Origin: Ignavibacteria bacterium
GTDB lineage: Bacteria; Bacteroidota; Ignavibacteria; Tepidaquicellales; OLB5
Length of the DNA stretch: 64,000 bases
Direction of reading: 5' to 3'
Assembly (NCBI GenBank): GCA_017303675.1
Contig: JAFLBX010000001.1
Location: 1,871,970-1,935,969 of the forward strand
Positions 1-64,000 of this stretch are shown in pieces. The notes under the pieces were generated by a model, which saw nothing but the letters and a program-made list of their open reading frames with translations, made no database searches and had not been told where the DNA came from. The translations under genes were made by a program, and so were the position numbers. How positions within the stretch are numbered: the first letter of the stretch is position 1; every line of letters starts with the position of its first letter.

Positions 1-1
1 C

Positions 2-517
2 GCGCTTAACGGTGATACTTCTGTGAGCTCTATTGGTGTAGGTGTTCATATGAGCCACAGGTATTCTGTTTACGGCGCTGCACTAAGCTGTGAAGACTGC
101 CACAGGGATATTAACGGTTTTGATGACCCGAATCATATCGGACCGGATGCAGATGGTATTGCTGAAATAGTATTTGGCACAAGGGCCTACGATACTTTAG
201 GCGGACCGATCAGACCGGACCCGACATGGAACAGAAGCACTGCAACATGTTCCAATGTTTACTGCCACGGTACATTTAAAGAAGGCAATGTAAATGCAGT
301 TGGTGTGTGGACAAATCCGGGAAGTGTTGTATGCGGAACTTGTCACGGGGATCCTAACACAGGGAATCCGACGCCGCAGGTAAACGGTGTAATTACACCG
401 CCGCACTATTCATTTATGAATAGTACAACCTGTTATATTTGTCATAGTTCCGTGATGAATCCTTCGGGACAGATAATTGATAAGGAACTTCATATTAACG
501 GAGAAGTAAATTATTAA
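2..517 (+). CDS. Multihaem c-type cytochrome, CxxCH/CxxxxCH type (3' part)
   Basis: The reading frame enters from the left edge, so the start and signal peptide are outside the window; 171 residues are visible. It holds CEDCH, CGTCH and CYICH (ordinary CxxCH haem sites) and CSNVYCH, a CxxxxCH site. The alternation of CxxxxCH and CxxCH is known from the exported multihaem proteins of Geobacter-like and Ignavibacteria genomes. It is probably an extracytoplasmic electron-transfer protein. The protein ends shortly after the last haem motif and has no type IX sorting domain. A strong terminator follows. The family call is firm, the partner and electron acceptor are unknown. Confidence 0.8.
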   Translation, partial: ALNGDTSVSSIGVGVHMSHRYSVYGAALSCEDCHRDINGFDDPNHIGPDADGIAEIVFGTRAYDTLGGPIRPDPTWNRSTATCSNVYCHGTFKEGNVNAVGVWTNPGSVVCGTCHGDPNTGNPTPQVNGVITPPHYSFMNSTTCYICHSSVMNPSGQIIDKELHINGEVNY

Positions 518-531
518 GTAAGTTGAATTAT

Positions 532-572
532 GTCACCCTTTGTTTATTTCAAAGGGTGACAATAATTTTTCT
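532..572 (+). terminator. Rho-independent terminator of the multihaem gene
   Basis: A perfect 11-bp stem (GTCACCCTTTG with CAAAGGGTGAC) around a TTTATTT loop, followed by a T-rich tract, 15 bases after the stop codon. Confidence 0.85.
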
Positions 573-650
573 TACAACTGAACTTGCATTCATCACAGGT
601 GCAAATTCACAGGCTGTACCAGTTGAATGCATAACTTGCTATAATCTCAA

Positions 651-687
651 AATAAAAACGGGGTGATTCCTGATTAGGAGTCACCCT
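651..687 (-). terminator. Rho-independent terminator of the DUF2202 gene
   Basis: On the minus strand an 11-bp stem (AGGGTGACTCCT-type arm, one G-T pair) with a four-base loop is followed by CGTTTTTATTTT. It lies 75 bases beyond the stop of the minus-strand gene at 763. Confidence 0.7.
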
Positions 688-762
688 GTTTAATTATAGT
701 TCAGTTTATTGAATGTATATTTTAGTTTTGATAAGGTTTATCATTAGATTAATAAATATAAT

Positions 763-1539
763 TTACCTCCTCCATGAATTGTTAGGGCAATTGTTGTTTC
801 TGTAGTTATTATTAGGGCAATCTCCATTATAGTATCTGCCGTTACCTTTTCCGTTTCCTCTTCCTTTACCTTTGCCGTCACACTTTCCGCAGCAGTTGTT
901 ATTATTTGAATTCTTGGCAAGTATGATTTTGTCAAAATCTTCTTTTGCCAAAACCAGCGGCGAATATTCAACACCGTTAGCACTTAAATTCCTTACAAAA
1001 GCCCTGAGATGGTTTTCAGAGCCAAATCTTAAATAATCATAGGTCTCTTTTATATCTTTATTTTCTGTAATTTTAAGCTGTTTATCAAGATCTGCAATAT
1101 CGGTTTCTTCAATCAATGCACCGGCTTTTAATGCATCAACCAGTGATAAATTACCCTGTTCAATAAGTTTTGTGTAAAGTGATTTCAGCTCTGAATTAGT
1201 AAAACTACCGGTTTCATCTGAAATTACCGGGTCATCAATGCTGTATTTTGCCAGCAGGTCTTTCATAAGGTCCATATGAGTTTGTTCAGCCTGCTTTATA
1301 TTCCTGAAAGGTTTTATGCTGTATTTAGAATACATCATTGTATAAACATCACGGGCCAGCTTTTCTTCCTCACGCATATACTTTATACTTTCGCGCTCAT
1401 CATCTGTAACTGAAGAGCCGTTAAATACTGCAGGAATAACTTTATTTATTGTATTTGGTTCTGCGGAAAAAAAGCTTAAGGCTGCGGATATGGATGAGAT
1501 GAGTGCAAGAGCCATGATAATAATTATCTTATTTTTCAT
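763..1539 (-). CDS. Exported DUF2202 ferritin-like protein
   Basis: I take the ATG at 1539, which begins MKNKIIIIMALALISS, a clean Sec signal peptide; the frame is open 15 codons further up but that part is charged and unlikely. The mature part shows the DUF2202 pattern: a first helix with YMREEEKLARDVY, a second with EQTHMDLMKDLL, then FTNSELKSLYTKL, and a last helix around YLRFGSENHLRAF. In this family these Glu and His residues form a ferritin-like di-iron four-helix bundle; its reaction is not established. The last 35 or so residues are a low-complexity Asn/Gly/Lys tail with CCGKC. The gene stands alone with its own terminator. Family call confident, function open. Confidence 0.8.
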   Translation of the reverse strand: MKNKIIIIMALALISSISAALSFFSAEPNTINKVIPAVFNGSSVTDDERESIKYMREEEKLARDVYTMMYSKYSIKPFRNIKQAEQTHMDLMKDLLAKYSIDDPVISDETGSFTNSELKSLYTKLIEQGNLSLVDALKAGALIEETDIADLDKQLKITENKDIKETYDYLRFGSENHLRAFVRNLSANGVEYSPLVLAKEDFDKIILAKNSNNNNCCGKCDGKGKGRGNGKGNGRYYNGDCPNNNYRNNNCPNNSWRR

Positions 1540-1684
1540 GACTTTGTATTTTGTTGTTGAATGTTTTAAATCACTCTTATACAAAAATAATACAGAAATT
1601 CCGGAATCATACCGGTTTAATTGTAAATGATTGTAACATAAGAGATCTTATTATTTAAAAATAATGTCGAAATTAATAGTTGAA

Positions 1685-1716
1685 ATAAAAAAGGAGATAT
1701 CATTTCTGATATCTCC
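1685..1716 (-). terminator. Rho-independent terminator after ccmF
   Basis: On the minus strand a perfect 10-bp stem (GGAGATATCA with TGATATCTCC) with a 4-base loop is followed by six T residues, 28 bases beyond the ccmF stop. Confidence 0.85.
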
Positions 1717-1743
1717 TGAATAATTCCTTATTTGTTTATTTAA

Positions 1744-4134
1744 CTAAACTTCCTCTTCTTCTTCTTTGTGCTGATGTTTTTTACTGTGATGAGCTTTGCC
1801 GTTCCCGTTAGTGTGGCTGCCGTTTGAATTCAAATGCTCCGCTTTGCGTGTTTCAGATTTTATTCTTCTGTGCCTGGCTAATAGTGAGAGGTAAAATCCT
1901 AATACCATCACAATAGTACCGCCCCATACAAGGTTAATAAACGGCTTAACGCTTGCTGTTAATATCAGGGTTTCAGGGGCGCCCTGTTCTTCCTGCATCT
2001 TGTGGCTATCAATAACCGCAATATCTACAGTGGATTCAGTTTCGACGCTCATTTTTGTGAAGTAGAAAGTATAATGATCATTGCCGGGAAGCTGTACCGG
2101 TATAGGATTGCTGCCGTTCTGTGACATTTCCTGTTCTGCAATTATCTTTTCAGTTTTACCGTTCACAGTTACTTCCAGCTCAGCTCCCATTATATTCATC
2201 TTGCCGGCTTCCATTTCTTCACGGTTGAATTTAGAGCGGTCAAAATCAACGAACCTGATCTTCATCCCGTTGATTTCTTTTTCTTCACCTTTTTTGAATG
2301 AGTGAATATCATTCGGTGTGAACTGGCCGGGCTCTTCGAGAGCCATTGGCGAGAGATACAGATCTTTGGTAACTAAATTGGCAATATCCGGATTTTTCAT
2401 AATGCCTTCTGAGTATTCACTGTAATACATTACCGGCTGAAGCAGAAATGCATTATCATCTTTCTGCACTATAACATTAAAATGATATTTTTCTTTGTCA
2501 CCCGGAATTTCTGTAGCTCCTTTATAGGTCAATACATATCCATCAAGCACCTGTTTTGGCTCTCCCAGCGGAAGAGAGACGTTCTCTTCAACTGAATACC
2601 TTGCTGAACCAATAACACCTAGGAATAAAAGCATCAAGCCCATATGCGCAATATATGCGCCGGCTTTGGTTTTGTTCTTTTTAAATATTGTATATGCAAT
2701 TTCTCCGTTAATAAACACTGCGAAAAATGAAGCTGCGGCAAGCAGCGCCATGAGGAAATCTCTAACCCCAAGAATTACAAGAGTAATTGTTACAGCCGCT
2801 GTAAAACCAAGCGGTAAATATAAACTTTTAAAGAAGGATTTTTCATCAGAATGTTTCCATCTGAGTAAGATACTGATACCGTTTATTGCCGCTATCAGAA
2901 TTGCGAGTGGGAGGTTCATTCTGTTGTAAAAATCAGGTTCAACAGTACCTTTACTGATTATCGGCCAGCTTGTACCTACTGCAATAACAAGCGCTGTAGC
3001 GCATATTGTGATCGCGCCTACAAATAAAGCTGACTCTCTTGAAAGCAGGTTGACCTGTCCTTCGGATTTTTCTGTTTTTAAGCTTTTAAACCTGAAGCCA
3101 ATAAGTGCTAGTCCGCCGCCTGCGAATAAGCCCAGAAATACGATAAGGAATAAATATACTTCCTGACCCGGGTCAACAAATGAATGTACTGAGGCATCTC
3201 CTAAAACTCCGCTTCTGGTTAAGAATGTGGAATAGAGTACCATTCCAAATGCCAGAACACATAGAATAAGGCTTGTTCTTTTATATTTGCCGACTTTTTC
3301 TTCGGCTACCATAGTATGAATTGCGCCTATAATTAACAGCCAGGGAACAAAAGATGAATTCTCAACAGGATCCCATGCCCAGTAACCGCCCCAGCCTAAA
3401 ACACCGTATGCCCAGTAACCGCCAAGCATAATGCCCAGCCCAAGTATCATACCGCCGAAAAGCGTCCATGGAAGAGCAAGCTTCATCCATTTATCATAGC
3501 GGTTCTTTATGAGTGCAGCTATTGCGAAGCTGAATGGTATTGCCAGTGAAGTGAATCCCAAAAACAGTATCGGCGGATGAATTGACATCCAGAAATTCTG
3601 CAGCAGGGGATTTAAGCCTCTGCCATCTTCCGGTATAAAACCGACCTGAACATCGGCAGGGAAAGATTGCCATACAAATAAATAAGGTGATTTTATTATC
3701 ATAATAAACAGCAGAAAAGCTGAAACCAGAGTGAATGTACCCATTGTAAGAGGCTCGTATTTATCATTGGGCATATTGTCCTGCAGCTTCTCTGAATCTC
3801 TGTTTGCCAGGTATGGAAGCAGGAACACTCCCAAAATCGCCATTAGGAACGCCCACAAATGGAAGCTGCCTTCCTGTCCGGCATAGAATGTTGCTATCAG
3901 CAGGTTCCATGGCAGGTCACGGGAAGAATAATTCCAGACGTATGTGTACTGGAACTGGTGCGTCATAATAAGATAGAGCAGGAACGCAGTTGATGAAATT
4001 GTTAAAACGGCAGAAACATGAAACAGCATCCTTGCCTGTTTAATGTATTTTGCAGTGCCTCCTGCGGAAAGGAAGTAAAGAATTGATGATAATAAGGCAC
4101 CTGCAAATGCACCGTAGATTAAATATGGTCCCAT
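1744..4134 (-). CDS. ccmF: Cytochrome c haem lyase CcmF
   Basis: CcmF is the membrane haem-attachment subunit of cytochrome c maturation System I. It receives haem from CcmE and joins it to CxxCH apocytochromes outside the membrane. The 796-residue protein shows family signatures: FYAGQEGSFHLWAF near residue 85, NPLLQNFWMSIHPP near 175 with its conserved His, and the tryptophan-rich WWD haem-handling motif WGGYWAWDPVENSSF near 250. There are about a dozen or more hydrophobic helices and a large periplasmic segment around residues 530-730. It is longer than the usual 650 residues, with a His/Lys/Glu-rich cytoplasmic tail (HHSKKHQHKEEEEEV). It lies 38 bases after a CcmD-like gene in the same operon. 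The other ccm genes (A, B, C, E, G, H) are not in the window. Confidence 0.93.
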   Translation of the reverse strand: MGPYLIYGAFAGALLSSILYFLSAGGTAKYIKQARMLFHVSAVLTISSTAFLLYLIMTHQFQYTYVWNYSSRDLPWNLLIATFYAGQEGSFHLWAFLMAILGVFLLPYLANRDSEKLQDNMPNDKYEPLTMGTFTLVSAFLLFIMIIKSPYLFVWQSFPADVQVGFIPEDGRGLNPLLQNFWMSIHPPILFLGFTSLAIPFSFAIAALIKNRYDKWMKLALPWTLFGGMILGLGIMLGGYWAYGVLGWGGYWAWDPVENSSFVPWLLIIGAIHTMVAEEKVGKYKRTSLILCVLAFGMVLYSTFLTRSGVLGDASVHSFVDPGQEVYLFLIVFLGLFAGGGLALIGFRFKSLKTEKSEGQVNLLSRESALFVGAITICATALVIAVGTSWPIISKGTVEPDFYNRMNLPLAILIAAINGISILLRWKHSDEKSFFKSLYLPLGFTAAVTITLVILGVRDFLMALLAAASFFAVFINGEIAYTIFKKNKTKAGAYIAHMGLMLLFLGVIGSARYSVEENVSLPLGEPKQVLDGYVLTYKGATEIPGDKEKYHFNVIVQKDDNAFLLQPVMYYSEYSEGIMKNPDIANLVTKDLYLSPMALEEPGQFTPNDIHSFKKGEEKEINGMKIRFVDFDRSKFNREEMEAGKMNIMGAELEVTVNGKTEKIIAEQEMSQNGSNPIPVQLPGNDHYTFYFTKMSVETESTVDIAVIDSHKMQEEQGAPETLILTASVKPFINLVWGGTIVMVLGFYLSLLARHRRIKSETRKAEHLNSNGSHTNGNGKAHHSKKHQHKEEEEEV

Positions 4135-4172
4135 TGTGTTATAATTTTGTTTGAATCATTAAATTGTGAAAA

Positions 4173-4310
4173 TTAATTTTCTTTTTGTAATTTGTTTACT
4201 TTACTGCCTAAATTTTTGAGGTAAAGAAAAATTCCAGCCCAAATGATGAGGATTATCGCAAGTAACCCGTAAAACTGGTAAGTATTTAAAAAATTATATA
4301 ATCCGTCCAT
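4173..4310 (-). CDS. ccmD: CcmD-like small membrane protein
   Basis: A 45-codon gene, ATG at 4310 and TAA at 4173, that small-ORF cut-offs would miss. It codes for MDGLYNFLNTYQFYGLLAI followed by one hydrophobic helix and a basic Lys-rich C-terminus (KNLGSKVNKLQKEN). CcmD is a 40-70 residue one-helix protein that helps release holo-CcmE from the CcmABC complex. Size, topology, the aromatic N-terminus and its place 38 bases upstream of ccmF all fit. Such short proteins have weak sequence signatures, so the call rests mostly on context. Confidence 0.75.
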   Translation of the reverse strand: MDGLYNFLNTYQFYGLLAIILIIWAGIFLYLKNLGSKVNKLQKEN

Positions 4311-4338
4311 AAAAAATAAAATTTAACATTAAAAATTT

Positions 4339-4830
4339 TTAATTTGGTATCGGCATTCCCATAGACTGGTAAATATCTTCGATCTGCTTTTTGTTTTCCA
4401 TAGCTTCAGCATTTTTGGGGTCTATTTCAAGCACCTTGTTATAACGCTGCAGAGCCGGTTTATATTTTTTCTTGGGCGAAAGATTTGCTTCGAACATCAG
4501 GTAATTAGCCGCACCCATTTGTTTTGTTATATATTCTTTCTTATCCGCATCCGATTTTGACTTCAAATATTTCGCTTCAGCATCATCGGCAGCTTTCATC
4601 ATTTCTACAGCTTTAGTATCACCCTGGGTATCGTTTTGCGAATCAGTGTTATTTTTACCAAGATTTCTGTGTATTGAATCATCAGGCATTTGATTTTTAT
4701 CAACCTGCTGCTGCTGATTCTGCTGTGGTTTCTGGTTGTTCAGTAGCTCCTTAGGTACCTCTTTGGTGCAGGAAGCTAAAAGAACTGTCATTAAAGCAAA
4801 AGCTGATAATTTTATTATTGTATGGAACAT
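4339..4830 (-). CDS. TPR-type lipoprotein, first gene of the ccm operon
   Basis: A lipoprotein signal peptide ends in the lipobox LLASC, giving lipidation at Cys21 or close to it. A low-complexity Gln/Asn linker follows (residues 30-70), then a charged helical part and, from about residue 115, a tetratricopeptide-like unit (YKPALQRYNKVLEIDPKNAE). TPR proteins such as CcmH/CcmI take part in handling apocytochromes in System I, so a role as apocytochrome chaperone is possible, but the sequence does not prove this. It lies 28 bases upstream of the CcmD-like gene. The operon promoter should lie in the divergent region to its right. Confidence 0.6.
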   Translation of the reverse strand: MFHTIIKLSAFALMTVLLASCTKEVPKELLNNQKPQQNQQQQVDKNQMPDDSIHRNLGKNNTDSQNDTQGDTKAVEMMKAADDAEAKYLKSKSDADKKEYITKQMGAANYLMFEANLSPKKKYKPALQRYNKVLEIDPKNAEAMENKKQIEDIYQSMGMPIPN

Positions 4831-5220
4831 TTTAAAATAAGTTAATTTGAAATTTTTATAATATAATGTAATTAAAAACTTTTAAAAATGCTTAAATAAT
4901 GCAAAAATTCTCAAAATTATCCAAAACTGTGGATAAAAATCATATACAAACATAATATATAGTGGAGTTAACTAAAATGATTTAAATCATATAATGAATT
5001 TATAACAGGAATGATTTTTCAGAGAAAATTTACTGATAAACAGTTATGTATTTGTAAACAATTTTTCAGCATATTAGTTCAGAAAATATTTAGCATTGTA
5101 AACACTCAAAAATCAGTTTATTTTGCTGTGAAATAGTTATTTAAAAAGATTACCCTTGAGCAATTTCATCCATCCGCAGGAGCATATACATAATCTTTTT
5201 CTTAAGATATAAAATGTATT
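4831..5220. other. Divergent intergenic region, ccm operon / histidine kinase
   Basis: This AT-rich 390-bp stretch contains no convincing gene. It must hold the start signals of both neighbours. A minus-strand TAATTTTG box (4912-4919) matches the TAnnTTTG promoter element and points toward the ccm operon. A perfect 14-bp palindrome is listed separately. Confidence 0.6.
4977..4990. promoter_or_regulatory. Candidate FNR/Crp-type operator (palindrome)
   Basis: ATGATTTAAATCAT is a perfect 14-bp palindrome containing TGA-N6-TCA, the core of Fnr-family sites. It lies about 65 bp upstream of the TAATTTTG box of the ccm operon and 231 bp before the kinase gene. Position relative to the promoter is less typical than for the other sites in the window. 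Confidence 0.45.
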
Positions 5221-8200
5221 ATGCACACCCATGAAAAAAAGACCATTTTACTGGTCGAAGATGAAGCCATAATTTCCCTTTCAACTTCTAAAATATTGAA
5301 AAATAACGGTTATGAAGTTTTTGTATCACACAAAGGTGAAAAAGCTGTCAGTAAAATTAAGGAAGAGCCATCTATAGACCTTGTGTTAATGGATATAAAC
5401 CTGGGCAACGGTATTGACGGAGTTGAAGCAGCCAGCAAAATTCTGAAAATAAAAAATCTGCCTATTATTTTCCTTACATCACATTCAGAAAAACAAATAG
5501 TAGATAAAGTAAAATCGATAACAAGCTATGGGTATGTAATAAAAAGCTCTGGTGAGTTTGTATTGCTTGAATCAATTTCCATGGCTTTAAAATTATTTGA
5601 AGTTAACAACAGCCTGCTGGATGATATTAAGAAAAGAGAACAAACTGAACTTAAGCTGAAGCACAGCGAAAAAAGGCTTTCTACTGTATTTCATTCCAGC
5701 CCGGCAGGAATTTGTATCAACAATATTACTGATGGATTGTTTGTTGATGTAAATGAGGCATTCTGTATTATGACAGGGTACTCAAAGGATGAATTGCTTG
5801 GCAACGACCCTATAGTACTAAACCTGTGGTATAATAACGAAGATTCGCGTTTTACTGAAGAATTGATCATAAAAAAAGGAAAAATTTCCAATGTTGAAGT
5901 AAGGTTCAGAAAAAAGAACGGTTCAACAGGACATGCAATGATATCCTGTGAAGTAATTGAGCTTGATTCTTTAACCTGTATTTTAACACTGGTAAATGAT
6001 ATTTCTGAAATTAAAAATTATTCTCTTGCGCTGACTGCGAGCCAAACAAAATTTAAAAGTTTTTTTGATAATGTAGAAAGTATCGTTTGGATCAAAGACC
6101 TGGAAGGCAGATTTATAGATATTAATTTATATACTGAAAAAGTACTTAAATTAAAAAGAGCAGAAGTAATAGGCAAAACAGTTATTGAGCTGTTCCCCCA
6201 ATACAATGCTGATCTTTATACAGAAAACGATAAGCTGGTAATTGATACCGGCAAACTGCAGGTATTTGAAGAGAATGCTAAAATCAATAACCGGGATCAT
6301 ATATTCATTTCAGCCAAATTTCCGTTATATGACTCCGAAGGTAATTTCAGCTCTATCGGGGCAATCTGTACAGATATAACAAATATCAAAAATATAGAAA
6401 ATGAAAAAGATGCTTTTTTTAAAGCAATTCCTGATCTTATGTTCAAATTGAATAAAGAGGGGGTTCTGCTTGATTACAAGTGTGCCGATAGTTCGGAGCT
6501 TTATATTTCACCGGAAGGTTTTCTCGGGAGAAATCTCCGAGATGTAATGCCGGAGAATATATCAAACAAGGCAATTTCATTAATAAAAAAAGCGGCTAGC
6601 GATAACACAATTGAAACTTTTGAATTTTCACTGGAAATTAACGGAAAAATAAAAACATATGAAGACAGGTTAGTGCCGGTAAATAATGATACTATACTTT
6701 CTATCGTAAGGGATATCACAGAAAAGAAACAGACAGAGTATGACTTAAGGCACAGGGAAGCAATACTTTCAGTCATTACAGATTTTGCAGAAAGAATCCT
6801 GATAGGCGGAACAAATGAAAGCAATATGAATCTTGTACTTGCAGAGCTTGGAAAAATTTTCAGCTTAAGCAGAACATATATTTTCAGAAAAGAAAAAGAA
6901 ACCGAAAGCAGTATTTGTTTTAAACAGATCTATGAATGGTGTGATTCTGGTATTTTCAGCTCTTCATCAGTTCTTGATACTGATAATTTTGAAATTGATA
7001 AAACTTCTGATTTTTACAAAAAGCTTCACCGGTTCAATAAAGAAGGATATTTAACGGGCTACCTTGAGGAGATGGAAAGTGATTTTGAAAAATATATAAT
7101 GAATGTTCAGGACCTGCGTTCTTATCTTTTCATAGCGATATTTGTTAAAGGTAAATTATGGGGCATGATAGGTTTTGATGAATGCAGGTATGACAGGAAG
7201 TGGCAGGAGTTTGAAGTCCAGACCCTGCAAACCGCCGGTAAGATAATTGGAGGGGCTTTGAATAAGGAGCTTACAGAAATTGAGCTTGCAAACAGCAGGG
7301 AATTGTATTACAAATTAATAGATTCAGCGCCGGATTCGGTTTCTGTAACTGATCTCAATGGCACTCTGATTTTTTCTTCAAAAAAAGCTATGGAGCTATT
7401 CGGTTATTCTGCCCAGGAAAGTACTGACGGAATGAGTGTCTTTGGCTTTGTTTCCGAAAATTACAGAAACATGGCTATGCAAAAATTCGGAAATATTATT
7501 AACACAGGAAAACCTGATTCAGAGACATTTAAATTAAGAAAAAAAGACGGAAGTGAATTTACAGCAGAATTGACTGCAAGCAGATATGATGATGCCGGCG
7601 GAAATCCCAAAGGCCTGATAATAATTACACGCGATATTACCGAAAAGCTAAAAACGCAGCAGCAAATGGCGGAAGACCTGGTGAGGAGAAAGCTGCTTAT
7701 AGATGAATCAGGCGACGGAATTGTTGTGCTTGATGAAAATGGAAAAGTTTTTGAATCAAATAAGAAATTCGCAGAAATGCTTGGTTTCAGTCATAATGAA
7801 ATTATGTCGAAATTTGTTTGGGACTGGGATAAGAATTTTACGACAGATGAAATAAAAAATATGATTCAAAATGTCAATGAATCAGGTGAGCATTTCGAAA
7901 CCATTCATACCAGAAAAGACGGCAGCTTAATAAACGTAGAGCTTAGCAATAACGGTGCGGTTGTTAACGGAAAAAAATTGGTATTTTGTGTATGCAGGGA
8001 TATAACCAGGAGAAAAGCTATTCAGCAAAAAATTATAGAAAATGAAATAAAGTTTTCGAAAATTTTTAATAATTCGCCTATAGGCATCAGTATTATCAGG
8101 GTAAAGGATATGAAATACGCTGATGTGAATGAAGCCTTAATAATGCTTTCAGGTTTCAGCAGGGAAGAATTTATAGGTAAAACTCCTTTTGAACTGAACT

Positions 8201-9390
8201 TATATAATGAAACGATAAATGAGGCTATTCTTGCTGCAATGAAAAATGATAAGCTGAGAGGTGCGGAATTCGAACTGAGACGAAAGAATGGTTCTCCGCT
8301 GAATGTTATAATGCTGCGGGAAATAATTGAGCTGGATAGTGAAGAATATTACATTACAATTATTAACGATATCACAGAGATTAAGAAAATCGAAAAGAAA
8401 GTGAGAGAAAGTGAGGAAAAATTCAGCAAAATTTTCCATTCCAGCCCTGTAGGTATAGCAATTACCAAAGCATCTACAGGGGAGTTTATTGATGTAAATA
8501 AAGCGCTGCTTGATATCACGCAATTAAAATATGAAGATATTATTGGCAAGTCAACTCTTGATTTTAAATTATTTACAGCAGGACAAAGGGAAGAATTGGT
8601 AAGTACTATATTAAGAAATGATAAAAAAACTTATACTGAAATAGATTATACAGGACAGGACGGTACAAAATATAACGCAGCGTTTTTTATGGATAAATTT
8701 GAGCTCGATGGCGAGCTTTATATACTAACTTCGGTATTTGATATAACTGAAAAAATAACCCAGGAAATTGCAATTAAAAAATCCCTGAAAGATAAAGAGA
8801 TTCTTTTAAAAGAGCTTCAGCACAGGGTAAAAAATAATTTAACGGTTATTTCCAGCCTGTTAAATCTGGAATTAGGAAATCTTAAGGATTCTCATACCCG
8901 CAATATATTCCAGAACTCAATATCACGGATCAATTCTCTTTCAGCAATTTATGAGCAGCTTTACGCTACAGACGATATAAGCAGGATCGATCTTAATATT
9001 TACCTTTCCAGGCTGATCGAATCACTTGATAAAACGTATAAAATAAACGAGAATGTTATTCTGGTAACCAGCTTCGAAACGGGTACTTCAATTGATCTGA
9101 AAAGAGCGGTGCTTATTGGGTTAATTTTTAATGAACTTCTTACGAATTCCCTTAAATATGCTTTCCCGTTTAATAAAAAGGGAACAATAAACTCCGGGTA
9201 CTGTATTAATAACGGGTTAGTGAATTTATATGTTAAAGATAACGGGGCGGGTTTACCGGAAAATTTTGATGTGAATAAAACTGAAAGCTTAGGTCTTAAG
9301 CTAGTAAAAATGCTGACTGAACAAATTGACGGTACCTTTAAAATTGAAAGAAATAACGGAACTTACGTAGAAATTGAGTTTAAGATATAA
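5221..9390 (+). CDS. Receiver-7xPAS-GAF HisKA_2 sensor kinase
   Basis: A soluble 1389-residue signalling protein without membrane helices. Order of domains: receiver at 8-125 with phospho-acceptor Asp58 (LVLMDINLG); PAS units at about 150-265, 275-390 and 400-505; a GAF-like domain at about 515-690; four more PAS units at about 700-815, 825-935, 940-1055 and 1065-1180; a HisKA_2 dimerisation domain with His1201 (ELQHRVKNN); an ATPase domain with NELLTNSLKYAF, DNGAGLP and LGLKLVKML. HisKA_2 kinases usually pass phosphate to stand-alone receivers or to anti-sigma-type outputs. Here the receiver is at the N-terminus, so the protein probably receives a phosphate signal and combines it with several cytoplasmic ligands. 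No output regulator is adjacent. Confidence 0.9.
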   Translation: MHTHEKKTILLVEDEAIISLSTSKILKNNGYEVFVSHKGEKAVSKIKEEPSIDLVLMDINLGNGIDGVEAASKILKIKNLPIIFLTSHSEKQIVDKVKSITSYGYVIKSSGEFVLLESISMALKLFEVNNSLLDDIKKREQTELKLKHSEKRLSTVFHSSPAGICINNITDGLFVDVNEAFCIMTGYSKDELLGNDPIVLNLWYNNEDSRFTEELIIKKGKISNVEVRFRKKNGSTGHAMISCEVIELDSLTCILTLVNDISEIKNYSLALTASQTKFKSFFDNVESIVWIKDLEGRFIDINLYTEKVLKLKRAEVIGKTVIELFPQYNADLYTENDKLVIDTGKLQVFEENAKINNRDHIFISAKFPLYDSEGNFSSIGAICTDITNIKNIENEKDAFFKAIPDLMFKLNKEGVLLDYKCADSSELYISPEGFLGRNLRDVMPENISNKAISLIKKAASDNTIETFEFSLEINGKIKTYEDRLVPVNNDTILSIVRDITEKKQTEYDLRHREAILSVITDFAERILIGGTNESNMNLVLAELGKIFSLSRTYIFRKEKETESSICFKQIYEWCDSGIFSSSSVLDTDNFEIDKTSDFYKKLHRFNKEGYLTGYLEEMESDFEKYIMNVQDLRSYLFIAIFVKGKLWGMIGFDECRYDRKWQEFEVQTLQTAGKIIGGALNKELTEIELANSRELYYKLIDSAPDSVSVTDLNGTLIFSSKKAMELFGYSAQESTDGMSVFGFVSENYRNMAMQKFGNIINTGKPDSETFKLRKKDGSEFTAELTASRYDDAGGNPKGLIIITRDITEKLKTQQQMAEDLVRRKLLIDESGDGIVVLDENGKVFESNKKFAEMLGFSHNEIMSKFVWDWDKNFTTDEIKNMIQNVNESGEHFETIHTRKDGSLINVELSNNGAVVNGKKLVFCVCRDITRRKAIQQKIIENEIKFSKIFNNSPIGISIIRVKDMKYADVNEALIMLSGFSREEFIGKTPFELNLYNETINEAILAAMKNDKLRGAEFELRRKNGSPLNVIMLREIIELDSEEYYITIINDITEIKKIEKKVRESEEKFSKIFHSSPVGIAITKASTGEFIDVNKALLDITQLKYEDIIGKSTLDFKLFTAGQREELVSTILRNDKKTYTEIDYTGQDGTKYNAAFFMDKFELDGELYILTSVFDITEKITQEIAIKKSLKDKEILLKELQHRVKNNLTVISSLLNLELGNLKDSHTRNIFQNSISRINSLSAIYEQLYATDDISRIDLNIYLSRLIESLDKTYKINENVILVTSFETGTSIDLKRAVLIGLIFNELLTNSLKYAFPFNKKGTINSGYCINNGLVNLYVKDNGAGLPENFDVNKTESLGLKLVKMLTEQIDGTFKIERNNGTYVEIEFKI

Positions 9391-9391
9391 G

Positions 9392-9607
9392 TTATTTAAT
9401 ATAGAGCATTTTCAGTGATTTTGTAAATTGCCCGGAGCGGAACCTGCAGAAATATATACCTGAACTATATGCTGCAAAATTAATTCTTATTGAATAACTT
9501 CCAGCTTCCAGAACACTTTTTACAGGAATGATTATAATCTGGCCCACTGAATTGAATATTTCTATTACAGTATATCCTTTAACCGGAATACTGAATGTAA
9601 GCTGTGT
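9392..9607 (-). pseudogene. Remnant of a type IX sorting domain
   Basis: On the minus strand 71 codons read as a near-complete C-terminal sorting domain: TQLTFSIP, then IEIFNSVGQ, then LEAGSYSIRINFAAYSSG, then IYFCRF and the end SLKMLYIK before a stop. An in-frame TAA lies directly upstream (9608-9610) and the NPFNP part and whole cargo protein are gone. The unusual residues (FNSVGQIII, IYFCRF) suggest drift. No start codon or signal peptide is present. It is best explained as the 3' scrap of a deleted secreted-protein gene. Confidence 0.8.
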
Positions 9608-9828
9608 TTACAGGCTAATAAAACATACAGAGAGCAATGATGCTTATATGACCAAATTGTTTTGTAAGAGTTGATTTCAATTGAAATAACAGAAGATCGA
9701 AACTGGATTTGAAAGAAAATTACGTAAATAATGAGGGAAATAAAATAATACCAAGTGGAATTAATAAATTATTAATATTGTTTTAAATGTAAAAATAACC
9801 ACGATTTATTAAATTTAACTTTGTAAAA
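9608..9828. promoter_or_regulatory. Upstream region of the universal stress gene, TAnnTTTG box
   Basis: No gene is visible here. TAACTTTG at 9816-9823 matches the TAnnTTTG box. It lies only 5 bases before the ATG of the universal stress gene, so transcription would start at or next to the start codon (a leaderless message), if this box is the one used. Confidence 0.45.
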
Positions 9829-10671
9829 ATGAAAAATATACTTGTACCGTTTGATTTTTCAAAAACCGCAGAATATGCATTAAATTTGGCAGTATCATTA
9901 GCCGAAAAACAAAATACAAATATTAACCTTTTATACATTGTAATAGATCCGTTTACAATTAAATCTTCAGGTTTAAAGTCACAAGATTACCGCAGCTTAA
10001 ATATTCGGAAATTTCTGGATGCGATAAAAAAGGAATCATTTTCAAATTTGAAAAAAGTAATTGAAAAATTAAATAATAAAAGGGTTAAAATTACACCTTA
10101 TATTTTTGTAGATTCCAATGTTTATAAAGGAATTTTAAACTTTATTGATACTAAAAAGACTGGGCTGATAGTGATGGGTACTCATGGAGTTTCTGATTTG
10201 AAGAAAAGATACCTTGGAACAAACTCTGAGCGTATATTTAGATTGACCCAAAAGCCAGTTTTGATTGTTAGGGAAGAGGTTAAACAGTATAATTTCAGAA
10301 AAATTGTATTCGCGACCGATCTTGAGCATAAAGCTCGGAAGGTTATTAATCAAGCCTGGGAACAGTTAAAACATTTTAACGCTAAAATTGACATCCTCAG
10401 AATTAATACCCCGCAAGATTCTATCAGAAGTACTTATGCAATAGGACAGATGCGTAATTTATCAAAAAAGTACAATGCAGAATTTGATTTTATTATTAAA
10501 GATTCAATAACTCCGGAAGCTGGAATTAGTGAATATTGCAGAAAATCAAAAGCTGATCTTCTCGTGATTGGAGTTCACAGGAAAAAAGGGTTTAAAAGGC
10601 TGTTTACTGACAGGATCTCAGAATCAATTACAAGAACTTCGAATATACCCGTTTTAACAGTGGATATTTGA
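9829..10671 (+). CDS. Tandem universal stress protein (UspA family)
   Basis: 280 residues made of two Usp domains. The first (about 1-150) begins MKNILVPFDFS and carries the nucleotide-binding loop GTHGVSDLKKRYLGTNSER (G-x2-G-x9-G-S/T pattern, here ending in T-N-S). The second (about 155-280) starts FRKIVFATDLEH and ends with the degenerate loop GVHRKKGFKRLFTDRISE. Usp proteins are cytoplasmic and bind ATP or act as stress-linked adaptors; tandem forms are common in Bacteroidota and are often linked to low oxygen or stasis. The gene is monocistronic with a shared terminator downstream. A second tandem Usp lies at 61418. Confidence 0.9.
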   Translation: MKNILVPFDFSKTAEYALNLAVSLAEKQNTNINLLYIVIDPFTIKSSGLKSQDYRSLNIRKFLDAIKKESFSNLKKVIEKLNNKRVKITPYIFVDSNVYKGILNFIDTKKTGLIVMGTHGVSDLKKRYLGTNSERIFRLTQKPVLIVREEVKQYNFRKIVFATDLEHKARKVINQAWEQLKHFNAKIDILRINTPQDSIRSTYAIGQMRNLSKKYNAEFDFIIKDSITPEAGISEYCRKSKADLLVIGVHRKKGFKRLFTDRISESITRTSNIPVLTVDI

Positions 10672-10703
10672 TCTGTAATCGAATCTGAATACCTGGAAAA
10701 AAT

Positions 10704-10731
10704 AAAAACCCCGCTAAAAAGCGGGGTTTTT
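10704..10731. terminator. Bidirectional terminator
   Basis: AAAAACCCCGC, a six-base loop, then GCGGGGTTTTT. It separates the converging universal stress gene and the type IX cargo gene and works in both directions. Confidence 0.9.
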
Positions 10732-10753
10732 ACTACCTTAAAACAGCTTATTC

Positions 10754-12583
10754 TTATTTAATAAGAACCATTTTTTTGCTGTCGGTAAATTCACCTGTTG
10801 TTATTTTGTAAATATATACACCGCTTGAAAGTGATGAAGCATCAAACGGAACAACGTGTGTACCTGCGTTTGTAAATGAATTTACAAGTGATGCAACTTC
10901 TTTACCCAGCACATCATATACCTTTAATGTTACTACGCCTGATTTCGGCAGAGCGAAAGTTATATTTGTTGTCGGGTTGAACGGGTTCGGATAGTTCTGT
11001 TCAAGCATATATACAGAAGGAATCTGTGTTGAAGGTTCATTGACTGCAACCGGAACGCCTGTCATTTTTGCGATTGTTCCTGATGCACCGCATGACCAGC
11101 CTGTCATACAGCCGCTTCCATCTGTAACTAATGAAATATCATTCTGAGTACCGGTATGAGTATGAACCTGGGTCCATGTTGTACCGTTATCTGTGCTTCT
11201 GAATATGCCTGTTCCGCGGGTATACCAGAAATCATTTCCTGAACCCTGTATGCCTGATATATTTCCGGTTCCGGATGCGGGCAGTAATGCATATGAAGTG
11301 CCGCCATCGGTTGATTTAACCATTGTAGCGCCGCCTCCAAGTCCTGTTGTTGTATTGTTAAACCTTATACCAAGAACCTGTCCTGCCAGGCCTGTGGTAG
11401 CAACACTTGTCCAGTTTAAACCTGAATTTGTCGATTTCCATATTGTTCCCTGGCCTGAACCAAACCACATGTTAGGCAGTGATACCTGTACACAGTTGTT
11501 TCTGCCGTCACCGGTGCCTGCGATAGTTGCAAGTGAAGTCCAGTTATTGCCGCCATCGGTAGTTTGAAGCAGCAGCCAGTTTCCTGCTAATGGGTCTCCG
11601 AACGCATACCCGTTTGTTGCTGAAACCATTTTGATAGCGTTTATGAATCCACCGGCTACAGTATAAACCTGTGTCCAGTTGGTTCCCCCATTGGTAGTTT
11701 TATAAATAAATGTAGCGCCGGGTGAAGTGGTTACCCATGCTGTGTTAGCATCAAGTGCTTCTACATTGTAAATATCGCCGGTTATAACTCCGGGGTTCGG
11801 GTTACCATTTGTCCATGTAGTTCCCCCATCAGTTGTTCTGCGAACAGTACCAGCTGCGCCAACAGCCCAGCCTATCAAATTGCTTACAGTTTTTACAGAA
11901 TATAATAATGATGTAGTTCCTGATGTTTGGTTTGCCCAGGTGTAGCTGCATGTTACTGAAGCAGGGGCAACATTAATACCCATATGCGGTGTAGTTCCGC
12001 TCTGCTGTCCCCATACAAACGGGCAGGCTGATGTAGTTAATGAGGTATTTCTTCTGAATCCTGTTAATGTTGTTGTACCTGTACTGAAACCGGTAGCGCC
12101 GGCTGCTGAGCACTGCTGAATATCAACTATTAAACTTTGTGAATTATCATAAGGAAATGGTGTATCCAGTGTTATAGTCATCCATTCGTTTGCATTGCCT
12201 CCAAGCTGAACAGATGCTCTTGTGTACACAGTTGTCATAGCTCCTGCATACCACTGGCTGGCTGCAAAGGTAGTTAAGCCTGCAGCCTGTCCCATTTTAA
12301 TAACTACATTTGTATATGTATAAGGTCCAAGTGTAGCAGCAAGTCTGAATGATACGCTTGTAATATTTCCGTTTGGTGCCGGAGTAGGCTGATTAAAATC
12401 GCCCGGTAAGAATAATACCTGAATTTGTTTTCCGCCGGCTATATTCCATGGAAATGAGTTTGTTGAGCCTGTTGTGTTGTAATTATAATATTGAGGCTGG
12501 GTAAATAAATTGGCGGTAAGAGCCAAAAGCAAAACAAAGAATGCAGCAGCATTCCTGAAGAAATGAGGACATCTTGTTTTCAT
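10754..12583 (-). CDS. Type IX-secreted protein with YCF48/BNR-like repeats
   Basis: A 609-residue exported protein. A signal peptide (FFVLLLALTANLFTQ) is followed by an N-terminal domain of about 180 residues that I do not recognise, then from about residue 215 a series of beta-propeller repeats with the Asp-box-like core TTDGGTTW/TTNGGTNW/STDNGTTW, as in YCF48/BNR folds. The last 90 residues are the sorting domain: QNYPNPFNPTTNITFALP, VYDVLGKEV, SSGVYIYKI, KKMVLIK. Type IX systems carry such proteins over the outer membrane and anchor or release them. A paralogue without the N-terminal domain lies at 41943. Its substrate is unknown. Confidence 0.88.
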   Translation of the reverse strand: MKTRCPHFFRNAAAFFVLLLALTANLFTQPQYYNYNTTGSTNSFPWNIAGGKQIQVLFLPGDFNQPTPAPNGNITSVSFRLAATLGPYTYTNVVIKMGQAAGLTTFAASQWYAGAMTTVYTRASVQLGGNANEWMTITLDTPFPYDNSQSLIVDIQQCSAAGATGFSTGTTTLTGFRRNTSLTTSACPFVWGQQSGTTPHMGINVAPASVTCSYTWANQTSGTTSLLYSVKTVSNLIGWAVGAAGTVRRTTDGGTTWTNGNPNPGVITGDIYNVEALDANTAWVTTSPGATFIYKTTNGGTNWTQVYTVAGGFINAIKMVSATNGYAFGDPLAGNWLLLQTTDGGNNWTSLATIAGTGDGRNNCVQVSLPNMWFGSGQGTIWKSTNSGLNWTSVATTGLAGQVLGIRFNNTTTGLGGGATMVKSTDGGTSYALLPASGTGNISGIQGSGNDFWYTRGTGIFRSTDNGTTWTQVHTHTGTQNDISLVTDGSGCMTGWSCGASGTIAKMTGVPVAVNEPSTQIPSVYMLEQNYPNPFNPTTNITFALPKSGVVTLKVYDVLGKEVASLVNSFTNAGTHVVPFDASSLSSGVYIYKITTGEFTDSKKMVLIK

Positions 12584-12812
12584 AGCTTATTTTATTTTTA
12601 GTTTAGGGATATAACCCCTGAAATTAGAAATTATGAATCTGAATTTCCTAAAAAAAATGGATATTGATGGATGAAAGCAACTACTCTTAAAGGGTAAAAC
12701 CCAAATATCATTGCTATGAATAAATGTGTTTTATACTATTAACTTGGTAAAAAAGGATTAAATAATCAAGGATTTAATCAGTAAAATGATTTTTATCGCT
12801 GAGAGTTAAAAA

Positions 12813-12841
12813 ATGGAAAACCCCGCTTATAGCGGGGTTTT
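12813..12841 (-). terminator. Terminator of the PNPOx-like gene
   Basis: An 11-bp perfect stem (AAAACCCCGCT with AGCGGGGTTTT) around TAT; on the minus strand it is followed by CCATTTTTTAA. It lies 21 bases past the stop at 12862. Confidence 0.85.
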
Positions 12842-12861
12842 GTATAATTTTTGTATAAGAA

Positions 12862-13299
12862 TCAGTTCATATTTTCAAGAACTTTGGCAGGGAACCAGCC
12901 ATTTTGAAGTGATGTAACAAATATTTTTGATGAAACTATTTTTACCGGAACCATTGGCACAAATGTCTGGTACCACGGCATCTTTTCAACGAGCATTGCT
13001 CTTACGTTTGCTTCCTCTTCCTCCGGCAGAATTTCAACTACAGCTTTACCCTGAAGGAAATCTTTTGTAGCATCATTTTGTGAAATTGAATATGCAACAT
13101 TCTTATTCTGCGCAATATTGGCAAAGCTTTTACCGCCTTTTTCTACCAGCAGGTAGATATCCAGCCCTTTGCTTACATAGTAAGCGCCAAGTATCCATGG
13201 TGAGTAATCTGTGCCGGTTGTAGCCAGCATTATTGCATTGTTGCCTTCAAGGATCTCTTGGATCTTTGCTTCTACTTCATTGTTAAGTGTTTCAACCAT
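12862..13299 (-). CDS. Pyridoxamine 5'-phosphate oxidase-like FMN-binding protein
   Basis: The start is ATG 13299, fixed by an AGGAG ribosome site 8 bases upstream (13308-13312); the longer open frame has no such site. The 145-residue product fits the split-barrel flavin-binding fold: IQEILEGNNAIMLATTG (first strand pair), then DIYLLVEKGGKSFANIAQNKNVAYSI with the Lys-containing phosphate-binding stretch, then LQGKAVVEIL. Members bind FMN, F420 or haem and often reduce small molecules or act as general stress proteins. Cytoplasmic and monocistronic. The fold is fairly clear, the cofactor and substrate are not. Confidence 0.75.
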   Translation of the reverse strand: MVETLNNEVEAKIQEILEGNNAIMLATTGTDYSPWILGAYYVSKGLDIYLLVEKGGKSFANIAQNKNVAYSISQNDATKDFLQGKAVVEILPEEEEANVRAMLVEKMPWYQTFVPMVPVKIVSSKIFVTSLQNGWFPAKVLENMN

Positions 13300-13428
13300 T
13301 GGTTTTGCTCCTATATATATTAATTTTTCAGATGGATAGAATGCAAATATATGGATTTTAAAAACTAACCTCAATTATTTAAATAGTAAATAACTGCAAA
13401 ATTAATATATAAAGAAGAATTATTCCGA

Positions 13429-15174
13429 TTATTTAACTAATATCATTTTACGGGTATCAGTATATTTTCCTGATATCAATTGATAAAAATAAATACCACT
13501 TGAAATCTCTTTTCCGTCAATCACTAAAGTATGAGACCCTTTACTCAAAAACCCAGAAAAACAATGTTTAATTAATGACCCTTTAATATCGTATATAATT
13601 ATAGAAGTTACTGCAGGTTCAATAAGAGAGAATTTAACTGTAGTTTGCGGATTAAATGGATTAGGATAGTTCTGTTCTAATTTAAAACTCACTGGTTCAT
13701 TTTCAGTTGAATTAATCCCAGTAGGATCAGGCGGGTAAATATATTTATATCCGCGATAGGTATTTACTCCCGGAGGATACGAAGCATCAAACACTACAGT
13801 TCCCCCGGGTGTAACTTCTGTTAGAGTATTATAGCTGCCTCCCCATGCAATTAAAGTATTTCCATTAGGCAGCCGCTGAACATTTCCACCCCAAGGAGCA
13901 ATTGCCTGGGGATATCTTTGAAACTGCCAGACCAAATCAGCTGTCAGGTTCACTTCATTTATGTTATATTCAACTGCCCGGGCAAAATCAGGTGATCTGA
14001 ATGTACCATTATCAAAAAAAGTAATATTGCCATTGCTTATTCTCCTGATATCATGCTGATGCCTGAACTGCATTGAGTCATTATAAATAGTGAACATATT
14101 GTTTTTACCGCCGAATCTCCACATGATATTTCCGGTGGAGCGGTTTATTTTAGTAATTTCATCAAGATGCCTGGAAGATATCAATATGTTATTATCGTTA
14201 TCAATTTCAATTGCATTCCCGTGTACGTAATCAATTACAGAATCCAGCAGGTTTTCTCTTACAGCATCAGTTATCTGCATATGATCCCAGCTTCTCCACT
14301 GGAAAAGTACATTGTTCTGAAGGTCTACTTCCTGAATGATCAAGCCAATTACAGTCGCATTAGGATTACCTCCGCGAACAATTTGACTCATATCAACATG
14401 CTGCGGATCGTAAGCCATCAGGTAAGCATTGCCATTCGGCTGAATTTGGATATCGTGCATATCTGTTGTATACCCATTTCCACTGGTATACGTATGAACA
14501 AAATTATAATTACGGTCCATTTCAATAAATCGCGGAGGGTTACTTGCAAAATATGTTAAATTACCATTAGGATGCATTTTAAAATCATATGTAAAAACTG
14601 AATACTGCTGATACCAAAATGAACTTCCGTTATTATTAATAATTGAATTGTATGAGTAACCGGCTAAAGGTGCCAGAAAAAATTTGCCCGGGTAAGGATT
14701 ATTGTTAACAGAAATTATCAATTCCGGCGGTGCTGCCTGCATAACCTGGGTATTTAAAATCATTCCTGTTTCCCTTTCCATAGTTTTTACAGGATCGCAA
14801 ATAATTTTTTTATCAGCTATTTTAAAAGAATAACTGTAAGTTTCAGTCCCGGTCTTATTTCTTTTACTCAAATATGCAGTTAATTCAATGTTTACTTTTT
14901 CTCCGGGTAAAAATGGATTATTTGGCTTAAAAATTATTTTTTTGTTTGTTTCTGTAATTAAAATTGAGCCATTATAAATTCCGCCTATAGAGCCTTCTAC
15001 TTTGATACATTTAAGTATTTCGTCAATATTTGTAACTAGTAAAGGATCTTTATAGCCAATTGAAATATTATTTTCAGGCTGAACCATAATACTTCCTTTT
15101 ACAGGGTCAGTATAAATTATCTCGTTTGGAAACAACTTTACTGCAATAAGCAAATATAGTAGAATGAATTTCAT
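13429..15174 (-). CDS. Arylsulfotransferase-like propeller protein, type IX-secreted
   Basis: 581 residues with an N-terminal signal peptide, a small beta domain (about 20-130), then a six-bladed propeller of the arylsulfotransferase (Arylsulfotran_2/ASST) family. Supporting pieces are YDFKMHPNGNLTYF, MHDIQIQPNGNAYLM, DYVHGNAIEIDNDNNILIS, RHLDEITKINRSTGNIMWRFGG and FRHQHDIRRISNGNITFFDNG, with His residues of the kind used in ASST catalysis. The end is a complete sorting domain (LEQNYPNPFNPQTTVKFSL to KMILVK). Many Bacteroidota homologues probably act on other sulfated or glycan substrates; activity cannot be read from the sequence. No sulfate-related gene is next to it. Confidence 0.82.
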   Translation of the reverse strand: MKFILLYLLIAVKLFPNEIIYTDPVKGSIMVQPENNISIGYKDPLLVTNIDEILKCIKVEGSIGGIYNGSILITETNKKIIFKPNNPFLPGEKVNIELTAYLSKRNKTGTETYSYSFKIADKKIICDPVKTMERETGMILNTQVMQAAPPELIISVNNNPYPGKFFLAPLAGYSYNSIINNNGSSFWYQQYSVFTYDFKMHPNGNLTYFASNPPRFIEMDRNYNFVHTYTSGNGYTTDMHDIQIQPNGNAYLMAYDPQHVDMSQIVRGGNPNATVIGLIIQEVDLQNNVLFQWRSWDHMQITDAVRENLLDSVIDYVHGNAIEIDNDNNILISSRHLDEITKINRSTGNIMWRFGGKNNMFTIYNDSMQFRHQHDIRRISNGNITFFDNGTFRSPDFARAVEYNINEVNLTADLVWQFQRYPQAIAPWGGNVQRLPNGNTLIAWGGSYNTLTEVTPGGTVVFDASYPPGVNTYRGYKYIYPPDPTGINSTENEPVSFKLEQNYPNPFNPQTTVKFSLIEPAVTSIIIYDIKGSLIKHCFSGFLSKGSHTLVIDGKEISSGIYFYQLISGKYTDTRKMILVK

Positions 15175-15478
15175 ATAGTATTTTTAAATTTTATTTTCAC
15201 TTCAAATTAGTGAATTTATAATTTTTTTTACAAGGATTTTTAATTTATAAAAAGTAATTGATTTCATTAATCTAAGCTATTACAATAACATCGTTTTATC
15301 AGTTAGAGTGATGTAGGAATTTATGTACATTTATGTAAGAAAAATTTAATTTTTAAAACTAACTATTCAACATTTATCATGTTAATTCTTGATGAAAATC
15401 ATATTATTACCTATAACCCTTATATTATATTTACCAAATTTTAAATTCCGAATATTTTTGATTTTTAAGGAGGGTATT
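15175..15478. other. Intergenic region before the radical SAM gene
   Basis: About 300 bp, strongly AT-rich, separating divergent genes. I see no gene, tRNA or hairpin terminator. The open frame from 15389 that precedes the true ATG at 15479 is hydrophobic but has no ribosome site and I do not count it as coding. Confidence 0.5.
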
Positions 15479-16708
15479 ATGAACAGGTTAAATCACCTGG
15501 ATTATTACCGCCTGCCGTGGAATCTTTCTGATAATATCATTTCATGGCTGGAGCCGACCGCAAAATGCAATCTTGCCTGTCTTGGCTGTTACCGCAAAAA
15601 TGAAGTGAACAGCCATAAAACTTTACATGAAATTAAGGAAGAGCTGAATGTTTTTAAACATTACAGGAAATCCGACAGTATTTCAATTGCAGGCGGTGAA
15701 CCGCTGCTGCATCCGCAGATAGTTGATATAGTGAAGATGATTGCAGAGCTTGGCTATAAGCCAATAGTAAACACAAACGGGATAGCGTTAACCCCCGAGC
15801 TGCTGCATGAGCTGAAGCTTGCCGGAGTATATGGATTTACTTTTCATATAGATAGTAAACAAAACCGTCCCGGCTGGAAAAATGCTGATGAAGTTGAGCT
15901 CAACGAACTGCGTTATAAGTACGCAAAAATGCTTGCAGCCGAAGGCGGAATTTCATGTTCATTCAATTCAACAATTTACGAAGATACGCTTATTGATATT
16001 CCGGATATGCTTAAATGGGCGCATAAAAATATTGATATAGTTAATGTAATGGTATTTATCATTTACCGAGCAGTTGATAACAGGGATGTTGACTGGTATC
16101 TCGGGCCAAAGAAGATAGACATGAGCTCTCTGGTTTATAATGAAGATGTACCTGACAGAGTTGATATTATGGCTGATGAAGTTGTTGAGGTTATTCGTAA
16201 ATCGTATCCTGATTTTGATCCATGCGCATATCTTAACGGTTCAGAAAAGGCTGATTCTTTTAAATGGCTGTTAAGCGGAAGGCTTGGAAATAAGAAAAGA
16301 ATTTTCGGGTATATGGGCAGCAAGGCAATGGAAATTGTGCAGACAGCATATCACCTGATGTACGGGAAATATCTATCTTATACCCGTCCCCAAATGAACA
16401 AAAAGGGGAGATCGATGCTGCTAATGGGATTGTTCGATAAAAAACTGAGAAAAACATTTTTTAAATACATCAAAAATCCATTCAGAATATTCAGTAAGCT
16501 TTATTACCAGTCAATAATGATAATCCAGCCGGTGGATTTCCTGGAGGACGGCAGGCAAAGCATGTGTGACGGTTGTCCTGATATGACTGTTTGGAACGGT
16601 CAGCTGGTCTATTCATGCAGAATGGAAGAACAATTGAAGTACGGATATAATATCAGGACATATCCGAAAGATCTGGCCCGGAAACTTGAAGCCAGCACTG
16701 TAAAATAA
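15479..16708 (+). CDS. Radical SAM enzyme with extra C-terminal cysteines
   Basis: An AAGGAGGG ribosome site (15467-15474) lies 4 bases before this ATG and decides the start; the frame is open 30 codons upstream without a site. The 409-residue protein has the radical SAM cluster motif CNLACLGC near residue 28 (CxxxCxxC) and the SAM-binding GGEP motif at about 65, followed by a TIM-barrel-like part. Near the C-terminus CDGCPD and a later SC form an additional cysteine group that could hold an auxiliary cluster, as in SPASM-type enzymes but shorter. Substrate unknown. The gene is not near a recognisable peptide precursor or cofactor pathway. Confidence 0.85.
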   Translation: MNRLNHLDYYRLPWNLSDNIISWLEPTAKCNLACLGCYRKNEVNSHKTLHEIKEELNVFKHYRKSDSISIAGGEPLLHPQIVDIVKMIAELGYKPIVNTNGIALTPELLHELKLAGVYGFTFHIDSKQNRPGWKNADEVELNELRYKYAKMLAAEGGISCSFNSTIYEDTLIDIPDMLKWAHKNIDIVNVMVFIIYRAVDNRDVDWYLGPKKIDMSSLVYNEDVPDRVDIMADEVVEVIRKSYPDFDPCAYLNGSEKADSFKWLLSGRLGNKKRIFGYMGSKAMEIVQTAYHLMYGKYLSYTRPQMNKKGRSMLLMGLFDKKLRKTFFKYIKNPFRIFSKLYYQSIMIIQPVDFLEDGRQSMCDGCPDMTVWNGQLVYSCRMEEQLKYGYNIRTYPKDLARKLEASTVK

Positions 16709-16717
16709 CTTTTTATA

Positions 16718-17503
16718 TTATTTTTTCAAGAGCTGTGTAACCCCGTAATACAGCTTGTCGCCTTCTTCCTTTAAAGAGCGGGAAGTATTGGTTTCTTTTT
16801 CTGATCTATCCTGAATAAGCTTTTGTATGAATTCTATCCGCTTATTCATCCAGGCAGTTGCTCTTTTTCTAAGCTCAAGAACCGAAGGATCTTTTTCCTT
16901 GGCATTATAGCTTAAGGCATTAAGTCTTTCTGAAATTGACCTCATATCATCCAGATATTTCTTTTTGGAATCGTTTGAAGCTGAATATGCATTGGCATAA
17001 GCAGACTGGAAATTTTTTATCAGCGATCTTTGCTGCTGAGAGAATTTTTTTGTGATATCAATATCAGTTTCTGTTTCAACCTTAACTTTATCCTGTGTTT
17101 TTTCTTCTCCTTTGGACCCGGTCTCTTCTTCTCTGACTATCAACGTATCAGTTTTCGGGATTAGTGTGCTTAATTTCCGCTTGTTTATCTTATCGAGCAT
17201 AAGCTGAGATTCATGGTAAAACTCATCATCGCCAGCGACCCTTACAAGCTGAACTTCAGCAGCGCTGAAGAGGCTGTCATTAAATGACTGCAATCCCTGT
17301 AAATATGCTATTTTTGACTGTGCAAGCCTGAAATCCCTTTCGCCGGCATCAATTTTCTGAAACTCAGAAATAGCTTCAACATATTTTTTTTCAGAAAGCA
17401 GCTCCATTCCTTTTTCATAATGCCCGGTTTTACTGCAGCCTGTAAAAAAAGAAATTGCTAATACTGAAAAAATAATTATTGATAGATCTTTATTTAGATT
17501 CAT
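16718..17503 (-). CDS. Lipoprotein with TPR-like N-terminal part
   Basis: 261 residues. The signal sequence ends in the lipobox SFFTGC, so the protein is anchored by lipid at about Cys23. YEKGMELLSEKKYVEAISEFQKI (first 20 residues shown by pattern: paired helices) and the following QSKIAYLQGLQSFNDSLFSA part look like two tetratricopeptide units. From about residue 110 on it is a charged, probably coiled-coil region rich in Lys, Glu and Thr, ending in a basic stretch. It converges with the radical SAM gene, whose stop is only 9 bases away, so the two are probably unrelated in expression. Function unknown. Confidence 0.6.
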   Translation of the reverse strand: MNLNKDLSIIIFSVLAISFFTGCSKTGHYEKGMELLSEKKYVEAISEFQKIDAGERDFRLAQSKIAYLQGLQSFNDSLFSAAEVQLVRVAGDDEFYHESQLMLDKINKRKLSTLIPKTDTLIVREEETGSKGEEKTQDKVKVETETDIDITKKFSQQQRSLIKNFQSAYANAYSASNDSKKKYLDDMRSISERLNALSYNAKEKDPSVLELRKRATAWMNKRIEFIQKLIQDRSEKETNTSRSLKEEGDKLYYGVTQLLKK

Positions 17504-17957
17504 ATCCTAATTTTAATTATTTAAAAATATTACCACTTACTAATTAACATTATAAAGGATTCAAAGGTTTTGACTAATAATTTAAAGATCACAAAAATAA
17601 TTATCATTAACAATTATGATATTAATCGCAGGCATTTTTTGAACATTTTATTATGGATTGAATGAGCAAATGCTGAAAATTAATTTGCAATCGTTCACAA
17701 AATGATTTTTATATACTGATCCATATGATCATGTGAAAGTATGATTAAATGAGCTGCTTTATTTTCCCTTCAGAATATTTATTCATCCGTCAAATTACCA
17801 CTATCCGCGAAATTTTATTTCCCGAAAGAATTCCGCGCTGTAATCTTATTATATATTTCACACCGGAACATTTTAATAATAAAAAATATAACAGACGTCA
17901 CTTTTTTATTTTTTCTTTTCTAATAAACTCTATCTGAAAAATTAAACAACCAAAAAA
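17504..17957. other. Long AT-rich intergenic region
   Basis: About 450 bp between divergent genes. A 62-codon open frame at 17749-17937 has no ribosome site or recognisable composition and I consider it chance. TGATCCATATGATCA (near 17717) has 5-bp inverted arms and could be a regulator site, but nothing else supports that. Confidence 0.4.
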
Positions 17958-20186
17958 ATGGCAAAAAAACTGCAAACAATTACTGTTTTATTCAGTTTAA
18001 TACTGCTTGTTGGTTTCGGGTTATATCAATCAAAAGAGCCTGAGCCGCAGAATACAAATGCAGTAAGCATACCTGCTTCAATGGAAGTACTTAAATACCA
18101 GGCACCTTCCAATCATGACAGGGTACCATCAGGATTAACACCGCCGTTATGGTCAGAAAGCTTTGACGGGACTACATTCCCGCCGACAGGCTGGCTGAAC
18201 CTGCAGGAAAGCGGAACAGGATTGTGGACAAGAGCCACTACAAGCGCTCACCCGACCGGTTTTACCCCGCACAGCGGAGCCGGAATGGCAGAATTTGTAA
18301 GCTGGACTTATTCCACAGGCACCATTGCTACACTTGTTTCATCAGTATTCAGCTTAACCTCAGGTCAGGCAAAGCTTGGTTTCTGGATGCTTAGAGATGA
18401 TGGCTACAATACGACTGCTGATAAAGTTGATTTTATGATCAATACTGCACCTAATTCCACAGGCGCAACTCTTCTGCTTTCAATTAACAGGGCAAGAGGA
18501 CTTGCCCCGGTTGAAACGGGTCCGAACGGATGGTATTACTATGAATTTACCATTCCCGCATCATTTAATACAGCAACGAACTATATTATAATGAAAGCTA
18601 CAAGCCAGTATGGCAATGATATGTATGTTGATGATGTAGCAGTTACACCGCTTCTGGCACATGATGTTGGTACAATTTCAGTTGATGTGAACACACCGCA
18701 GCTTCCGGGAACAATTGCACCCAAAGCAACAGTGAAGAACTTCGGTTCAAGTGCTGAGACATTTCCTGTAACAATGTCAATCACACCGGGTTCTTATACA
18801 TCAACAATTAATGTTACATCACTGGCAGCCGGTACAACAAGCCAGGTAACATTTGCAAACTGGACACCTGCTGTAGGAACTTATTCTGTAAAAGTTATTA
18901 CACAATCATCAGGTGATCTTGACAGGTCAAATGATACATTAATAAAATCTGTTACTATTACTGCCGCAACCTGGACTTCAGGAAATGTTATTACAGCAGG
19001 TTCATATTTAGGCAGCGGTGTTGGGTACAACAAACCAGGCAATGATACTGCATGGCTGTTTGCATTAGGCGGAAACGCTCCAAACACAACTGCTTTGTAT
19101 AAGTATAATGTAAAAACAAATACGTGGAGCTCAGGTGCCCCGCTGCCGCTTGCAAGAGTGGTGTTAGGTACAGCAATTGTTAAAGATACATTATATGCAA
19201 TTGCCGGCAGCAACGGAACAACCTACAGTAACACACTTTATAAGTACAATATTAACGCCAACACCTGGTCAACAGGCACAGTACTTCCGGTTGCAACACT
19301 AGGATGGTGCAAAGCTGCCGGTTACCAGGATAGCTTGATATACGTTGCAGCAGGTAACGATGGAACTAACCCGGTTGCTACAATACACGTTTATAATGCA
19401 ATTTCAGGAACGTGGAGAACCGGAACACCTATGCCTGGTGCATGCTTTGGCGGAGGATTTGCTATAACAGGCAATACAATGGTTTATTCAGGCGGAATTC
19501 AGGGCGCAGTTCCGGGCTCGGTTACTTACGAAGGCGCTATCAGCCAGTCAGACAGAAGCACTATTACATGGACAACGGGTGCGGTGAATCCGATTGGTAC
19601 AGTTTGGAAAACCGATATGGCACCGTGGTTCGCAAGTGAAGTCATAATGACAACCGGAACCACTTCAGCATCATCAACAACCTGGTGGATTCCTGATACA
19701 CCGAATAAATGTTATTCATATAATCCTGCAACAAATACATGGAGCGTTAAACCCAATTTAACTACACCGGTACTTGGCGCATATTTAGGAAGTGTAAGTT
19801 CAGGTCAATATGGATATAAGTTAATAGTAGCATCAGGATACAATGGTACTGCCGCTGTTACAAATACACAGGTATATACTGAAGATTTCACACCTGTAAA
19901 TAATGGTAATCCAAATGTTCCTGATAATTATTTACTCGGACAGAATTATCCGAACCCGTTCAACCCTGTTACAACAATTAATTATGACATAAAAACAAAC
20001 GGGTTTGTTTCAATAAAGATATACACTATACTTGGCGAAGAAGTTGCAACAGTTGTTGACGCTTTTAAAACAGCAGGCAGCTATTCAGTCGATTTCAACG
20101 CATCAGCACTTTCAAGCGGTGTTTATATTTACAGGATAAATACCGGCAGCTTTACAGATGCAAAAAAGATGGTTCTCGTTAAATAG
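17958..20186 (+). CDS. Type IX-secreted protein with MAM-like and Kelch-like domains
   Basis: 742 residues. Signal peptide (LQTITVLFSLILLVGFGLY), then a jelly-roll of the cleaved-adhesin/choice-of-anchor-J kind from about 65 to 235 (WSESFDGTTFPPTGW, and the end NDMYVDDVAVTP), then an Ig-like CARDB-type domain (AHDVGTISVDVN to LIKSVTIT, about 235-335), then Kelch-like propeller repeats with YNVKTNTWSSG, YNINANTWSTG and YNPATNTWS. The end is a sorting domain (LGQNYPNPFNPVTTINYD to KKMVLVK). It is likely a surface or released adhesin/glycan-binding protein. Binding partner not deducible. Confidence 0.87.
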   Translation: MAKKLQTITVLFSLILLVGFGLYQSKEPEPQNTNAVSIPASMEVLKYQAPSNHDRVPSGLTPPLWSESFDGTTFPPTGWLNLQESGTGLWTRATTSAHPTGFTPHSGAGMAEFVSWTYSTGTIATLVSSVFSLTSGQAKLGFWMLRDDGYNTTADKVDFMINTAPNSTGATLLLSINRARGLAPVETGPNGWYYYEFTIPASFNTATNYIIMKATSQYGNDMYVDDVAVTPLLAHDVGTISVDVNTPQLPGTIAPKATVKNFGSSAETFPVTMSITPGSYTSTINVTSLAAGTTSQVTFANWTPAVGTYSVKVITQSSGDLDRSNDTLIKSVTITAATWTSGNVITAGSYLGSGVGYNKPGNDTAWLFALGGNAPNTTALYKYNVKTNTWSSGAPLPLARVVLGTAIVKDTLYAIAGSNGTTYSNTLYKYNINANTWSTGTVLPVATLGWCKAAGYQDSLIYVAAGNDGTNPVATIHVYNAISGTWRTGTPMPGACFGGGFAITGNTMVYSGGIQGAVPGSVTYEGAISQSDRSTITWTTGAVNPIGTVWKTDMAPWFASEVIMTTGTTSASSTTWWIPDTPNKCYSYNPATNTWSVKPNLTTPVLGAYLGSVSSGQYGYKLIVASGYNGTAAVTNTQVYTEDFTPVNNGNPNVPDNYLLGQNYPNPFNPVTTINYDIKTNGFVSIKIYTILGEEVATVVDAFKTAGSYSVDFNASALSSGVYIYRINTGSFTDAKKMVLVK

Positions 20187-20212
20187 TTAATTACATCTTT
20201 TTTAATTCAATA

Positions 20213-20246
20213 GGGCAGCCAATTGAAAAATTGGCTGCCTTTTTTA
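20213..20246 (+). terminator. Rho-independent terminator of the Kelch-like gene
   Basis: An 11-bp perfect stem (GGCAGCCAATT with AATTGGCTGCC), GAAA tetraloop, then seven T residues. Confidence 0.92.
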
Positions 20247-20294
20247 TTATTTTTCAAATTAACCCTGTTTTTATATATATACCTTAAATTATGA

Positions 20295-20326
20295 TTTGTA
20301 AAATTTCTGAATTTTGCTTAAATTTG
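20295..20326 (+). promoter_or_regulatory. Bacteroidota-type promoter of tRNA-Asp
   Basis: TTTG (20295-20298), a 20-base spacer and TAAATTTG (20319-20326) match the TTTG/TAnnTTTG promoter of Bacteroidota sigma factors. Transcription would begin about 10 bases before the tRNA. Confidence 0.65.
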
Positions 20327-20342
20327 TAGATAATCAGATTTT

Positions 20343-20417
20343 GGAGCCGTAGTTCAGTTTGGTTAGAACGCCTGACTGTCACTCAGGAGGTCGCGAGTTC
20401 GAGTCTCGTCGGTTCCG
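20343..20417 (+). tRNA. tRNA-Asp (GTC anticodon)
   Basis: The 75-base gene folds into a cloverleaf. Acceptor arms GGAGCCG and CGGTTCC pair with one G-U; the anticodon arm is CCTGA-CT-GTC-AC-TCAGG; the T arm has GAGTTCGAGTCTC with the invariant TTCGA. The discriminator is G. The terminal CCA is not encoded. Confidence 0.95.
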
Positions 20418-20426
20418 CAAAACAAT

Positions 20427-20455
20427 AAAAACCGTCAATTTTGGCGGTTTTTTTG
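20427..20455 (+). terminator. Terminator after tRNA-Asp
   Basis: A 9-bp stem (AAACCGTCA with TGGCGGTTT, one G-U pair) followed by a run of seven T. Confidence 0.8.
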
Positions 20456-20511
20456 CGTATATTATTTGTTGATTGATGCATTTAAATATTTAAAATTCAA
20501 ATTTTTGATTT

Positions 20512-20805
20512 ATGCAGTTTCTTATAATTAAACGACCCAGAGAAAATTTCATTGAAACAATGACAGAGGCGGAATCTGAAATAATGAGCAGACATTTTGA
20601 GTATCTTAAACAAAAATTAAAAGAAGGAAAGCTGGTTATGGCGGGTCCTGTTACAACGGGTGAATTTGGGTTATCTGTGGTTGAAACCGAAAGCGAAGAA
20701 GAAGCCCGTGATATCATGAATAACGATCCCGCAGTTATTGCCGGAATTATGAAACCTGAAATTTTCCCTTACAGGGTGAGCCTGCTAAGGGGAAGAGATG
20801 ATTGA
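20512..20805 (+). CDS. YCII-related small protein
   Basis: 97 residues, cytoplasmic. It follows the YCII pattern: MQFLIIKRPRENF, then HFEYLKQKLKEGKLVMAGPV with the conserved G-P, then FGLSVVETESEEEARDIMNNDPAVIAGIM, the family's DPx(h)xAG region. The fold is a ferredoxin-like dimer with a conserved His-Asp pair; its reaction is unknown for most members. It starts a run of small accessory proteins (DUF1801, RibD_C) extending to about 23 kb. Confidence 0.78.
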   Translation: MQFLIIKRPRENFIETMTEAESEIMSRHFEYLKQKLKEGKLVMAGPVTTGEFGLSVVETESEEEARDIMNNDPAVIAGIMKPEIFPYRVSLLRGRDD

Positions 20806-20817
20806 TATTCACCACTG

Positions 20818-21231
20818 CTACTTTGCCATAGCCGAAATCCCTATCAGCTTTTCAAGAACTTTAATATCAATATCAGCAAGCTTGTTTATGTATAGACAGC
20901 CCGCACCGGTTTTATGCTTGCCAAGCTTCTTAAGCTCACCTGAATATTTTTTCATATCAATTATAAGATGAAGAGACAGATTAGCTTTTCTGGGTGAGAA
21001 TCCCATTTTAAACCACTCAACTTCGCGGCCTGTTGCGGGACTCTTGTATATTTTCTTACCGAAACCTATCATTGATCTTCCCCATATCTTTGGCTTTTCC
21101 TTAGTAGCTTTTTTCATCAGCTTTAAAAGAACTAAACTGTCTTTTCGCTGCTCCTCACTTTTTAAAGAATTAATAAAATCCTCGACGCTTAACTCAGTTT
21201 GTTTGGTCTTTATTTCGGCGAGCTTTCCCAT
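20818..21231 (-). CDS. DUF1801 family protein (first copy)
   Basis: 137 residues, cytoplasmic. The pattern fits DUF1801/YdhG: TELSVEDFINSLKSEEQRKDSLVLLKLM, then IWGRSMIGFGKK, then EWFKMGFSPRKANLSLHLI and a final KTGAGCLYINKLADID followed by a terminal helix. The family has an iron-chaperone-like (frataxin-like) alpha/beta fold and no proven reaction. Three more members or relatives occur at 21958, 25835 and 26243, so the region seems to have collected this type. Confidence 0.8.
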   Translation of the reverse strand: MGKLAEIKTKQTELSVEDFINSLKSEEQRKDSLVLLKLMKKATKEKPKIWGRSMIGFGKKIYKSPATGREVEWFKMGFSPRKANLSLHLIIDMKKYSGELKKLGKHKTGAGCLYINKLADIDIKVLEKLIGISAMAK

Positions 21232-21275
21232 AATATTATTTTTTATTTATTTTTTAGTTTATATTTTTCGGGCAT

Positions 21276-21665
21276 TCAAATGTTATTATCAATATTACTG
21301 ATCTCTATCTTTACATTCTCATCGGTATAAAATAAATATAAATTTTCCCCTGAAAATTCATTTTTCAGAAACTTTATTGTGGAAAGCTCTTTATAAGGCA
21401 GGCTTATCTTTTGGAGAGATAAAGTATCTATCAAAAATCCGCCGCCTTCGGCGGGTATAAATACAAATTTGCCGTCCGGCGAATCCATTACATAATTATC
21501 CAGATTTTCGTTCAGCCTGTTCCAGCTTCCAAAGTATTTTTCTGTTACATCAACATTATTAACAAATAAATCTGCTACCCAAAGCATTCTGCCGTTATTA
21601 GGCTCATCTGTACCGGTAATAATAAGTTTTATATCGTGAAATTCAGAAGAATAAATCTTAAGCAT
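21276..21665 (-). CDS. Hypothetical beta-rich protein
   Basis: 129 residues, no signal peptide, not recognised. It reads like a beta-sheet repeat protein: the segment MDSPDGKFVFIPAEGGGFLID resembles a single propeller blade (a short stretch only). It starts 2 bases after the stop of the upstream gene at 21668, so both are translated from one message. Confidence 0.5.
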   Translation of the reverse strand: MLKIYSSEFHDIKLIITGTDEPNNGRMLWVADLFVNNVDVTEKYFGSWNRLNENLDNYVMDSPDGKFVFIPAEGGGFLIDTLSLQKISLPYKELSTIKFLKNEFSGENLYLFYTDENVKIEISNIDNNI

Positions 21666-21667
21666 TC

Positions 21668-21910
21668 TCAGCTGAATATAGAAGAATTCTTTTCGTTGCC
21701 GCGTTTAAAATTGCCTGTTACTTTTGCAAGGATCAATTGTGTTTGTTTGCCTTCTGAATTTTCAAGTCTTTTTAATAGTTTAAGCGCTTCAGCTCCTTTT
21801 AGGAGCATAACAGGCTTATTATTCCAGTATATCTGAACTTTGTTATCCTTTAGCTCTTTGTAATCAAAGGGCTCTTCATCAAGCATATTACGTTGATCTA
21901 TTGGAGGCAT
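21668..21910 (-). CDS. Hypothetical small protein
   Basis: 80 residues, cytoplasmic, not recognised. It is charged with a central hydrophobic-basic stretch (KPVMLLKGAEALKLLKRLE). It is the first gene of a two-gene unit with the beta-rich protein at 21276. Confidence 0.5.
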   Translation of the reverse strand: MPPIDQRNMLDEEPFDYKELKDNKVQIYWNNKPVMLLKGAEALKLLKRLENSEGKQTQLILAKVTGNFKRGNEKNSSIFS

Positions 21911-21957
21911 ATCAATATCTATAAATAATTTACATTTTATTGTTTTAAAAATTTTTT

Positions 21958-22428
21958 TTATTTCTTCTTTTTCTTTGGGTTATAATTCTTCTCATACATC
22001 TCTATCCAGTCTTTAACACTCATCTTTTTCATCAGTTCACCGATCAGCTTGTAGGGGATATCATCCAGCTTCTTGAATCGTACGCAGCTTTTGCCCATAT
22101 CAAGTTTCTGTTTGCTGTGCTTGGGATACTCACTGACAAACCATTTTAACAATCTCGGGTCAGCGTAAACACCCATGTGGTAAAAATTAATAGAATCCTT
22201 TTGCGAAGCTATGCCCGCAAACGGAAGCGGCTCACTGGGTTTGCAGTGGTAACCTGCGGGGTAGATCTTATGCGGAACCACGTAACCAAGCCCGCCATAG
22301 CTGATTGCCGCTTCAAATCCTTTTGGCAGATTCTTAACAATTACATTATGCAGCTTATTAAAAGCTTCATGCCTTTCTTCAGGCACGTTAGCCAATATTT
22401 CCTTAACTGTTTTTCCCGGTGCTTTCAT
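21958..22428 (-). CDS. DUF1801 family protein (second copy)
   Basis: I choose the ATG at 22428 (MKAPGKTVKEILANVPEE), which matches the usual family start; the frame is open 21 codons further but that part is a Lys-rich, unlikely leader. The 156-residue protein carries the DUF1801 signature: ERHEAFNKLHNVIVKNLPKGFEAAISYGG, GYVVPHKIYP, and SINFYHMGVYADPRLLKWF. The tail is a Lys-rich stretch. It is more like the RmaD/YdeI group than the copy at 20818. Confidence 0.78.
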   Translation of the reverse strand: MKAPGKTVKEILANVPEERHEAFNKLHNVIVKNLPKGFEAAISYGGLGYVVPHKIYPAGYHCKPSEPLPFAGIASQKDSINFYHMGVYADPRLLKWFVSEYPKHSKQKLDMGKSCVRFKKLDDIPYKLIGELMKKMSVKDWIEMYEKNYNPKKKKK

Positions 22429-22490
22429 ATTTAGATTTTTAGTTATATATATTCTTTGTTTCTTTTTCACCTTTGTTGGTCTTGTAAACA

Positions 22491-22540
22491 TCTCCCCCTT
22501 ACTAAGGGGGAGTGTCCGCCTCAGGCGGACGAGGGGGTCA
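22491..22540. repeat. Palindromic mobile repeat, copy A
   Basis: Two stem-loops side by side: CTCCCCCTTA and TAAGGGGGAG (22492-22512, 1-base loop) and GTCCGCCT with AGGCGGAC (22514-22530). A second member of the same design lies at 40221. This copy supplies the last residues and the stop codon of the gene at 22521. Confidence 0.8.
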
Positions 22541-23087
22541 TATCAGCCGGCTCATAATATAGTATCACCCCGCCAAAATCAAACTGCTTTGTTTTTGTGA
22601 GCTTTAGGGTGATCTTATCCGTTATATTCTTAAACAGCGGCAAGCCGCTGCCTGCAATTACGGGGTGAATGCATAGCTGGTACTCATCAATTAAGCCTAG
22701 CTGTGTAAACTGCCATATTAAGCTTGGACTAGATACATAAATATCTTTACCCGGCTGCTGCTTAAGCTCATTTACTTCTTCGGCAAGTCCGCGGGCGGCA
22801 AGCCTTGCGCTTGCCCAGTCAACACTATTCAGCGTACGCGAAAAAACCAGCTTAGGGACCCTATCAATTGCCGCGGCAAAATCATCCATATGCTTTTCAC
22901 CTGTGGGATTCTTTAATATATCCCTCCAGTACTCCATAAGCTGGTATGTAGTTCTGCCATAGAGTATAACTCCCGCTTCATCCAGCAAACGGGCATAGTG
23001 GTAATGTATCTCATCAGCCGGTATGCCAGAAGTATGGTCGCAATATCCGTCAAGTGTCATATTGAATGCGGCGATTACTTTTCTCAT
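22521..23087 (-). CDS. RibD C-terminal / dihydrofolate reductase-like protein
   Basis: 188 residues, cytoplasmic. The pattern is that of the RibD_C reductase fold: MRKVIAAFNMTLDGYCDH at the start, VILYGRTTYQLMEYW in the middle and IWQFTQLGLIDEYQLCIHPVIAGSGLPLF, the family's G-L-I-D-E and P-V-x-x-G-x-G-x-x-L-F elements. Such stand-alone proteins are NADPH-dependent reductases of unknown substrate. The final residues M-T-P-S-S-A are encoded within the palindromic repeat at 22491, so the C-terminus appears to have been altered by that element. Confidence 0.85.
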   Translation of the reverse strand: MRKVIAAFNMTLDGYCDHTSGIPADEIHYHYARLLDEAGVILYGRTTYQLMEYWRDILKNPTGEKHMDDFAAAIDRVPKLVFSRTLNSVDWASARLAARGLAEEVNELKQQPGKDIYVSSPSLIWQFTQLGLIDEYQLCIHPVIAGSGLPLFKNITDKITLKLTKTKQFDFGGVILYYEPADMTPSSA

Positions 23088-23201
23088 GATTGCTGTTTAA
23101 TTTTTAGTCCTGTGTTTAATTGTATTAGTATCCGGCAATGAGGGCAAATATACTAATTAGGGTAATATTTTTGTAGTCATTAGGTTGAAAGTTTGGTCAA
23201 C

Positions 23202-23239
23202 AAAAAAGCACCTGAATTTTCATCCAGGTGCTTTTTTTC
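23202..23239 (-). terminator. Terminator of katG
   Basis: A 13-bp perfect stem (AAAAAAGCACCTG with CAGGTGCTTTTTT) around a 10-base loop; T-runs occur on both strands, so it may work both ways. Confidence 0.9.
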
Positions 23240-23259
23240 ACTTACTCAATTATTATATC

Positions 23260-25834
<2,575 letters not shown>

Positions 25835-26227
25835 TTACTTCAACCGAACAAGCTTACCTTTTCGTTTAACTATATTTTTGTAATCCCATTGAATATCGCG
25901 CGCTTTTTTCAGCCATCGTTTAAGATGAGTAACCTTAATTTCATCAGGGGATGTGTACCTGATCTCAGCAGCTTTAAATGAGCCTTCATTTTTTAATATG
26001 GGCTCTTCAAATGACTGGCCGCTCCAGAATAAAAGCCTGACGCTGTCTTTCAGCTTGTGGTAACCAACCACGGGATTTCCTCCTATGAACCAAACCGGAT
26101 GTGCATGCCAGATTTTACTTTCCGTGTCTTTTAGATTTTTATCGATTTGAGCAGCGAGTAAATTACAGATCTTTTTATCTGTGGATTTTTGTAAGTTATT
26201 GTAAGCCTTAATATCTTTATTTATCAT
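25835..26227 (-). CDS. DUF1801 family protein (third copy)
   Basis: 130 residues, cytoplasmic. The core HAHPVWFIGGNPVVGYHKLKDSVRLLFWSG and SFKAAEIRYTSPDEI (short stretches) place it in the DUF1801/YdhG group. It follows the DUF4287 gene by 15 bases and is transcribed with it. Function unknown. Confidence 0.72.
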   Translation of the reverse strand: MINKDIKAYNNLQKSTDKKICNLLAAQIDKNLKDTESKIWHAHPVWFIGGNPVVGYHKLKDSVRLLFWSGQSFEEPILKNEGSFKAAEIRYTSPDEIKVTHLKRWLKKARDIQWDYKNIVKRKGKLVRLK

Positions 26228-26242
26228 GGTATTTGCATTGAT

Positions 26243-26803
26243 TTATCCGGCATTATCATATGCTTTTTTAAGCCATTCAAAAACTTCTTTATCAATATCC
26301 TTGATATCAGATATATTGATCTTATGGCTGCACATTGAGCTTGTGCTTTTAATTTCTTCAAGCTTTCCTTTTGCAGGCTGACCTTTAAGGTTTATTCCGA
26401 CTTCAAATCTGGTTTTAGTGGCCGGTTGAAGAATTGCAAACTGTTTTTTACGCCGCAGGCTGACGTAGGCATTCTTAGGAGCAATTTCAATATCTTTCCC
26501 GAATTTATTTATCTGTTCCATCAGTTTTTCGTAAACCGGAATAAAATGCTCTTTGCCTTTGTATTGGGCATCGATAAGTGAATCCTTATTTTCGGCAGAG
26601 CCTGCATCTGATCCTTTTGATTTGTGAGCAATAAGATTAGCATAACCATGTGTCAACTTATGCTTCTCTTTTAGGAATTTGATCATTTCACCGTGTTTTT
26701 CAATTTTTTCTTTCTGGACTATTTTCACCCATTCATCCAGGGATCTGCCGGTATTCTTTTGCAGATTTTCTATCATTGTTAATGTTGCTTTATCTACATC
26801 CAT
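26243..26803 (-). CDS. DUF4287/DUF5655 two-domain protein
   Basis: 186 residues. The N-terminal domain (about 1-65, LQKNTGRSLDEWVKIV then FLKEKHKLTHGYANLIAH) is DUF4287. The C-terminal domain (about 85-185, IAPKNAYVSLRRKKQFAILQ then FEVGINLKG) is DUF5655. These often occur together in soil and environmental bacteria; no reaction is established. It forms a two-gene unit with the DUF1801 gene at 25835. Confidence 0.75.
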   Translation of the reverse strand: MDVDKATLTMIENLQKNTGRSLDEWVKIVQKEKIEKHGEMIKFLKEKHKLTHGYANLIAHKSKGSDAGSAENKDSLIDAQYKGKEHFIPVYEKLMEQINKFGKDIEIAPKNAYVSLRRKKQFAILQPATKTRFEVGINLKGQPAKGKLEEIKSTSSMCSHKINISDIKDIDKEVFEWLKKAYDNAG

Positions 26804-26941
26804 AGACTATTACTTAAATTGGTTAGTAATTCTGACAATTTACCAACTAATATTTATTAAATAAATATATTGATAATTCTTTATGAAAAATTTTAATAAA
26901 TCTTTAAAAATATTTTAAATTTTGGGAACTATTACCATAGA

Positions 26942-26959
26942 TATGTGTTACAACACATA
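26942..26959. promoter_or_regulatory. Palindromic operator candidate upstream of yceI
   Basis: TATGTGTTACAACACATA has 8-bp perfect arms around AC. It lies just upstream of a TAATTTTTG box, 39 bp before the ATG of the YceI gene. It resembles TetR or similar repressor sites; no cognate regulator is adjacent. Confidence 0.45.
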
Positions 26960-26997
26960 ACAATAAACTAATTTTTGTTCAACTAATCATTATAACC

Positions 26998-27579
26998 ATG
27001 AAAAAAATCTCTCAAATTATTGTTTTATTGGCATTTGTTTTCACAGTTAACCTCTCAGCGCAGACGGTTTGGAAGCAGGATCCAAATCATTCTAAGCTCG
27101 GATTCACAGTTACGCATCTTTCCATTGCGGATGTTACAGGATATTTCACAAAGTTTGATGTCAATGTAACATCAAGCCAGGCTGATTTCAGTGATGCGGT
27201 TATTGAACTAACCGCGGATATCAATTCAGTTAATACCGGTATAGAAGCGCGCGATAATCATTTAAGAACCGCTGATTTTTTTGATGCATCTACATATCCG
27301 ACAATGACTTTCAAAAGCACATCGATAGAAAAAACAGGGGATAAACAGTACAAGCTGAAAGGAAACCTGACAATGCACGGAGTTACAAAGGAAATTACCG
27401 TTGATCTTATTCACCGCGGAACAATTCAGAACCCGATGGCGAACAATGCTGATGTTGCCGGGCTGCAGATATTAGGCACACTTAAAAGATCTGATTTTAA
27501 CATCGGCCCCAACTTCCCTGAATTTGCAATAAGCGATGAAGTAAGGATAAAAGCTGATGGCGAGTTTTCAAAAAAATAA
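26998..27579 (+). CDS. YceI family exported lipid-binding protein
   Basis: 193 residues with a Sec signal peptide (IIVLLAFVFTVNLSAQ). The mature part is a typical YceI lipocalin-like barrel: WKQDPNHSKLGFTVTHLSI, DNHLRTADFFDASTYPTMTF and GNLTMHGVTKEITVD, and a closing strand ending in KADGEFSK. YceI proteins bind isoprenoid or amphiphilic molecules in the periplasm. The gene is monocistronic, with a palindrome at its promoter and a terminator downstream. Confidence 0.92.
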   Translation: MKKISQIIVLLAFVFTVNLSAQTVWKQDPNHSKLGFTVTHLSIADVTGYFTKFDVNVTSSQADFSDAVIELTADINSVNTGIEARDNHLRTADFFDASTYPTMTFKSTSIEKTGDKQYKLKGNLTMHGVTKEITVDLIHRGTIQNPMANNADVAGLQILGTLKRSDFNIGPNFPEFAISDEVRIKADGEFSKK

Positions 27580-27623
27580 GCCGTTGCCGAACAAATAAGT
27601 ATAAAACTATAAGATATTCAAAT

Positions 27624-27648
27624 AACCCGCTTTACAGCGGGTTTTTTT
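27624..27648 (+). terminator. Terminator of yceI
   Basis: An 8-bp stem (AACCCGCT with AGCGGGTT) and a run of seven T (27642-27648). Confidence 0.85.
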
Positions 27649-27649
27649 A

Positions 27650-27693
27650 TTGACTTAAATCAAATGTATTTACCTGAATGTTAGTTATTTTTG
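27650..27693 (+). promoter_or_regulatory. FNR-box promoter of the cupin gene
   Basis: TTGACTTAAATCAA (27650-27663) differs from a perfect FNR/DNR palindrome (TTGAT-N4-ATCAA) at one base. Its centre is 29.5 bp upstream of the box TATTTTTG (27686-27693), the position of a class II activator (about -41.5). Confidence 0.7.
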
Positions 27694-27715
27694 TATATAA
27701 ATAAATACAAATTAT

Positions 27716-28045
27716 ATGAGTGAACTTAACAAAAATTCTGAAAAGATAAATTTATTTTCAACTGCACAATACCAGCAAGGGGCAGTAGTAAGCAAAGTAT
27801 TGCTTAAGAAAAGATCAGGCAACATAACGCTGTTTGCATTTGATAAAGGCGAAGGTCTAAGCGAACATACAGCGCCTTTTGACGCTTATGTTCATGTATT
27901 AGATGGCGAAGTGGAAGTGATAATTTCAGGTAACCAAAATATTCTTCAGGCTGGTGATGCGATAATTATGCCGGCAGGGGAACCGCATTCGCTAAAAGCT
28001 ATCACGGCATTTAAAATGGTGCTTGTTATGATTAAATCAGAATGA
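27716..28045 (+). CDS. Small cupin domain protein
   Basis: 109 residues, cytoplasmic. A conserved beta-barrel with GEGLSEHTAPFDAYVHVLDG (first metal motif, with His, and Glu further on) and AGDAIIMPAGEPHSL (second motif, with His). Single-domain cupins bind a metal and often act as dioxygenases, isomerases or simple sensors. The promoter has an FNR-type site at the activating position, so the gene is likely made under low oxygen. Confidence 0.8.
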   Translation: MSELNKNSEKINLFSTAQYQQGAVVSKVLLKKRSGNITLFAFDKGEGLSEHTAPFDAYVHVLDGEVEVIISGNQNILQAGDAIIMPAGEPHSLKAITAFKMVLVMIKSE

Positions 28046-28051
28046 TAAAAA

Positions 28052-28105
28052 AATTTAACTACGAATTTCACAAATTTCCCGAATTTGATTAGTTAGTTTT
28101 GGAGT
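28052..28105. repeat. CACRAATT-type degenerate repeat, copy 2
   Basis: Tandem near-copies (CTACGAATT, TCACAAATT, TCCCGAATT) followed by TAGTTTTGGAGTC. It matches the design of copy 1 at 25659, both lying just downstream or upstream of small genes. Confidence 0.55.
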
Positions 28106-28164
28106 CAATTAAAATAGTAGTTGGAAAAACGGGATTCCACAATTAAACTAATAATGAGGTAAAT

Positions 28165-28195
28165 AAAAAAACCTGTATTTTATACAGGTTTTTTT
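28165..28195. terminator. Terminator between converging genes
   Basis: A 12-13 bp stem (AAAAAACCTGTA with TACAGGTTTTTT) around a short loop, T-rich on both strands; it serves the cupin gene and the DUF6132 gene. Confidence 0.85.
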
Positions 28196-28226
28196 GTTGT
28201 AAAGTATATGATGAATGCTATGCTGT

Positions 28227-28442
28227 TTAGTTCTGTGATGCGTTATTTTCATTGCTTTCAGTTTTTTTCTTAGGCGGCAATGCAAGTAATATTCCCGATG
28301 CAAACCCGTAGCCTGTTGTAATATACCAGTTAGAGCTCAGCGGGCAGCCGTTTGAACATCCTACATAATAGTAATATGCATATCCAATCAATGCGCCAGA
28401 TAGCGCGTATAAACCGAGCTTTAAATATTTATTTTTTATCAT
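28227..28442 (-). CDS. DUF6132 small membrane protein
   Basis: I take the ATG at 28442, which has an AGGA site 4 bases upstream. The 71-residue protein has two membrane helices with a conserved CSNGCPLSSNWYITTGYGFA turn between them, the C-x3-C-P pattern of DUF6132. In other genomes this family travels with thioredoxin or rhodanese-type sulfur proteins, which fits the upstream thioredoxin lipoprotein (43 bases away). The function is unknown; a role in sulfur or redox transfer at the membrane is an inference. Confidence 0.65.
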   Translation of the reverse strand: MIKNKYLKLGLYALSGALIGYAYYYYVGCSNGCPLSSNWYITTGYGFASGILLALPPKKKTESNENNASQN

Positions 28443-28485
28443 AATTTCCTGCAATTTAATATTTCACCGGTAAAGATCCAAAGTG

Positions 28486-29064
28486 TTAATTCACTTTCAG
28501 GACTTCGCTAATAGCCTGAACAAAGCTTTCCTTCGGCAGTGCGCCCATAGTCATTTGGGGCTTACCATCCATAGGTATGAATAATATTGAAGGAATGCTG
28601 CGAATGCCGAATACCTGTGCGAGCTCCTGCTCTTCTTCGGTATCTACTTTATATATCTGTACCTTACCGTCATATTCCTTTGATAACTCTTCTAAAACAG
28701 GTGCAACCATTTTGCAAGGACCGCACCAGTCAGCATAAAAATCTATTATTACGGGCTTATCACCTGTGAATTTCCATTCTTTTTCTGTTTCGTAGTTAAA
28801 TACCTTTTGTTTGAATTCTGCTGCTGTTAAATGTACCATTTTAGTGCTTCCTTTTTTATTATTTTCTGTATTGTTATTTCTGCTTCCGGTTGTGTTACTA
28901 TTATTAACATTATTATTTGGTGATTGTTCCGTTTTTACCGGTTTTTGCTGCAAATTGCTGTTATTATAAACTGAACTGTTATCTTTTTTTCCGCATGAAA
29001 CCAGCAGGGCAGCGAAGATTCCGCTTAAAACTAAAAGACTGATAATATTTTTTCTTATTTTCAT
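28486..29064 (-). CDS. Lipid-anchored thioredoxin
   Basis: 192 residues. A signal sequence with lipobox LLVSC gives a lipoprotein; an Asn/Ser-rich linker (about 25-75) follows, then a complete thioredoxin domain with the active site WCGPC (VIIDFYADWCGPCK) and the cis-Pro loop RSIPS. It should reduce disulfides, polysulfides or persulfides on the periplasmic side. Its promoter region contains one of the GTTG-N7-CAAC operator copies 33 bases upstream of the ATG, and it diverges from the octahaem operon, so the two are probably co-regulated. Confidence 0.9.
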   Translation of the reverse strand: MKIRKNIISLLVLSGIFAALLVSCGKKDNSSVYNNSNLQQKPVKTEQSPNNNVNNSNTTGSRNNNTENNKKGSTKMVHLTAAEFKQKVFNYETEKEWKFTGDKPVIIDFYADWCGPCKMVAPVLEELSKEYDGKVQIYKVDTEEEQELAQVFGIRSIPSILFIPMDGKPQMTMGALPKESFVQAISEVLKVN

Positions 29065-29096
29065 AATAGAATCGGTTAAATTCCTGATCTTTTATA

Positions 29097-29111
29097 GTTG
29101 CTAATAGCAAC
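29097..29111. promoter_or_regulatory. Candidate MarR operator, site 1
   Basis: GTTGCTAATAGCAAC, a near-perfect palindrome (GTTG-N7-CAAC), 33 bases upstream of the thioredoxin lipoprotein ATG. One of five such sites in the module. Confidence 0.7.
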
Positions 29112-29159
29112 TTAATACAAAAAGTTCCCAAAGTCAAGCCAGCAGAATAAGGATAGTAA

Positions 29160-29174
29160 GTTGCCATAGGCAAC
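29160..29174. promoter_or_regulatory. Candidate MarR operator, site 2
   Basis: GTTGCCATAGGCAAC, same GTTG-N7-CAAC design, in the middle of the divergent region. Its centre is 63 bp (six helical turns) from site 1. Confidence 0.65.
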
Positions 29175-29200
29175 AAAATGACAAAAATCATATTTTATGG

Positions 29201-29244
29201 TGAAGTAAATCATATTTTATCGCCGTTAACTGTTGTTATTTTTG
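29201..29244 (+). promoter_or_regulatory. FNR-like box and promoter of the octahaem operon
   Basis: TGAAGTAAATCA (29201-29212, TGA-N6-TCA) is centred 30.5 bp before the box TATTTTTG (29237-29244). This matches the spacing at the cupin and second Crp/Fnr promoters. Confidence 0.55.
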
Positions 29245-29248
29245 TATA

Positions 29249-29263
29249 GTTGCTAATGGCAAT
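29249..29263. promoter_or_regulatory. Candidate MarR operator, site 3
   Basis: GTTGCTAATGGCAAT (GTTG-N7-CAAT) directly downstream of the TATTTTTG box, so a bound repressor would cover the transcription start of the operon. Confidence 0.68.
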
Positions 29264-29266
29264 TAA

Positions 29267-30796
29267 ATGAAAAATAATAAAAGATCGAAAATTATGAAGA
29301 AAATTACAGGTTTATTACTTTTATCCGTCATACTTATATCAGGAATTTACTCGCAAAACGGCACAAGGCTCATTGGTTTTGATGCCAAAACAACAGGCAG
29401 GGGAGGCGTATCAACCGGTTTTTTTGATAACACAAGCCTTCTTATGACAAATCCCGCAGGTATTTCTTTTCTAAAAGAAAACATGCTGGAAGCGGATTTT
29501 TCTATGATGATGCCGAAGCTGAAGTTTACAAATACAATTAATACCGCTGAAGGAAATTCCAACACTTACCCGCTTCCTTCATTGGGCGTTACTTTTACTC
29601 CAAAAAAATCGAAATTAACTCTAGGGCTTGGTTTCTTCACGAACGGAGGTATGGGTTCAGATTTTAAATTAAATCACCAGTTATTCAAAGACCAGGCAGG
29701 GAATTATGTGCAGCAGGAATATTATTCCAAATACGCAGTAATGCAGGGCGGACCCTCTGTATCATATAAATTGAGCAAAAATTTCTCAGCAGGTATATCA
29801 GCTCATATGTATTACAGCATGATGGATTTCCGTATGCCTTACAGCCTTTCACCTAACGAGCTTAAAGGTGTTGTTAATCCACAAACCGGTATGACATTCG
29901 GTCAGATGTTCTCTGCTCCGCAGAGCCAGGGCGGACTTGGTTACAGCGAAGTAACCGCTTACGCAAAAATGAGCGATCTGACAGCGATAGGGTTCGGCGG
30001 TAAAATTGGACTCGCATATAAAGTAAACGATATGTTCTCGCTCGGTTTAAGCTATACACTTCCGGTCGATCTTACTTACAAGAACGGCAAAGCTGATATG
30101 GATATGACTTACCAGATGAATGATGCATTCGGAAGGGTTGTAACAGGATATATGACCAATTACCCCGGTATAACACAGCAGCAGGCAATGGATTCAGCAA
30201 TGAACGCTTTTTCACAGATGGGAATTGATCTTTCACTGGGTGCAAAAGCAACATATGATCTTGAGAACAAGCTTTCAATGCCTCAGCAGATATCGTTCGG
30301 ATTTTCCTATGCAGCCCCGAACAAAAAATTCCGCTTTGGTATGGACTTTGAATGGCTTAACTGGAAAAAAGCATTTGAGAAAATGGAGCTAAGCATGACA
30401 GGCGGCCAGAATGCTAATATCAACAGAATGATGGGCAATACGGGTTCATTTTCACTTAACTTCCCGCTGGAATGGAAGGATTCATACATTATCCACGCAG
30501 GCGGAGAATATGATATATCCAAAATGTTCACAATGCGTTTAGGCTATACATACGGCACCAACCCGGTTCCTGAATCAACAGTGTTCCCGGTTTTCCCGGC
30601 AATTGTAGAAAACCATATAATGGCAGGCGGAACACTTAACTTTTCACCTAAGTTCGCTGTGAACTTTGCATATGAAATGGCTCTGAAAAAAGAGCTTACA
30701 GCTTCAAATCCGAGTACAGTGGCATCTGAATACAGCAGCAGCACTTCATCGCTTGAAACAATGCTGTTCCATTTATCACTGACCTGGAAGTATTAA
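29267..30796 (+). CDS. OmpP1/FadL-type outer-membrane channel
   Basis: 509 residues from the first ATG; the second ATG at 29294 is an alternative that fits the signal peptide (MKKITGLLLLSVILISGIYS) better and leaves a longer leader. The mature protein has the FadL/TodX pattern: TGRGGVSTGFFDNTSLLMTNPAGISF near the N-terminus, many amphipathic beta strands (GLGFFTNGGMGSDFK, GLSYTLPVDLTYKNG), and an aromatic last strand (MLFHLSLTWKY). Such channels take up hydrophobic molecules. As first gene of a haem/sulfur operon it could let elemental sulfur, polysulfide or another hydrophobic substrate through; that is an inference. A three-repeat operator arrangement controls its promoter. Confidence 0.85.
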   Translation: MKNNKRSKIMKKITGLLLLSVILISGIYSQNGTRLIGFDAKTTGRGGVSTGFFDNTSLLMTNPAGISFLKENMLEADFSMMMPKLKFTNTINTAEGNSNTYPLPSLGVTFTPKKSKLTLGLGFFTNGGMGSDFKLNHQLFKDQAGNYVQQEYYSKYAVMQGGPSVSYKLSKNFSAGISAHMYYSMMDFRMPYSLSPNELKGVVNPQTGMTFGQMFSAPQSQGGLGYSEVTAYAKMSDLTAIGFGGKIGLAYKVNDMFSLGLSYTLPVDLTYKNGKADMDMTYQMNDAFGRVVTGYMTNYPGITQQQAMDSAMNAFSQMGIDLSLGAKATYDLENKLSMPQQISFGFSYAAPNKKFRFGMDFEWLNWKKAFEKMELSMTGGQNANINRMMGNTGSFSLNFPLEWKDSYIIHAGGEYDISKMFTMRLGYTYGTNPVPESTVFPVFPAIVENHIMAGGTLNFSPKFAVNFAYEMALKKELTASNPSTVASEYSSSTSSLETMLFHLSLTWKY

Positions 30797-30869
30797 AAAA
30801 AAGAAGCATTAGCGAACGGAAAATTATCAGAGTATTAATTGATCAGTTAAATTTCACTTTGAATATATT

Positions 30870-32306
30870 ATGACAAAATTTAAAACTACAGGCTATTTAT
30901 TAATATATTTCGGACTGGCTTTGATATTGCTGGTAACGGCAAGCTCATGCAATAAAGATTCCCGTTCAGATTATAACCCGGTTCCAAAAAAGGTAAATCC
31001 CCTTGAGGGCCGGGTAATTCCTCATTTGGATCACAGCGCATATTTTAAGGATTCAATTGATTCCCCCCAAAAAGTGACACGCAGATGCCTTGAGTGCCAT
31101 CCCAACAGCGGAAGCGAAGTTATGAAAACCGCTCACTGGACCTGGATCAGCGGTGATGTTGAAAGGAACGGAAAAAATATTCCGCTTGGAAAAAAGAACC
31201 AGGTTAATAATTTCTGCATCAGCGTTGTAGGTAACTGGGGTTCATGCGTTACCTGCCATGCGGGATATGGGTGGAGTGATGCAAATTATGATTTCACCAA
31301 AGAAGAAAATGTTGACTGTTTGGTATGCCATGACGGCTCAGGTACATATTCAAAAACAAAGCTTGGCATGCCGAATAAAAATGTTGATCTGCGATTGGTT
31401 GCAGGAAGCGTTCACCGTCCAACACGCGAAAACTGCGGTATATGCCATTTCAGCGGCGGCGGCGGTATGGGTGTAAAACACGGCGACCTTGATGAATCAC
31501 TTTTAAACGCAAATAAAGAGCTTGATTTCCATATGGGCAAGCTAAACTTCCAGTGTGTTGATTGCCATACTACCCAAAACCATGTGATATCAGGCAAAGT
31601 AAATACAACATATACAGAAAAAACCAATGCATCACGTTTCAACTGTGAAAAATGCCATACAGAGCAGCCGCATAAAGACCCAAGGCTGAATAAACATACT
31701 GCAAGGGTTGCATGCCAGACTTGCCATATACCGGAGTTTGCAAAAAAGCTGCCAACAAAGATGATATGGGACTGGTCAAAAGCGGGTGACTCAACCAGGG
31801 TAGATAGTCCGCATGAATATCTTAAAATTAAAGGTGAATTTGTGTATGAAGAGGGCGTAATACCTACTTATACATGGTTCAACGGAAAAATGGACAGGTA
31901 CGTAATTGGTGATAAGCTGGATGGAGAAGAAGAGCATAATATGAATCACCCATTGGGATCACGTGAAGATAAAAATGCCAAGATATGGCCGTTCAAAGTT
32001 CACCACGCAACACAGCCTTATGATGAAGTTAATAATATTATAATCCCCCCGATTACCAGCGGAGAAGGCGGCTACTGGACAAAATTTGACTGGGCATATG
32101 CAATTTCAACGGGAGCCAAATTAAACAATCTGCCATACAGCGGAAAGTACGGTTTTACAAAAACAAAAATGTACTGGCCTATCACACATATGGTAACGAC
32201 TGGTAAGAACGCATTAACCTGTACAGATTGCCATTCCAAAGGCGGCCGTTTGAACTGGGCAGAGCTTGGATATAAAAATGACCCGCTTCAGGGACCCGGT
32301 AAATAA
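30870..32306 (+). CDS. Octahaem cytochrome, tetrathionate-reductase family
   Basis: 478 residues. The N-terminus is a lipoprotein signal (LLVTASSC). Eight haem sites follow in order: CLECH, CVTCH, CLVCH, CGICH, CVDCH, CEKCH, CQTCH and CTDCH. The part NFCISVVGNWGSCVTCHAGY and NVDCLVCHDGSGTYSK resembles the octahaem tetrathionate reductase of Shewanella, which also reduces nitrite and hydroxylamine in vitro. It is the central redox enzyme of the operon. The Lys that replaces His at the active haem of Shewanella Otr must be checked by alignment. Substrate here could be tetrathionate, another sulfur oxyanion or nitrogen compounds. Confidence 0.88.
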   Translation: MTKFKTTGYLLIYFGLALILLVTASSCNKDSRSDYNPVPKKVNPLEGRVIPHLDHSAYFKDSIDSPQKVTRRCLECHPNSGSEVMKTAHWTWISGDVERNGKNIPLGKKNQVNNFCISVVGNWGSCVTCHAGYGWSDANYDFTKEENVDCLVCHDGSGTYSKTKLGMPNKNVDLRLVAGSVHRPTRENCGICHFSGGGGMGVKHGDLDESLLNANKELDFHMGKLNFQCVDCHTTQNHVISGKVNTTYTEKTNASRFNCEKCHTEQPHKDPRLNKHTARVACQTCHIPEFAKKLPTKMIWDWSKAGDSTRVDSPHEYLKIKGEFVYEEGVIPTYTWFNGKMDRYVIGDKLDGEEEHNMNHPLGSREDKNAKIWPFKVHHATQPYDEVNNIIIPPITSGEGGYWTKFDWAYAISTGAKLNNLPYSGKYGFTKTKMYWPITHMVTTGKNALTCTDCHSKGGRLNWAELGYKNDPLQGPGK

Positions 32307-32327
32307 ACTTTTCAATTTATTACAGCT

Positions 32328-32864
32328 ATGAAAAATAAACCAAAGCCATATAAAAATCCATATTTTGCAGGCGCAATTTTGGGTGTGGTATTATTCAGCG
32401 CTTATGCTTTAACGCACAGCGGCCTGGGCGCATCAGGTGCGATAAGCCGCATACATGTTGCCATTACAAAATTATTTTCACAGGCACATGTTGATATGGT
32501 AAGCACGTTCGCTTTAATGGGAGCGGGTGATACAAATGCGCTTGACCATCCAAGTGTATTTCTTTTAATAGGCACATTTGCCGGTGGAATGATATCCGCG
32601 CTGATAAACGGCAGGTTTAAGCCTGAAATTTTCAAAGGCCCGCAGATCTCCAACTTGCAGCGCCTTATCTTCGCTCTGATAGGCGGCATTATAATGGGCT
32701 ACGGCGCAAGATTTGCACGCGGCTGCACTTCAGGGCAGGCACTCTCAGGCGGCGCAGTACTATCGCTGGGCAGCTGGGCTTTTATGTTCAGTGTTTTTAT
32801 AGGCGGCTATGCCGTAGCTTACTTTGTCCGCAGGCTGTGGACTGAACCAAATAAATCAATATAA
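32328..32864 (+). CDS. YeeE/YedE sulfur transport half-protein 1
   Basis: 178 residues with about four membrane helices. The family element is GYGARFARGCTSGQALSGG, with the invariant Cys that carries thiosulfate or sulfane sulfur in TsuA-type transporters. YeeE/YedE halves come in pairs and move thiosulfate or persulfide. Start is 21 bases after the octahaem gene; the partner follows 11 bases downstream. Localised to the inner membrane. Confidence 0.85.
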   Translation: MKNKPKPYKNPYFAGAILGVVLFSAYALTHSGLGASGAISRIHVAITKLFSQAHVDMVSTFALMGAGDTNALDHPSVFLLIGTFAGGMISALINGRFKPEIFKGPQISNLQRLIFALIGGIIMGYGARFARGCTSGQALSGGAVLSLGSWAFMFSVFIGGYAVAYFVRRLWTEPNKSI

Positions 32865-32875
32865 CAAAGATAATC

Positions 32876-34072
32876 ATGTTACCAATAGATGTAATTGCTT
32901 TACTGGGAAAATTCTGGGGATACGCCGTTTTTGTTCTGATAGGCATAGGGTTTGGTGTATCACTTGAGCTTGCCGGATTCGGAGATTCAAGGCGGCTTGC
33001 GGCACAGTTCTATTTAAAGGATATGACAGTACTGAAAACTATGTTTACCGGAATTGTTGTTGCTGCAGTTTTAATTTTTATGTCTTCAGCAATCGGTATT
33101 CTTGATTTTTCCCAAATATCAGTAACCCAGACATTTTTATGGCCGGGTATTGTTGGGGGATTAATCATGGGTGTTGGATTTATAGTTGGTGGTTACTGCC
33201 CGGGCACATCAGTAGTTTCAGCAGCCAGCCTTAAGATAGATGGAATGTTTTTCCTGACGGGAACTATACTTGGTGCAGGAATTTTCGGTGAGTCACTTCC
33301 TGCATTCAGTGATTTCTGGAACTCTTCTTTTACCGAAAGATACCTGCTTTCTGACTGGCTTGGATGGTCAATAGGCGCAACTTTGTTTGCTGTTGTTCTG
33401 ATGGCAATAATGATGTTTTACGGCGCAGAAAAAACAGAAGAATTTTTCAGGAATAAAAACTCCGGAAAGAAATGGTCATGGAAAATTTCAAAACGCTCCT
33501 ATACTGCCGGCGCTGCTGCCATGGTTGCTGCAGCAGCAATTATATGGCTGATAGGCCAGCCTGACCCTGTGAGAAAATGGAGCCTGATGGAAGGCAAATA
33601 CGGTAGCCAGCTTGCATCACGAGATGTCTTTATTCACCCGCTGGAATATGTAAAAACGTATAATGAAGCTGCTATAAAGCTGGTTACGCTAGATCTTCGT
33701 ACACCGGAGGAATTCGGTAAATTCCACCTTTCTGGAGCTGAGAGTGTTAAGCCTGAAGATATGCTGAAACCAGATTTTATAGCTCCATTGGCGCAACTTC
33801 CGGCGCAGGGTGTAGTTGTGCTGATTGCAGATGAAGATTCCGTTTCAGTGCAGGCATGGAAGTATTTGAAGGTTCAGGGTGTGAACAATGTTTACATCCT
33901 CGAAAACGGGTTAAGGGACTGGAATAAATTATTTGACGGAAAATCCATTTCAGGAAAATCAATAAACATTTCATCACCTCCGGCAGAAGTCCTAAAGCTT
34001 TTTCCGAAGGATGCATATACACCAAAAATCAAGATCAGCACTAAAAAACGTTCAGGCGGACTTTGCAGCTAA
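32876..34072 (+). CDS. YeeE/YedE half-protein 2 fused to a rhodanese-like domain
   Basis: 398 residues. N-terminal part (about 1-245) is the second YeeE/YedE half, with GIGFGVSLELAGFGD and VGGYCPGTSVVSAA, the Cys motif of sulfur relay. After a further helix (about 215-235), residues 262-355 form a rhodanese fold (LDLRTPEEFGKFHLSGA), but the catalytic loop reads LIADEDSVSV where active rhodaneses have C-R-x-G, so no catalytic Cys is present. The protein ends in S-G-G-L-C-S, a free Cys that might take over the role. The domain probably binds or hands on a sulfur carrier. Confidence 0.8.
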   Translation: MLPIDVIALLGKFWGYAVFVLIGIGFGVSLELAGFGDSRRLAAQFYLKDMTVLKTMFTGIVVAAVLIFMSSAIGILDFSQISVTQTFLWPGIVGGLIMGVGFIVGGYCPGTSVVSAASLKIDGMFFLTGTILGAGIFGESLPAFSDFWNSSFTERYLLSDWLGWSIGATLFAVVLMAIMMFYGAEKTEEFFRNKNSGKKWSWKISKRSYTAGAAAMVAAAAIIWLIGQPDPVRKWSLMEGKYGSQLASRDVFIHPLEYVKTYNEAAIKLVTLDLRTPEEFGKFHLSGAESVKPEDMLKPDFIAPLAQLPAQGVVVLIADEDSVSVQAWKYLKVQGVNNVYILENGLRDWNKLFDGKSISGKSINISSPPAEVLKLFPKDAYTPKIKISTKKRSGGLCS

Positions 34073-34092
34073 ACAAAAAAATTATTGATACT

Positions 34093-35984
34093 ATGAAAAT
34101 TTTATTTACGTTACTAAATTAACTCTTTTACCGGTAATTTTCAGCTTAGCTGCAAATTACACTTTTGGGCAGAATAATAATGGCAGCACATTTACCAATA
34201 ATGAATGTATGCAATGCCACCAGAAGAATATATCCGCTGATCTTTATAATAAGTCCGTTCACAGTTCCTTAATGTGTACAGCATGCCATCAAAAGGATGA
34301 AACAAAACCCGTTGATAAGCTTACAGCCGGTAAAAATACATGTATTGTATCGTTTAAGCCTTCAAACTGTACAAGCTGCCACAGCTCTGTTGCAAAGGAG
34401 CACGAAACAAGCGTGCATAATTCCGCAAGGCTGCCTGTAACATGTTCCAAATGCCATTCCGATATTCATAAGATAACTTCGATAAAGAATAATAAGATCG
34501 CATCTTCAAAACTTTGCAGCAGCTGCCATGAAAATGAATCGGTTTTTTTCAAATCGGTACACTTCATAGCGTTAGAAAGCGGAAGCAAAGATGCTCCCGG
34601 CTGCACTGACTGCCACAATAAACATGCAATCAGCCGAATTGATAATGTTTCGCAGGGCAGGACTTTCCACACGCAGACTTGCATGAAATGCCATGCAGAT
34701 GCAGAAATGATGAAACGCAGCAATGTTACAACCATTGCCCCGAAATCTTATTTTGAAAGCTACCACGGAAAAAATATCAGGCTCGGCTACCCTGAAAAAG
34801 TTGCCGGATGCGCTGATTGCCACAGCTCTCACAGCATACTTCCGGCAAATGATTCAAACTCGACAGTTAATGCAGTTAATTTAACCAATACCTGCAAACA
34901 GTGTCATGTTAATGCCGGTGACGGTTTTTCAAAATTCATTGCTCATGCTGATACAGGTAACAGTGAAAAATATCCTTTGCTGTACTGGGTAACAATATTT
35001 ATGAACTCACTGCTCGCCGGCACATTTCTTTTCTTCTGGGTTCATTCATTACTTTGGGTTATAAGGGGCTATATAGAAAAGAAACGAAACAGGAACGCGG
35101 AAGATTTTTCAGGCGGGAATGATATTGCAGATCGCAGAATAAAACATAAAGTTTACAGGCGTTTCAGGCCGGTTCACATTACTTTGCACCTGTTTGTAGT
35201 AACAAGCTTTCTTGCTCTTGCCTTAACAGGTTTGCCTTTAAAGTTCAATTATACCGGCTGGGGTAAAACACTTATGGATTACCTGGGAGGTATAAGCAGT
35301 GCAGGGATAATTCACAGGATTGCAGCTATTGTTACTTTCGTGTATTTCTTTGTAACACTGTTTATGAGCATACGCTTTTTGTTCTCAAAAAAGCATTCCA
35401 AAGCTTCGTTTTTAAAGAGACTTTTCGGACCAGATTCACTTTTTATTAACCGAAAAGATATCAATGATATAAAAGCAATGTTCCGCTGGTTCTTCTTCCG
35501 CGGTCCCAAGCCATCATTTGAACGATGGACATACTGGGAAAAATTTGACTTCCTGGCAGTGTTCTGGGGCGTTGCAATTATCGGCTCAAGCGGTTTAGTT
35601 CTCTGGTTCCCTGAATTTTTCAGCTCGTTTTTGCCCGGCTGGATATTTAACCTTGCAACAATAATACACTCAGATGAAGCTCTGCTTGCTGTTGGATTCA
35701 TTTTTACGGTACACTTTTTTAATACACATTTGAGAGTGGAAAAATTTCCAATGGATTTTGTGATATTCAACGGCCAGGTTACAGAAAGGGAAATGGTACA
35801 TGAAAGAGGAGAGCAGTGGAAACGGTATAATGAAGAGAAAACCGCAGAAAAATATGAAGTTAAAAAACCAACACCGCTGTATCTTGATATTGCATTAAGG
35901 GTATTCGGGCTATTGGCTGTGTTAACCGGTACTGTTCTGGCAGTACTGATATTTTATTCTATATTAGGGCAGGGTTTCCACTGA
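34093..35984 (+). CDS. Nonahaem cytochrome with C-terminal cytochrome b-like membrane part (frameshift in signal peptide)
   Basis: The N-terminal half has nine CxxCH sites (CMQCH, CTACH, CTSCH, CSKCH, CSSCH, CTDCH, CMKCH, CADCH, CKQCH); the C-terminal half has six membrane helices with spaced His residues (HLFVVTSFLAL, IHRIAAIVTF, TVHFFNTHLR), as in di-haem cytochrome b quinol dehydrogenases. It should link the quinone pool to the octahaem enzyme. The first Cys of the first haem site (34206-34208) precedes any in-frame ATG. An ATG at 34093 reads M-K-I-L-F-T-L-L then a stop, in another frame; adding one A to the AAA at 34116-34118 would join it to K-L-T-L-L-P-V-I-F-S-L-A-A, a perfect signal peptide. 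Either a true mutation or a base-call error in a short A run. Confidence 0.82.
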
Positions 35985-36049
35985 TAAATAAGGCAGTGTT
36001 AAGATTATTAAGGGATGAGATTATTGAAAATGTAAATAATTTTAGTTAA

Positions 36050-36064
36050 GTTGCCTGTAACAAC
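36050..36064. promoter_or_regulatory. Candidate MarR operator, site 4
   Basis: GTTGCCTGTAACAAC (GTTG-N7-CAAC) ends 10 bases before the marR ATG, the place for self-control. Confidence 0.68.
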
Positions 36065-36074
36065 ATATAAATAT

Positions 36075-36494
36075 ATGAATAAAGGTATTGTAGAGCTGAT
36101 ATTTGAGCTTAAATTCACCTGCCAGGCAAAGGAAGAAAGTATCCGTGAAGAGCTTAAGCTTTCTCCTTCTGAGTATCGCGGGCTGCTCTCGATAAATCCG
36201 GGAGAAGTTAAATCATGCATGCAGATGTCAAACATGATGGGTCTTTCAAAATCACGCGGAAGCAGAGTAATTGATAAGCTGATTGAGCACGGTTATTTAA
36301 CTGAAGCTAAAGGTGAAGATGATAAAAGGATATATAATGTAAAGCTTACTTCTAAAGGCCAAAACGCAATAAAACGTATCAACGCTGTTATGAGCGAATG
36401 CGAAAGAGCCATCTTAAAGAACGTCCCTGCTGATGAGCTTCATAATTTTACAAAAACACTTCATAAGATCTCTGAAATAATTACGCCAAACTGA
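36075..36494 (+). CDS. MarR family transcriptional regulator
   Basis: The start is ATG 36075; an upstream TTG in frame at 36051 falls inside the operator. The 139-residue winged-helix protein has the MarR layout: dimerisation helix, then LSPSEYRGLLSINPGEV, recognition helix NMMGLSKSRGSRVIDKLIEHG, and the wing with GEDDKRIYNVKLTSKG (conserved Asp-Lys-Arg). It has three Cys (16, 48, 109), which could sense oxidants or persulfides. Five GTTG-N7-CAAC sites at nearby promoters, one before this gene, make it the obvious candidate regulator of the thioredoxin, octahaem and OsmC units. The ligand is unknown. Confidence 0.88.
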   Translation: MNKGIVELIFELKFTCQAKEESIREELKLSPSEYRGLLSINPGEVKSCMQMSNMMGLSKSRGSRVIDKLIEHGYLTEAKGEDDKRIYNVKLTSKGQNAIKRINAVMSECERAILKNVPADELHNFTKTLHKISEIITPN

Positions 36495-36546
36495 TTAGCC
36501 TGTTATAAAACAGCAGTAATATATGTCGGAGTGATTTTATAATATA

Positions 36547-36578
36547 GTTGCTAATGACAACTAAATTTATTATATTTG
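36547..36578 (+). promoter_or_regulatory. Candidate MarR operator (site 5) and promoter of osmC
   Basis: GTTGCTAATGACAAC (36547-36561) lies directly upstream of the promoter box TATATTTG (36571-36578), in the spacer between the two promoter elements. Confidence 0.68.
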
Positions 36579-36629
36579 TATTATAAGTATCAGGAATTAA
36601 TCTGAATAAATTTAATAAAGGTAATAAAT

Positions 36630-37034
36630 ATGAAAATGGAAATTTTTTTTGAAGACGGGAAAAAAGTAAATGCCCGTTATAACGGAATAACTATTAAAAC
36701 CGATCAGCCCGTTGAAGCCGGCGGAAAAGGTTCTGCCCCGGCGCCATTTGACCTGTTCCTTGCTTCAATTGGTACCTGCGCAGGAATTTATGTAAAATCA
36801 TTCTGCAGCCAGCGCGGAATCCCCACTGAGGATATCCGGATTATTCAGTCTATGGAATATGATTTTGAGAAAGGGCTCATTGGTAAAATTAAGCTGGATA
36901 TCGAGCTTCCTGAATCTTTCCCCGTTAAATATAAAGATGCAGTTATAAATGTTGCTAATTTATGCGCAGTTAAAAAACATTTATTGAATCCCCCCGAAAT
37001 TGAAGTTAAAGCAAATATTAGCGAATTAGTTTAA
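36630..37034 (+). CDS. OsmC/Ohr-family peroxidase-like protein
   Basis: 134 residues, cytoplasmic. The OsmC fold is shown by GKGSAPAPFDLFLASIGTCAG, where the first catalytic Cys lies, and NLCAVKKHLLNPP with the second. Paired Cys residues let these proteins reduce organic hydroperoxides and, in some members, persulfides. Its own promoter carries a GTTG-N7-CAAC site, so it belongs to the same putative regulon as the sulfur/haem operon; a role in sulfane-sulfur or peroxide stress is consistent. Confidence 0.88.
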   Translation: MKMEIFFEDGKKVNARYNGITIKTDQPVEAGGKGSAPAPFDLFLASIGTCAGIYVKSFCSQRGIPTEDIRIIQSMEYDFEKGLIGKIKLDIELPESFPVKYKDAVINVANLCAVKKHLLNPPEIEVKANISELV

Positions 37035-37052
37035 TAAGATAATAAAACCAAA

Positions 37053-37081
37053 ATAACCGCCGGTAAAGGGCGGTTTTTTTA
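37053..37081 (+). terminator. Terminator of osmC
   Basis: A 7-bp stem (AACCGCC with GGCGGTT) followed by a run of T. Confidence 0.8.
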
Positions 37082-37183
37082 TAACTCTTTTAAGTTAGTA
37101 ATTGAATTATAAATTAAGTTTTAAATTTAAAAATAATGTGTTATAATTACTAAATTTAACAATACATTAATAAATCAAAAGCC

Positions 37184-39061
37184 ATGAAGAAACTATTTAC
37201 AGCTTTAACTATCCTATTATTGTTTACTTCATTTATTTATTCGTCAGGTACTGTATATATGCTTGCTGATTTTGAGAACACATCATTTCCGCCGGCAGGA
37301 TGGACAGTAGCGAACACATCGAATTATAATTTTATCAGGACAACATACGCAAGCGGCTATGGCAGCGGGCTTTCTTGCGCAATGGCAGATTTTTATGATT
37401 ACCAGTCCGGAAATTTTGACCTGATATCAAGAACTTTTCCTGCAACTACTTCAGGAGATTCACTGTTATTTGATCATGCATACACATGCGGCGCAGCTGA
37501 AAATGACAGGCTGGATATATATTATTCAACCAATAATGGTTCAACATGGACACTGCTTATAAGTTACCTTGGCGGAAATGCTGGACCTTTAAAAACGGCT
37601 AACCCTACATATGATCTGTTTGTGCCAACAGCAGGGCAATGGGCAACAAAAAGAAACGCTTTGCCGGTGGGTACCAACAAAGTTAAGTTTACAGGTGTTA
37701 CAGCTTACGGAAATAACCTGTACCTGGATAATATAAGGGTTGGCGTTCCGTATTCAAATGATGCCGGATTAAGCAGCATAATAAGTCCAAAATGGGGAAT
37801 CACCCCGCAGAATGCGGCACCGCAGGTTTCAGTAAGGAATTACGGAAGCACAACCCAGTCATTTAGCGTTACTATAACAATTAATCCCGGCGGTTATACA
37901 AATACACAAAGTGTTACAAATCTTGCAGCCGGACAGGTTCAGACAGTAAATTTTACGGGGTTTAATTTTGCTTCAGTCGGTAATTACACAATGACGTGTT
38001 ATACAACACTGGGATCAGACCAGAATACTTCAAATGATACGATTTCAAATACACTTGTAGTTACTACGGCGCCAAGAAATGTAGTACTGGAGTTCTGCAC
38101 AGGCACATGGTGCCAGTGGTGTCCCTGCGGCGATGATGAAGCTCACCATCTTTCAGTTACATATCCAAACAGCGTAATATTGGCATATCACGGTTCGGGA
38201 TCTGATCCTTGGAAGAACTTTAACGGCAACGGAATAATCGGTCTATTGGGATTTGCAGGTTATCCTTCAGGACTGGTAGACAGGCGTTTAGGAGCAAATA
38301 ACGGCTGGGGCTCAATGTTCACAGATTCAGAAAACCGTTTGGCGCAAAATCCCGGAGCAACAGTAAATATTACCGTAACAAGCTCTAATTATAATGTTGG
38401 TACAAGGCAGCTTACAGTAAATGCAACAGCAACCGCTTTAACAACTTTAAGCGGACAGTATAAGGTTAATTATGTTATCAAAGAAAATAACCTGGTGTGG
38501 CCGCAGACGGGCAACAGTTACTGCGCGGGAAATTCTACAGCAGTGCATTATGATGTTGTAAGGAATATGATAAACAATGCAAACGGTGAGAATGTAAATA
38601 CCGGTACATGGAACCAGAACCAGGTTTATCCTTTAACATTTACAACCACACTCGATGCAGCATGGATCCCTGGTAACTGTGAATTTGATATATTTATCTA
38701 TAAAGATAACGGCTCATTAAATGTATCAGAGGTTCAGCAGGGAATTTCTTCAACATTTACTGTAACCGGTATAAATCAGCAGGGGACAAATATTCCCGAT
38801 AAATATGAGCTTTCGCAGAATTACCCCAACCCGTTCAATCCTGTTACCAATGTGCATTTTTCAATTCCCAAAAGTACTCATGCTACTTTCAAGGTTTATA
38901 ATGCCGTTGGACAGTTAATGGGAACCTATCTTGATGCATTTGTAAATGCCGGAATGTATAATGCTGATATAGACGCTTCTAACTTTGCAAGCGGCGTATA
39001 TTATTATACGTTAAGCACACCTGATTTTACACAAACAAAGAAGATGATTCTGGTGAAATAA
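37184..39061 (+). CDS. Type IX-secreted Omp28-like protein
   Basis: 625 residues. Signal peptide, a jelly-roll (about 25-185, ADFENTSFPPAGW to YLDNIRVG) of the cleaved-adhesin kind, a CARDB-like Ig domain (about 190-295), then a thioredoxin-related Omp28 domain (about 297-500) with VVLEFCTGTWCQWCPCG, whose cysteines stand where thioredoxins have CxxC; and a final sorting domain (LSQNYPNPFNPVTNVHFSIP to KKMILVK). Omp28 proteins are exported thioredoxin-like proteins of unknown role. The redox motif WCQWC is non-standard. Probably surface-exposed. Confidence 0.85.
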   Translation: MKKLFTALTILLLFTSFIYSSGTVYMLADFENTSFPPAGWTVANTSNYNFIRTTYASGYGSGLSCAMADFYDYQSGNFDLISRTFPATTSGDSLLFDHAYTCGAAENDRLDIYYSTNNGSTWTLLISYLGGNAGPLKTANPTYDLFVPTAGQWATKRNALPVGTNKVKFTGVTAYGNNLYLDNIRVGVPYSNDAGLSSIISPKWGITPQNAAPQVSVRNYGSTTQSFSVTITINPGGYTNTQSVTNLAAGQVQTVNFTGFNFASVGNYTMTCYTTLGSDQNTSNDTISNTLVVTTAPRNVVLEFCTGTWCQWCPCGDDEAHHLSVTYPNSVILAYHGSGSDPWKNFNGNGIIGLLGFAGYPSGLVDRRLGANNGWGSMFTDSENRLAQNPGATVNITVTSSNYNVGTRQLTVNATATALTTLSGQYKVNYVIKENNLVWPQTGNSYCAGNSTAVHYDVVRNMINNANGENVNTGTWNQNQVYPLTFTTTLDAAWIPGNCEFDIFIYKDNGSLNVSEVQQGISSTFTVTGINQQGTNIPDKYELSQNYPNPFNPVTNVHFSIPKSTHATFKVYNAVGQLMGTYLDAFVNAGMYNADIDASNFASGVYYYTLSTPDFTQTKKMILVK

Positions 39062-39082
39062 TATAAGAATTGTGCTAAACTT

Positions 39083-39116
39083 AAAGCCTCTGAATTAGTT
39101 TTTAGAGGCTTTTTTA
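39083..39116 (+). terminator. Terminator of the Omp28-like gene
   Basis: A 9-bp stem (AAAGCCTCT with AGAGGCTTT) and a T run. Confidence 0.85.
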
Positions 39117-39184
39117 TTTATACTATTTACATTTAATTTGATATATATGTATGTTATTATTGCCATTCAATTAAATTAAACAGT

Positions 39185-40447
39185 TTGAAGAGAATATTTT
39201 TTATATTACTGTTACTTTTAACAGTATCCGGTTTATGCCAGGATAATGCTAGAATAATGACCTATAATCTGCTGAACTACCCGGATATAGATTCAGCGAT
39301 CAGGAATCCCTATTTCAGAACAGTAATTAAAACTTCGAATCCCGATATACTGGTTGTACAGGAAATGACAAGCGCCTCTGGAATGAGCGGTTTTTTGAAT
39401 AATGTTATGAATGCGTACGGCAGTGTATATTCGATGGGAACCTTCATTGACGGCACTGATACTGATAACGGTATTTTTTACCGGACTTCAAAGTTCCGTT
39501 TCATCAGCAATACCCGCATCAGAACTGCATTACGCGATATAAATGAGTTCAGGATAGTTCATATCAGTTACCCTGCGGATACACTTCGAATATTCTCTGT
39601 TCACCTGAAATCCAGCAGCGGAGTTACAAATGAAAATCTCAGAGCTGCTGAAGTTGACAGCCTTCGGAAATTTACTGCTTCAATTCTAGCAAATTCATTT
39701 TACATGGTTGCAGGTGATTTTAATATTTATGGGGATTATGAACCTGCATATATAAAACTGAAACAGGTGACCAGCGGAAACGGACATTTTATGGATGCTG
39801 TTAATATGACCGGTTCATGGAACCAATTCGTTTACAGGCAGAATCATACACAGTCACCACGCACCAGGGGATTTGGCGGCGGCTCTACAGGAGGAATGGA
39901 TGACCGCTTCGATATGATATTGATGTCACCAGGTATTTTTAATGCGGGCAGGATAGCTTATGTGCCCGGCACTATGACCGCTTACGGCAACGACGGTAAT
40001 CATTACAACGATTCCATAAACCGAAGGCCCAATACTGCTGTGGCTGATTCAGTAGCCGATGCTATTCATTATTCCAGTGATCATATTCCTGTTTACGCAA
40101 CATTCACTTTTGGCAACGTAATAGGTATATCAGGCAACCAGGGCACAATCCCTGAAAATTTTTCTCTCGGTCAGAATTATCCGAATCCATTTAACCCAGC
40201 CACAAAAATAAACTATCAAATTCCCCTTTTAAAAGGGGTGTCCGCCGGAAGCGGACAGGGTGTGTTGGTTAAACTGACTATCTATGATCTTCTCGGCAGG
40301 GAAGCAGCAACTCTTGTTAACGCGCAGCTCCAGCCCGGCAGTTACGAAGCTGTTTGGAATGCAGCGAACCAGCCAAGCGGTGTTTACTTATATACATTAA
40401 CTGCAGGGGAATTCAGAGAAACCAAAAAGATGATATTATTGAAATAA
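39185..40447 (+). CDS. Type IX-secreted endonuclease/exonuclease/phosphatase-fold protein
   Basis: 420 residues starting with TTG; the frame is open upstream to 39137 but holds no ATG or GTG, so TTG is the best start. A signal peptide (FFILLLLLTVSGLCQ) precedes an EEP domain: IMTYNLLNYP (catalytic Asn), DILVVQEM (Glu), VAGDFNIYGD (Asp and Asn), and the closing SSDHIPVYATF with the catalytic Asp-His. These enzymes cut DNA, RNA or phosphodiesters with a metal ion, so this is likely an extracellular nuclease or phosphodiesterase. The sorting domain (LGQNYPNPFNPATKINYQIP to KKMILLK) is interrupted in frame by a palindromic repeat at 40221. Confidence 0.85.
   Translation: MKRIFFILLLLLTVSGLCQDNARIMTYNLLNYPDIDSAIRNPYFRTVIKTSNPDILVVQEMTSASGMSGFLNNVMNAYGSVYSMGTFIDGTDTDNGIFYRTSKFRFISNTRIRTALRDINEFRIVHISYPADTLRIFSVHLKSSSGVTNENLRAAEVDSLRKFTASILANSFYMVAGDFNIYGDYEPAYIKLKQVTSGNGHFMDAVNMTGSWNQFVYRQNHTQSPRTRGFGGGSTGGMDDRFDMILMSPGIFNAGRIAYVPGTMTAYGNDGNHYNDSINRRPNTAVADSVADAIHYSSDHIPVYATFTFGNVIGISGNQGTIPENFSLGQNYPNPFNPATKINYQIPLLKGVSAGSGQGVLVKLTIYDLLGREAATLVNAQLQPGSYEAVWNAANQPSGVYLYTLTAGEFRETKKMILLK
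40221..40265. repeat. Palindromic mobile repeat, copy B, inside a gene
   Basis: CCCCTTTTAAAAGGGG (a perfect palindrome, 40223-40238) followed by GTCCGC with GCGGAC (40240-40256). It has the same two-hairpin design as copy A at 22491. It codes in frame for L-L-K-G-V-S-A-G-S-G-Q-G-V-L in the sorting domain. Confidence 0.8.
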
Positions 40448-40460
40448 AACAGTCAAAAAT

Positions 40461-40538
40461 AAAAAAGCAAAAAGCAAAAATGTGTTTTTTATCGTTTCAA
40501 ATTTAACATCATTTTTGCTTTTTTACTTTTGCTTTTTC
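40461..40538. terminator. Bidirectional AT-rich terminator
   Basis: Long inverted repeats (AAAAAAGCAAAAAGCAAAAA on the left, CATTTTTGCTTTTTT on the right) can form an extended hairpin between two converging genes. Confidence 0.5.
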
Positions 40539-40540
40539 AG

Positions 40541-41758
40541 TTATTTATAATATTCATAAACATACTTTACCAGCTTATCTTTTTTATCATTTATATCATA
40601 CCTGATAATTTCGGTTAATATACCCTTATCGTTATAAGTAAATGTACTGTGATTTTCTTTTTCACTCTCGCCCCTGTACTTGATCTCTTGCTTAAGCTGT
40701 GAGCCTTCATATACATAAACATACTTTCCGTTAATTTCGCCAAACCTGTTATACCATATCTTTTCCTTCACATTGCCGTTTTCATCATAGCTCATGCTAA
40801 GCCTGCCGGTTATACTTCCGCCCGGCTCTACACCTGCTGATTCTATCAGCCTGCCGGAGCCGTCATAGCTGTATGTTTCCATACTTACAGGCTTATCATT
40901 TTCATTATACTTTGTATATGAAATTTTCCTGCCTGCTGCATCATATTTGTATGATTCCTTTTCTATCATATTTCCTGAAGTATTGTAAACTTCGCGTTTG
41001 GTAAGATTGCCGGATTTATCATAACTGAACTTAACTTCATTTATGAACTTACTTACGTACTCATGCTCTTTTCTGTTGGGTCCCTGGTATGCAAGCAGCT
41101 CTTTTTGTGTAGCCATGCTTAACTGGCTCCACCAGTAACGGGGACTCGAAGGGTCGTTTTGATCTCCAATTACAATATACTGGTTCTGTTCTTCAGGATC
41201 TGTAATATTAACTATAATAGTATAACTCTCAAGCCTGGGCTCGATTGCAAGCTCATCCTGTACTCTGCCGAAGAGCTCGTTTTCCATCACACTTGCTAAA
41301 ATTGTAAAATATACTCCAACCCTTACTGAATTATAATAAGCTTCATGAAGCTCGCTTTTTAGCTGCCCGTTCTTTTTATTATACTTATAGCTTATCATTT
41401 CAATAATATCATTTTTGGAATTGTAACGGTTTGTCTGAACTATCCTGTCATTTTTGCCGTATTGATAAAATTCCTTAACTGTAAGATCAGTGAACACATG
41501 GTATTTGGAATATTCAGTCATATTGCCTCTGTCATCATAAGCAAAATAAAAGGATTTATACCCGCTATCGGCAAGAACTCCATCAAGCTCTTTTGAATAA
41601 CGGTATTCAATGACACTTTTTGATTTTATCCTGTTTTGTGAAATTACTGATCTTTCAGAATTTTTAAGCAGTATATCATTTTGGGGCTGTGCATTCAATG
41701 AAATGCCCAGGGTTAAGATCAAAACCGCAAAGCTGAACTTAAATAGTGAGTTTATCAT
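40541..41758 (-). CDS. Exported YD/RHS-like repeat protein
   Basis: I take ATG 41758 (MINSLFKFSFAVLILTLG, a signal peptide). The 405-residue mature part carries many copies of a 20-22 residue beta hairpin unit of the YD type, for example FSYDKSGNLTKREVY, YKYDAAGRKISYTKY, YSYDGSGRLIESAG and MSYDENGNVKEKIWY. RHS/YD repeats build a hollow shell in toxins and surface proteins, but the RHS core-associated motif and a toxin domain are missing. It has no sorting domain. It is better called a YD-repeat surface protein. Confidence 0.65.
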   Translation of the reverse strand: MINSLFKFSFAVLILTLGISLNAQPQNDILLKNSERSVISQNRIKSKSVIEYRYSKELDGVLADSGYKSFYFAYDDRGNMTEYSKYHVFTDLTVKEFYQYGKNDRIVQTNRYNSKNDIIEMISYKYNKKNGQLKSELHEAYYNSVRVGVYFTILASVMENELFGRVQDELAIEPRLESYTIIVNITDPEEQNQYIVIGDQNDPSSPRYWWSQLSMATQKELLAYQGPNRKEHEYVSKFINEVKFSYDKSGNLTKREVYNTSGNMIEKESYKYDAAGRKISYTKYNENDKPVSMETYSYDGSGRLIESAGVEPGGSITGRLSMSYDENGNVKEKIWYNRFGEINGKYVYVYEGSQLKQEIKYRGESEKENHSTFTYNDKGILTEIIRYDINDKKDKLVKYVYEYYK

Positions 41759-41884
41759 AATATTAGTATAACCAATTTTGTTCGGATATGTTCCAGACAG
41801 CATAAGTTTAAACGAATAATCCAAATAAATCAAGTATTGTTTTAATATTTATTATAGGGTTTAAAGGTAGTTTAAAGATTGTAT

Positions 41885-41930
41885 AAAAAAAACAGGTTCC
41901 GGGAATGATTAAAAAATCCCGAAACCTGCA
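41885..41930 (-). terminator. Terminator of the YCF48-like gene
   Basis: A 12-bp stem with one mismatch (CAGGTTTCGGGA-type with TCCCGGAACCTG) around a T-rich loop, then a run of T on the minus strand. Confidence 0.75.
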
Positions 41931-41942
41931 TAAAATAATTAT

Positions 41943-43232
41943 TTACTTTACAAGCAGCATTCTTTTGGTTTGAATAAAATTACCTGAGCTTAAAGTATAA
42001 AAATATACACCTGCAGCTTTGCTGCTGAGATCAATATTTACAGAATAATTTCCCGCTTTCAGCTGCTGCATTACGGGTGCTGAAATTTCATTTCCCAAAA
42101 TATCGTAAACTTTTAATTCAGTATAAGCGCCGGCAGGGAGTGAAAAATCTATTATTGTTCCGGGATTGAACGGGTTGGGATAGTTCTGGCTGAGACTGTA
42201 ATTTACAGGCGTTTCATTGTTCAGAATATTAATACCGGTAACTGAAGATATCAGCTTGCTGATAACTCCGCCGTATCCAACAGCCCAGCCTGTCTGGCAC
42301 CCGGTTTGCCCGTCGGGGAAATCCATGTGGACCAATGTTTGTGCGGCAGTATGCTCCAGCTGCCATGAGCTACCTGAATTGGTTGAGCTGTAAATTCCAG
42401 TTCCGCGAATGAACCAGAAGTTTTCACCTTCTCCCTGTATTGCTTCGATATTACCAGCACCGGGAGCGGGGAGAGCGGTGTAATTCATACCTCCATTGGT
42501 TGATTTGGACATTGTTGTACTTGCAGAGATACCAATACCGTTTTGATTGTAATGCAGTGCAAGAATATAGATACCTGTTACATTAGCTTCATGGGAAGTA
42601 AAATTTAAGCCGCTGTTGGTTGAGCGGTAAACTGTTGTTATGCTGGTGCCCCACCAAATATTTGGCAGTGATACCTGGAAGCTGTTTGGAAGGCATGTTT
42701 CAATGTTACTTAATCTTTGCGGCGCATTCGGTGAAAGTGACCAGTTTACTCCTCCGTTGGTTGTGGTAAGCATTTGCCAGATGTTTGAAACCGGGTCACC
42801 GAAAGCAAACCCGTTCTGGGCATCGGTCATTTTTAACCCGAAAAATACTGTTTGTGCTGCATGCACATTAACCCAGTTCATACCGCCGTTTGTAGTTCTG
42901 TATATAAAGCTGTTGCCGCCTGTTGTTGTGGAAATTATAGCGGTATTTCCATCAATCGCATCTATGCAGTTTACCATACCGTTTACCACACCTGTATTGG
43001 GATTTGCATTTACCCATGTATTGCCGCCATCAGTTGTTCGGCGCACAATTGCGCTTGCGCCGCCTACCCATGCTATCATATTATTAACAGCTTTTACGCA
43101 TATTAGCTGGTTAGAAACTCCCGAGCTTTGTACCTGCCAGGAGTAATTGCAGTTCTGGCTATATGTTTCGGCTGTTACAAGCAGCAGAATTGCTGCTAAA
43201 AGAAATGAAATAAACGGATGAAGTTTTTTCAT
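41943..43232 (-). CDS. Type IX-secreted YCF48-like protein (paralogue)
   Basis: 429 residues. Signal peptide (FISFLLAAILLLVTAETYS), then a beta propeller with TTDGGNTWVN, TTNGGMNWVN, TTNGGVNWS, STNSGLNFTS and STNSGSSWQLE, the YCF48/BNR-like Asp boxes. The last 80 residues are a sorting domain (LSQNYPNPFNPGTIIDFSLP to KRMLLVK). It shares its propeller with the protein at 10754 but lacks that protein's N-terminal domain. Function unknown. It is the last host gene before the phage cluster. Confidence 0.85.
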   Translation of the reverse strand: MKKLHPFISFLLAAILLLVTAETYSQNCNYSWQVQSSGVSNQLICVKAVNNMIAWVGGASAIVRRTTDGGNTWVNANPNTGVVNGMVNCIDAIDGNTAIISTTTGGNSFIYRTTNGGMNWVNVHAAQTVFFGLKMTDAQNGFAFGDPVSNIWQMLTTTNGGVNWSLSPNAPQRLSNIETCLPNSFQVSLPNIWWGTSITTVYRSTNSGLNFTSHEANVTGIYILALHYNQNGIGISASTTMSKSTNGGMNYTALPAPGAGNIEAIQGEGENFWFIRGTGIYSSTNSGSSWQLEHTAAQTLVHMDFPDGQTGCQTGWAVGYGGVISKLISSVTGINILNNETPVNYSLSQNYPNPFNPGTIIDFSLPAGAYTELKVYDILGNEISAPVMQQLKAGNYSVNIDLSSKAAGVYFYTLSSGNFIQTKRMLLVK

Positions 43233-43383
43233 GGCTTGATGGTTTATGGTTGCCTTAATTTGATAATTACAGCGGAAAAATTCAAGGGGAAAGGAACCAA
43301 AATGTAGTTACTATTATAAACTACAACATAGTTTTTATGTAATATTGCAGTGGAAATTATCAGGATTTATTTTTATATCAAAT

Positions 43384-44016
43384 TCACTCCCACTCCAGCA
43401 AATCATAAAACTTCATTGCATACCCGGCTATTAAATTAGCTTTATCAAGGCCGTTTATCATTTTCCGCGCTGAGCGCCAATTGGCTTTATTGCTTCCCAA
43501 AGGGAAAAACTGCTCAAGCCTGTAACCGGTGAACCATCCTTCAAGTATTCCACGGAAAGTTACAGCCAGATCGCATGCTGCATCTCTGATAATCATATCA
43601 GGCTCCCGGAATAACCTCTCATCCTTATAAATCTTCAGTGATGCCAGCCTGTAGTTAAAATCATGCGTCAGCTGAACCACCCTGCCTCTGCCATAATATG
43701 CAGTGCCTGATCTGCCGTTAGGGAAAATTGTCTTCAAAGCAGCGGGATTATTCTTTCTGTAATAATTATAAAGTGCCGTTATCCTTTTGCTTTCCGGTTT
43801 TATCCAGTAGCCTTCGGATACAGGCGCAAATGTATCATTGGATTCATGCATGGCAGTTGCTAAAATATATGCCAGCCATCTCAGACTTTTCATGTTTTCA
43901 TCCAAAGCAAATGCATCTGTTATGATAAATATATTATTCTTCCTTGCTTCAGTCAGTTTTTTCCCGAAATGCCTGTGGTAATTATTTATAAAGTGTTCTT
44001 TGTTGATCCGGCTCAT
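43384..44016 (-). CDS. Phage endolysin, GH19 chitinase-like
   Basis: 210 residues without signal peptide. The GH19 pattern includes ATAMHESNDTFAPVSEG (catalytic Glu region), AYYGRGRVVQLTHDFNYR (substrate cleft) and NKANWRSARKMINGLDKANL near the end. Phage GH19 enzymes cut the peptidoglycan backbone at lysis. It is the last gene of the cluster, downstream of a two-helix holin-like gene, the usual lysis order. The reading frame begins at ATG 44016. Confidence 0.85.
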   Translation of the reverse strand: MSRINKEHFINNYHRHFGKKLTEARKNNIFIITDAFALDENMKSLRWLAYILATAMHESNDTFAPVSEGYWIKPESKRITALYNYYRKNNPAALKTIFPNGRSGTAYYGRGRVVQLTHDFNYRLASLKIYKDERLFREPDMIIRDAACDLAVTFRGILEGWFTGYRLEQFFPLGSNKANWRSARKMINGLDKANLIAGYAMKFYDLLEWE

Positions 44017-44265
44017 ATGCTAAAACCCCCGTCTGAGAATTTATAAAATGATGTTTCCAGTACAATTGTTGTAAAATAAATATCCGCCTTTGGGCTTAAA
44101 TGAAGTTATAGATATGTTCATGTAAGTTAATTTGGTGTGTGCCTGTTTTAAATAAAAACAGGGGTCCAAAATATAATTACTGCTGTAATTTAATATTTGT
44201 AAGGACTGTGAGATCTTTCTGCTAAAGAAAGATTTTTCGGCAGCCCAAAGGCAGAATATATACAT

Positions 44266-44295
44266 TGTCACTCTGAGCGGAATCGAAGAGTGACA
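44266..44295. repeat. Inverted repeat, GTCACTCTGAGCGG type
   Basis: TGTCACTCT and AGAGTGACA are perfect 9-bp arms around GAGCGGAATCGA. It resembles a widespread intergenic repeat of many bacterial genomes and could act as a terminator. It lies between the holin and the endolysin genes; about 285 bp there hold no supported gene. Confidence 0.55.
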
Positions 44296-44301
44296 CAGCT
44301 T

Positions 44302-44514
44302 TTACGCAGCTTTATCACGCGCAGCTGCAGCAAATTTTATCCCTGATGCAACTACTAGCAAACCTGAAATTCCTCTTATCCATACTTCGGCACTATCGGG
44401 CAGAAAATTTATTATTGTGGGAGCTTGGTTAATTGCCAGAGCTAATGTCATAATGCCACCCCAGAGGGTTGTTCTCCAGTTAGCTCCGAATATTTCTTCC
44501 ATTATTTTTATCAT
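44302..44514 (-). CDS. Putative phage holin
   Basis: 70 residues with two hydrophobic stretches (TTLWGGIMTLALAIN and VWIRGISGLLVVASG) and a short charged tail, a small class II-type holin. It is just upstream of the endolysin. A later Met (44502) is an alternative start. Supported by topology and position only. Confidence 0.55.
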   Translation of the reverse strand: MIKIMEEIFGANWRTTLWGGIMTLALAINQAPTIINFLPDSAEVWIRGISGLLVVASGIKFAAAARDKAA

Positions 44515-44566
44515 AAGTGTTTTTTATAAAATTAGAATATTATTAATTAGTTTAATTTATTTTTCA

Positions 44567-44887
44567 TTATTTTAAATTTGTTATCAGGTTAATAATGCTT
44601 CTGATAGTTTCAACCACACCTGAGATCCAGCTTAAAAATCCAATTGGATCTTTTATCTTTTCAAATTCCTTTACATGTTTTTCGATCCTTTCTTTGTATT
44701 TTTCAGCCTGTTTCAGCCAGTAAATAAAACGGTCCTCAGCATATACAGGCGTAAGCCCGGCAGGCAGGGGAAGCTCGCCTTTAGTTACCCGCTGCCAGTA
44801 GCTTTTTTTCTTCTCAGCCCTGGCTAAGCCAAGTACATCTGTTTCCCTGTGAATGTTTATTGATACCGCTGATGTTGTTAATTCCAT
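44567..44887 (-). CDS. Hypothetical phage protein
   Basis: 106 residues with no recognised family; a charged helical middle (AEKYKERIEKHVKEFEK) and a hydrophobic C-terminal segment (IGFLSWISGVVETIRSIIN). A very good AGGAGG site (44893-44898) lies 5 bases before the ATG. It may belong to the lysis or host-membrane functions. Confidence 0.5.
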   Translation of the reverse strand: MELTTSAVSINIHRETDVLGLARAEKKKSYWQRVTKGELPLPAGLTPVYAEDRFIYWLKQAEKYKERIEKHVKEFEKIKDPIGFLSWISGVVETIRSIINLITNLK

Positions 44888-44918
44888 TTTAACCTCCTTT
44901 AAATTTATATTTCGCTCT

Positions 44919-45152
44919 TTACTTATTAATAAAGCTGTCAGTTTTAAGCAGTTCTCTTAGTTTTGCGTCACGGTGAATTTCATACCCGTTCTTAAAGCTC
45001 TTTTCGAGGGCGTAATCCGCGGCATGGAGCTTATACTCAACAAGCGTAAGCCGCTTTAAAATCCTGCGAAGCTGCTGCAGGATCATTCCCGCCGAAAGCA
45101 GCAGCAGCCATTTCAGAATTTCAGCTACGTAAGTGTTATTAAAAATTTCCAT
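44919..45152 (-). CDS. Hypothetical one-helix phage protein
   Basis: 77 residues with one N-terminal membrane helix (ILKWLLLLSAGMILQQL) followed by a basic helix, like a spanin or Rz-type or holin-accessory protein. An AAGGA site precedes the ATG. Position in the lysis region supports this, but no motif does. Confidence 0.4.
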   Translation of the reverse strand: MEIFNNTYVAEILKWLLLLSAGMILQQLRRILKRLTLVEYKLHAADYALEKSFKNGYEIHRDAKLRELLKTDSFINK

Positions 45153-45307
45153 TTTATTTCCTTATTTGAATTTAAATTAATTATCATCAGTAACGATTAA
45201 CAATTGCTGTTTCACATTCTGCGCTTTCTGCAGTCCCGCGTTTCTGCTTTGCGGGATCACCTTTGATATTTAACGTTTCACGTTTCACATTTCACGTTTG
45301 ACGTATA

Positions 45308-46651
45308 TCATCTCACCAGCATATAAGTTATCTGCGGCTTCGTTACAGCAATGTTTATTAAACCTGAATTCAGCACGCCTTTAACCTGTAAATAATATTT
45401 TGTGCCGGGCAAAGGATTGAAAAGAGTAAATGTCCTGCTTTTAACATGTGATTCAGGGTAATACCTTGTGCCGTCGTAAAATTCCCTGAATTCTTCAAGA
45501 TATGATGCGGGAATATCCACACTCAGCTCATTAACCATTCGCATTGTGATCGAATCCCTGGCAAAAATACCTGCCACTTCAGTGTAGGGGAATATCACAT
45601 TGCAGTTATATGTAATATGATACAATCCCCGGATCGGCAGAGTTATTGTATCACAATCATTCCACAATGCATCTGCAAAGATCTCAAACGGCGTTTCATC
45701 ATAGGTCATATCAGCATGATTCATAACAGTAAAGCTATCCTTTGCGGAAATTACTCCTGTTTCACTTACAGATGTATAATACCACTTCCAGTCAGGGTAG
45801 GGCAGTGGATTATTCCAGAAAGGCTTTCTGAGGCTTAATGTTCTGTATTTGCTGAGCGGTTCACCAAGTGAAAACCAGGTAGAATCCTTAAGCCCCGTAA
45901 AAATTTTAGCGGCAATGCTGTCCTGGTTCAATACTGCTGAATTCAGGTTCAGCCCGGTTACGGGTGACCAGGTAAATTGGGCGGGATTCATTTCAAACAG
46001 CTGGCCGTTCCCGCGTTTTGCAATTCTGAATGTCCCCAAAGTTCCAGGAGTGTTGAAGTAAAGCCTGTTCTCGCTTTCGCTGTAATAAACAAATTCACGC
46101 TTAAGGTATAATGAATCACCGGCGCTTCTGAAAAGCATTCCTGTTCCGGGTATCTGTGAGAGATCGCTGTACCAGGGAGAGGAATTTATGATATATGGCC
46201 TATAAAATGTGTTGGTAGTTCCGCTTCCGCTGTAAAGCCAGTTGCCTGTTGATGATGCGCTCCAGTTCCCTGTGGTGTTTTTGCTTCCTGTAATAGTTTG
46301 TGTAGTGCCAAGAGTTACATAATTGCTGTTTAGGTAACTAAAAATATTGCCTGTTAGTACGCTATCGAACCAGGTTTGTTCAATTCCCCCAAGCCACAGC
46401 TTAACATAACGGAATTCACTGAATCCTTTGGCAACGTAGTTGCCTGCTGTGCCAATTTCATTTACGGTAATACCGCTTATCTTATCCGCAGGGTAGTTAT
46501 GCGGGTATTTTGTAAATTCTATATTACCAGCTTCGCCGGTTAACGGCGTGCCTGATGATGTGACAAGCCTTATCGGCAGGGATGTAAATTGAGCAGATAG
46601 CGGTATCTGCACAAGCATAATAATTGTAAGAATTAAAAGTAATTTTTTCAT
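45308..46651 (-). CDS. Fibre-like phage protein with Sec signal and C1q/TNF-like tip
   Basis: 447 residues. It begins with a typical Sec signal peptide (MKKLLLILTIIMLVQIPLSA), unusual for a virion part. The middle has low-complexity Gly/Ser/Thr sequences (TTGNWSASSTGNWLYSGSG) typical of trimeric fibres. The last 120 residues, GLYHITYNCNVIFPYTEV to LQVKGVLNSGLINIAV and a final TYMLVR, resemble the jelly-roll of C1q/TNF-like trimers. It is probably the receptor-binding protein or a host-exposed surface factor. Its place after the tail tip genes fits a fibre. Confidence 0.55.
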   Translation of the reverse strand: MKKLLLILTIIMLVQIPLSAQFTSLPIRLVTSSGTPLTGEAGNIEFTKYPHNYPADKISGITVNEIGTAGNYVAKGFSEFRYVKLWLGGIEQTWFDSVLTGNIFSYLNSNYVTLGTTQTITGSKNTTGNWSASSTGNWLYSGSGTTNTFYRPYIINSSPWYSDLSQIPGTGMLFRSAGDSLYLKREFVYYSESENRLYFNTPGTLGTFRIAKRGNGQLFEMNPAQFTWSPVTGLNLNSAVLNQDSIAAKIFTGLKDSTWFSLGEPLSKYRTLSLRKPFWNNPLPYPDWKWYYTSVSETGVISAKDSFTVMNHADMTYDETPFEIFADALWNDCDTITLPIRGLYHITYNCNVIFPYTEVAGIFARDSITMRMVNELSVDIPASYLEEFREFYDGTRYYPESHVKSRTFTLFNPLPGTKYYLQVKGVLNSGLINIAVTKPQITYMLVR

Positions 46652-46662
46652 AAAGAGTGATT

Positions 46663-46765
46663 TAGTTGATAGTTTAAGTTTATAGTTGATAGTTGATAGT
46701 TTACAGTTGATAGTTTATAATTGATAGTTTAAAGTTTAAAGATGATAGTTCACGGTTTATAGGTG
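46663..46765. repeat. Tandem TTGATAGTTTA spacer repeat
   Basis: At least four exact copies of TTGATAGTTTA, in irregular tandem, fill the spacer between two phage genes. Similar simple repeats fill other spacers in the cluster. Confidence 0.7.
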
Positions 46766-46778
46766 TAATTATTAATTA

Positions 46779-47312
46779 TTATTCTCCACCTTCAATTGGT
46801 AAGATCGTACCGCCGCCCGGATTTTCATATTGCGGGGGGAACCATTTAAGATCGGGCTCAAGCCTTGCTGAGCGGAATATCAGCACCGGCAGCCTGTGCG
46901 ACCGGGCAAAGGCTCCGCCTTTGTTCAGTCCAAGCTCAAGGGTTTCATTTGCAAGAATCACTTCAAACTCCCGCCACGGCGCATCATCACGCGGCTGAAG
47001 GATTATCTTCCATCCAGCTTTTGCCGCATCAAATATTTTTTTGAAGCTTTCATACAAAGTTCTGCCTGTTATCCAGCGGTTATAATTAAGCGTAAAAGTT
47101 ATCATGTAGCCTATTATTCGTTGGGCGTTGATTATCTGCGGTTGAGCGGGATCAAGGCTTATCAGCTCATGGGATATCTTTTTTACTTCATAAGTTTCAG
47201 TTAATCCCTGTGAATTTGTAAGCGGCAAAGTTAATGTGATCTCAGTTTCAAGCTCCGGGTCCGCTGATACCAGCTTAACAACAGGCCGGCCGCAGCCGTT
47301 TATTATACTCAT
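46779..47312 (-). CDS. Phage tail-tip or baseplate protein
   Basis: 177 residues, no signal peptide. It lies between the large tail protein (47841) and the fibre-like gene, where distal tail proteins are found. The sequence is beta-rich (ITLTLPLTNSQG, GYMITFTLNYNRWI, EFEVILANETLELG). No family is recognised, so the call is from position and composition. Confidence 0.45.
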   Translation of the reverse strand: MSIINGCGRPVVKLVSADPELETEITLTLPLTNSQGLTETYEVKKISHELISLDPAQPQIINAQRIIGYMITFTLNYNRWITGRTLYESFKKIFDAAKAGWKIILQPRDDAPWREFEVILANETLELGLNKGGAFARSHRLPVLIFRSARLEPDLKWFPPQYENPGGGTILPIEGGE

Positions 47313-47375
47313 ATTATTTTATATATAGGGTTTGTTAAAAGATTTATTTTAATTGAAAATTTTTAAGGTTATAGT

Positions 47376-47383
47376 TATTTTTG
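47376..47383 (+). promoter_or_regulatory. Own promoter of the plus-strand lipoprotein in the phage cluster
   Basis: TATTTTTG matches the TAnnTTTG box 22 bases before the lipoprotein ATG, so that gene can be expressed without the late phage operon. Confidence 0.55.
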
Positions 47384-47404
47384 CGTTAACTAATTTATTA
47401 CTTT

Positions 47405-47851
47405 ATGAAATTTTTAATCATTTGTTTTACAGTTTCTTTCATTTATCTCTTCGGCTGCGGCAGCGATTCCACTACAAATAACGGTAATACAGGTAATGGC
47501 GAAACTGTGATCTTTTCAATGGATAGCTTGAGTATATATTTGAATAGTAGTATTGTTATTAATGATACATTATTTGATATATTAAATTCACCTTCAATAA
47601 AAATTGATTTTAATTGCCAAACCAATGCTGATTCCGTTAACAGTTTTGCATTATTTAGGATAATCGCTGGTGATAGCAATATAGTTTATAAAGATACTTC
47701 AAATAACAATATCTCTTCTTTGAATAATAATCATACAATTTATATATCAGCTTCAAATACATTTACACTTTCAATTTTAATTCAATTAAACCGAACTAAT
47801 AATTTGCAATATTTCATGAAACTAAAGAATATTAAAGTAATTAAAATTTAG
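47405..47851 (+). CDS. Lipoprotein on the opposite strand of the phage cluster (moron candidate)
   Basis: 148 residues. Signal peptide with lipobox FGCG, then an Asn/Gly/Thr-rich linker and a beta-rich domain of about 110 residues without recognised family. It is the only gene inside the structural region that runs on the plus strand and it has its own promoter box. Its last 11 bases overlap the end of the tail gene at 47841. Such inserted genes in prophages (morons) often alter the host surface or block superinfection; that is an inference. Confidence 0.65.
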   Translation: MKFLIICFTVSFIYLFGCGSDSTTNNGNTGNGETVIFSMDSLSIYLNSSIVINDTLFDILNSPSIKIDFNCQTNADSVNSFALFRIIAGDSNIVYKDTSNNNISSLNNNHTIYISASNTFTLSILIQLNRTNNLQYFMKLKNIKVIKI

Positions 47852-49244
47852 AGATTTCAATTTCCATTATATTATTTTCTAAATCCAGATTATAAATAGA
47901 CGTAATCATATAGACTTGATTATTTTTTAAACTTATTGTCTTCCATAATTTTATAATATCATGATTATTTAATTTAATCCTTAATATATATATTGACCGT
48001 GAATGATAATTATACATCGAATAGTTTAAAATTGAATTTTCTTGTACAGCAACAAAATCGTAAAGGTCAGGAGCACCATTATGATATCTTGCACAATTTA
48101 TTATCCTTGAATAAGCTAACCCTCCATTTAAGGCTTCAACTAAAGGAAATAATTTTCCAATCGGTATACTCGGTGTAAACTCATACCCATACAACTTCAA
48201 TCCAAAATCTTTAAAATCAATATCCTTCATAACGGTTTTTTCTGTAACCTGGTTTGAATTAATGTAACTGAGCCGTTTACCGCTGAAGGTTAATGCGCAG
48301 GTGGGGAAAAGCGTTTCGCCATCACCGTGATTAGTATCACTCTGGTATACAGTATCTTTGTTAAAGAATATTCCGTCACTGTATTCGCCTTCGGGCAGTA
48401 CAAAGCTTCTGTATTTCAGAAACAGCCATTCAAGCCTGGGAGCGCCTATTGATTCACTTATCTCAATGATCTCAGGCTCTACCGCTTCCTGCCCGGCAAG
48501 ATCAGTAATAAAAAAAATGTTAAAAATGAATTCCGGTTCATTCAGTTCTTCAGTTCCGGGATTTATGAACATCTCAAAATTGAATCCCAACCCTTTGGCA
48601 AGTTCTTTAAAGGTTTCCCAGCGGCTGATATTATCCTGCCCTGTGATAAAATTCCTGTAATCACCGAGTGCGTAACACCACTGTATATTGCTGTATAATT
48701 CCCTAAGCCGCTCAAGATAAGTTTTTTGCGGCAGGCTTATAGTTACCGTTCCCGATGTAAGTCCCTCAAAATGCCTTAGGATATATTCTTCAAATGTAAG
48801 CTGCTCGCCGTTCGCAAAGTTTATAGTTGAATTAGCCGCTGCTTCGCAGCGTTTTGCCCACTCCATTAATATATCTTTGCACGTCAGCTTAACAAACCAG
48901 CGGTTTTGAGAGTACGTATAATCAGCCTGCACGTGTGACTGCTGTGATATACCGCAAAAGCTTTGCTGCCCGAACTGCAGTATAACAAGAAAGTAAAAAT
49001 CACGCTCTTCCCCAAGAAAAAATTCCCTGATATTTTTACCTGCATTTGATCTTTCCTGCTGAAGCAGGGAAATATTCAGGTCAAAATCACCAGCCCTGAA
49101 TGTCCCGGCTTCCGCCGGGTCTTCAGTTTCAAACCTGAATACCGGCAAACCATCTGTTGGAATATGTTCGAGCTTTAAGGAATCAATAAATTCCCTTTGA
49201 GCAAAGTAATTGCTGCCGCGGAATTTTTTTATATATACAGGCAT
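47841..49244 (-). CDS. Large phage tail protein (distal tail or tip)
   Basis: 467 residues, beta-rich, no signal peptide. It begins MPVYIKKFRGSNYFAQREF and overlaps the upstream gene by one base (stop and start share TAATG), so they are coupled. It is likely a tail tip hub or distal tail protein because it follows the tail assembly chaperone and tape-measure candidate. No family signature seen. Confidence 0.5.
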   Translation of the reverse strand: MPVYIKKFRGSNYFAQREFIDSLKLEHIPTDGLPVFRFETEDPAEAGTFRAGDFDLNISLLQQERSNAGKNIREFFLGEERDFYFLVILQFGQQSFCGISQQSHVQADYTYSQNRWFVKLTCKDILMEWAKRCEAAANSTINFANGEQLTFEEYILRHFEGLTSGTVTISLPQKTYLERLRELYSNIQWCYALGDYRNFITGQDNISRWETFKELAKGLGFNFEMFINPGTEELNEPEFIFNIFFITDLAGQEAVEPEIIEISESIGAPRLEWLFLKYRSFVLPEGEYSDGIFFNKDTVYQSDTNHGDGETLFPTCALTFSGKRLSYINSNQVTEKTVMKDIDFKDFGLKLYGYEFTPSIPIGKLFPLVEALNGGLAYSRIINCARYHNGAPDLYDFVAVQENSILNYSMYNYHSRSIYILRIKLNNHDIIKLWKTISLKNNQVYMITSIYNLDLENNIMEIEISKF

Positions 49245-49801
49245 TACAGGTCAATTCCTCCTCTAAGGCTCCGCGTTCTTACTTCAACATCGAATGCTTT
49301 TGTAAAGGTAACCGGATTTTTGATAATTACCTGGTTTATCATTTGGGGTGATTGCGGATGTAACTGCATCGATTGTGAGTTAACCCTACCTGAAGTACTG
49401 CCCAAAAGTGTCCCTATACCTGTTCCGGCAGCAGCGCCTAACGGACCCCCAAATATTCCTCCGATAACTCCAAGCAATCCGCCGAAGATTCCGCTTCCAG
49501 TACCTGAACCGGTTATTGAACCTAATAATTGAACAATAAGCTGAACGGTTTTTGCAAAACCGGAATCCATTACACCCATATTGGACATCATATTTTTTGT
49601 AAATCCCAGCATTTGTTCAAAATAACCCGTTATCTCATATACAGCATTAATCGGCTTATCGTTCACGGATAAAAACTTTCCAACGGAAATATTTTCATGA
49701 TTAACAGGGTTTAAGCTTCCTGAAAATTTCCGGTTAAGGTCATTTATAAACCTGTTCAATCCTGAAGTAAGTTCATTTATTTCAGCTGATGTAAATTGCA
49801 T
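49244..49801 (-). CDS. Very short tape-measure candidate
   Basis: 185 residues, starting right after the tail assembly chaperone, the place of the tape-measure gene in siphoviruses. It has an amphipathic helical N-terminus, then a Gly-rich hydrophobic stretch (IFGGLLGVIGGIFGGPLGAAAG) as in membrane-inserting parts of tape-measure proteins. At about 1.5 angstroms per residue it would only measure about 28 nm. If correct, the particle would have a very short tail. It could also be another minor tail protein. Confidence 0.45.
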   Translation of the reverse strand: MQFTSAEINELTSGLNRFINDLNRKFSGSLNPVNHENISVGKFLSVNDKPINAVYEITGYFEQMLGFTKNMMSNMGVMDSGFAKTVQLIVQLLGSITGSGTGSGIFGGLLGVIGGIFGGPLGAAAGTGIGTLLGSTSGRVNSQSMQLHPQSPQMINQVIIKNPVTFTKAFDVEVRTRSLRGGIDL

Positions 49802-49812
49802 TTTAATTTTTG

Positions 49813-50082
49813 TTAGTTTTCCTGTTTTAGTTTTAAGAAGAAAAGATTCTTAGCCTGCTCAAGCTCTTCAAATTTTAACGTATGCCAGAAATCAATTTCC
49901 CGCAGCTTTGCTGCTTTGCCCGGCGAAAGCCCGTAATATTTTGCAAGTGACCATATCATAAAATTATATAATTGTTCATCAGGTATTTCAAATTTTTCAG
50001 GCAAAGGAATTAATAATTCGTTTTGAAGCTTAAAGCTGTTTAAAAAATTATCTATTTCCCGTTTAGAGCCGGCAAGATCAAA
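49813..50082 (-). CDS. Tail assembly chaperone, -1 frame extension (GT-like)
   Basis: Ninety codons in the -1 frame of the upstream gene, with no ATG of their own (the first possible start, TTG 50004, is inside them). The sequence D-L-A-G-S-K-R-E-I-D then KLQNELLIPLPEKFEIPDEQ and LAKYYGLSPGKAAKLREIDF continues unbroken from the slippery site. It joins the gpG-like first 161 residues to make a 250-residue product, the gpGT arrangement of lambda-like tails. Confidence 0.78.
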   Translation of the reverse strand, partial: FDLAGSKREIDNFLNSFKLQNELLIPLPEKFEIPDEQLYNFMIWSLAKYYGLSPGKAAKLREIDFWHTLKFEELEQAKNLFFLKLKQEN

Positions 50083-50564
50083 AAAAAACTGCTGATCACC
50101 TTCCTTATAAATTCAAGGGCATCCCCGGCTTTAAGTTCTTCAGCCGTAAAATTTACCCTATCATCCGCCTCTGCAGGCAATAGCATCCTGTTAAACAGCT
50201 CAGCTATAAACACTGAATCAGTAATTATTTCATACAGGGCAAGTGCTTCCATATCTGATACATACTGCCTCAGTGTTTTAAATTGGGGAGTTTGAAGCTT
50301 CGCTTCAGCTTGATTATATCTTTCCTGAAGCTTGTTTTTTGCAGTTATATCAGTAGTTTTATTTTCATCCATTTCATCAATCGCTTCATTGATGATATTT
50401 AATTCATTTTCTGCTTCGTCAAGTGCTGTTGTATCAATATTGCATGTATATTTATGATGAAGCTCCCTGTATTTTATTAAAAGGGGAGAGGTTCTGTGAA
50501 GCAGGTCAAGATCAAAGTTCCTAAGCCTGTATTTCTTCCCGTTAAATTCAAAAATATTTTTCAT
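50052..50564 (-). CDS. Tail assembly chaperone, short form (G-like)
   Basis: 170 residues, an alpha-helical charged protein (LDEAENELNIINEAIDEMDE). It sits between tail-tube and tape-measure candidates. A run of nine T lies 9 codons before the stop: the frame reads AGT-TTT-TTT-TTG, giving a T-TTT-TTT heptamer. Slipping back one base leads into the extension at 49813. This is the classical tail-assembly chaperone pattern, in which a small fraction of ribosomes makes the long form. Confidence 0.75.
   Translation of the reverse strand: MKNIFEFNGKKYRLRNFDLDLLHRTSPLLIKYRELHHKYTCNIDTTALDEAENELNIINEAIDEMDENKTTDITAKNKLQERYNQAEAKLQTPQFKTLRQYVSDMEALALYEIITDSVFIAELFNRMLLPAEADDRVNFTAEELKAGDALEFIRKVISSFFLILPALNGK
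50080..50088 (-). promoter_or_regulatory. Programmed -1 frameshift slippery site
   Basis: Nine T residues on the minus strand contain the canonical X-XXY-YYZ heptamer T-TTT-TTT in the zero frame. Zero-frame translation ends 9 codons later (TAG, 50052-50054); the -1 frame stays open for 90 codons. Confidence 0.78.
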
Positions 50565-50676
50565 ATATGTAAATTTTTCAATTACTAAGTTTATTCATTG
50601 TTTTTTTTTAATCCGAAATCAACAATTCAAATTCTGATATTCCAAATCCTGCAGTCTGTAACCTGTCACTTTTAAC

Positions 50677-51234
50677 CTACACCTCTGTTTCCACTATTAC
50701 ATGCTCCTGCTCAGGTGGAATAGTAACCGGTCCTGTTGTCCTGATGTTAACTCCCAGAGCTGCTTCTATTGCTGTTATATCAGCCGGTGAAATTATCACC
50801 GGTAAAGGCTGAATAACAGAAACTGATTCATATTTCATTGCTTTTGTACCGCCGGGAGTTTTAAAGCTCATTTGCGGTGTAACATCTGCAATCTTAAATA
50901 TTTCCTGGTGCTTGCCGCCTTTGATGCCTTCGTATTTAATTTCAAGGTGAAGTTTACCTCTTGTGCCAAACGCCAGGTAATCTGCCAGCAGCTTTGATGT
51001 TTCCATCAGCACTCCGGTTGTTTTGCCTTCATACTCTTCATCCTGACCGTATGTTCTGCCGTCTTCAGCTTTGAATTTTTCTGTTTTGGTTTCAATATCA
51101 ACTGCCGATTCGAATATTAATCCGCAGTTCAACGCGTTTACTCCGTTTGTAATTGTTCCGGGCAGGCCCAGCTCTTCATCATATTCAATTATTACAAGCT
51201 GGTTACCGCCTTTATCCCTTAATGCTCTTGACAT
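50677..51234 (-). CDS. Putative major tail (tube) protein
   Basis: 185 residues, beta-rich, no signal peptide. The opening KGGNQLVIIEYDEELGLPGT and the later LHLEIKYEGIKGGKHQEIFKI are typical of beta-barrel tube proteins. It lies upstream of the chaperone pair. The function is inferred from gene order. Confidence 0.55.
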   Translation of the reverse strand: MSRALRDKGGNQLVIIEYDEELGLPGTITNGVNALNCGLIFESAVDIETKTEKFKAEDGRTYGQDEEYEGKTTGVLMETSKLLADYLAFGTRGKLHLEIKYEGIKGGKHQEIFKIADVTPQMSFKTPGGTKAMKYESVSVIQPLPVIISPADITAIEAALGVNIRTTGPVTIPPEQEHVIVETEV

Positions 51235-51242
51235 GATTTTTT

Positions 51243-51335
51243 ATAGTTAAAGTTTATAGTATTAATAATTATTTATTCATTTTCTTCAATCATCACTCAT
51301 TGTTCATTGCTAATTGCTCATTGATCATTGCACAT
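51243..51335. repeat. CATTG-rich spacer repeat 1
   Basis: A string of CATTGNTCATTG units fills the spacer, overlapping the last codons of the gene ending at 51325. The same kind of repeat occurs at 54051. Confidence 0.6.
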
Positions 51336-51786
51336 TGCCAAACACCTGCAAATCAAATACTGCCACTGGTAATAAATACTCGCCGCCTTTGTATGCTTTT
51401 TCTAGTCCGCTGAGTGATAAATTATGAATATTAGCAATTGTTATTCCGTCTGAAGTATGCTCAAGTCCGGATGCTGTATCATCAATTAAAATTCCGCAGA
51501 GCCTATAGAGCTTATCATCAATTATTTTCTGGTAAAATTCACCCGGTTTTTTATAAAGCCTGAAATGAAATTCGATATTAACTTTCACATTTATTTCTTC
51601 GGATTCATTATCTGTGAAAGTTACTTCCCGGAGTTTGATGAAATATGAGTTATCTTTAAGGTTCAGCGGCAGCATATCAGTATCAAAGTTTAAGCTTGAT
51701 TCCGCCAGCTTTTCTGCTTCAGAAAGTGTTTCGTTTAATAAAGATATCTTACCGGTTACCCAGCTTTTTATTACATTATAAAGCAT
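51325..51786 (-). CDS. Putative tail terminator / head-tail joining protein
   Basis: 153 residues, mixed alpha/beta (MLYNVIKSWVTGKISLLN, then INVKVNIEFHFRLYKKPGEF). In siphovirus order it precedes the tail tube, the place of tail terminator or neck proteins. No family signature. Confidence 0.45.
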   Translation of the reverse strand: MLYNVIKSWVTGKISLLNETLSEAEKLAESSLNFDTDMLPLNLKDNSYFIKLREVTFTDNESEEINVKVNIEFHFRLYKKPGEFYQKIIDDKLYRLCGILIDDTASGLEHTSDGITIANIHNLSLSGLEKAYKGGEYLLPVAVFDLQVFGNVQ

Positions 51787-51790
51787 GTTT

Positions 51791-52480
51791 TTATTTTAAA
51801 ATTCTGATATTTGTTACAGTATTGAATTCATTACTGCTTAAGCTTCCGCTGCCGTCTCTATCTGCCCAGATACGTATCCTGTTCAGCAGAGTTTCATATT
51901 CACCCCTGAAATATTTCATCTTCAGGTGGTAAGAGTCATTTTCTTCAGTGAAACGGTCAAGCAGGATAAGCTCAAGCCATTTGTACATAACCAGCCTTTC
52001 GATACCTGTATCACATAAAAATGCATCATAATCAATTGAACCGCCGGTTACTGATACATTAAGCCTGTAAAATAAATAAGAGGATCTCAGTAAAAAAGTA
52101 ATTGTGCCGATGCTTTCAGCTTTCCTGGTATCAAGCTCTTTCCACAGAGTTTTATCATTGCTTCCAAGCAGAGTAAATGTTTTCAATCCGCCGGGTGTAA
52201 AAGATCTTACATCAAGTACATATCTCAGCCTGGCTGCTTCATCTTCGCTTTCGGTTTCTGAAGAATGGTCAGCTGTTTCTGTAATTCCTGAATGCCTTAT
52301 ATATTGCCTTGGCATAATTTCCGCCGGCTTAAAACCCCGGTTGATCAGCTCAGTTCTTACTTCGCTTATTGCCTGCTGTTTTTGCGGTGAGTAGTCAGCT
52401 TCTTCAGCCCAAAGGTACCGGGAAAGCTCAGGTATTATACTTTTAAGGTCAGCTTCAGTTATATATTCTTCCAGGGGCAT
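51791..52480 (-). CDS. Putative head-tail connector with EF-hand-like loop
   Basis: 229 residues. Starts PLEEYITEADLKSIIPELSRYL, similar in feel to the N-terminus of Mu gp36-like (DUF1320) connectors, then a helical part and near the end DRDGSGSLSSNE, a complete EF-hand calcium loop (Asp, Asp, Ser, Gly, Leu, Glu at positions 1, 3, 5, 6, 8, 12). Calcium-dependent assembly of neck proteins is possible. The gene order (right after capsid and a small gene) supports a connector role. Confidence 0.45.
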   Translation of the reverse strand: MPLEEYITEADLKSIIPELSRYLWAEEADYSPQKQQAISEVRTELINRGFKPAEIMPRQYIRHSGITETADHSSETESEDEAARLRYVLDVRSFTPGGLKTFTLLGSNDKTLWKELDTRKAESIGTITFLLRSSYLFYRLNVSVTGGSIDYDAFLCDTGIERLVMYKWLELILLDRFTEENDSYHLKMKYFRGEYETLLNRIRIWADRDGSGSLSSNEFNTVTNIRILK

Positions 52481-52517
52481 ATTGTTTAAGAGTTTTAATT
52501 ATTGTTTAAGAGTTTAT

Positions 52518-52871
52518 TTATTTTTTATTTGTTCTTTCAAATTGTGGTGCTGCTGAAGAAAAGAATTTTTTCCTGAAATCAGCTATCTGCCTGGTGTTAA
52601 GAACTACCACCCCCGCAATAACAAGCTGGTAAAGCTGCACATCACTCAGACCTTCGAATTTACCGGAAACAGTTCTTTGACCATTCACAAGAACAAAGCC
52701 TTCTTCTTTGATGATATTGATCCTTTCATTCCTGCGGTTAAAACCTTCACCGAATAAATGAGATACCACCATAAAATTATCACCATCTATCAGCGCGCTG
52801 TAACCGTTTGGCGAATTCAGTATCACCGGGTTAATTTCATAAATTTCTGTTTTGTTTGGGTTATCGCTCAT
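52518..52871 (-). CDS. Hypothetical phage protein after the capsid gene
   Basis: 117 residues, beta-rich with DGDNFMVVSHLFGEGFNRRN. No family recognised. Between capsid and connector genes, so possibly a head decoration or capsid-completion protein. Confidence 0.45.
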   Translation of the reverse strand: MSDNPNKTEIYEINPVILNSPNGYSALIDGDNFMVVSHLFGEGFNRRNERINIIKEEGFVLVNGQRTVSGKFEGLSDVQLYQLVIAGVVVLNTRQIADFRKKFFSSAAPQFERTNKK

Positions 52872-52980
52872 AAGAATTTTAAAGTTTTATGTATTTTATT
52901 CCCTGCCCCTGTTTGAGAGGGCAGGGAACATAAGTTAATTGAAGTAAGAGTAAAACAGCATCATATTTGCAAGAGTAATA

Positions 52981-53994
52981 TTACTGTGTCTTCAGTTCCG
53001 CTATCCTGATAAGCTTATCGGGTGCGACCTTCTGCCAGTTACTGCCGGTTGCAAGCTGGGCAAGTGTTGGATTTTCAGGCGCAGCGTCTTCCCATGCAAC
53101 GCCGGGGGTGTGAACCATACAGGATATCCTTGTGATGATCTCATCAGTACCGCCAGCCTGTTTTGCATCACGCGTTAGTTCAAGATGTATTCCGCCGGTT
53201 TTAATGACGTTCCTGTTCGACATTGCGCTTCCCGGCCTGTTGCGGAGCTTATACACCATTGAACCTCTTCCGCCCAGGAATGTTGAATATACACCTGCAG
53301 TTGCAGTAAGGTCATCATCTGCAAAAGGCATTAAACCGAGTATTTGTCCGGGGTTGCCGGTAATAAATGTATTGCTGCCAACCGGTCCGGCAGGAAATGT
53401 GATAAGATTATTTGTTACTGCATCACCGTGAACTTTAGAATGCATAAGTATAAGGTTAAGCATCCTGTGCCAGTCTCCCAGCTTGTATTTAGCTGCAAGC
53501 ACACCGGCATTTGTAATTGCAGCGCCTGAATAAGTATTGCCTGTTGAGTGGCTTGAAGCAAGGGCAGTGGCAAAGTTTCCTTTTAATACATTTATTGCGC
53601 GTTTTTGCAAAGCGTAAGCCCAGTACTCGCCAATATGAACTGCAATTTCTTCTATCATATCGCTGCCTCTTCCTGCAACGGTATTAACTAGCTCCTGCGC
53701 GCCCCAGCCTTTTTCCAGCTCCATCCAGGCAAATCGGTCTTTGTAAGCTGAAAGCTTGTTGATAGTTGTTGTAGATGAAGTTGTTATCTGGTCAGGGTCG
53801 CTTGTATCGGTGTTCCATTGCGGCAGGTTGCCGAATGTACCCGTCTGGTTCGGGTCAACAACTTCATCAGGCGCTTCCGTTAAAAATCCTGAGCCGAAAA
53901 AGCTTAACGCTTTGGTAAATGTTCCGCGCAGTGTGGCTTTAAATGTCTCACTCTGGAATTTACCCGCCAGGTCATCCAATGTTAATGATGCCAT
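52981..53994 (-). CDS. Major capsid protein
   Basis: 337 residues, start MASLTLDDLAGKF. Its composition and gene place (after scaffold) indicate the major capsid protein. Portions such as GFLTEAPDEVVDPNQTG and LGDWHRMLNLILMHSKVHGD recall HK97-fold capsid proteins of siphoviruses. The fold cannot be confirmed without structure prediction. Confidence 0.7.
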   Translation of the reverse strand: MASLTLDDLAGKFQSETFKATLRGTFTKALSFFGSGFLTEAPDEVVDPNQTGTFGNLPQWNTDTSDPDQITTSSTTTINKLSAYKDRFAWMELEKGWGAQELVNTVAGRGSDMIEEIAVHIGEYWAYALQKRAINVLKGNFATALASSHSTGNTYSGAAITNAGVLAAKYKLGDWHRMLNLILMHSKVHGDAVTNNLITFPAGPVGSNTFITGNPGQILGLMPFADDDLTATAGVYSTFLGGRGSMVYKLRNRPGSAMSNRNVIKTGGIHLELTRDAKQAGGTDEIITRISCMVHTPGVAWEDAAPENPTLAQLATGSNWQKVAPDKLIRIAELKTQ

Positions 53995-54050
53995 AGTTTT
54001 TCTTTCTGTTTAATTAAGTTTGTAAAAGTGTTGGTTTGTTAGGTGAATCG

Positions 54051-54165
54051 TTTTTAGCTATGTGGTTAATGAATTAATCGGTTATTAGGTTAATAAGTTA
54101 AAAGGTTAAACGGTTAAATGGCTCATCATTGCTCATTGTTCATTGTTAATTGTTAATTGTATGTT
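54051..54165. repeat. GGTTAA/CATTG spacer repeat 2
   Basis: GTTAATAGGTTAATAAG-like units followed by GCTCATTGTTCATTGTTAAT, filling the spacer between the capsid and the scaffold gene. The second half matches the spacer at 51243. Confidence 0.6.
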
Positions 54166-54166
54166 G

Positions 54167-54676
54167 TTAATCATTAAAACCAAATTTTTCCCTGTAGAGC
54201 TTTTTCCAAAGTTCCGGTCTTCGTTTTCTCAATTCTTCCTTTTCGTTATAGGTAAGCTCATCCCATTTTCCTGTAAAATTATCTCCTGTGCCTGCGCCGG
54301 GCCTTGCTGAATCGCTTCCGGCGGGCGGCTTTGCCGCGTTTAATTTCACATATTCTCTTAAGCCTTCAATTGTTGGTATCAGCTCAGCAATTTTTTTATG
54401 TTCATCAGGAAGCTGCCCGTAATATTCCTTTTTAACTTCACTTTCAAGCAAAGTAAATTTATTTTCTGTCTCAGCTTTTTGTTCCGTAAGGTTTTGTATG
54501 CTGCCTTCAAGCTCTTTTATTTTATTTTCAAATTCTGCTGAAGTTTCTTTTAGTTTCGAGAATTCACCTGATTCTTTCACAAGTTTTTCATGCTCAGCTT
54601 TTGTGATCGTAACATTTTCTTCTTCTGCGCCGCTGATGCCGGATGAACCTTCACCGGGGTAATAAAGTATTTTCAT
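54167..54676 (-). CDS. Putative capsid scaffold protein
   Basis: 169 residues with a long coiled coil (KLKETSAEFENKIKELEGSI, LTEQKAETENKFTLLESEV) and a basic helical C-terminus (KEELRKRRPELWKKLYREKF). That layout and the position between portal and capsid are typical of phage scaffold proteins. Confidence 0.7.
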   Translation of the reverse strand: MKILYYPGEGSSGISGAEEENVTITKAEHEKLVKESGEFSKLKETSAEFENKIKELEGSIQNLTEQKAETENKFTLLESEVKKEYYGQLPDEHKKIAELIPTIEGLREYVKLNAAKPPAGSDSARPGAGTGDNFTGKWDELTYNEKEELRKRRPELWKKLYREKFGFND

Positions 54677-54701
54677 TTGTATTGATGTTTAATATTATTA
54701 T

Positions 54702-56063
54702 TTAATTACTGTATGATCTGTTTTTGCGAATATTTAAGATCGCTTTTGCTTCCTCTTCGCTTATTTCAAGCTCTTCGGAGGTAATATCAATTTTATCTTT
54801 GTATCCGTATTCCAAAGCCATATCATAACGTTTCTTTTTGTCATCAGGTGTTTCAAACAGGTTGGATTCTGTAAAGCTTATTTCAAAATCTTTATCTTCC
54901 GGCAGTGCCTGTGATGGATTGTATGTGTTCCACACCATTCTGATAACTTCAAGCAGCTCTTTCATAAAGTGATACAGTATGGTTTTATATTCTTCACGGC
55001 GTTCTATAAGCTCAAGCTCATCAATTTTCTTCGCAGCGCCTGATTCAGCGGTAATTTCAGTTGATACAGAATTACCGCTTATGCCTTCGCTGTTCAAAAC
55101 AAGCTTGTTATGCCAGTCAATATTATCCCTTACTGATGTATAATCTGCCTTTGCAATGATGCTTTCTATTTTCGGTTCCCTGTCATCTTCTTTCACATTA
55201 TTTATCTGTTTGAAATCACCTGCTTTAAAGCTTTCGCCATCAGAAAAATTTGTGTTTATTCCCAGGTAGATCTGGTGCAGGGTTTTAAGCTCGGTTTCGT
55301 TAAGGTCTGTTAGCCTTATATCAAGGTTCTTCTGGTGAAGAAAAACATTCCAGTTTGGTTCGCCAAAGTAATCATCTCCTTCCTCAATTCTCAAAGCTGC
55401 AAAAGGCAGTGCAGATCTTCCCGAACCAGATTTTTTGTAAGGATTAACCATATCATTATTGCCGTTTGCCGGGATGATATTATCACCTTTTACAAGGTAA
55501 TGGCTGCTTTCACTCCAAACAGACCAGTAAATTTCGCCGTGTTCATCAGCTTTTCTTACCGCAATTTTGGTTTTTTCAAGGTAGTCGTTGCCCGTTTCAA
55601 CAGTATAGTTGTTCGGGGTTATAATATCTATTCTTAATTTATTTAATGCTGAATCCCAGATAACATTGGCTTCTACAACATTAAAATATACAGCTTTCCT
55701 GAATGCTTCCCTGACTTTTTGAGCAAACCTGCACTTTTCCAGCAGGCTGCTGAATAATTTTTGTTTTTCGCTGCTTAAGCCTGAAAGTGATAATATGGGG
55801 TCTTTTGTAAAGATACCGCTTGTTGTTCTGTTGATAATTTTTCTTATGATATTAAGATGCCTGAACTTCAGGTCTTTAAGGGTTTCTTCTGAAAAAGGAT
55901 TGTTTAATGTTGCTTCTCTTAAATATGAACATATAGCTTCATAGTCATTATTATAAAATGCGGCAAATTCTTCATAAAGTGAAAGCCTGTGAATTTCACT
56001 TTTCCTGATGCTGCCTGCAAAAGCCTTGTTAAGTTCGTTAAAAATATTTCCTGTTAAGAGCAT
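54702..56063 (-). CDS. Portal protein
   Basis: 453 residues, cytoplasmic, mostly helical. It follows the large terminase by 20 bases and precedes the scaffold. Size, helical content and the acidic C-terminal part (LEISEEEAKAILNIRKN) suit a portal of the SPP1-like kind. I see FNVVEANVIWDSALNKLRID and KIDELELIERREEYKTILYHF, but no signature that names a family. Confidence 0.7.
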   Translation of the reverse strand: MLLTGNIFNELNKAFAGSIRKSEIHRLSLYEEFAAFYNNDYEAICSYLREATLNNPFSEETLKDLKFRHLNIIRKIINRTTSGIFTKDPILSLSGLSSEKQKLFSSLLEKCRFAQKVREAFRKAVYFNVVEANVIWDSALNKLRIDIITPNNYTVETGNDYLEKTKIAVRKADEHGEIYWSVWSESSHYLVKGDNIIPANGNNDMVNPYKKSGSGRSALPFAALRIEEGDDYFGEPNWNVFLHQKNLDIRLTDLNETELKTLHQIYLGINTNFSDGESFKAGDFKQINNVKEDDREPKIESIIAKADYTSVRDNIDWHNKLVLNSEGISGNSVSTEITAESGAAKKIDELELIERREEYKTILYHFMKELLEVIRMVWNTYNPSQALPEDKDFEISFTESNLFETPDDKKKRYDMALEYGYKDKIDITSEELEISEEEAKAILNIRKNRSYSN

Positions 56064-56083
56064 AATTGTTTTTAGTTAAAGTT

Positions 56084-57436
56084 TCAGATCGTTCTAAATG
56101 TACCTGTTACAGGTTTGCCGCGTATTGGATATTCATAATCATTGTAATAATCTACTGCCCTGCATAAATGTGTTCTCACGGGATCTCTGTCATCAAGCTC
56201 TCTTCCGTTATCTTTCCAGGAGCAGTATTCCCAGTCTTTAACCAGCCCGGGGCAGTTAAGCGGATCGATATACTGTCTTATCTCTCCCATTGAATTGCAT
56301 AGCTGCGCATTTGTTGCACCAATTGAATCACGTATTGAAAGGCAGGGCTTTATTCGTTTTTCAATTCCTGTTTTGCTGCTGAAATAAGTTTCAATGATCT
56401 CCCAGTCATTATAGCTTGAATTGGAAGTATGTTTCCTGCCTGCATAATCACCGTAAAAAATTATTTGTTTAGGATATCCGCCTTTTAAGCTCTGGAAGAA
56501 ATCTTTATCCAGTATCCTGCACATTGTAATTGTATTAGTAAATTGAAAGCTTAGCTCTTTATGCCAGCAGGTTATTTCTGCACTGCCCTGTTTGATCTTT
56601 TGACCTATAACCCAGCTCATTGGCTTATCACCAGCGTTGAAATCACATGCAACTATAATAGGTAAGTGAGGAAATATCTCCGTTTGTTTATTGTTTTTTT
56701 CTGTGTAACTGTAATACGGGCGCTGAACCGCTGTTTCAAATGATGCTTTGTATTCACGATCGTAATCAGGCTTCGCCAGGTTTGATCTTGCTTCTTCTAT
56801 CTGTTCAGTACTTAGAATATCTTCACTAGTCCAGTGGTATGAATTCCACCCTCTTTTTTTATGTTTTCCTTTTAAGAAATCGTCAAAGAAATGATTTTTC
56901 CCGAACGGCCTGCCTTCTTTAATACACCATCCCCTTGTATCATTTATCATCGGTTCTATCGATTCATTATAAACCCCAGGGCTGCAATCCTGGTATTCTG
57001 ATATCACAATTCCGTGCATTAACTGCCCCTGTACCCGTTTAAATTCCTTTAATCCAATTACCCTTAGGATACATCCGTTATTAAAATAAATTTTCAAAGC
57101 TGTTTCGCTTATCTTCATTACCAGATTGCTCTGGGCAAGCTTTTTAAGGTCATCCCAGAAGATCTCCTTAGCCTGTTGCCTGGTTGGAGCTCCGGCAAAA
57201 TACATTTTGCGTTTGTTATATGGTTCCATGCATTCATTTATAATGTATCTCTTTGCAAATCTTTCTGTTTTGAATGACCTTCTACCGGCTGCTATTATAT
57301 AATTCCTGTACCTGTTTGTCTTAAGGTCTTCAAGCAGTTTTTGCTGAACAGGGTGATTCATAGCCCTGTTATTAATTTCAAACCACCTATCGGAAAGCTC
57401 AAAGTCATTACCGGAATTAAATGATTGCATTTTCAT
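56084..57436 (-). CDS. Terminase large subunit (ATPase and nuclease)
   Basis: 450 residues. The ATPase domain (about 40-230) has the P-loop AGRRSFKTE (G51-T57; the second Gly of GRRxGKT is replaced by Phe) and Walker B region GIVISEYQD. The nuclease domain (about 250-440) has IIVACDFNAGD and IIFYGDYAGRK, matching the RNase H-like Asp set. It cuts the DNA and pumps it into the head. The gene overlaps nothing but starts one base after the small subunit stop. Full length. Confidence 0.88.
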   Translation of the reverse strand: MKMQSFNSGNDFELSDRWFEINNRAMNHPVQQKLLEDLKTNRYRNYIIAAGRRSFKTERFAKRYIINECMEPYNKRKMYFAGAPTRQQAKEIFWDDLKKLAQSNLVMKISETALKIYFNNGCILRVIGLKEFKRVQGQLMHGIVISEYQDCSPGVYNESIEPMINDTRGWCIKEGRPFGKNHFFDDFLKGKHKKRGWNSYHWTSEDILSTEQIEEARSNLAKPDYDREYKASFETAVQRPYYSYTEKNNKQTEIFPHLPIIVACDFNAGDKPMSWVIGQKIKQGSAEITCWHKELSFQFTNTITMCRILDKDFFQSLKGGYPKQIIFYGDYAGRKHTSNSSYNDWEIIETYFSSKTGIEKRIKPCLSIRDSIGATNAQLCNSMGEIRQYIDPLNCPGLVKDWEYCSWKDNGRELDDRDPVRTHLCRAVDYYNDYEYPIRGKPVTGTFRTI

Positions 57437-57437
57437 T

Positions 57438-57935
57438 TTATATATTCGCTTTAGCCTTAGCTGAAAATTCTTTATGTTTTACAAGGAATTCTTCATAAGA
57501 TAGGTTGTTTTCCTGTGTTTCCGGGTTTTTGCTCCATCTCTCAGGTCTTCTGTTGTTAAGTATATATACTGCCGCGGTATTATCCGGTGGAATATATTTT
57601 TTAACATGTCTTACTTCCTTCAGCTTTAGTTCTGGTATGCTATTTTCAGGTATATCTTCAGAATATACAGGCACGTAGACCTCTGTAATTTCTGTAGTAT
57701 CATACCCTCTTGCCTTCCTTACAAGCGCTTTTTCTATCTCAATGCAGCATGTAAGCTCTGCATTTAAAAATCTTTTAGAAAAATCTGCAGATCTAATAGC
57801 AAGTTTTTTTAATGCTCCCTTTGCCAGCATTAAATACTCTTCAGCTTTTTCCATAGTGAGCCCCACGGAAGCAAGTTCGATTGCCGAATTTTTGATATCA
57901 CTGCCTGAATCTTTTGAGCTTGGTTTTTTCTTCAT
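57438..57935 (-). CDS. Terminase small subunit
   Basis: 165 residues. The core ALVRKARGYDTTEITEVYVP with KEVRHVKKYIPPDNTAAVYI and LNNRRPERWSKN matches terminase small subunits, in which the last motif precedes the C-terminal oligomerisation part. It gives sequence recognition of the packaging site (or general DNA binding in gene transfer agents). First gene of the late operon, divergent from the repressor. Confidence 0.78.
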   Translation of the reverse strand: MKKKPSSKDSGSDIKNSAIELASVGLTMEKAEEYLMLAKGALKKLAIRSADFSKRFLNAELTCCIEIEKALVRKARGYDTTEITEVYVPVYSEDIPENSIPELKLKEVRHVKKYIPPDNTAAVYILNNRRPERWSKNPETQENNLSYEEFLVKHKEFSAKAKANI

Positions 57936-57983
57936 AAGGAAACAAGTTTTAAAATCTCTAAACTATTTTAAGGAAAATATTGT

Positions 57984-58033
57984 TATATTTGCATAGCATT
58001 CAAACAACGTTACAAATATATATGCAATTAGCA
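57984..58033. promoter_or_regulatory. Divergent promoters and operators of the phage cluster
   Basis: A plus-strand box TATATTTG (57984-57991) and a minus-strand box TATATTTG (58013-58020) face each other, giving overlapping promoters for the repressor and the late operon. TGCATAGCA (57990-57998) and TGCAATTAGCA (58023-58033) have inverted TGC/GCA arms and are the most likely repressor sites. Confidence 0.5.
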
Positions 58034-58103
58034 CATATGTCAAGAGCAATATATGGTAACAGCATATTTATTTTCATAAATAATTGATAAACATAGAATA
58101 AAA

Positions 58104-58778
58104 ATGAAGAAAAAAAGTAAAAAAGACCGTTCGCTTACCCGCAGAATTAATGATAAGCTTTTCCCTATGCTTTCGGCAAAGGGTATCAATTCCATTTATG
58201 CGCTTGCGCTAAGCATTAATGAAAATGCAGGCTCTTTGAGCAAGATCAAAAGAGGACTGAGCGACTGGACCATAGACCAGCTTGAAAAAATCAGGGTAAT
58301 TCACGGAATAACAGTGGATTCCATGTTCGGCGCTGAATCCAAAAGCAGGGCAGATGGTGAAAGCAAAAATGTTAAGTTCCGCCGTGTGCCTGTTCTTGGT
58401 TATGCGGAGTGCGGCTCGCCTTCGGCAACCTGGCTTGATAATGCTGTAAAAATCACTGATCTCTCTGATACAGGCTCTATGGTAAATCCATTCATACTTA
58501 TCGCCAAAGGCGATTCCATGAAGCCTTATATTAACCCGGGCGATAAGCTGCTCTGCAGTGAGCATACTGAAAAGATAAAAGATAACACTGCTGTTGTTGC
58601 TGTATTCAAGTCGACCCCCGATACTTTTGAAGCCAATGCCAAGCTTATTAGCTGGGATAGAAAGAAAAAGCTGATAACGCTCTACAGCATTAATACAAAA
58701 TATCCGCCTACGAACCATTTGGAAAGTGAATTTGTTAAGATATACAAGCTTAACAGGATAATAAGGGAAGTAAAGTAG
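58104..58778 (+). CDS. S24-type (LexA/CI-like) self-cleaving repressor
   Basis: 224 residues. N-terminal helix-turn-helix (about 10-70) followed by a peptidase S24 domain: Ser138 in AKGDSMKPYINPGD and Lys180 in ANAKLISWD are the catalytic pair. The cleavage-site region YAECGSP has Cys103-Gly104, 34 residues before the Ser, the same spacing as Ala-Gly in LexA. Self-cleavage after RecA activation would switch on the divergent late operon. It is the only regulator of the cluster. Cys at the cleavage site is unusual but not disabling in known family members. Confidence 0.88.
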   Translation: MKKKSKKDRSLTRRINDKLFPMLSAKGINSIYALALSINENAGSLSKIKRGLSDWTIDQLEKIRVIHGITVDSMFGAESKSRADGESKNVKFRRVPVLGYAECGSPSATWLDNAVKITDLSDTGSMVNPFILIAKGDSMKPYINPGDKLLCSEHTEKIKDNTAVVAVFKSTPDTFEANAKLISWDRKKKLITLYSINTKYPPTNHLESEFVKIYKLNRIIREVK

Positions 58779-58819
58779 GTAATATCATTCAAAAATTAAT
58801 AATAGTATCGGCACTCATT

Positions 58820-59251
58820 GTGCTGCTGAGCGGTGTTTTATCATATTCGCAAACAGTTTGCGGATTGGATCTTTCTGACCCGAATGATACAACAGGTTTT
58901 AATTTCAATAACTCACTTGATGCTATCGGAACAGAATTTTATCTTAAAAATGACCCCGGGTTGTTTGACCGTGTATTATTAAACAAAGGCCTTGGTTATA
59001 TCTGCACTGTTAACTATCCAAACGCAAACCGCTTTAATGAAATATACGATTGTGTTTTTAAAGAATTCGGTTACGAAGATCTGGTAAAAGATAATATCCC
59101 TCAATCAGCAGTGCAGGATGATTTGATCGAGATATCTTTACTCATCGCCGATGGTAAAGCTGAGATATTGAGATATTGGTACGGCAAAAAATTCAATATC
59201 AAACTGCAATACTCTCAAAAAAACCTGGAACTATACATATCATATTTTTAA
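58820..59251 (+). CDS. Exported hypothetical protein, start uncertain
   Basis: 143 residues from the GTG at 58820, which would cut the signal peptide short. The frame is open upstream to 58754 and includes NIIQKLIIVSALIVLLSGV, a full signal peptide, but without an ATG, GTG or TTG. It begins right after the repressor stop, so the two may be translated as coupled genes with an unusual start. The mature part is not recognised. It is not clearly phage. Confidence 0.5.
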   Translation: MLLSGVLSYSQTVCGLDLSDPNDTTGFNFNNSLDAIGTEFYLKNDPGLFDRVLLNKGLGYICTVNYPNANRFNEIYDCVFKEFGYEDLVKDNIPQSAVQDDLIEISLLIADGKAEILRYWYGKKFNIKLQYSQKNLELYISYF

Positions 59252-59411
59252 ATATATGTTAAATATAGATTAAACCCATATTTTTGGTTAACTAAAAATA
59301 TGATTTTTGACGTAATTATGGCTTTATTTTAATGTTTATACCTTATATTATTGATGTAAATAATTACTGGATTTGAACTGAAAAGACAGTATTTAAAAGT
59401 AATTAAAATTT

Positions 59412-60119
59412 ATGAAACCCCAGTTTGAACATCCTGTTTGTGATGAATGCCGCTCGAGGCTTGGAAACGTTTTTTGCGCTCTTACAACTGCTCAGGTATC
59501 CGAAATGGATTCCGAAAAGAACTGCAGTATATATAAAAAAGGACAGATAATTTTTAATGAAGGCAATAAGCCAGCAGGCGTTTATTGCGTGAACAAAGGT
59601 AAAATTAAAATTTACCAGACAGGTGAAGAAGGCAAAGAACAGATCTTAAGGCTGGCTAAAGAAGGCGATGTGCTAGGATACCGTTCACTTATCAGCGGCG
59701 AAGCTTATTCAGGTACAGCGGCTGTGATGGAAGATGCTACTGTTTGTTTTATTCCCAAAAGAACTTTCTTTGATTTTCTCCATACCAACTCAGATCTTTC
59801 AACTCAAATGATGCAGCTGCTTTCCCATGATCTGAAGGAAGCTGAAAGCAGGCTTACCGGACTTGCACAAAAACCAGTTCGCGAAAGAATGGCAGAAGCG
59901 CTTTTAATGCTGCTTGAATTTTACAGCACAGATAAAGACGGTGCTATTAATGCCGTTATTTCAAGGGAAGATATTGCTAATATCGTTGGTACTGCAACAG
60001 AAACCACTATCAGAATACTTTCTGATTTTAAGGGTGAAAAGCTTATTGACCTGATAGGAAAACGAATTAAAATTATTAATCACCAGGGACTTGTTAAAAC
60101 TGCTCATATTTACGATTAA
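59412..60119 (+). CDS. FNR-type oxygen-sensing regulator
   Basis: 235 residues. N-terminal cysteines C10, C13, C22 plus C112 in ATVCFIPKRTF match the four ligands of the [4Fe-4S] cluster of E. coli FNR, with C38 and C59 extra. The cyclic-nucleotide-binding-like barrel is followed by a helix-turn-helix ISREDIANIVGTATETTIRI with Glu and Arg in the recognition helix, which fits TTGA half-sites. It should be active without oxygen. Candidate targets with TGA-N6-TCA lie at 4977, 27650, 29201, 60217 and 62365. Confidence 0.88.
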   Translation: MKPQFEHPVCDECRSRLGNVFCALTTAQVSEMDSEKNCSIYKKGQIIFNEGNKPAGVYCVNKGKIKIYQTGEEGKEQILRLAKEGDVLGYRSLISGEAYSGTAAVMEDATVCFIPKRTFFDFLHTNSDLSTQMMQLLSHDLKEAESRLTGLAQKPVRERMAEALLMLLEFYSTDKDGAINAVISREDIANIVGTATETTIRILSDFKGEKLIDLIGKRIKIINHQGLVKTAHIYD

Positions 60120-60216
60120 AAGATTCTTTTAAACTAAATTACTGTAATAACATAGTTTACTCCTAACCTTAACTATTCAAATCATATTTTCCGGCTACAT
60201 TTATCATATTTTTATA

Positions 60217-60260
60217 TGACTCAAATCATTGTAAAATGCATTGAAAACAAGCTAATTTTG
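60217..60260 (+). promoter_or_regulatory. FNR box and promoter of the second Crp/Fnr gene
   Basis: TGACTCAAATCA (60217-60228) is centred 30.5 bp upstream of the box TAATTTTG (60253-60260). This is the class II activator position, so the FNR gene upstream may control its neighbour. Confidence 0.65.
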
Positions 60261-60285
60261 TTATGAAATTGATAATTATAACAAA

Positions 60286-60951
60286 ATGGCTACAAACACC
60301 GGTTTAGAAGAAATAATAAAAAATTACGGAGAACTTACACAGTTCATTTTTCATAAGAATGATGTGCTGTTTAAAGAAAATGATCAGCCTGCAGGATTAT
60401 ATTGCATTGAATCCGGCAGCGTCAAGATCTTTAAAGATGAACCCGCAGACCAGGAAAGAATTCTGCACCTTGCTACCGCAGGAGAAATTTTAGGGCTGCA
60501 TTCAGTTGTAAATAATCATATTTACACAAACTCTGCTACGGCAATCAGTGAAACACGGGCAAGTTTTATTACGGCGCAGGATTTCATGAATTTGATAAAT
60601 TCAAACAACACTTACAAGCTTCTTGTTATGAAAAGCCTGTGTTCAAGGATCGATTCAATGGAAGATCACATAGTAAGAATCAGCGAAAAAATGTCAGATG
60701 AACGCTTTGCAGATACTCTGCTGGTTCTGATAGATAAATACGGAATTAATAAAACCAAAGATCTGAATATTCATCTTTCAATTGATGAACTTGCCAGCTA
60801 CACATGTACTTCAAAAAGCTACATGAAAAAGATAATTACAGAATTTACTCACCGCGGATTAATTACGTTCTCATCAGGAAATATTAAAATTCTTAATCTT
60901 CCGCTTTTACGAAGCACAGCATTATTAAATACTAAAGCTGTGATTCACTGA
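60286..60951 (+). CDS. Crp/Fnr-family regulator without iron-sulfur cysteines
   Basis: 221 residues. A Crp-type beta barrel (LTQFIFHKNDVLFKENDQPAG, GSVKIFKDEPADQERILHLA) and a C-terminal helix-turn-helix with SIDELASYTCTSKSYMKKII, a recognition helix different from FNR's. No N-terminal Cys set, so it senses something else (for example NO through haem, or an oxidant), in the manner of DNR or Ntc types. Its promoter has an FNR box, forming a two-step cascade. Confidence 0.85.
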   Translation: MATNTGLEEIIKNYGELTQFIFHKNDVLFKENDQPAGLYCIESGSVKIFKDEPADQERILHLATAGEILGLHSVVNNHIYTNSATAISETRASFITAQDFMNLINSNNTYKLLVMKSLCSRIDSMEDHIVRISEKMSDERFADTLLVLIDKYGINKTKDLNIHLSIDELASYTCTSKSYMKKIITEFTHRGLITFSSGNIKILNLPLLRSTALLNTKAVIH

Positions 60952-60980
60952 GTTTCATTTTATCAATTTTTTCTTTCTTT

Positions 60981-61014
60981 AAAAAACCGTGTATTAAAAT
61001 ACACGGTTTTTTTT
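60981..61014 (+). terminator. Terminator of the second Crp/Fnr gene
   Basis: A 12-bp stem (AAAACCGTGTAT with ATACACGGTTTT) and a T run of eight. Confidence 0.9.
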
Positions 61015-61116
61015 GTGAACCACAATGATACAGTTATGGTTATATTTAATGGATAGTGTTTTTGAATGTTAATTGGTGTATGTATTTATTAATTTATATT
61101 TTAAAATTTCCAATCT

Positions 61117-61392
61117 ATGAAAACACGAAAATTTACAGAAGAGGAAGCAAGATGGGCGGGTGACCAGCTTGGAATGAACTGGGATATCTTTGACCTTGAG
61201 CAGTTCAGAATGGGGCTTGAAGTTGAGCTTGAACACGGTTCTATTGACCCGGTTACCAATGTTACAAGTGACGACCTGACTGTTACTGCGAAGATTGCCC
61301 TGGCGCATTTGAAGGAAATTCCAGATTATTATACCCGCTTAGCCAAAATGGAAGCTGAGGCCGAACAGGAACTAAAAAATTTGAATAAATGA
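61117..61392 (+). CDS. DUF5661 family protein
   Basis: 91 residues, cytoplasmic. The pattern LGMNWDIFDLEQFRMGLEVE, EHGSIDPVTNVTSDDLTVTA and KIALAHLKEIPDYYTRL fits DUF5661, whose members are small helical proteins of unknown role, often near phage or stress genes. It is followed 25 bases on by the second tandem universal stress protein and is likely co-transcribed. Confidence 0.65.
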   Translation: MKTRKFTEEEARWAGDQLGMNWDIFDLEQFRMGLEVELEHGSIDPVTNVTSDDLTVTAKIALAHLKEIPDYYTRLAKMEAEAEQELKNLNK

Positions 61393-61417
61393 TATTTTAT
61401 AAAATATTTATAAAATT

Positions 61418-62278
61418 ATGAAAAAAATTCTCGTACCTACCGATTTTTCTGAACCATCATATTACGGACTGGATACTGCCGCTGAAATTGCCAAAAAAAC
61501 CCGCGCTGAGATCCATATATTCAATGCATGCGAAGTATCCAATTATTACTATGCAGCTGACCCGCTTGTGATCTCTCCTCCTGCTTCTATTATGATCGAA
61601 GGTATCAATGATAACCTGAAAAAAGCCGCAAATAAAAAGTTATCTGCCATTCGGGCAAGAAAATCCCTGGCAGGATTGAAAGTTACAACAAGCTGCGAAG
61701 TTACTTCAAATGTTCATAATTCAATAATTGAATACGGCAATAAAATAAAGACCGATATTGTGGTAATGGGCTCTCACGGTGCAGGCAACATTACTGAAGT
61801 TATTCTGGGCAGTACTGCGGAACGTGTCGTAAGATTTTCATTAAAGCCGGTACTGGTTATACCTGTTAAGCCTTCTAAAGGACTTTTTAAGCGTATTGTG
61901 TTTGCATCTGATTTCTCTGAAGAAGCATACGGAATGTTTCCGTTTGTAAAAGATATAGCGAAAATATCTTCTGCTGAGATCCACCTTCTTAAAATTAATA
62001 CAATGGACCAGTTTTCAAAAACCAGGGATGATATGGAGCTAATAAATAAATTTAGCAAAAAGTTTGGCGGCAAATATATAACCGCATTGTACAATGATTA
62101 TATGAAGGAAGAAGGTATCCTTAACTACACACGTGAAGTAAAAGCAGATCTTATTGCCATTGGCACTCATGGTAAAAAAGGTCTTAGAAGGTTTTTTTCA
62201 GAAGATGTATCTGAAGGAATAGTCAGGCTTTCACATATTCCTATACTGATAGTAAACTTAAAAAAATTCAAAAAATAA
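61418..62278 (+). CDS. Tandem universal stress protein
   Basis: 286 residues with two Usp domains, first loop MGSHGAGNITEVILGSTAERV (G-x2-G-x9-G-S/T pattern complete) and second loop GTHGKKGLRRFFSEDVSEGI (degenerate). It is a paralogue of the protein at 9829. The neighbourhood of FNR regulators and a ferredoxin suggests use in anaerobic stress. Terminator follows. Confidence 0.9.
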   Translation: MKKILVPTDFSEPSYYGLDTAAEIAKKTRAEIHIFNACEVSNYYYAADPLVISPPASIMIEGINDNLKKAANKKLSAIRARKSLAGLKVTTSCEVTSNVHNSIIEYGNKIKTDIVVMGSHGAGNITEVILGSTAERVVRFSLKPVLVIPVKPSKGLFKRIVFASDFSEEAYGMFPFVKDIAKISSAEIHLLKINTMDQFSKTRDDMELINKFSKKFGGKYITALYNDYMKEEGILNYTREVKADLIAIGTHGKKGLRRFFSEDVSEGIVRLSHIPILIVNLKKFKK

Positions 62279-62324
62279 TTTAACATTGTTCAACTGAAGA
62301 TTTATGTTTCTTCATCAATTTGTC

Positions 62325-62361
62325 AAAACCCGTAAATTAAGATAATTTACGGGTTTTTTTT
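62325..62361 (+). terminator. Terminator of the universal stress gene
   Basis: A 14-bp perfect stem (AAAACCCGTAAATT with AATTTACGGGTTTT) and a run of T. Confidence 0.92.
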
Positions 62362-62364
62362 ATA

Positions 62365-62430
62365 TGATATATATCATATTGAAAATTGAGCAACATCATA
62401 GGAAACACATGCATTTAAATGCTATTTTTG
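62365..62430 (+). promoter_or_regulatory. FNR box and promoter of the ferredoxin operon
   Basis: TGATATATATCA (62365-62376, perfect palindrome) is centred 52.5 bp upstream of the box TATTTTTG (62423-62430), near the class I activator position of about -63. Confidence 0.6.
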
Positions 62431-62554
62431 AATAGAAAGAACAAGGATGCCTCAGGATAAGTGCATTCATTGAGTTGCATCATAGTTATTTACAGAAAAA
62501 TTGCTGCATCCCTGTTCGGTTTAAATCATATTTATTCAGCAAAACAGCATAATA

Positions 62555-62899
62555 ATGTCAGTAATAATAACAGATGATTGTATAAACTGCAGCGCTTGTG
62601 AAACCGAGTGCCCTGAACATGCAATTATGCCAAGGCTGAATAACCATTCTGAATTGTTCGGTAAAAGACCCAAATACCTGAATAATTTATATATGGCTAA
62701 ATATTACCAGTCTTTTGATCATTATTATATTATTCCCGGAAAGTGCAGCGAGTGCAGTAATATTTACAGAGAGCCCAGGTGCAATTCTGTTTGTCCGGTT
62801 TCCTGCTGTATCACCCGGTCAGAACGGGAATTGCAGGAACACAGCGGAATAAAAATTAAAATTAATTCCTTAACCATATCAAAAATCAGTCTGAACTGA
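62555..62899 (+). CDS. Ferredoxin with two [4Fe-4S] clusters
   Basis: 114 residues, cytoplasmic. First cluster CINCSACETECP, second CSECSN...CNSVCP with an insertion between the second and third Cys, as in FdxN-type or Chlorobi ferredoxins. Extra Cys occur (CITRS). It probably passes low-potential electrons. It lies under an FNR-type promoter and is followed one base later by a hemerythrin-like gene, with which it forms an operon. Confidence 0.88.
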   Translation: MSVIITDDCINCSACETECPEHAIMPRLNNHSELFGKRPKYLNNLYMAKYYQSFDHYYIIPGKCSECSNIYREPRCNSVCPVSCCITRSERELQEHSGIKIKINSLTISKISLN

Positions 62900-62900
62900 C

Positions 62901-63428
62901 ATGAAAAATAACCAAACATACAGTCTTAACGGAAAAAAATCTGAAAGTCCAACGATATTCTTTGAAAATGAATATAACAGGATGAATGAAATGTCAGCAT
63001 CGCTTGATGAATTATACTGGGATATTGAAAAAGAAGGCATAAATACTCATGTAATTCGCTCGATCAATGAAACGGTGAATTTATTTTACGATGAGCTTAG
63101 CAATCTTTTTAGGCTTGAAGAGGACTATTTGTATAAAGAGCTGATAAAAATACTGCCTGAACGCTCGTTAGCGGAATCATTAATGAATGAGAATTCTAAT
63201 ATACTGCTTCTTTTTGAAGCATTAAAAAATATTTTTTCTGAAAATGATGAGATCAGAAAAGAAAAAGATCTGCTGCAGGCAGAAATGATCGCACTGGCTG
63301 ACCTTTTGCAGCGGGATTCAGAAAAAAAGAAAAAGCTTTTGCTGCATGAAATTAATTCAGTTTTGCCAAAACAGAAACTGGATGAAATGAGGGAAAAAAT
63401 CAAAGAAGGGAATTATATTCACGCTTAA
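62901..63428 (+). CDS. Hemerythrin-like protein with degenerate metal site
   Basis: 175 residues, all helical and strongly charged. FRLEEDYLYKELIKILPE and LLHEINSVLPKQ line up by eye with the HFxxEExxLFPxL and HI..EE.xLFP helices of hemerythrin domains, but several metal-ligand His are missing (Phe/Arg and Asn at those places). Perhaps an old oxygen or NO binding fold that lost its iron. It begins one base after the ferredoxin stop. The homology is tentative. Confidence 0.4.
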   Translation: MKNNQTYSLNGKKSESPTIFFENEYNRMNEMSASLDELYWDIEKEGINTHVIRSINETVNLFYDELSNLFRLEEDYLYKELIKILPERSLAESLMNENSNILLLFEALKNIFSENDEIRKEKDLLQAEMIALADLLQRDSEKKKKLLLHEINSVLPKQKLDEMREKIKEGNYIHA

Positions 63429-63542
63429 AATTCAGCGGAACAATTATAATTTTTGCCGGGTATAATTAATGAATAATTAGAAAGTTTTTTAAAGAGAAAA
63501 TATCATGATACAGGTTGTTAAATTTAGCAGCCTAAAGTTTTT

Positions 63543-63577
63543 AAAGCATCCAATGCTGAGGTAAAGGATGCTTTTTT
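63543..63577 (+). terminator. Terminator after the hemerythrin-like gene
   Basis: A 9-bp stem (AAAGCATCC with GGATGCTTT) and a T run of at least six. It closes the ferredoxin operon. Confidence 0.88.
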
Positions 63578-63624
63578 ATTTTTTTTATTCCATTTAATTA
63601 TATACCATAAAGGAGGGCGTTATT

Positions 63625-64000
63625 ATGGGCGCTATATTTGCTTTAAACAGTCTTCCTTCAAGCTTTACTGATGAGCTTAAGCTGCCTTACCGTAAATACC
63701 TGAAGAAAGGACTGATATATTCTATAATTCTTCATATCTGTGTAGTTGCTGCATACGGAGGTGTGCACTATTATACCAAGTATAAGCAGGATCAGGAATT
63801 GAAAAATATTCAGCAAAGGATAATTAATGTTTCTTTAACTGATCTTGAGCCGCCGCCATCGGCTTTAGATGAAGAAGTACCGCCGCCAAAAGTCGAGGAA
63901 ATTACTACACCTGCAAAGGACCTTGAGGCTTTAACCCCAGAACCGGTGGCAAAAGAAAGAGCTGATGTGCAGACGATCAAGACTCAGCAGCAGCTTGAAG
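63625..64000 (+). CDS. TonB-like energy transducer (5' part)
   Basis: An AGGAGG site (63611-63616) lies 8 bases before the ATG. The frame runs off the right edge; 125 codons are visible. After a cytoplasmic N-terminus, a membrane helix (GLIYSIILHICVVAAYGGV) contains the His typical of TonB; then follows a Pro/Glu-rich linker with EPPPS and EVPPPKVEE and TPAKDLEALTPEP. TonB proteins take proton-motive energy to outer-membrane receptors. The C-terminal TonB domain is outside the window. Confidence 0.82.
   Translation, partial: MGAIFALNSLPSSFTDELKLPYRKYLKKGLIYSIILHICVVAAYGGVHYYTKYKQDQELKNIQQRIINVSLTDLEPPPSALDEEVPPPKVEEITTPAKDLEALTPEPVAKERADVQTIKTQQQLE

Follow-up and report, generated by a model that had tools for sequence, protein, structure and literature searches.

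The question that this locus raises is what role can be played by a rhodanese domain that is joined to half of a YeeE-type sulfur channel, has no cysteine in its active-site loop and is followed by a cysteine almost at the end of the chain. In the window (the whole stretch of 64,000 nucleotides analysed here, from an Ignavibacteria bacterium) such a protein is encoded at 32876–34072 on the + strand, in an ORF of 398 aa with an ATG start and a TAA stop. It consists of a YeeE half of the type seen in the N-terminal half of TsuA, an extra TM helix, a Cys-less rhodanese domain and a GGLCS tail. The sequence-only reading of this DNA had proposed that the domain has become a carrier or docking part of the transporter, or that its active residue has shifted; the census of relatives and the Cys/Sec exchange described below support this, the carriage of sulfur itself being an inference.

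The rhodanese domain and its terminal cysteine

The fusion protein contains LDLRTPEEFGKFHLSGA and later VVVLIADEDSVSVQAW, the sequence of its rhodanese loop, and ends in KKRSGGLCS. Sulf_transp (PF04143, E 4.6e-17, residues 43–237) and Rhodanese (PF00581, E 1.8e-9, residues 269–351, 38.3 bits vs a cut-off of 22.2) were its sole Pfam matches at E<=0.001, so that no SoxY domain was detected at that threshold, and a phmmer search found no solved relative of the YeeE part. An AlphaFold2 model of the fusion, built from 33 sequences, had a mean pLDDT of 73.5, with values mostly of 80–93 in the rhodanese-fold domain (33680–33928, +), and Foldseek matched the modelled domain to solved rhodaneses (best match 3fnj, prob 1.00). 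The tail (about residues 390–398) was predicted to be disordered, the pLDDT averaging 34 over residues 391–398. Thus the structure prediction for which the sequence-only reading had called gave a confident rhodanese domain but left the tail unplaced in the model. The tail is also basic, with a mean of 4.8 K+R vs 1.2 D+E in the 18 residues preceding the cysteine (142 rows).

The former active-site loop corresponds to residues 315–327 (33818–33856, +) and in the family is acidic, of the [ND]-x-E type. When the family profile was aligned with E. coli GlpE (1gmx), the cysteine of the GlpE loop VMCYHGNSS, which we take to be the GlpE catalytic residue, fell on Ala318 of the fusion, a position occupied by S, A, G, T or D in the relatives. 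The whole protein has two cysteines only, Cys108 in the channel motif GGYCPGTS (codon 33197–33199, +) and Cys397 in the tail (codon 34064–34066, +). A rhodanese fold whose loop has no catalytic cysteine, and a cysteine near the end of the chain, had both been read from the sequence alone, and both were confirmed.

To gather relatives, named genomes were scanned with a pattern (38 loci), and searches were made of 391 genomes of the same class as the source genome and of 396 genomes from the class to which a Chloroflexi relative belongs; from the class searches a subset of matches was chosen, and the DNA around them was taken for likeness to the fusion or to one relative (L061), regardless of their tails. 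Removal of duplicates reduced 172 rows to 144 distinct C-termini, and exclusion of one open C-terminus (L098) left 143 complete ones, 129 fused to YeeE and 14 belonging to rhodanese-only segments. In-frame TGA codons were scored at the tail as Sec, and frames were cut at every other TGA (read-through of TGA joins some upstream genes). Cys or in-frame TGA was found within the last three residues of 142/143 of these C-termini, including the 14 segments unfused to YeeE, and no homologue (0/143) had a cysteine at loop positions 315–327. The sole exception at the tail, which was scored as a failure, has an ambiguous residue, from an ambiguous base, directly before an odd end (L144). By the account given in the sequence-only reading, homologues with a normal loop or without the terminal cysteine would have refuted it; the alignment that it proposed showed Cys-less loops throughout, and with the tail so widely kept the refutation failed. 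The tails were of several types: GGC in 49, GGCG in 29, GGLCS and GGGCG in 15 each, GGGGCG in 11, GC in 10, GGGUG in 5 and others in 9, with EGC also among the family ends.

Chance can be ruled out as the origin of the tail cysteine: of 649 further ORFs in these loci and in the window that are 150 aa or longer (the fusion excluded), only nine have a cysteine in their last three residues. Among the seven other rhodanese domains of the source genome, none ended in cysteine and six kept the loop cysteine. The one that did not (L193, C2:1413373–1413639) belongs to a small protein that has a possible lipoprotein cysteine, the loop IIIDENGRKA and no Cys tail. In eight class relatives (L012, L013, L020, L022–L024, L026 and L030) a separate rhodanese protein ending in KKK(K)EGC was seen, and no fusion. 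The trait spans phyla and so cannot be a quirk of one lineage: judged by sequence, the combination of a Cys-less loop with a terminal cysteine is a rule of this family, which is linked to an octaheme cytochrome and extends across Bacteroidota, Myxococcota, Acidobacteriota and Chloroflexota.

In-frame TGA codons at the two cysteine positions

In five Chloroflexota-type genomes (Chloroflexi MAG J033, here G391, and G720, G519, G595 and G636) the codon of the tail cysteine is TGA, followed by a single Gly codon and a stop (GGG-U-G-stop), which is TAA or TAG in three of the five. The channel position is Cys or TGA in 129/129 fused homologues, and the three with TGA in GG(F/Y)CPGT are again from G391, G720 and G519. 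All eight in-frame TGAs in these five diverged species thus fall on the two invariant cysteine positions. An alternative code in which TGA is read as Trp was ruled out, as the TGAs occur at these two positions alone and TGA still terminates two of the five genes.

A bSECIS-type hairpin follows each of the tail TGAs, its loop starting 22–23 nt from the start of the codon (5/5), whereas none of 136 Cys tails has one at that spacing. The apical loop has 3 nt with G as its first base (GTT or GGC), and C-G/A-U exchange between species occurs in the stem. Each channel TGA is likewise followed by a hairpin, GGTAGC-GGTC-GCTACC, with the loop at 23 nt (3/3, vs 0/124 channel Cys sites). A looser hairpin criterion was also met by 10 of the 136 Cys tails and four of the 124 channel Cys sites, none of them at 22–23 nt. 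In its accessible portion, PMC13188914 gives a bSECIS model with a loop of 3–9 nt, a G in the first two bases, a spacing of 16–37 nt and an MFE <= -7.5; these constraints are satisfied at 8/8 TGA sites, with MFE values from -11.3 to -29.2. The z-scores of the tail hairpins are uneven (-5.4, -3.5, -1.7, -1.4 and -0.9, three of the five being modest), and consequently their fixed position is the better argument.

A tRNA-Sec was detected in four of the five genomes with TGA tails and SelB in three; neither was found in G519, and SelB was not found in G595. As SelB was present in as many as 54 of the 66 genomes tested in all, finding it merely permits Sec. In a tree of the 129 fused proteins the five with TGA tails form one clade (SH-aLRT 92), and the change from Cys to Sec can therefore be counted only once. 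From the sequences, the putative change is a single event at the tail, later extended to the channel, and it is probable that the tail TGA encodes selenocysteine. In comparative work, Cys/Sec exchange is what usually marks a cysteine as chemically reactive.

Sec was not seen in the octaheme cytochromes of these loci (in-frame TGA in 0/91 matched stretches) or in the partner YeeE half, where the five species with TGA tails keep the cysteine of RGCTSG; two matches to TGA motifs in the scan of the partner half (L046 and L181) lay, judged by context, in unrelated reading frames and were discarded. Separately, short stand-alone YeeE halves in four Chloroflexota-type genomes (L117–L120 in G513, G704, G651 and G645) have an in-frame TGA at GFUPGTC, each with a bSECIS-like hairpin after it, and represent a second candidate selenoprotein. 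A further locus (L116) has the motif GYUPGTC.

The operon and the systems that it resembles

In the window the gene order is octaheme cytochrome, YeeE half, fusion, multihaem c/b cytochrome, all on the + strand. The first gene (30870–32306) encodes an octaheme cytochrome c of the tetrathionate reductase family, with eight CXXCH motifs and clear matches to TIGR04315 (551.6 bits, cut-off 375) and to 1sp3 (E 8.1e-130). It also has a conserved-looking extra cysteine in NNFCI, outside the haem motifs, which was seen in two other loci (L059 and L132). The partner YeeE half (32328–32864) matches the C-terminal part of Sulf_transp, and its single cysteine is Cys133 of RGCTSG. The two halves score 63.0 and 85.4 bits against Sulf_transp (cut-off 27), and there is one cysteine in each half. 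Downstream of the fusion lies a multihaem cytochrome c/b561-like membrane cytochrome (34209–35984), a likely quinone link, whose match to Ni_hydr_CYTB (27.5 bits) is slightly below the cut-off of 30.1; in loci from other phyla (L059, L132) the octaheme and YeeE genes are separated by a b561-type cytochrome, which may or may not include a multihaem part.

An octaheme match adjoins the fusion in 91 of 98 loci (L063 and L167 being from one genome). Of the seven loci without it, four are on contigs that end too soon (L040, L058, L061 and L067), two are YeeE pairs lacking the fusion (L068 and L069), and one, on a contig of 7.1 kb, has a YeeE pair and, as a separate protein, a rhodanese (L124). In the class sample, a comparison made by hand gave a YeeE match in 122 of 133 octaheme-bearing genomes vs 180 of 391 overall, with 11 octaheme-bearing genomes having no YeeE match.

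The module is flanked in much of the genus by a thioredoxin-like probable lipoprotein (28486–29064) and by genes for a MarR-family regulator (36051–36494, +) and an OsmC-like protein (36630–37034, +), the latter two being downstream neighbours at the genus level; these flanking genes could belong to the same sulfur response. The upstream neighbour in the window is an OmpP1/FadL-type outer-membrane protein (29267–30796, +). In one genome of the same genus (G026, L156, 2396–7392) an operon of the other type occupies the same genomic place, with the same Trx, MarR and OsmC flanks (63–83% identical) and a fusion that is 29% identical and has a GGC tail; here, it seems, one whole module has been swapped for another. 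The source genome, which is 100% complete, gave no match to TusA (PF01206) in a search that was positive in 11 of 14 controls, and thus no usual cytoplasmic acceptor is available.

The predicted cytoplasmic loops of the fused proteins are richer in Lys+Arg than the outside loops in all 129 cases (means 7.8 vs 1.5), and because of this positive-inside pattern the rhodanese domain and tail are predicted to lie in the periplasm. In TsuA–TsuB, according to the available part of PMC11073785, thiosulfate is relayed along three channel cysteines and on to YeeD, whose cysteine is a 'fourth cysteine' at the exit to the cytoplasm. The present proteins resemble TsuA (YeeE) and TsuB (YeeD) of Spirochaeta thermophila and E. 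coli (8k1r, 6leo) in belonging to the Sulf_transp fold family and in having a cysteine in both channel halves, and the partner half aligns to TsuA residues 244–331. However, the channel here is split into two genes in permuted order, only Cys108 is conserved in the fused half (129 rows), with no counterpart of the third, cytoplasmic-side cysteine of TsuA, and there is no TusA or YeeD; a periplasmic rhodanese with a Cys tail, as predicted, stands in place of the cytoplasmic YeeD.

A C-terminal GGCGG arm with a sulfur-binding cysteine has been described for SoxY (PMC6067878, as far as the consulted extract goes), and the fusion has a comparable carrier-like Gly-Gly-Cys arm, for which a periplasmic position is a prediction. 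Unlike SoxY, it lacks a SoxY domain and uses a rhodanese scaffold anchored to a transporter; family tails are mostly of the GG(L)C(G/S) type, and full GGCGG occurs in one locus only (L054), with no sulfur-binding data. Import of sulfur from a periplasmic carrier has been proposed for the YeeE-like SoxT of Hyphomicrobium (PMC11582611, seen in part), where SoxYZ, a soluble protein in its own right, is the carrier, whereas the presumed arm here belongs to the transporter itself. The neighbouring cytochrome clearly falls in the Otr family (1sp3, TIGR04315), but in the partial literature found Otr is not described as sharing an operon with split YeeE genes and a rhodanese that has a Cys tail. In vitro, nitrite and hydroxylamine are also substrates of Otr, to go by the title of a cited paper, and sulfur may therefore not be the sole substrate.

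Selenoproteins are already known from both the YeeE and the octaheme families: the text of PMC13188914, in so far as it was available, lists a YeeE/YedE selenoprotein from earlier work with Sec in GUxSG (WP_012471001.1) and a GenBank-annotated Sec-containing member of the octaheme family (WP_331457571.1). These resemble the present case in placing Sec in a sulfur channel and in a form of the octaheme family; however, here Sec would be at GG(F/Y)UPGT and at the C-terminal GGGUG, and neither motif was found in that text. Both known selenoproteins are consistent with reactive sulfur chemistry on this route, although no in-frame TGA occurs in the 91 octaheme stretches here.

A possible sulfur carrier within the transporter

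What has been observed is a set of conserved sequence features, the exchange of Cys for TGA together with bSECIS-type hairpins, and the association of the genes. The reading that we favour, with some reserve and with no biochemical evidence for any step, is that the tail is a membrane-anchored, SoxY-like arm on whose cysteine sulfur travels between the YeeE pore and the octaheme cytochrome; the periplasmic side, the covalent attachment of sulfur to the cysteine, the partnership with the octaheme protein, the direction and the chemistry are all inferred within it. The fusion would be one half of a split YeeE/TsuA-type sulfur channel carrying on its periplasmic face a rhodanese fold that serves as scaffold instead of enzyme, the reactive thiol having left the rhodanese loop for a C-terminal arm that is flexible, basic and rich in glycine (GGLCS here; elsewhere GGC, GGCG or EGC). 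The arm would bind sulfur covalently, as a persulfide or S-sulfonate on Cys397, and swing between the active site of the adjacent octaheme cytochrome and the mouth of the pore, where Cys397 would act as an entrance cysteine, a mirror of the 'fourth cysteine' of YeeD at the cytoplasmic exit. The channel itself would offer one cysteine per half, Cys133 of the partner and Cys108 of the fusion. Coupled to the quinone pool through the b-type cytochrome of the operon, the octaheme cytochrome would add electrons to the carried sulfur or remove them; the favoured direction is reductive S–S cleavage by a respiratory reductase, driven by these two cytochromes, with the product released or imported.

The Cys/Sec exchange also fits a redox or metal-binding cysteine, and with a multihaem cytochrome as its neighbour the tail cysteine might be a disulfide partner, or a ligand of haem or copper, that has its role at the octaheme cytochrome or in channel gating and carries no sulfur. 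This is a serious but improbable alternative, as the only other conserved cysteine of the fusion is Cys108 of the channel, and a disordered basic tail with a Gly-Gly-Cys end beside a sulfur channel resembles the carriers SoxY (GGCGG) and LbpA (PMC6067878, from the part at hand). It is less plausible still, though conceivable, that the tail is a docking or signal peptide and that the rhodanese domain with its tail merely senses periplasmic sulfur species and gates the channel. The transporter SoxT1B takes part in signalling in Hyphomicrobium (PMC11582611, in its accessible part) and a MarR regulator gene is adjacent within the genus; however, MarR is outside the widely conserved module, and the near-absolute conservation of the cysteine together with the use of Sec favours chemistry over plain docking.

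Assembly errors or pseudogene stops would make the TGA codons meaningless and leave the tail cysteine as something merely inherited, and it is true that one of the five genomes is a MAG and that G519 is without detected Sec machinery. This seems very improbable when eight TGAs fall on two invariant cysteine positions in five diverged species, with hairpins at fixed spacing and, in three of the five, a TAA or TAG one Gly codon later; even without the Sec data, the tail cysteine is still found in 137/143. Finally, a sorting or anchoring signal, by lipidation or covalent tethering, is barely credible, even though in nearly all members the cysteine follows glycines at the very end of the chain, as the fusion is already an integral membrane protein, many members have one to two residues after the cysteine, and selenocysteine would bring no benefit.

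A literature search, which left subscription journals mostly uncovered and other sources consulted in part, returned no description of a YeeE/rhodanese/octaheme module, its conserved Cys tail or a Sec form of it. The kinds of part combined here, a YeeE transporter and a C-terminal Cys carrier arm, are known; the evidence is good for a conserved feature, and there is none yet for the chemistry. The wider proposal is one on which we remain evenly divided: an undescribed respiratory sulfur module in which a YeeE transporter owns its carrier, and an inactive periplasmic rhodanese with a swinging Cys/Sec arm presents sulfur to an octaheme cytochrome as a convergent counterpart of SoxY. The carrier-arm model can be tested on single residues, Cys133 of the partner half and Cys108 and Cys397 of the fusion. 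If it is true, many octaheme 'tetrathionate reductases' could have arm-bound sulfur, carried by a protein, as their natural substrate; this would explain why a sulfur channel travels with octaheme enzymes and would offer a direct functional test. There would also be a new selenoprotein family, in which the cysteines of both channel and arm have turned to Sec, marking the residues expected on the sulfur path, and SoxY and the soluble rhodaneses would be joined by a third kind of periplasmic sulfur carrier, one that is built into the transporter.

Follow-up and report, generated by a model that had tools for sequence, protein, structure and literature searches.

Conserved candidate −1 frameshift site in the putative tail assembly chaperone gene of an apparently vertically inherited phage-like cluster in an Ignavibacteria genus

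A run of nine T residues near the 3′ end of a candidate tail assembly chaperone gene in an Ignavibacteria genome raises two questions: whether two overlapping reading frames are joined here by programmed frameshifting, and what kind of element maintains them. The window, which is the whole stretch of DNA analyzed, comprises 64,000 nucleotides, and the candidate gene lies on its minus strand throughout. The features of the gene are as follows.

50052–50564, minus strand: zero-frame open reading frame, candidate tail assembly chaperone (G-like product), 170 aa with an ATG start; nine homologues
50082–50088, minus strand: slippery heptamer T_TTT_TTT in the zero frame, within the T9 run at 50080–50088
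49813–50082, minus strand: −1 frame extension (T-like domain), 89 codons plus stop; fusion of 250 aa

The zero-frame ORF starts with the ATG at 50564 and continues for 170 codons to the TAG at 50054–50052. The T9 run is read in this frame as AGT TTT TTT TTG, and nine codons lie between the heptamer and the TAG. An open −1 frame spans 50112–49816 (99 codons from stop to stop, 89 of them after the slip) and ends with the stop at 49815–49813, so that 161 zero-frame residues and 89 residues of the extension add up to the 250 aa of the fusion. Counting codons after the slip, the first TTG of the −1 frame in the window is codon 26 and the first ATG is codon 41, both within the conserved domain. The first-pass annotation had described the T9 run with its zero-frame heptamer nine codons before the stop, an open −1 frame without an ATG of its own, and a 250-residue product. 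The coordinates and lengths computed here agree with it throughout, and the strand (minus), which had gone unstated, can now be added. An AlphaFold model of the zero-frame ORF is mostly helical, with a pLDDT of 88. An SD-like element, AAGGAAGG, is located ten bases upstream of the T run (window 50099–50106, minus strand), with a spacing to the slip site that resembles that of dnaX; several homologues lack it.

In-frame T_TTT_TTT heptamers occur nine times in the 57 long ORFs of this AT-rich window (38% GC), which also contains two runs of nine A or T. Since the heptamer is not rare in such a background, it is weak evidence alone, and the decision falls to comparison. Among 99 related genomes searched, nine homologues beyond the window were identified: eight belong to the same genus and one (G038) to a different family within the order. 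A contig end truncates one genus homologue, and the comparison set therefore consists of the window and eight full-length genes, i.e. eight genus members and G038. The identity of the genus proteins to that of the window ranges from 28% to 51%.

All nine full-length sequences contain GAT or AGT followed by TTT TTT T in identical codon phase, with T9 in seven and T8 in two, both of the latter being genus members. The zero-frame stop follows the slip site by nine codons in each of the eight genus members and by eight in G038, while the −1 extension continues for 88–93 codons after the slip. In all nine, the −1 frame begins without a start codon, and the ATG position common to all of them is codon 41. 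The fusions align end to end, and 12 of the 23 invariant columns are found from F162 onward, in approximately one third of the protein (the 89-residue extension). The T run and the open −1 frame, which the annotation had proposed looking for in homologues, are kept in all eight full-length genus genes and on one phage-like contig of another family; neither a separate start for the second frame nor loss of the T run, which it had named as grounds for rejection, was seen in the nine sequences. Across the sequences compared, the agreement goes well beyond chance. Additional overlapping frames were found in other phage-like loci. A related gene, L085 (G003:C24), has exactly T7 (GAT TTT TTT ACC), with its −1 frame laid out in the same way. 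A phage-like contig, L086 (G035:C266), also carries chaperone-like overlapping frames with T7; its overlapping frame is in the +1/−2 phase and it was discounted as support. Matches in G302 and G242 are weak, and the G302 locus (L087) has no phage context.

The extension is under purifying selection. Among the three closest species, its dN is about 0.17–0.18 and its dS 0.78–1.01, with dN/dS of about 0.16–0.24, compared to about 0.12–0.15 for the zero-frame part. As a codon control within the gene, we collected the alignment columns with a two-fold degenerate residue common to six or more sequences. Of these 16 columns, 13 use both synonymous codons, and the only invariant ones are D169 (GAT, 8/8), F170 and F171 (both TTT, 9/9), which make up the slippery site. 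As the sequences are related, this comparison carries no formal probability, but most species pairs have a dS close to saturation or beyond it. Here the frameshift acts as a sequence-level meter of function: synonymous constraint on the slippery codons shows that selection has acted on the tail genes of a phage-like cluster that is present genus-wide and apparently immobile.

We consider it very probable that these features reflect programmed −1 ribosomal frameshifting that makes a tail assembly chaperone of the lambda G/GT kind; the mechanism itself is of an already known kind. According to this model, most ribosomes would complete the 170-aa zero-frame protein, while a minority, with the P and A sites occupied by the Phe codons of T_TTT_TTT, would slip back by one base (tandem tRNA-Phe slippage on U_UUU_UUU) and read 89 more codons, resulting in a 250-aa protein with an extra C-terminal domain. 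Judged by gene position and the analogy to lambda gpG and gpGT, the short protein would coat the tape measure, and the long one would also recruit tail-tube subunits. The analysis directly shows the anatomy of the site, how it is conserved, the purifying selection on the extension and the synteny, whereas the occurrence of frameshifting, its ribosomal nature, its rate and the chaperone function are inferred. Tandem −1 slippage on U_UUU_UUU fits all nine sequences. In E. coli, U_UUU_UUU is reported to be a weaker slip site than A_AAA_AAG (PMC5009743). No conserved downstream RNA structure was detected across the homologues, the one strong z-score (−4.2, L008) being unshared, and an Rfam search of 49700–50700 gave nothing credible.

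The fusion could alternatively arise if RNA polymerase added or dropped a U on the T9 run, giving a mixed mRNA pool that encodes the long product. T runs longer than eight are associated with transcriptional realignment in bacteria (PMC3711429), a length that most of the nine sequences reach, and the lack of an RNA stimulator of ribosomal frameshifting conserved among the homologues points in the same direction. Polymerase slippage is weakened, however, by the two species with T8 and by the T7 of L085, all below that length. Moreover, the T_TTT_TTT tandem phase, which a polymerase does not need, is kept in every sequence, although the conserved Asp codon partly dictates this phase. We therefore regard transcriptional slippage as improbable and a ribosomal event as the likely one. 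Far less probable still is that the two frames are separate genes, with a start for the downstream one, or that the split is a sequencing error or the mark of a pseudogene. Homopolymer runs are indeed prone to sequencing error, and three of the nine sequences have a TTG 26 codons into the −1 frame; but an identical split recurs in nine separate assemblies, conservation reaches the slip codon, the sole ATG shared by all lies within the conserved domain, and the extension is selected as described above. Ribosomal frameshifting thus remains the preferred reading.

The gene belongs to a 15 kb cluster that runs from terminase to lysin (window 43384–58778) and includes the following neighbors.

43384–44016, minus strand: GH19-type endolysin, far end of the cluster (phrog_181, E=1.5e-13; PF00182)
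49244–49801, minus strand: candidate tape measure protein, 185 aa, by position and a glycine-rich hydrophobic stretch (weak match to phrog_167, E=0.0012)
50677–51234, minus strand: candidate tail tube protein, 185 aa, by position (71–88% identical across the genus)
52981–53994, minus strand: major capsid protein (phrog_247, E=1.9e-44; PF20036; 89–94% identical in the genus)
54702–56063, minus strand: portal protein (phrog_533, E=6.8e-11)
56084–57436, minus strand: terminase large subunit, TerL (phrog_2, E=3.9e-27; in 13/13 genus genomes)
57438–57935, minus strand: terminase small subunit (phrog_309, E=7.3e-16; 28–42% identical in BLAST alignments within the genus)
58104–58778, plus strand: S24-type repressor, divergent and adjoining the cluster (phrog_4, E=2.6e-14; PF00717; 75–92% identical in the genus)

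The chaperone label is assigned by analogy. In lambda, gpG is accompanied by gpGT, produced via a −1 frameshift; the tape measure is bound through the G part and the tube protein through the T domain (PMC5009743). The first-pass annotation had placed the window gene between tube and tape measure in the manner of G/GT. This holds for the order, which is found in eight of eight genus members; a sequence or fold match to a chaperone did not emerge, and the labels of the neighbors are mostly positional. Specifically, Pfam and PHROGs scans of both frames returned no chaperone match, nor did searches with the fusions against PHROGs, the PDB and phage records, where the PDB profile search gave coiled-coil noise only. 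Matches of the zero-frame model to PDB libraries by Foldseek and VIA-align 2 were rejected as helical-bundle noise (Z <8, residues 15–148). A sub-threshold Foldseek hit of this model to the chaperone of Arthrobacter phage Kitkat (TM 0.43/0.46, E 2.1) is a lead only. Neither the zero-frame protein nor the capsid protein had a relative in searches of viral contigs. The tail tube candidate has no family match in profile searches, and its fold prediction has a pLDDT of 37. The tape-measure candidate is 182–188 aa in every species read. A tape measure protein accounts for about 1.5 Å of tail length per residue, a figure that would predict a tail of roughly 28 nm for a protein of this size. The small terminase (28–42%) is far less conserved than the large one (about 67–78%).

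The cluster appears to occupy one chromosomal site across the genus. TerL is on one contig with the same Crp-family gene in 12 of the 13 genus genomes, and a contig break separates the two in the remaining one (G005). Gene order is kept among the species with long contigs, and ORFs are otherwise open where the contigs reach. The cluster is absent beside Crp1 in two sister-genus genomes that carry this gene (G013 and G014), and a search of 197 genomes detected no capsid protein outside the genus. A second, distant terminase-like match (28%; G004:C61:35622-36140) is present in a genome that also holds the cluster. Both the TerL and the RpoB tree contain the clades G000+G002 and G006+G009 (+G011), as well as G010 with G012, whereas G001 and G003+G004 are placed partly differently, with some branches weakly supported. 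Since the gene trees largely follow RpoB, the cluster appears to be vertically inherited by the host genus.

Genes have been lost in one genome and possibly in a second. A deletion in G007 (L136; G007:C105, 6553–6987) joins TerL codon 71 to codon 405 of a 447-aa gene, and the portal, capsid, tail and chaperone genes are gone. The G001 contig (L033; G001:C10, 2990–3249) jumps from a truncated 229-aa gene to a 106-aa gene, with the tail genes missing; this join is located at a short AATGAACAATGAGC-like repeat and may be a misassembly rather than a deletion. Such losses suggest that the retention of intact copies elsewhere is not simply a default. The annotation had concluded that the tail genes are still functional or recently were, and this can be put more strongly, as most of the genus retains an intact cluster that is under purifying selection. 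The position of the chaperone gene in an apparently vertically inherited head-tail-lysis cluster likewise argues that the tail machinery is under selection. The genus probably still builds, or recently built, a small phage-like particle, and the evidence of an inherited, selected phage-like cluster is of more interest than the frameshift.

As to the nature of this particle, the cluster, known here from its genes alone, resembles a gene transfer agent (GTA) or a domesticated prophage. A tailocin was considered and rejected in view of the terminase, portal and capsid genes. We applied the GTA definition of PMC9662315. Structural proteins derived from Caudoviricetes are represented by the terminase, portal and major capsid matches; endogenization with mostly vertical inheritance, co-diversifying with the host, is indicated by the presence of TerL in all genus members, the Crp site and the trees. 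We give slightly less than even weight to the tentative proposal that the cluster encodes a functional GTA in a genus of uncultured Ignavibacteria, that this GTA is independent of the lineages already known, and that its tail is very short and depends for its assembly on the conserved −1 frameshift. Somewhat behind it stands an ordinary cryptic prophage that has persisted by chance and yields neither a GTA nor another particle serving the host. Such an element would readily account for G007, whose deletion begins inside TerL and takes in most of the 447-aa gene, and for the tail-less assembled contig of G001. It fits less well with the genus-wide presence of TerL, beside the same Crp gene wherever one contig covers both, with otherwise open ORFs under purifying selection and a largely host-like tree, with the lack of an integrase among the cluster genes examined, and with a tape-measure candidate fixed at 182–188 aa. 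The rest of the probability falls to some other host-serving particle, neither GTA nor cryptic prophage. We found no papers pairing gene transfer agents with Ignavibacteria in the open-access literature. GTAs outside Alphaproteobacteria are hard to find, and their detection leans on similarity to known ones (PMC11841831); a conserved chaperone frameshift in a vertically inherited cluster would be a similarity-free marker that can be searched for elsewhere.

Among known systems, lambda gpG/gpGT shares with the window the order of tube candidate, chaperone and tape-measure candidate, and a −1 extension without its own start, from which short and fused products are predicted. It differs in that the window slip site is T_TTT_TTT within a T8–T9 run, the window protein has no detectable sequence similarity to known chaperone families, and the tape-measure candidate of the window is only about 185 aa. 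A closer relative is the phage-like contig G038:C69, from another family of the same order, which has a homologous chaperone with the T9 site and a −1 extension, as well as a homologous tube candidate (42%). In contrast to the window, the tape-measure-like ORF of this contig (L020) has 1034 aa and is accompanied by other phage genes. Compared to RcGTA, BaGTA and other GTAs, the cluster differs in its host, an Ignavibacteria genus, and is likened to them by features of the cluster rather than by gene sequence. What it has in common with these agents is a compact, caudoviricete-derived head-tail-lysis cluster, without an integrase among the genes examined, apparently located at one chromosomal site and inherited with the host genus.
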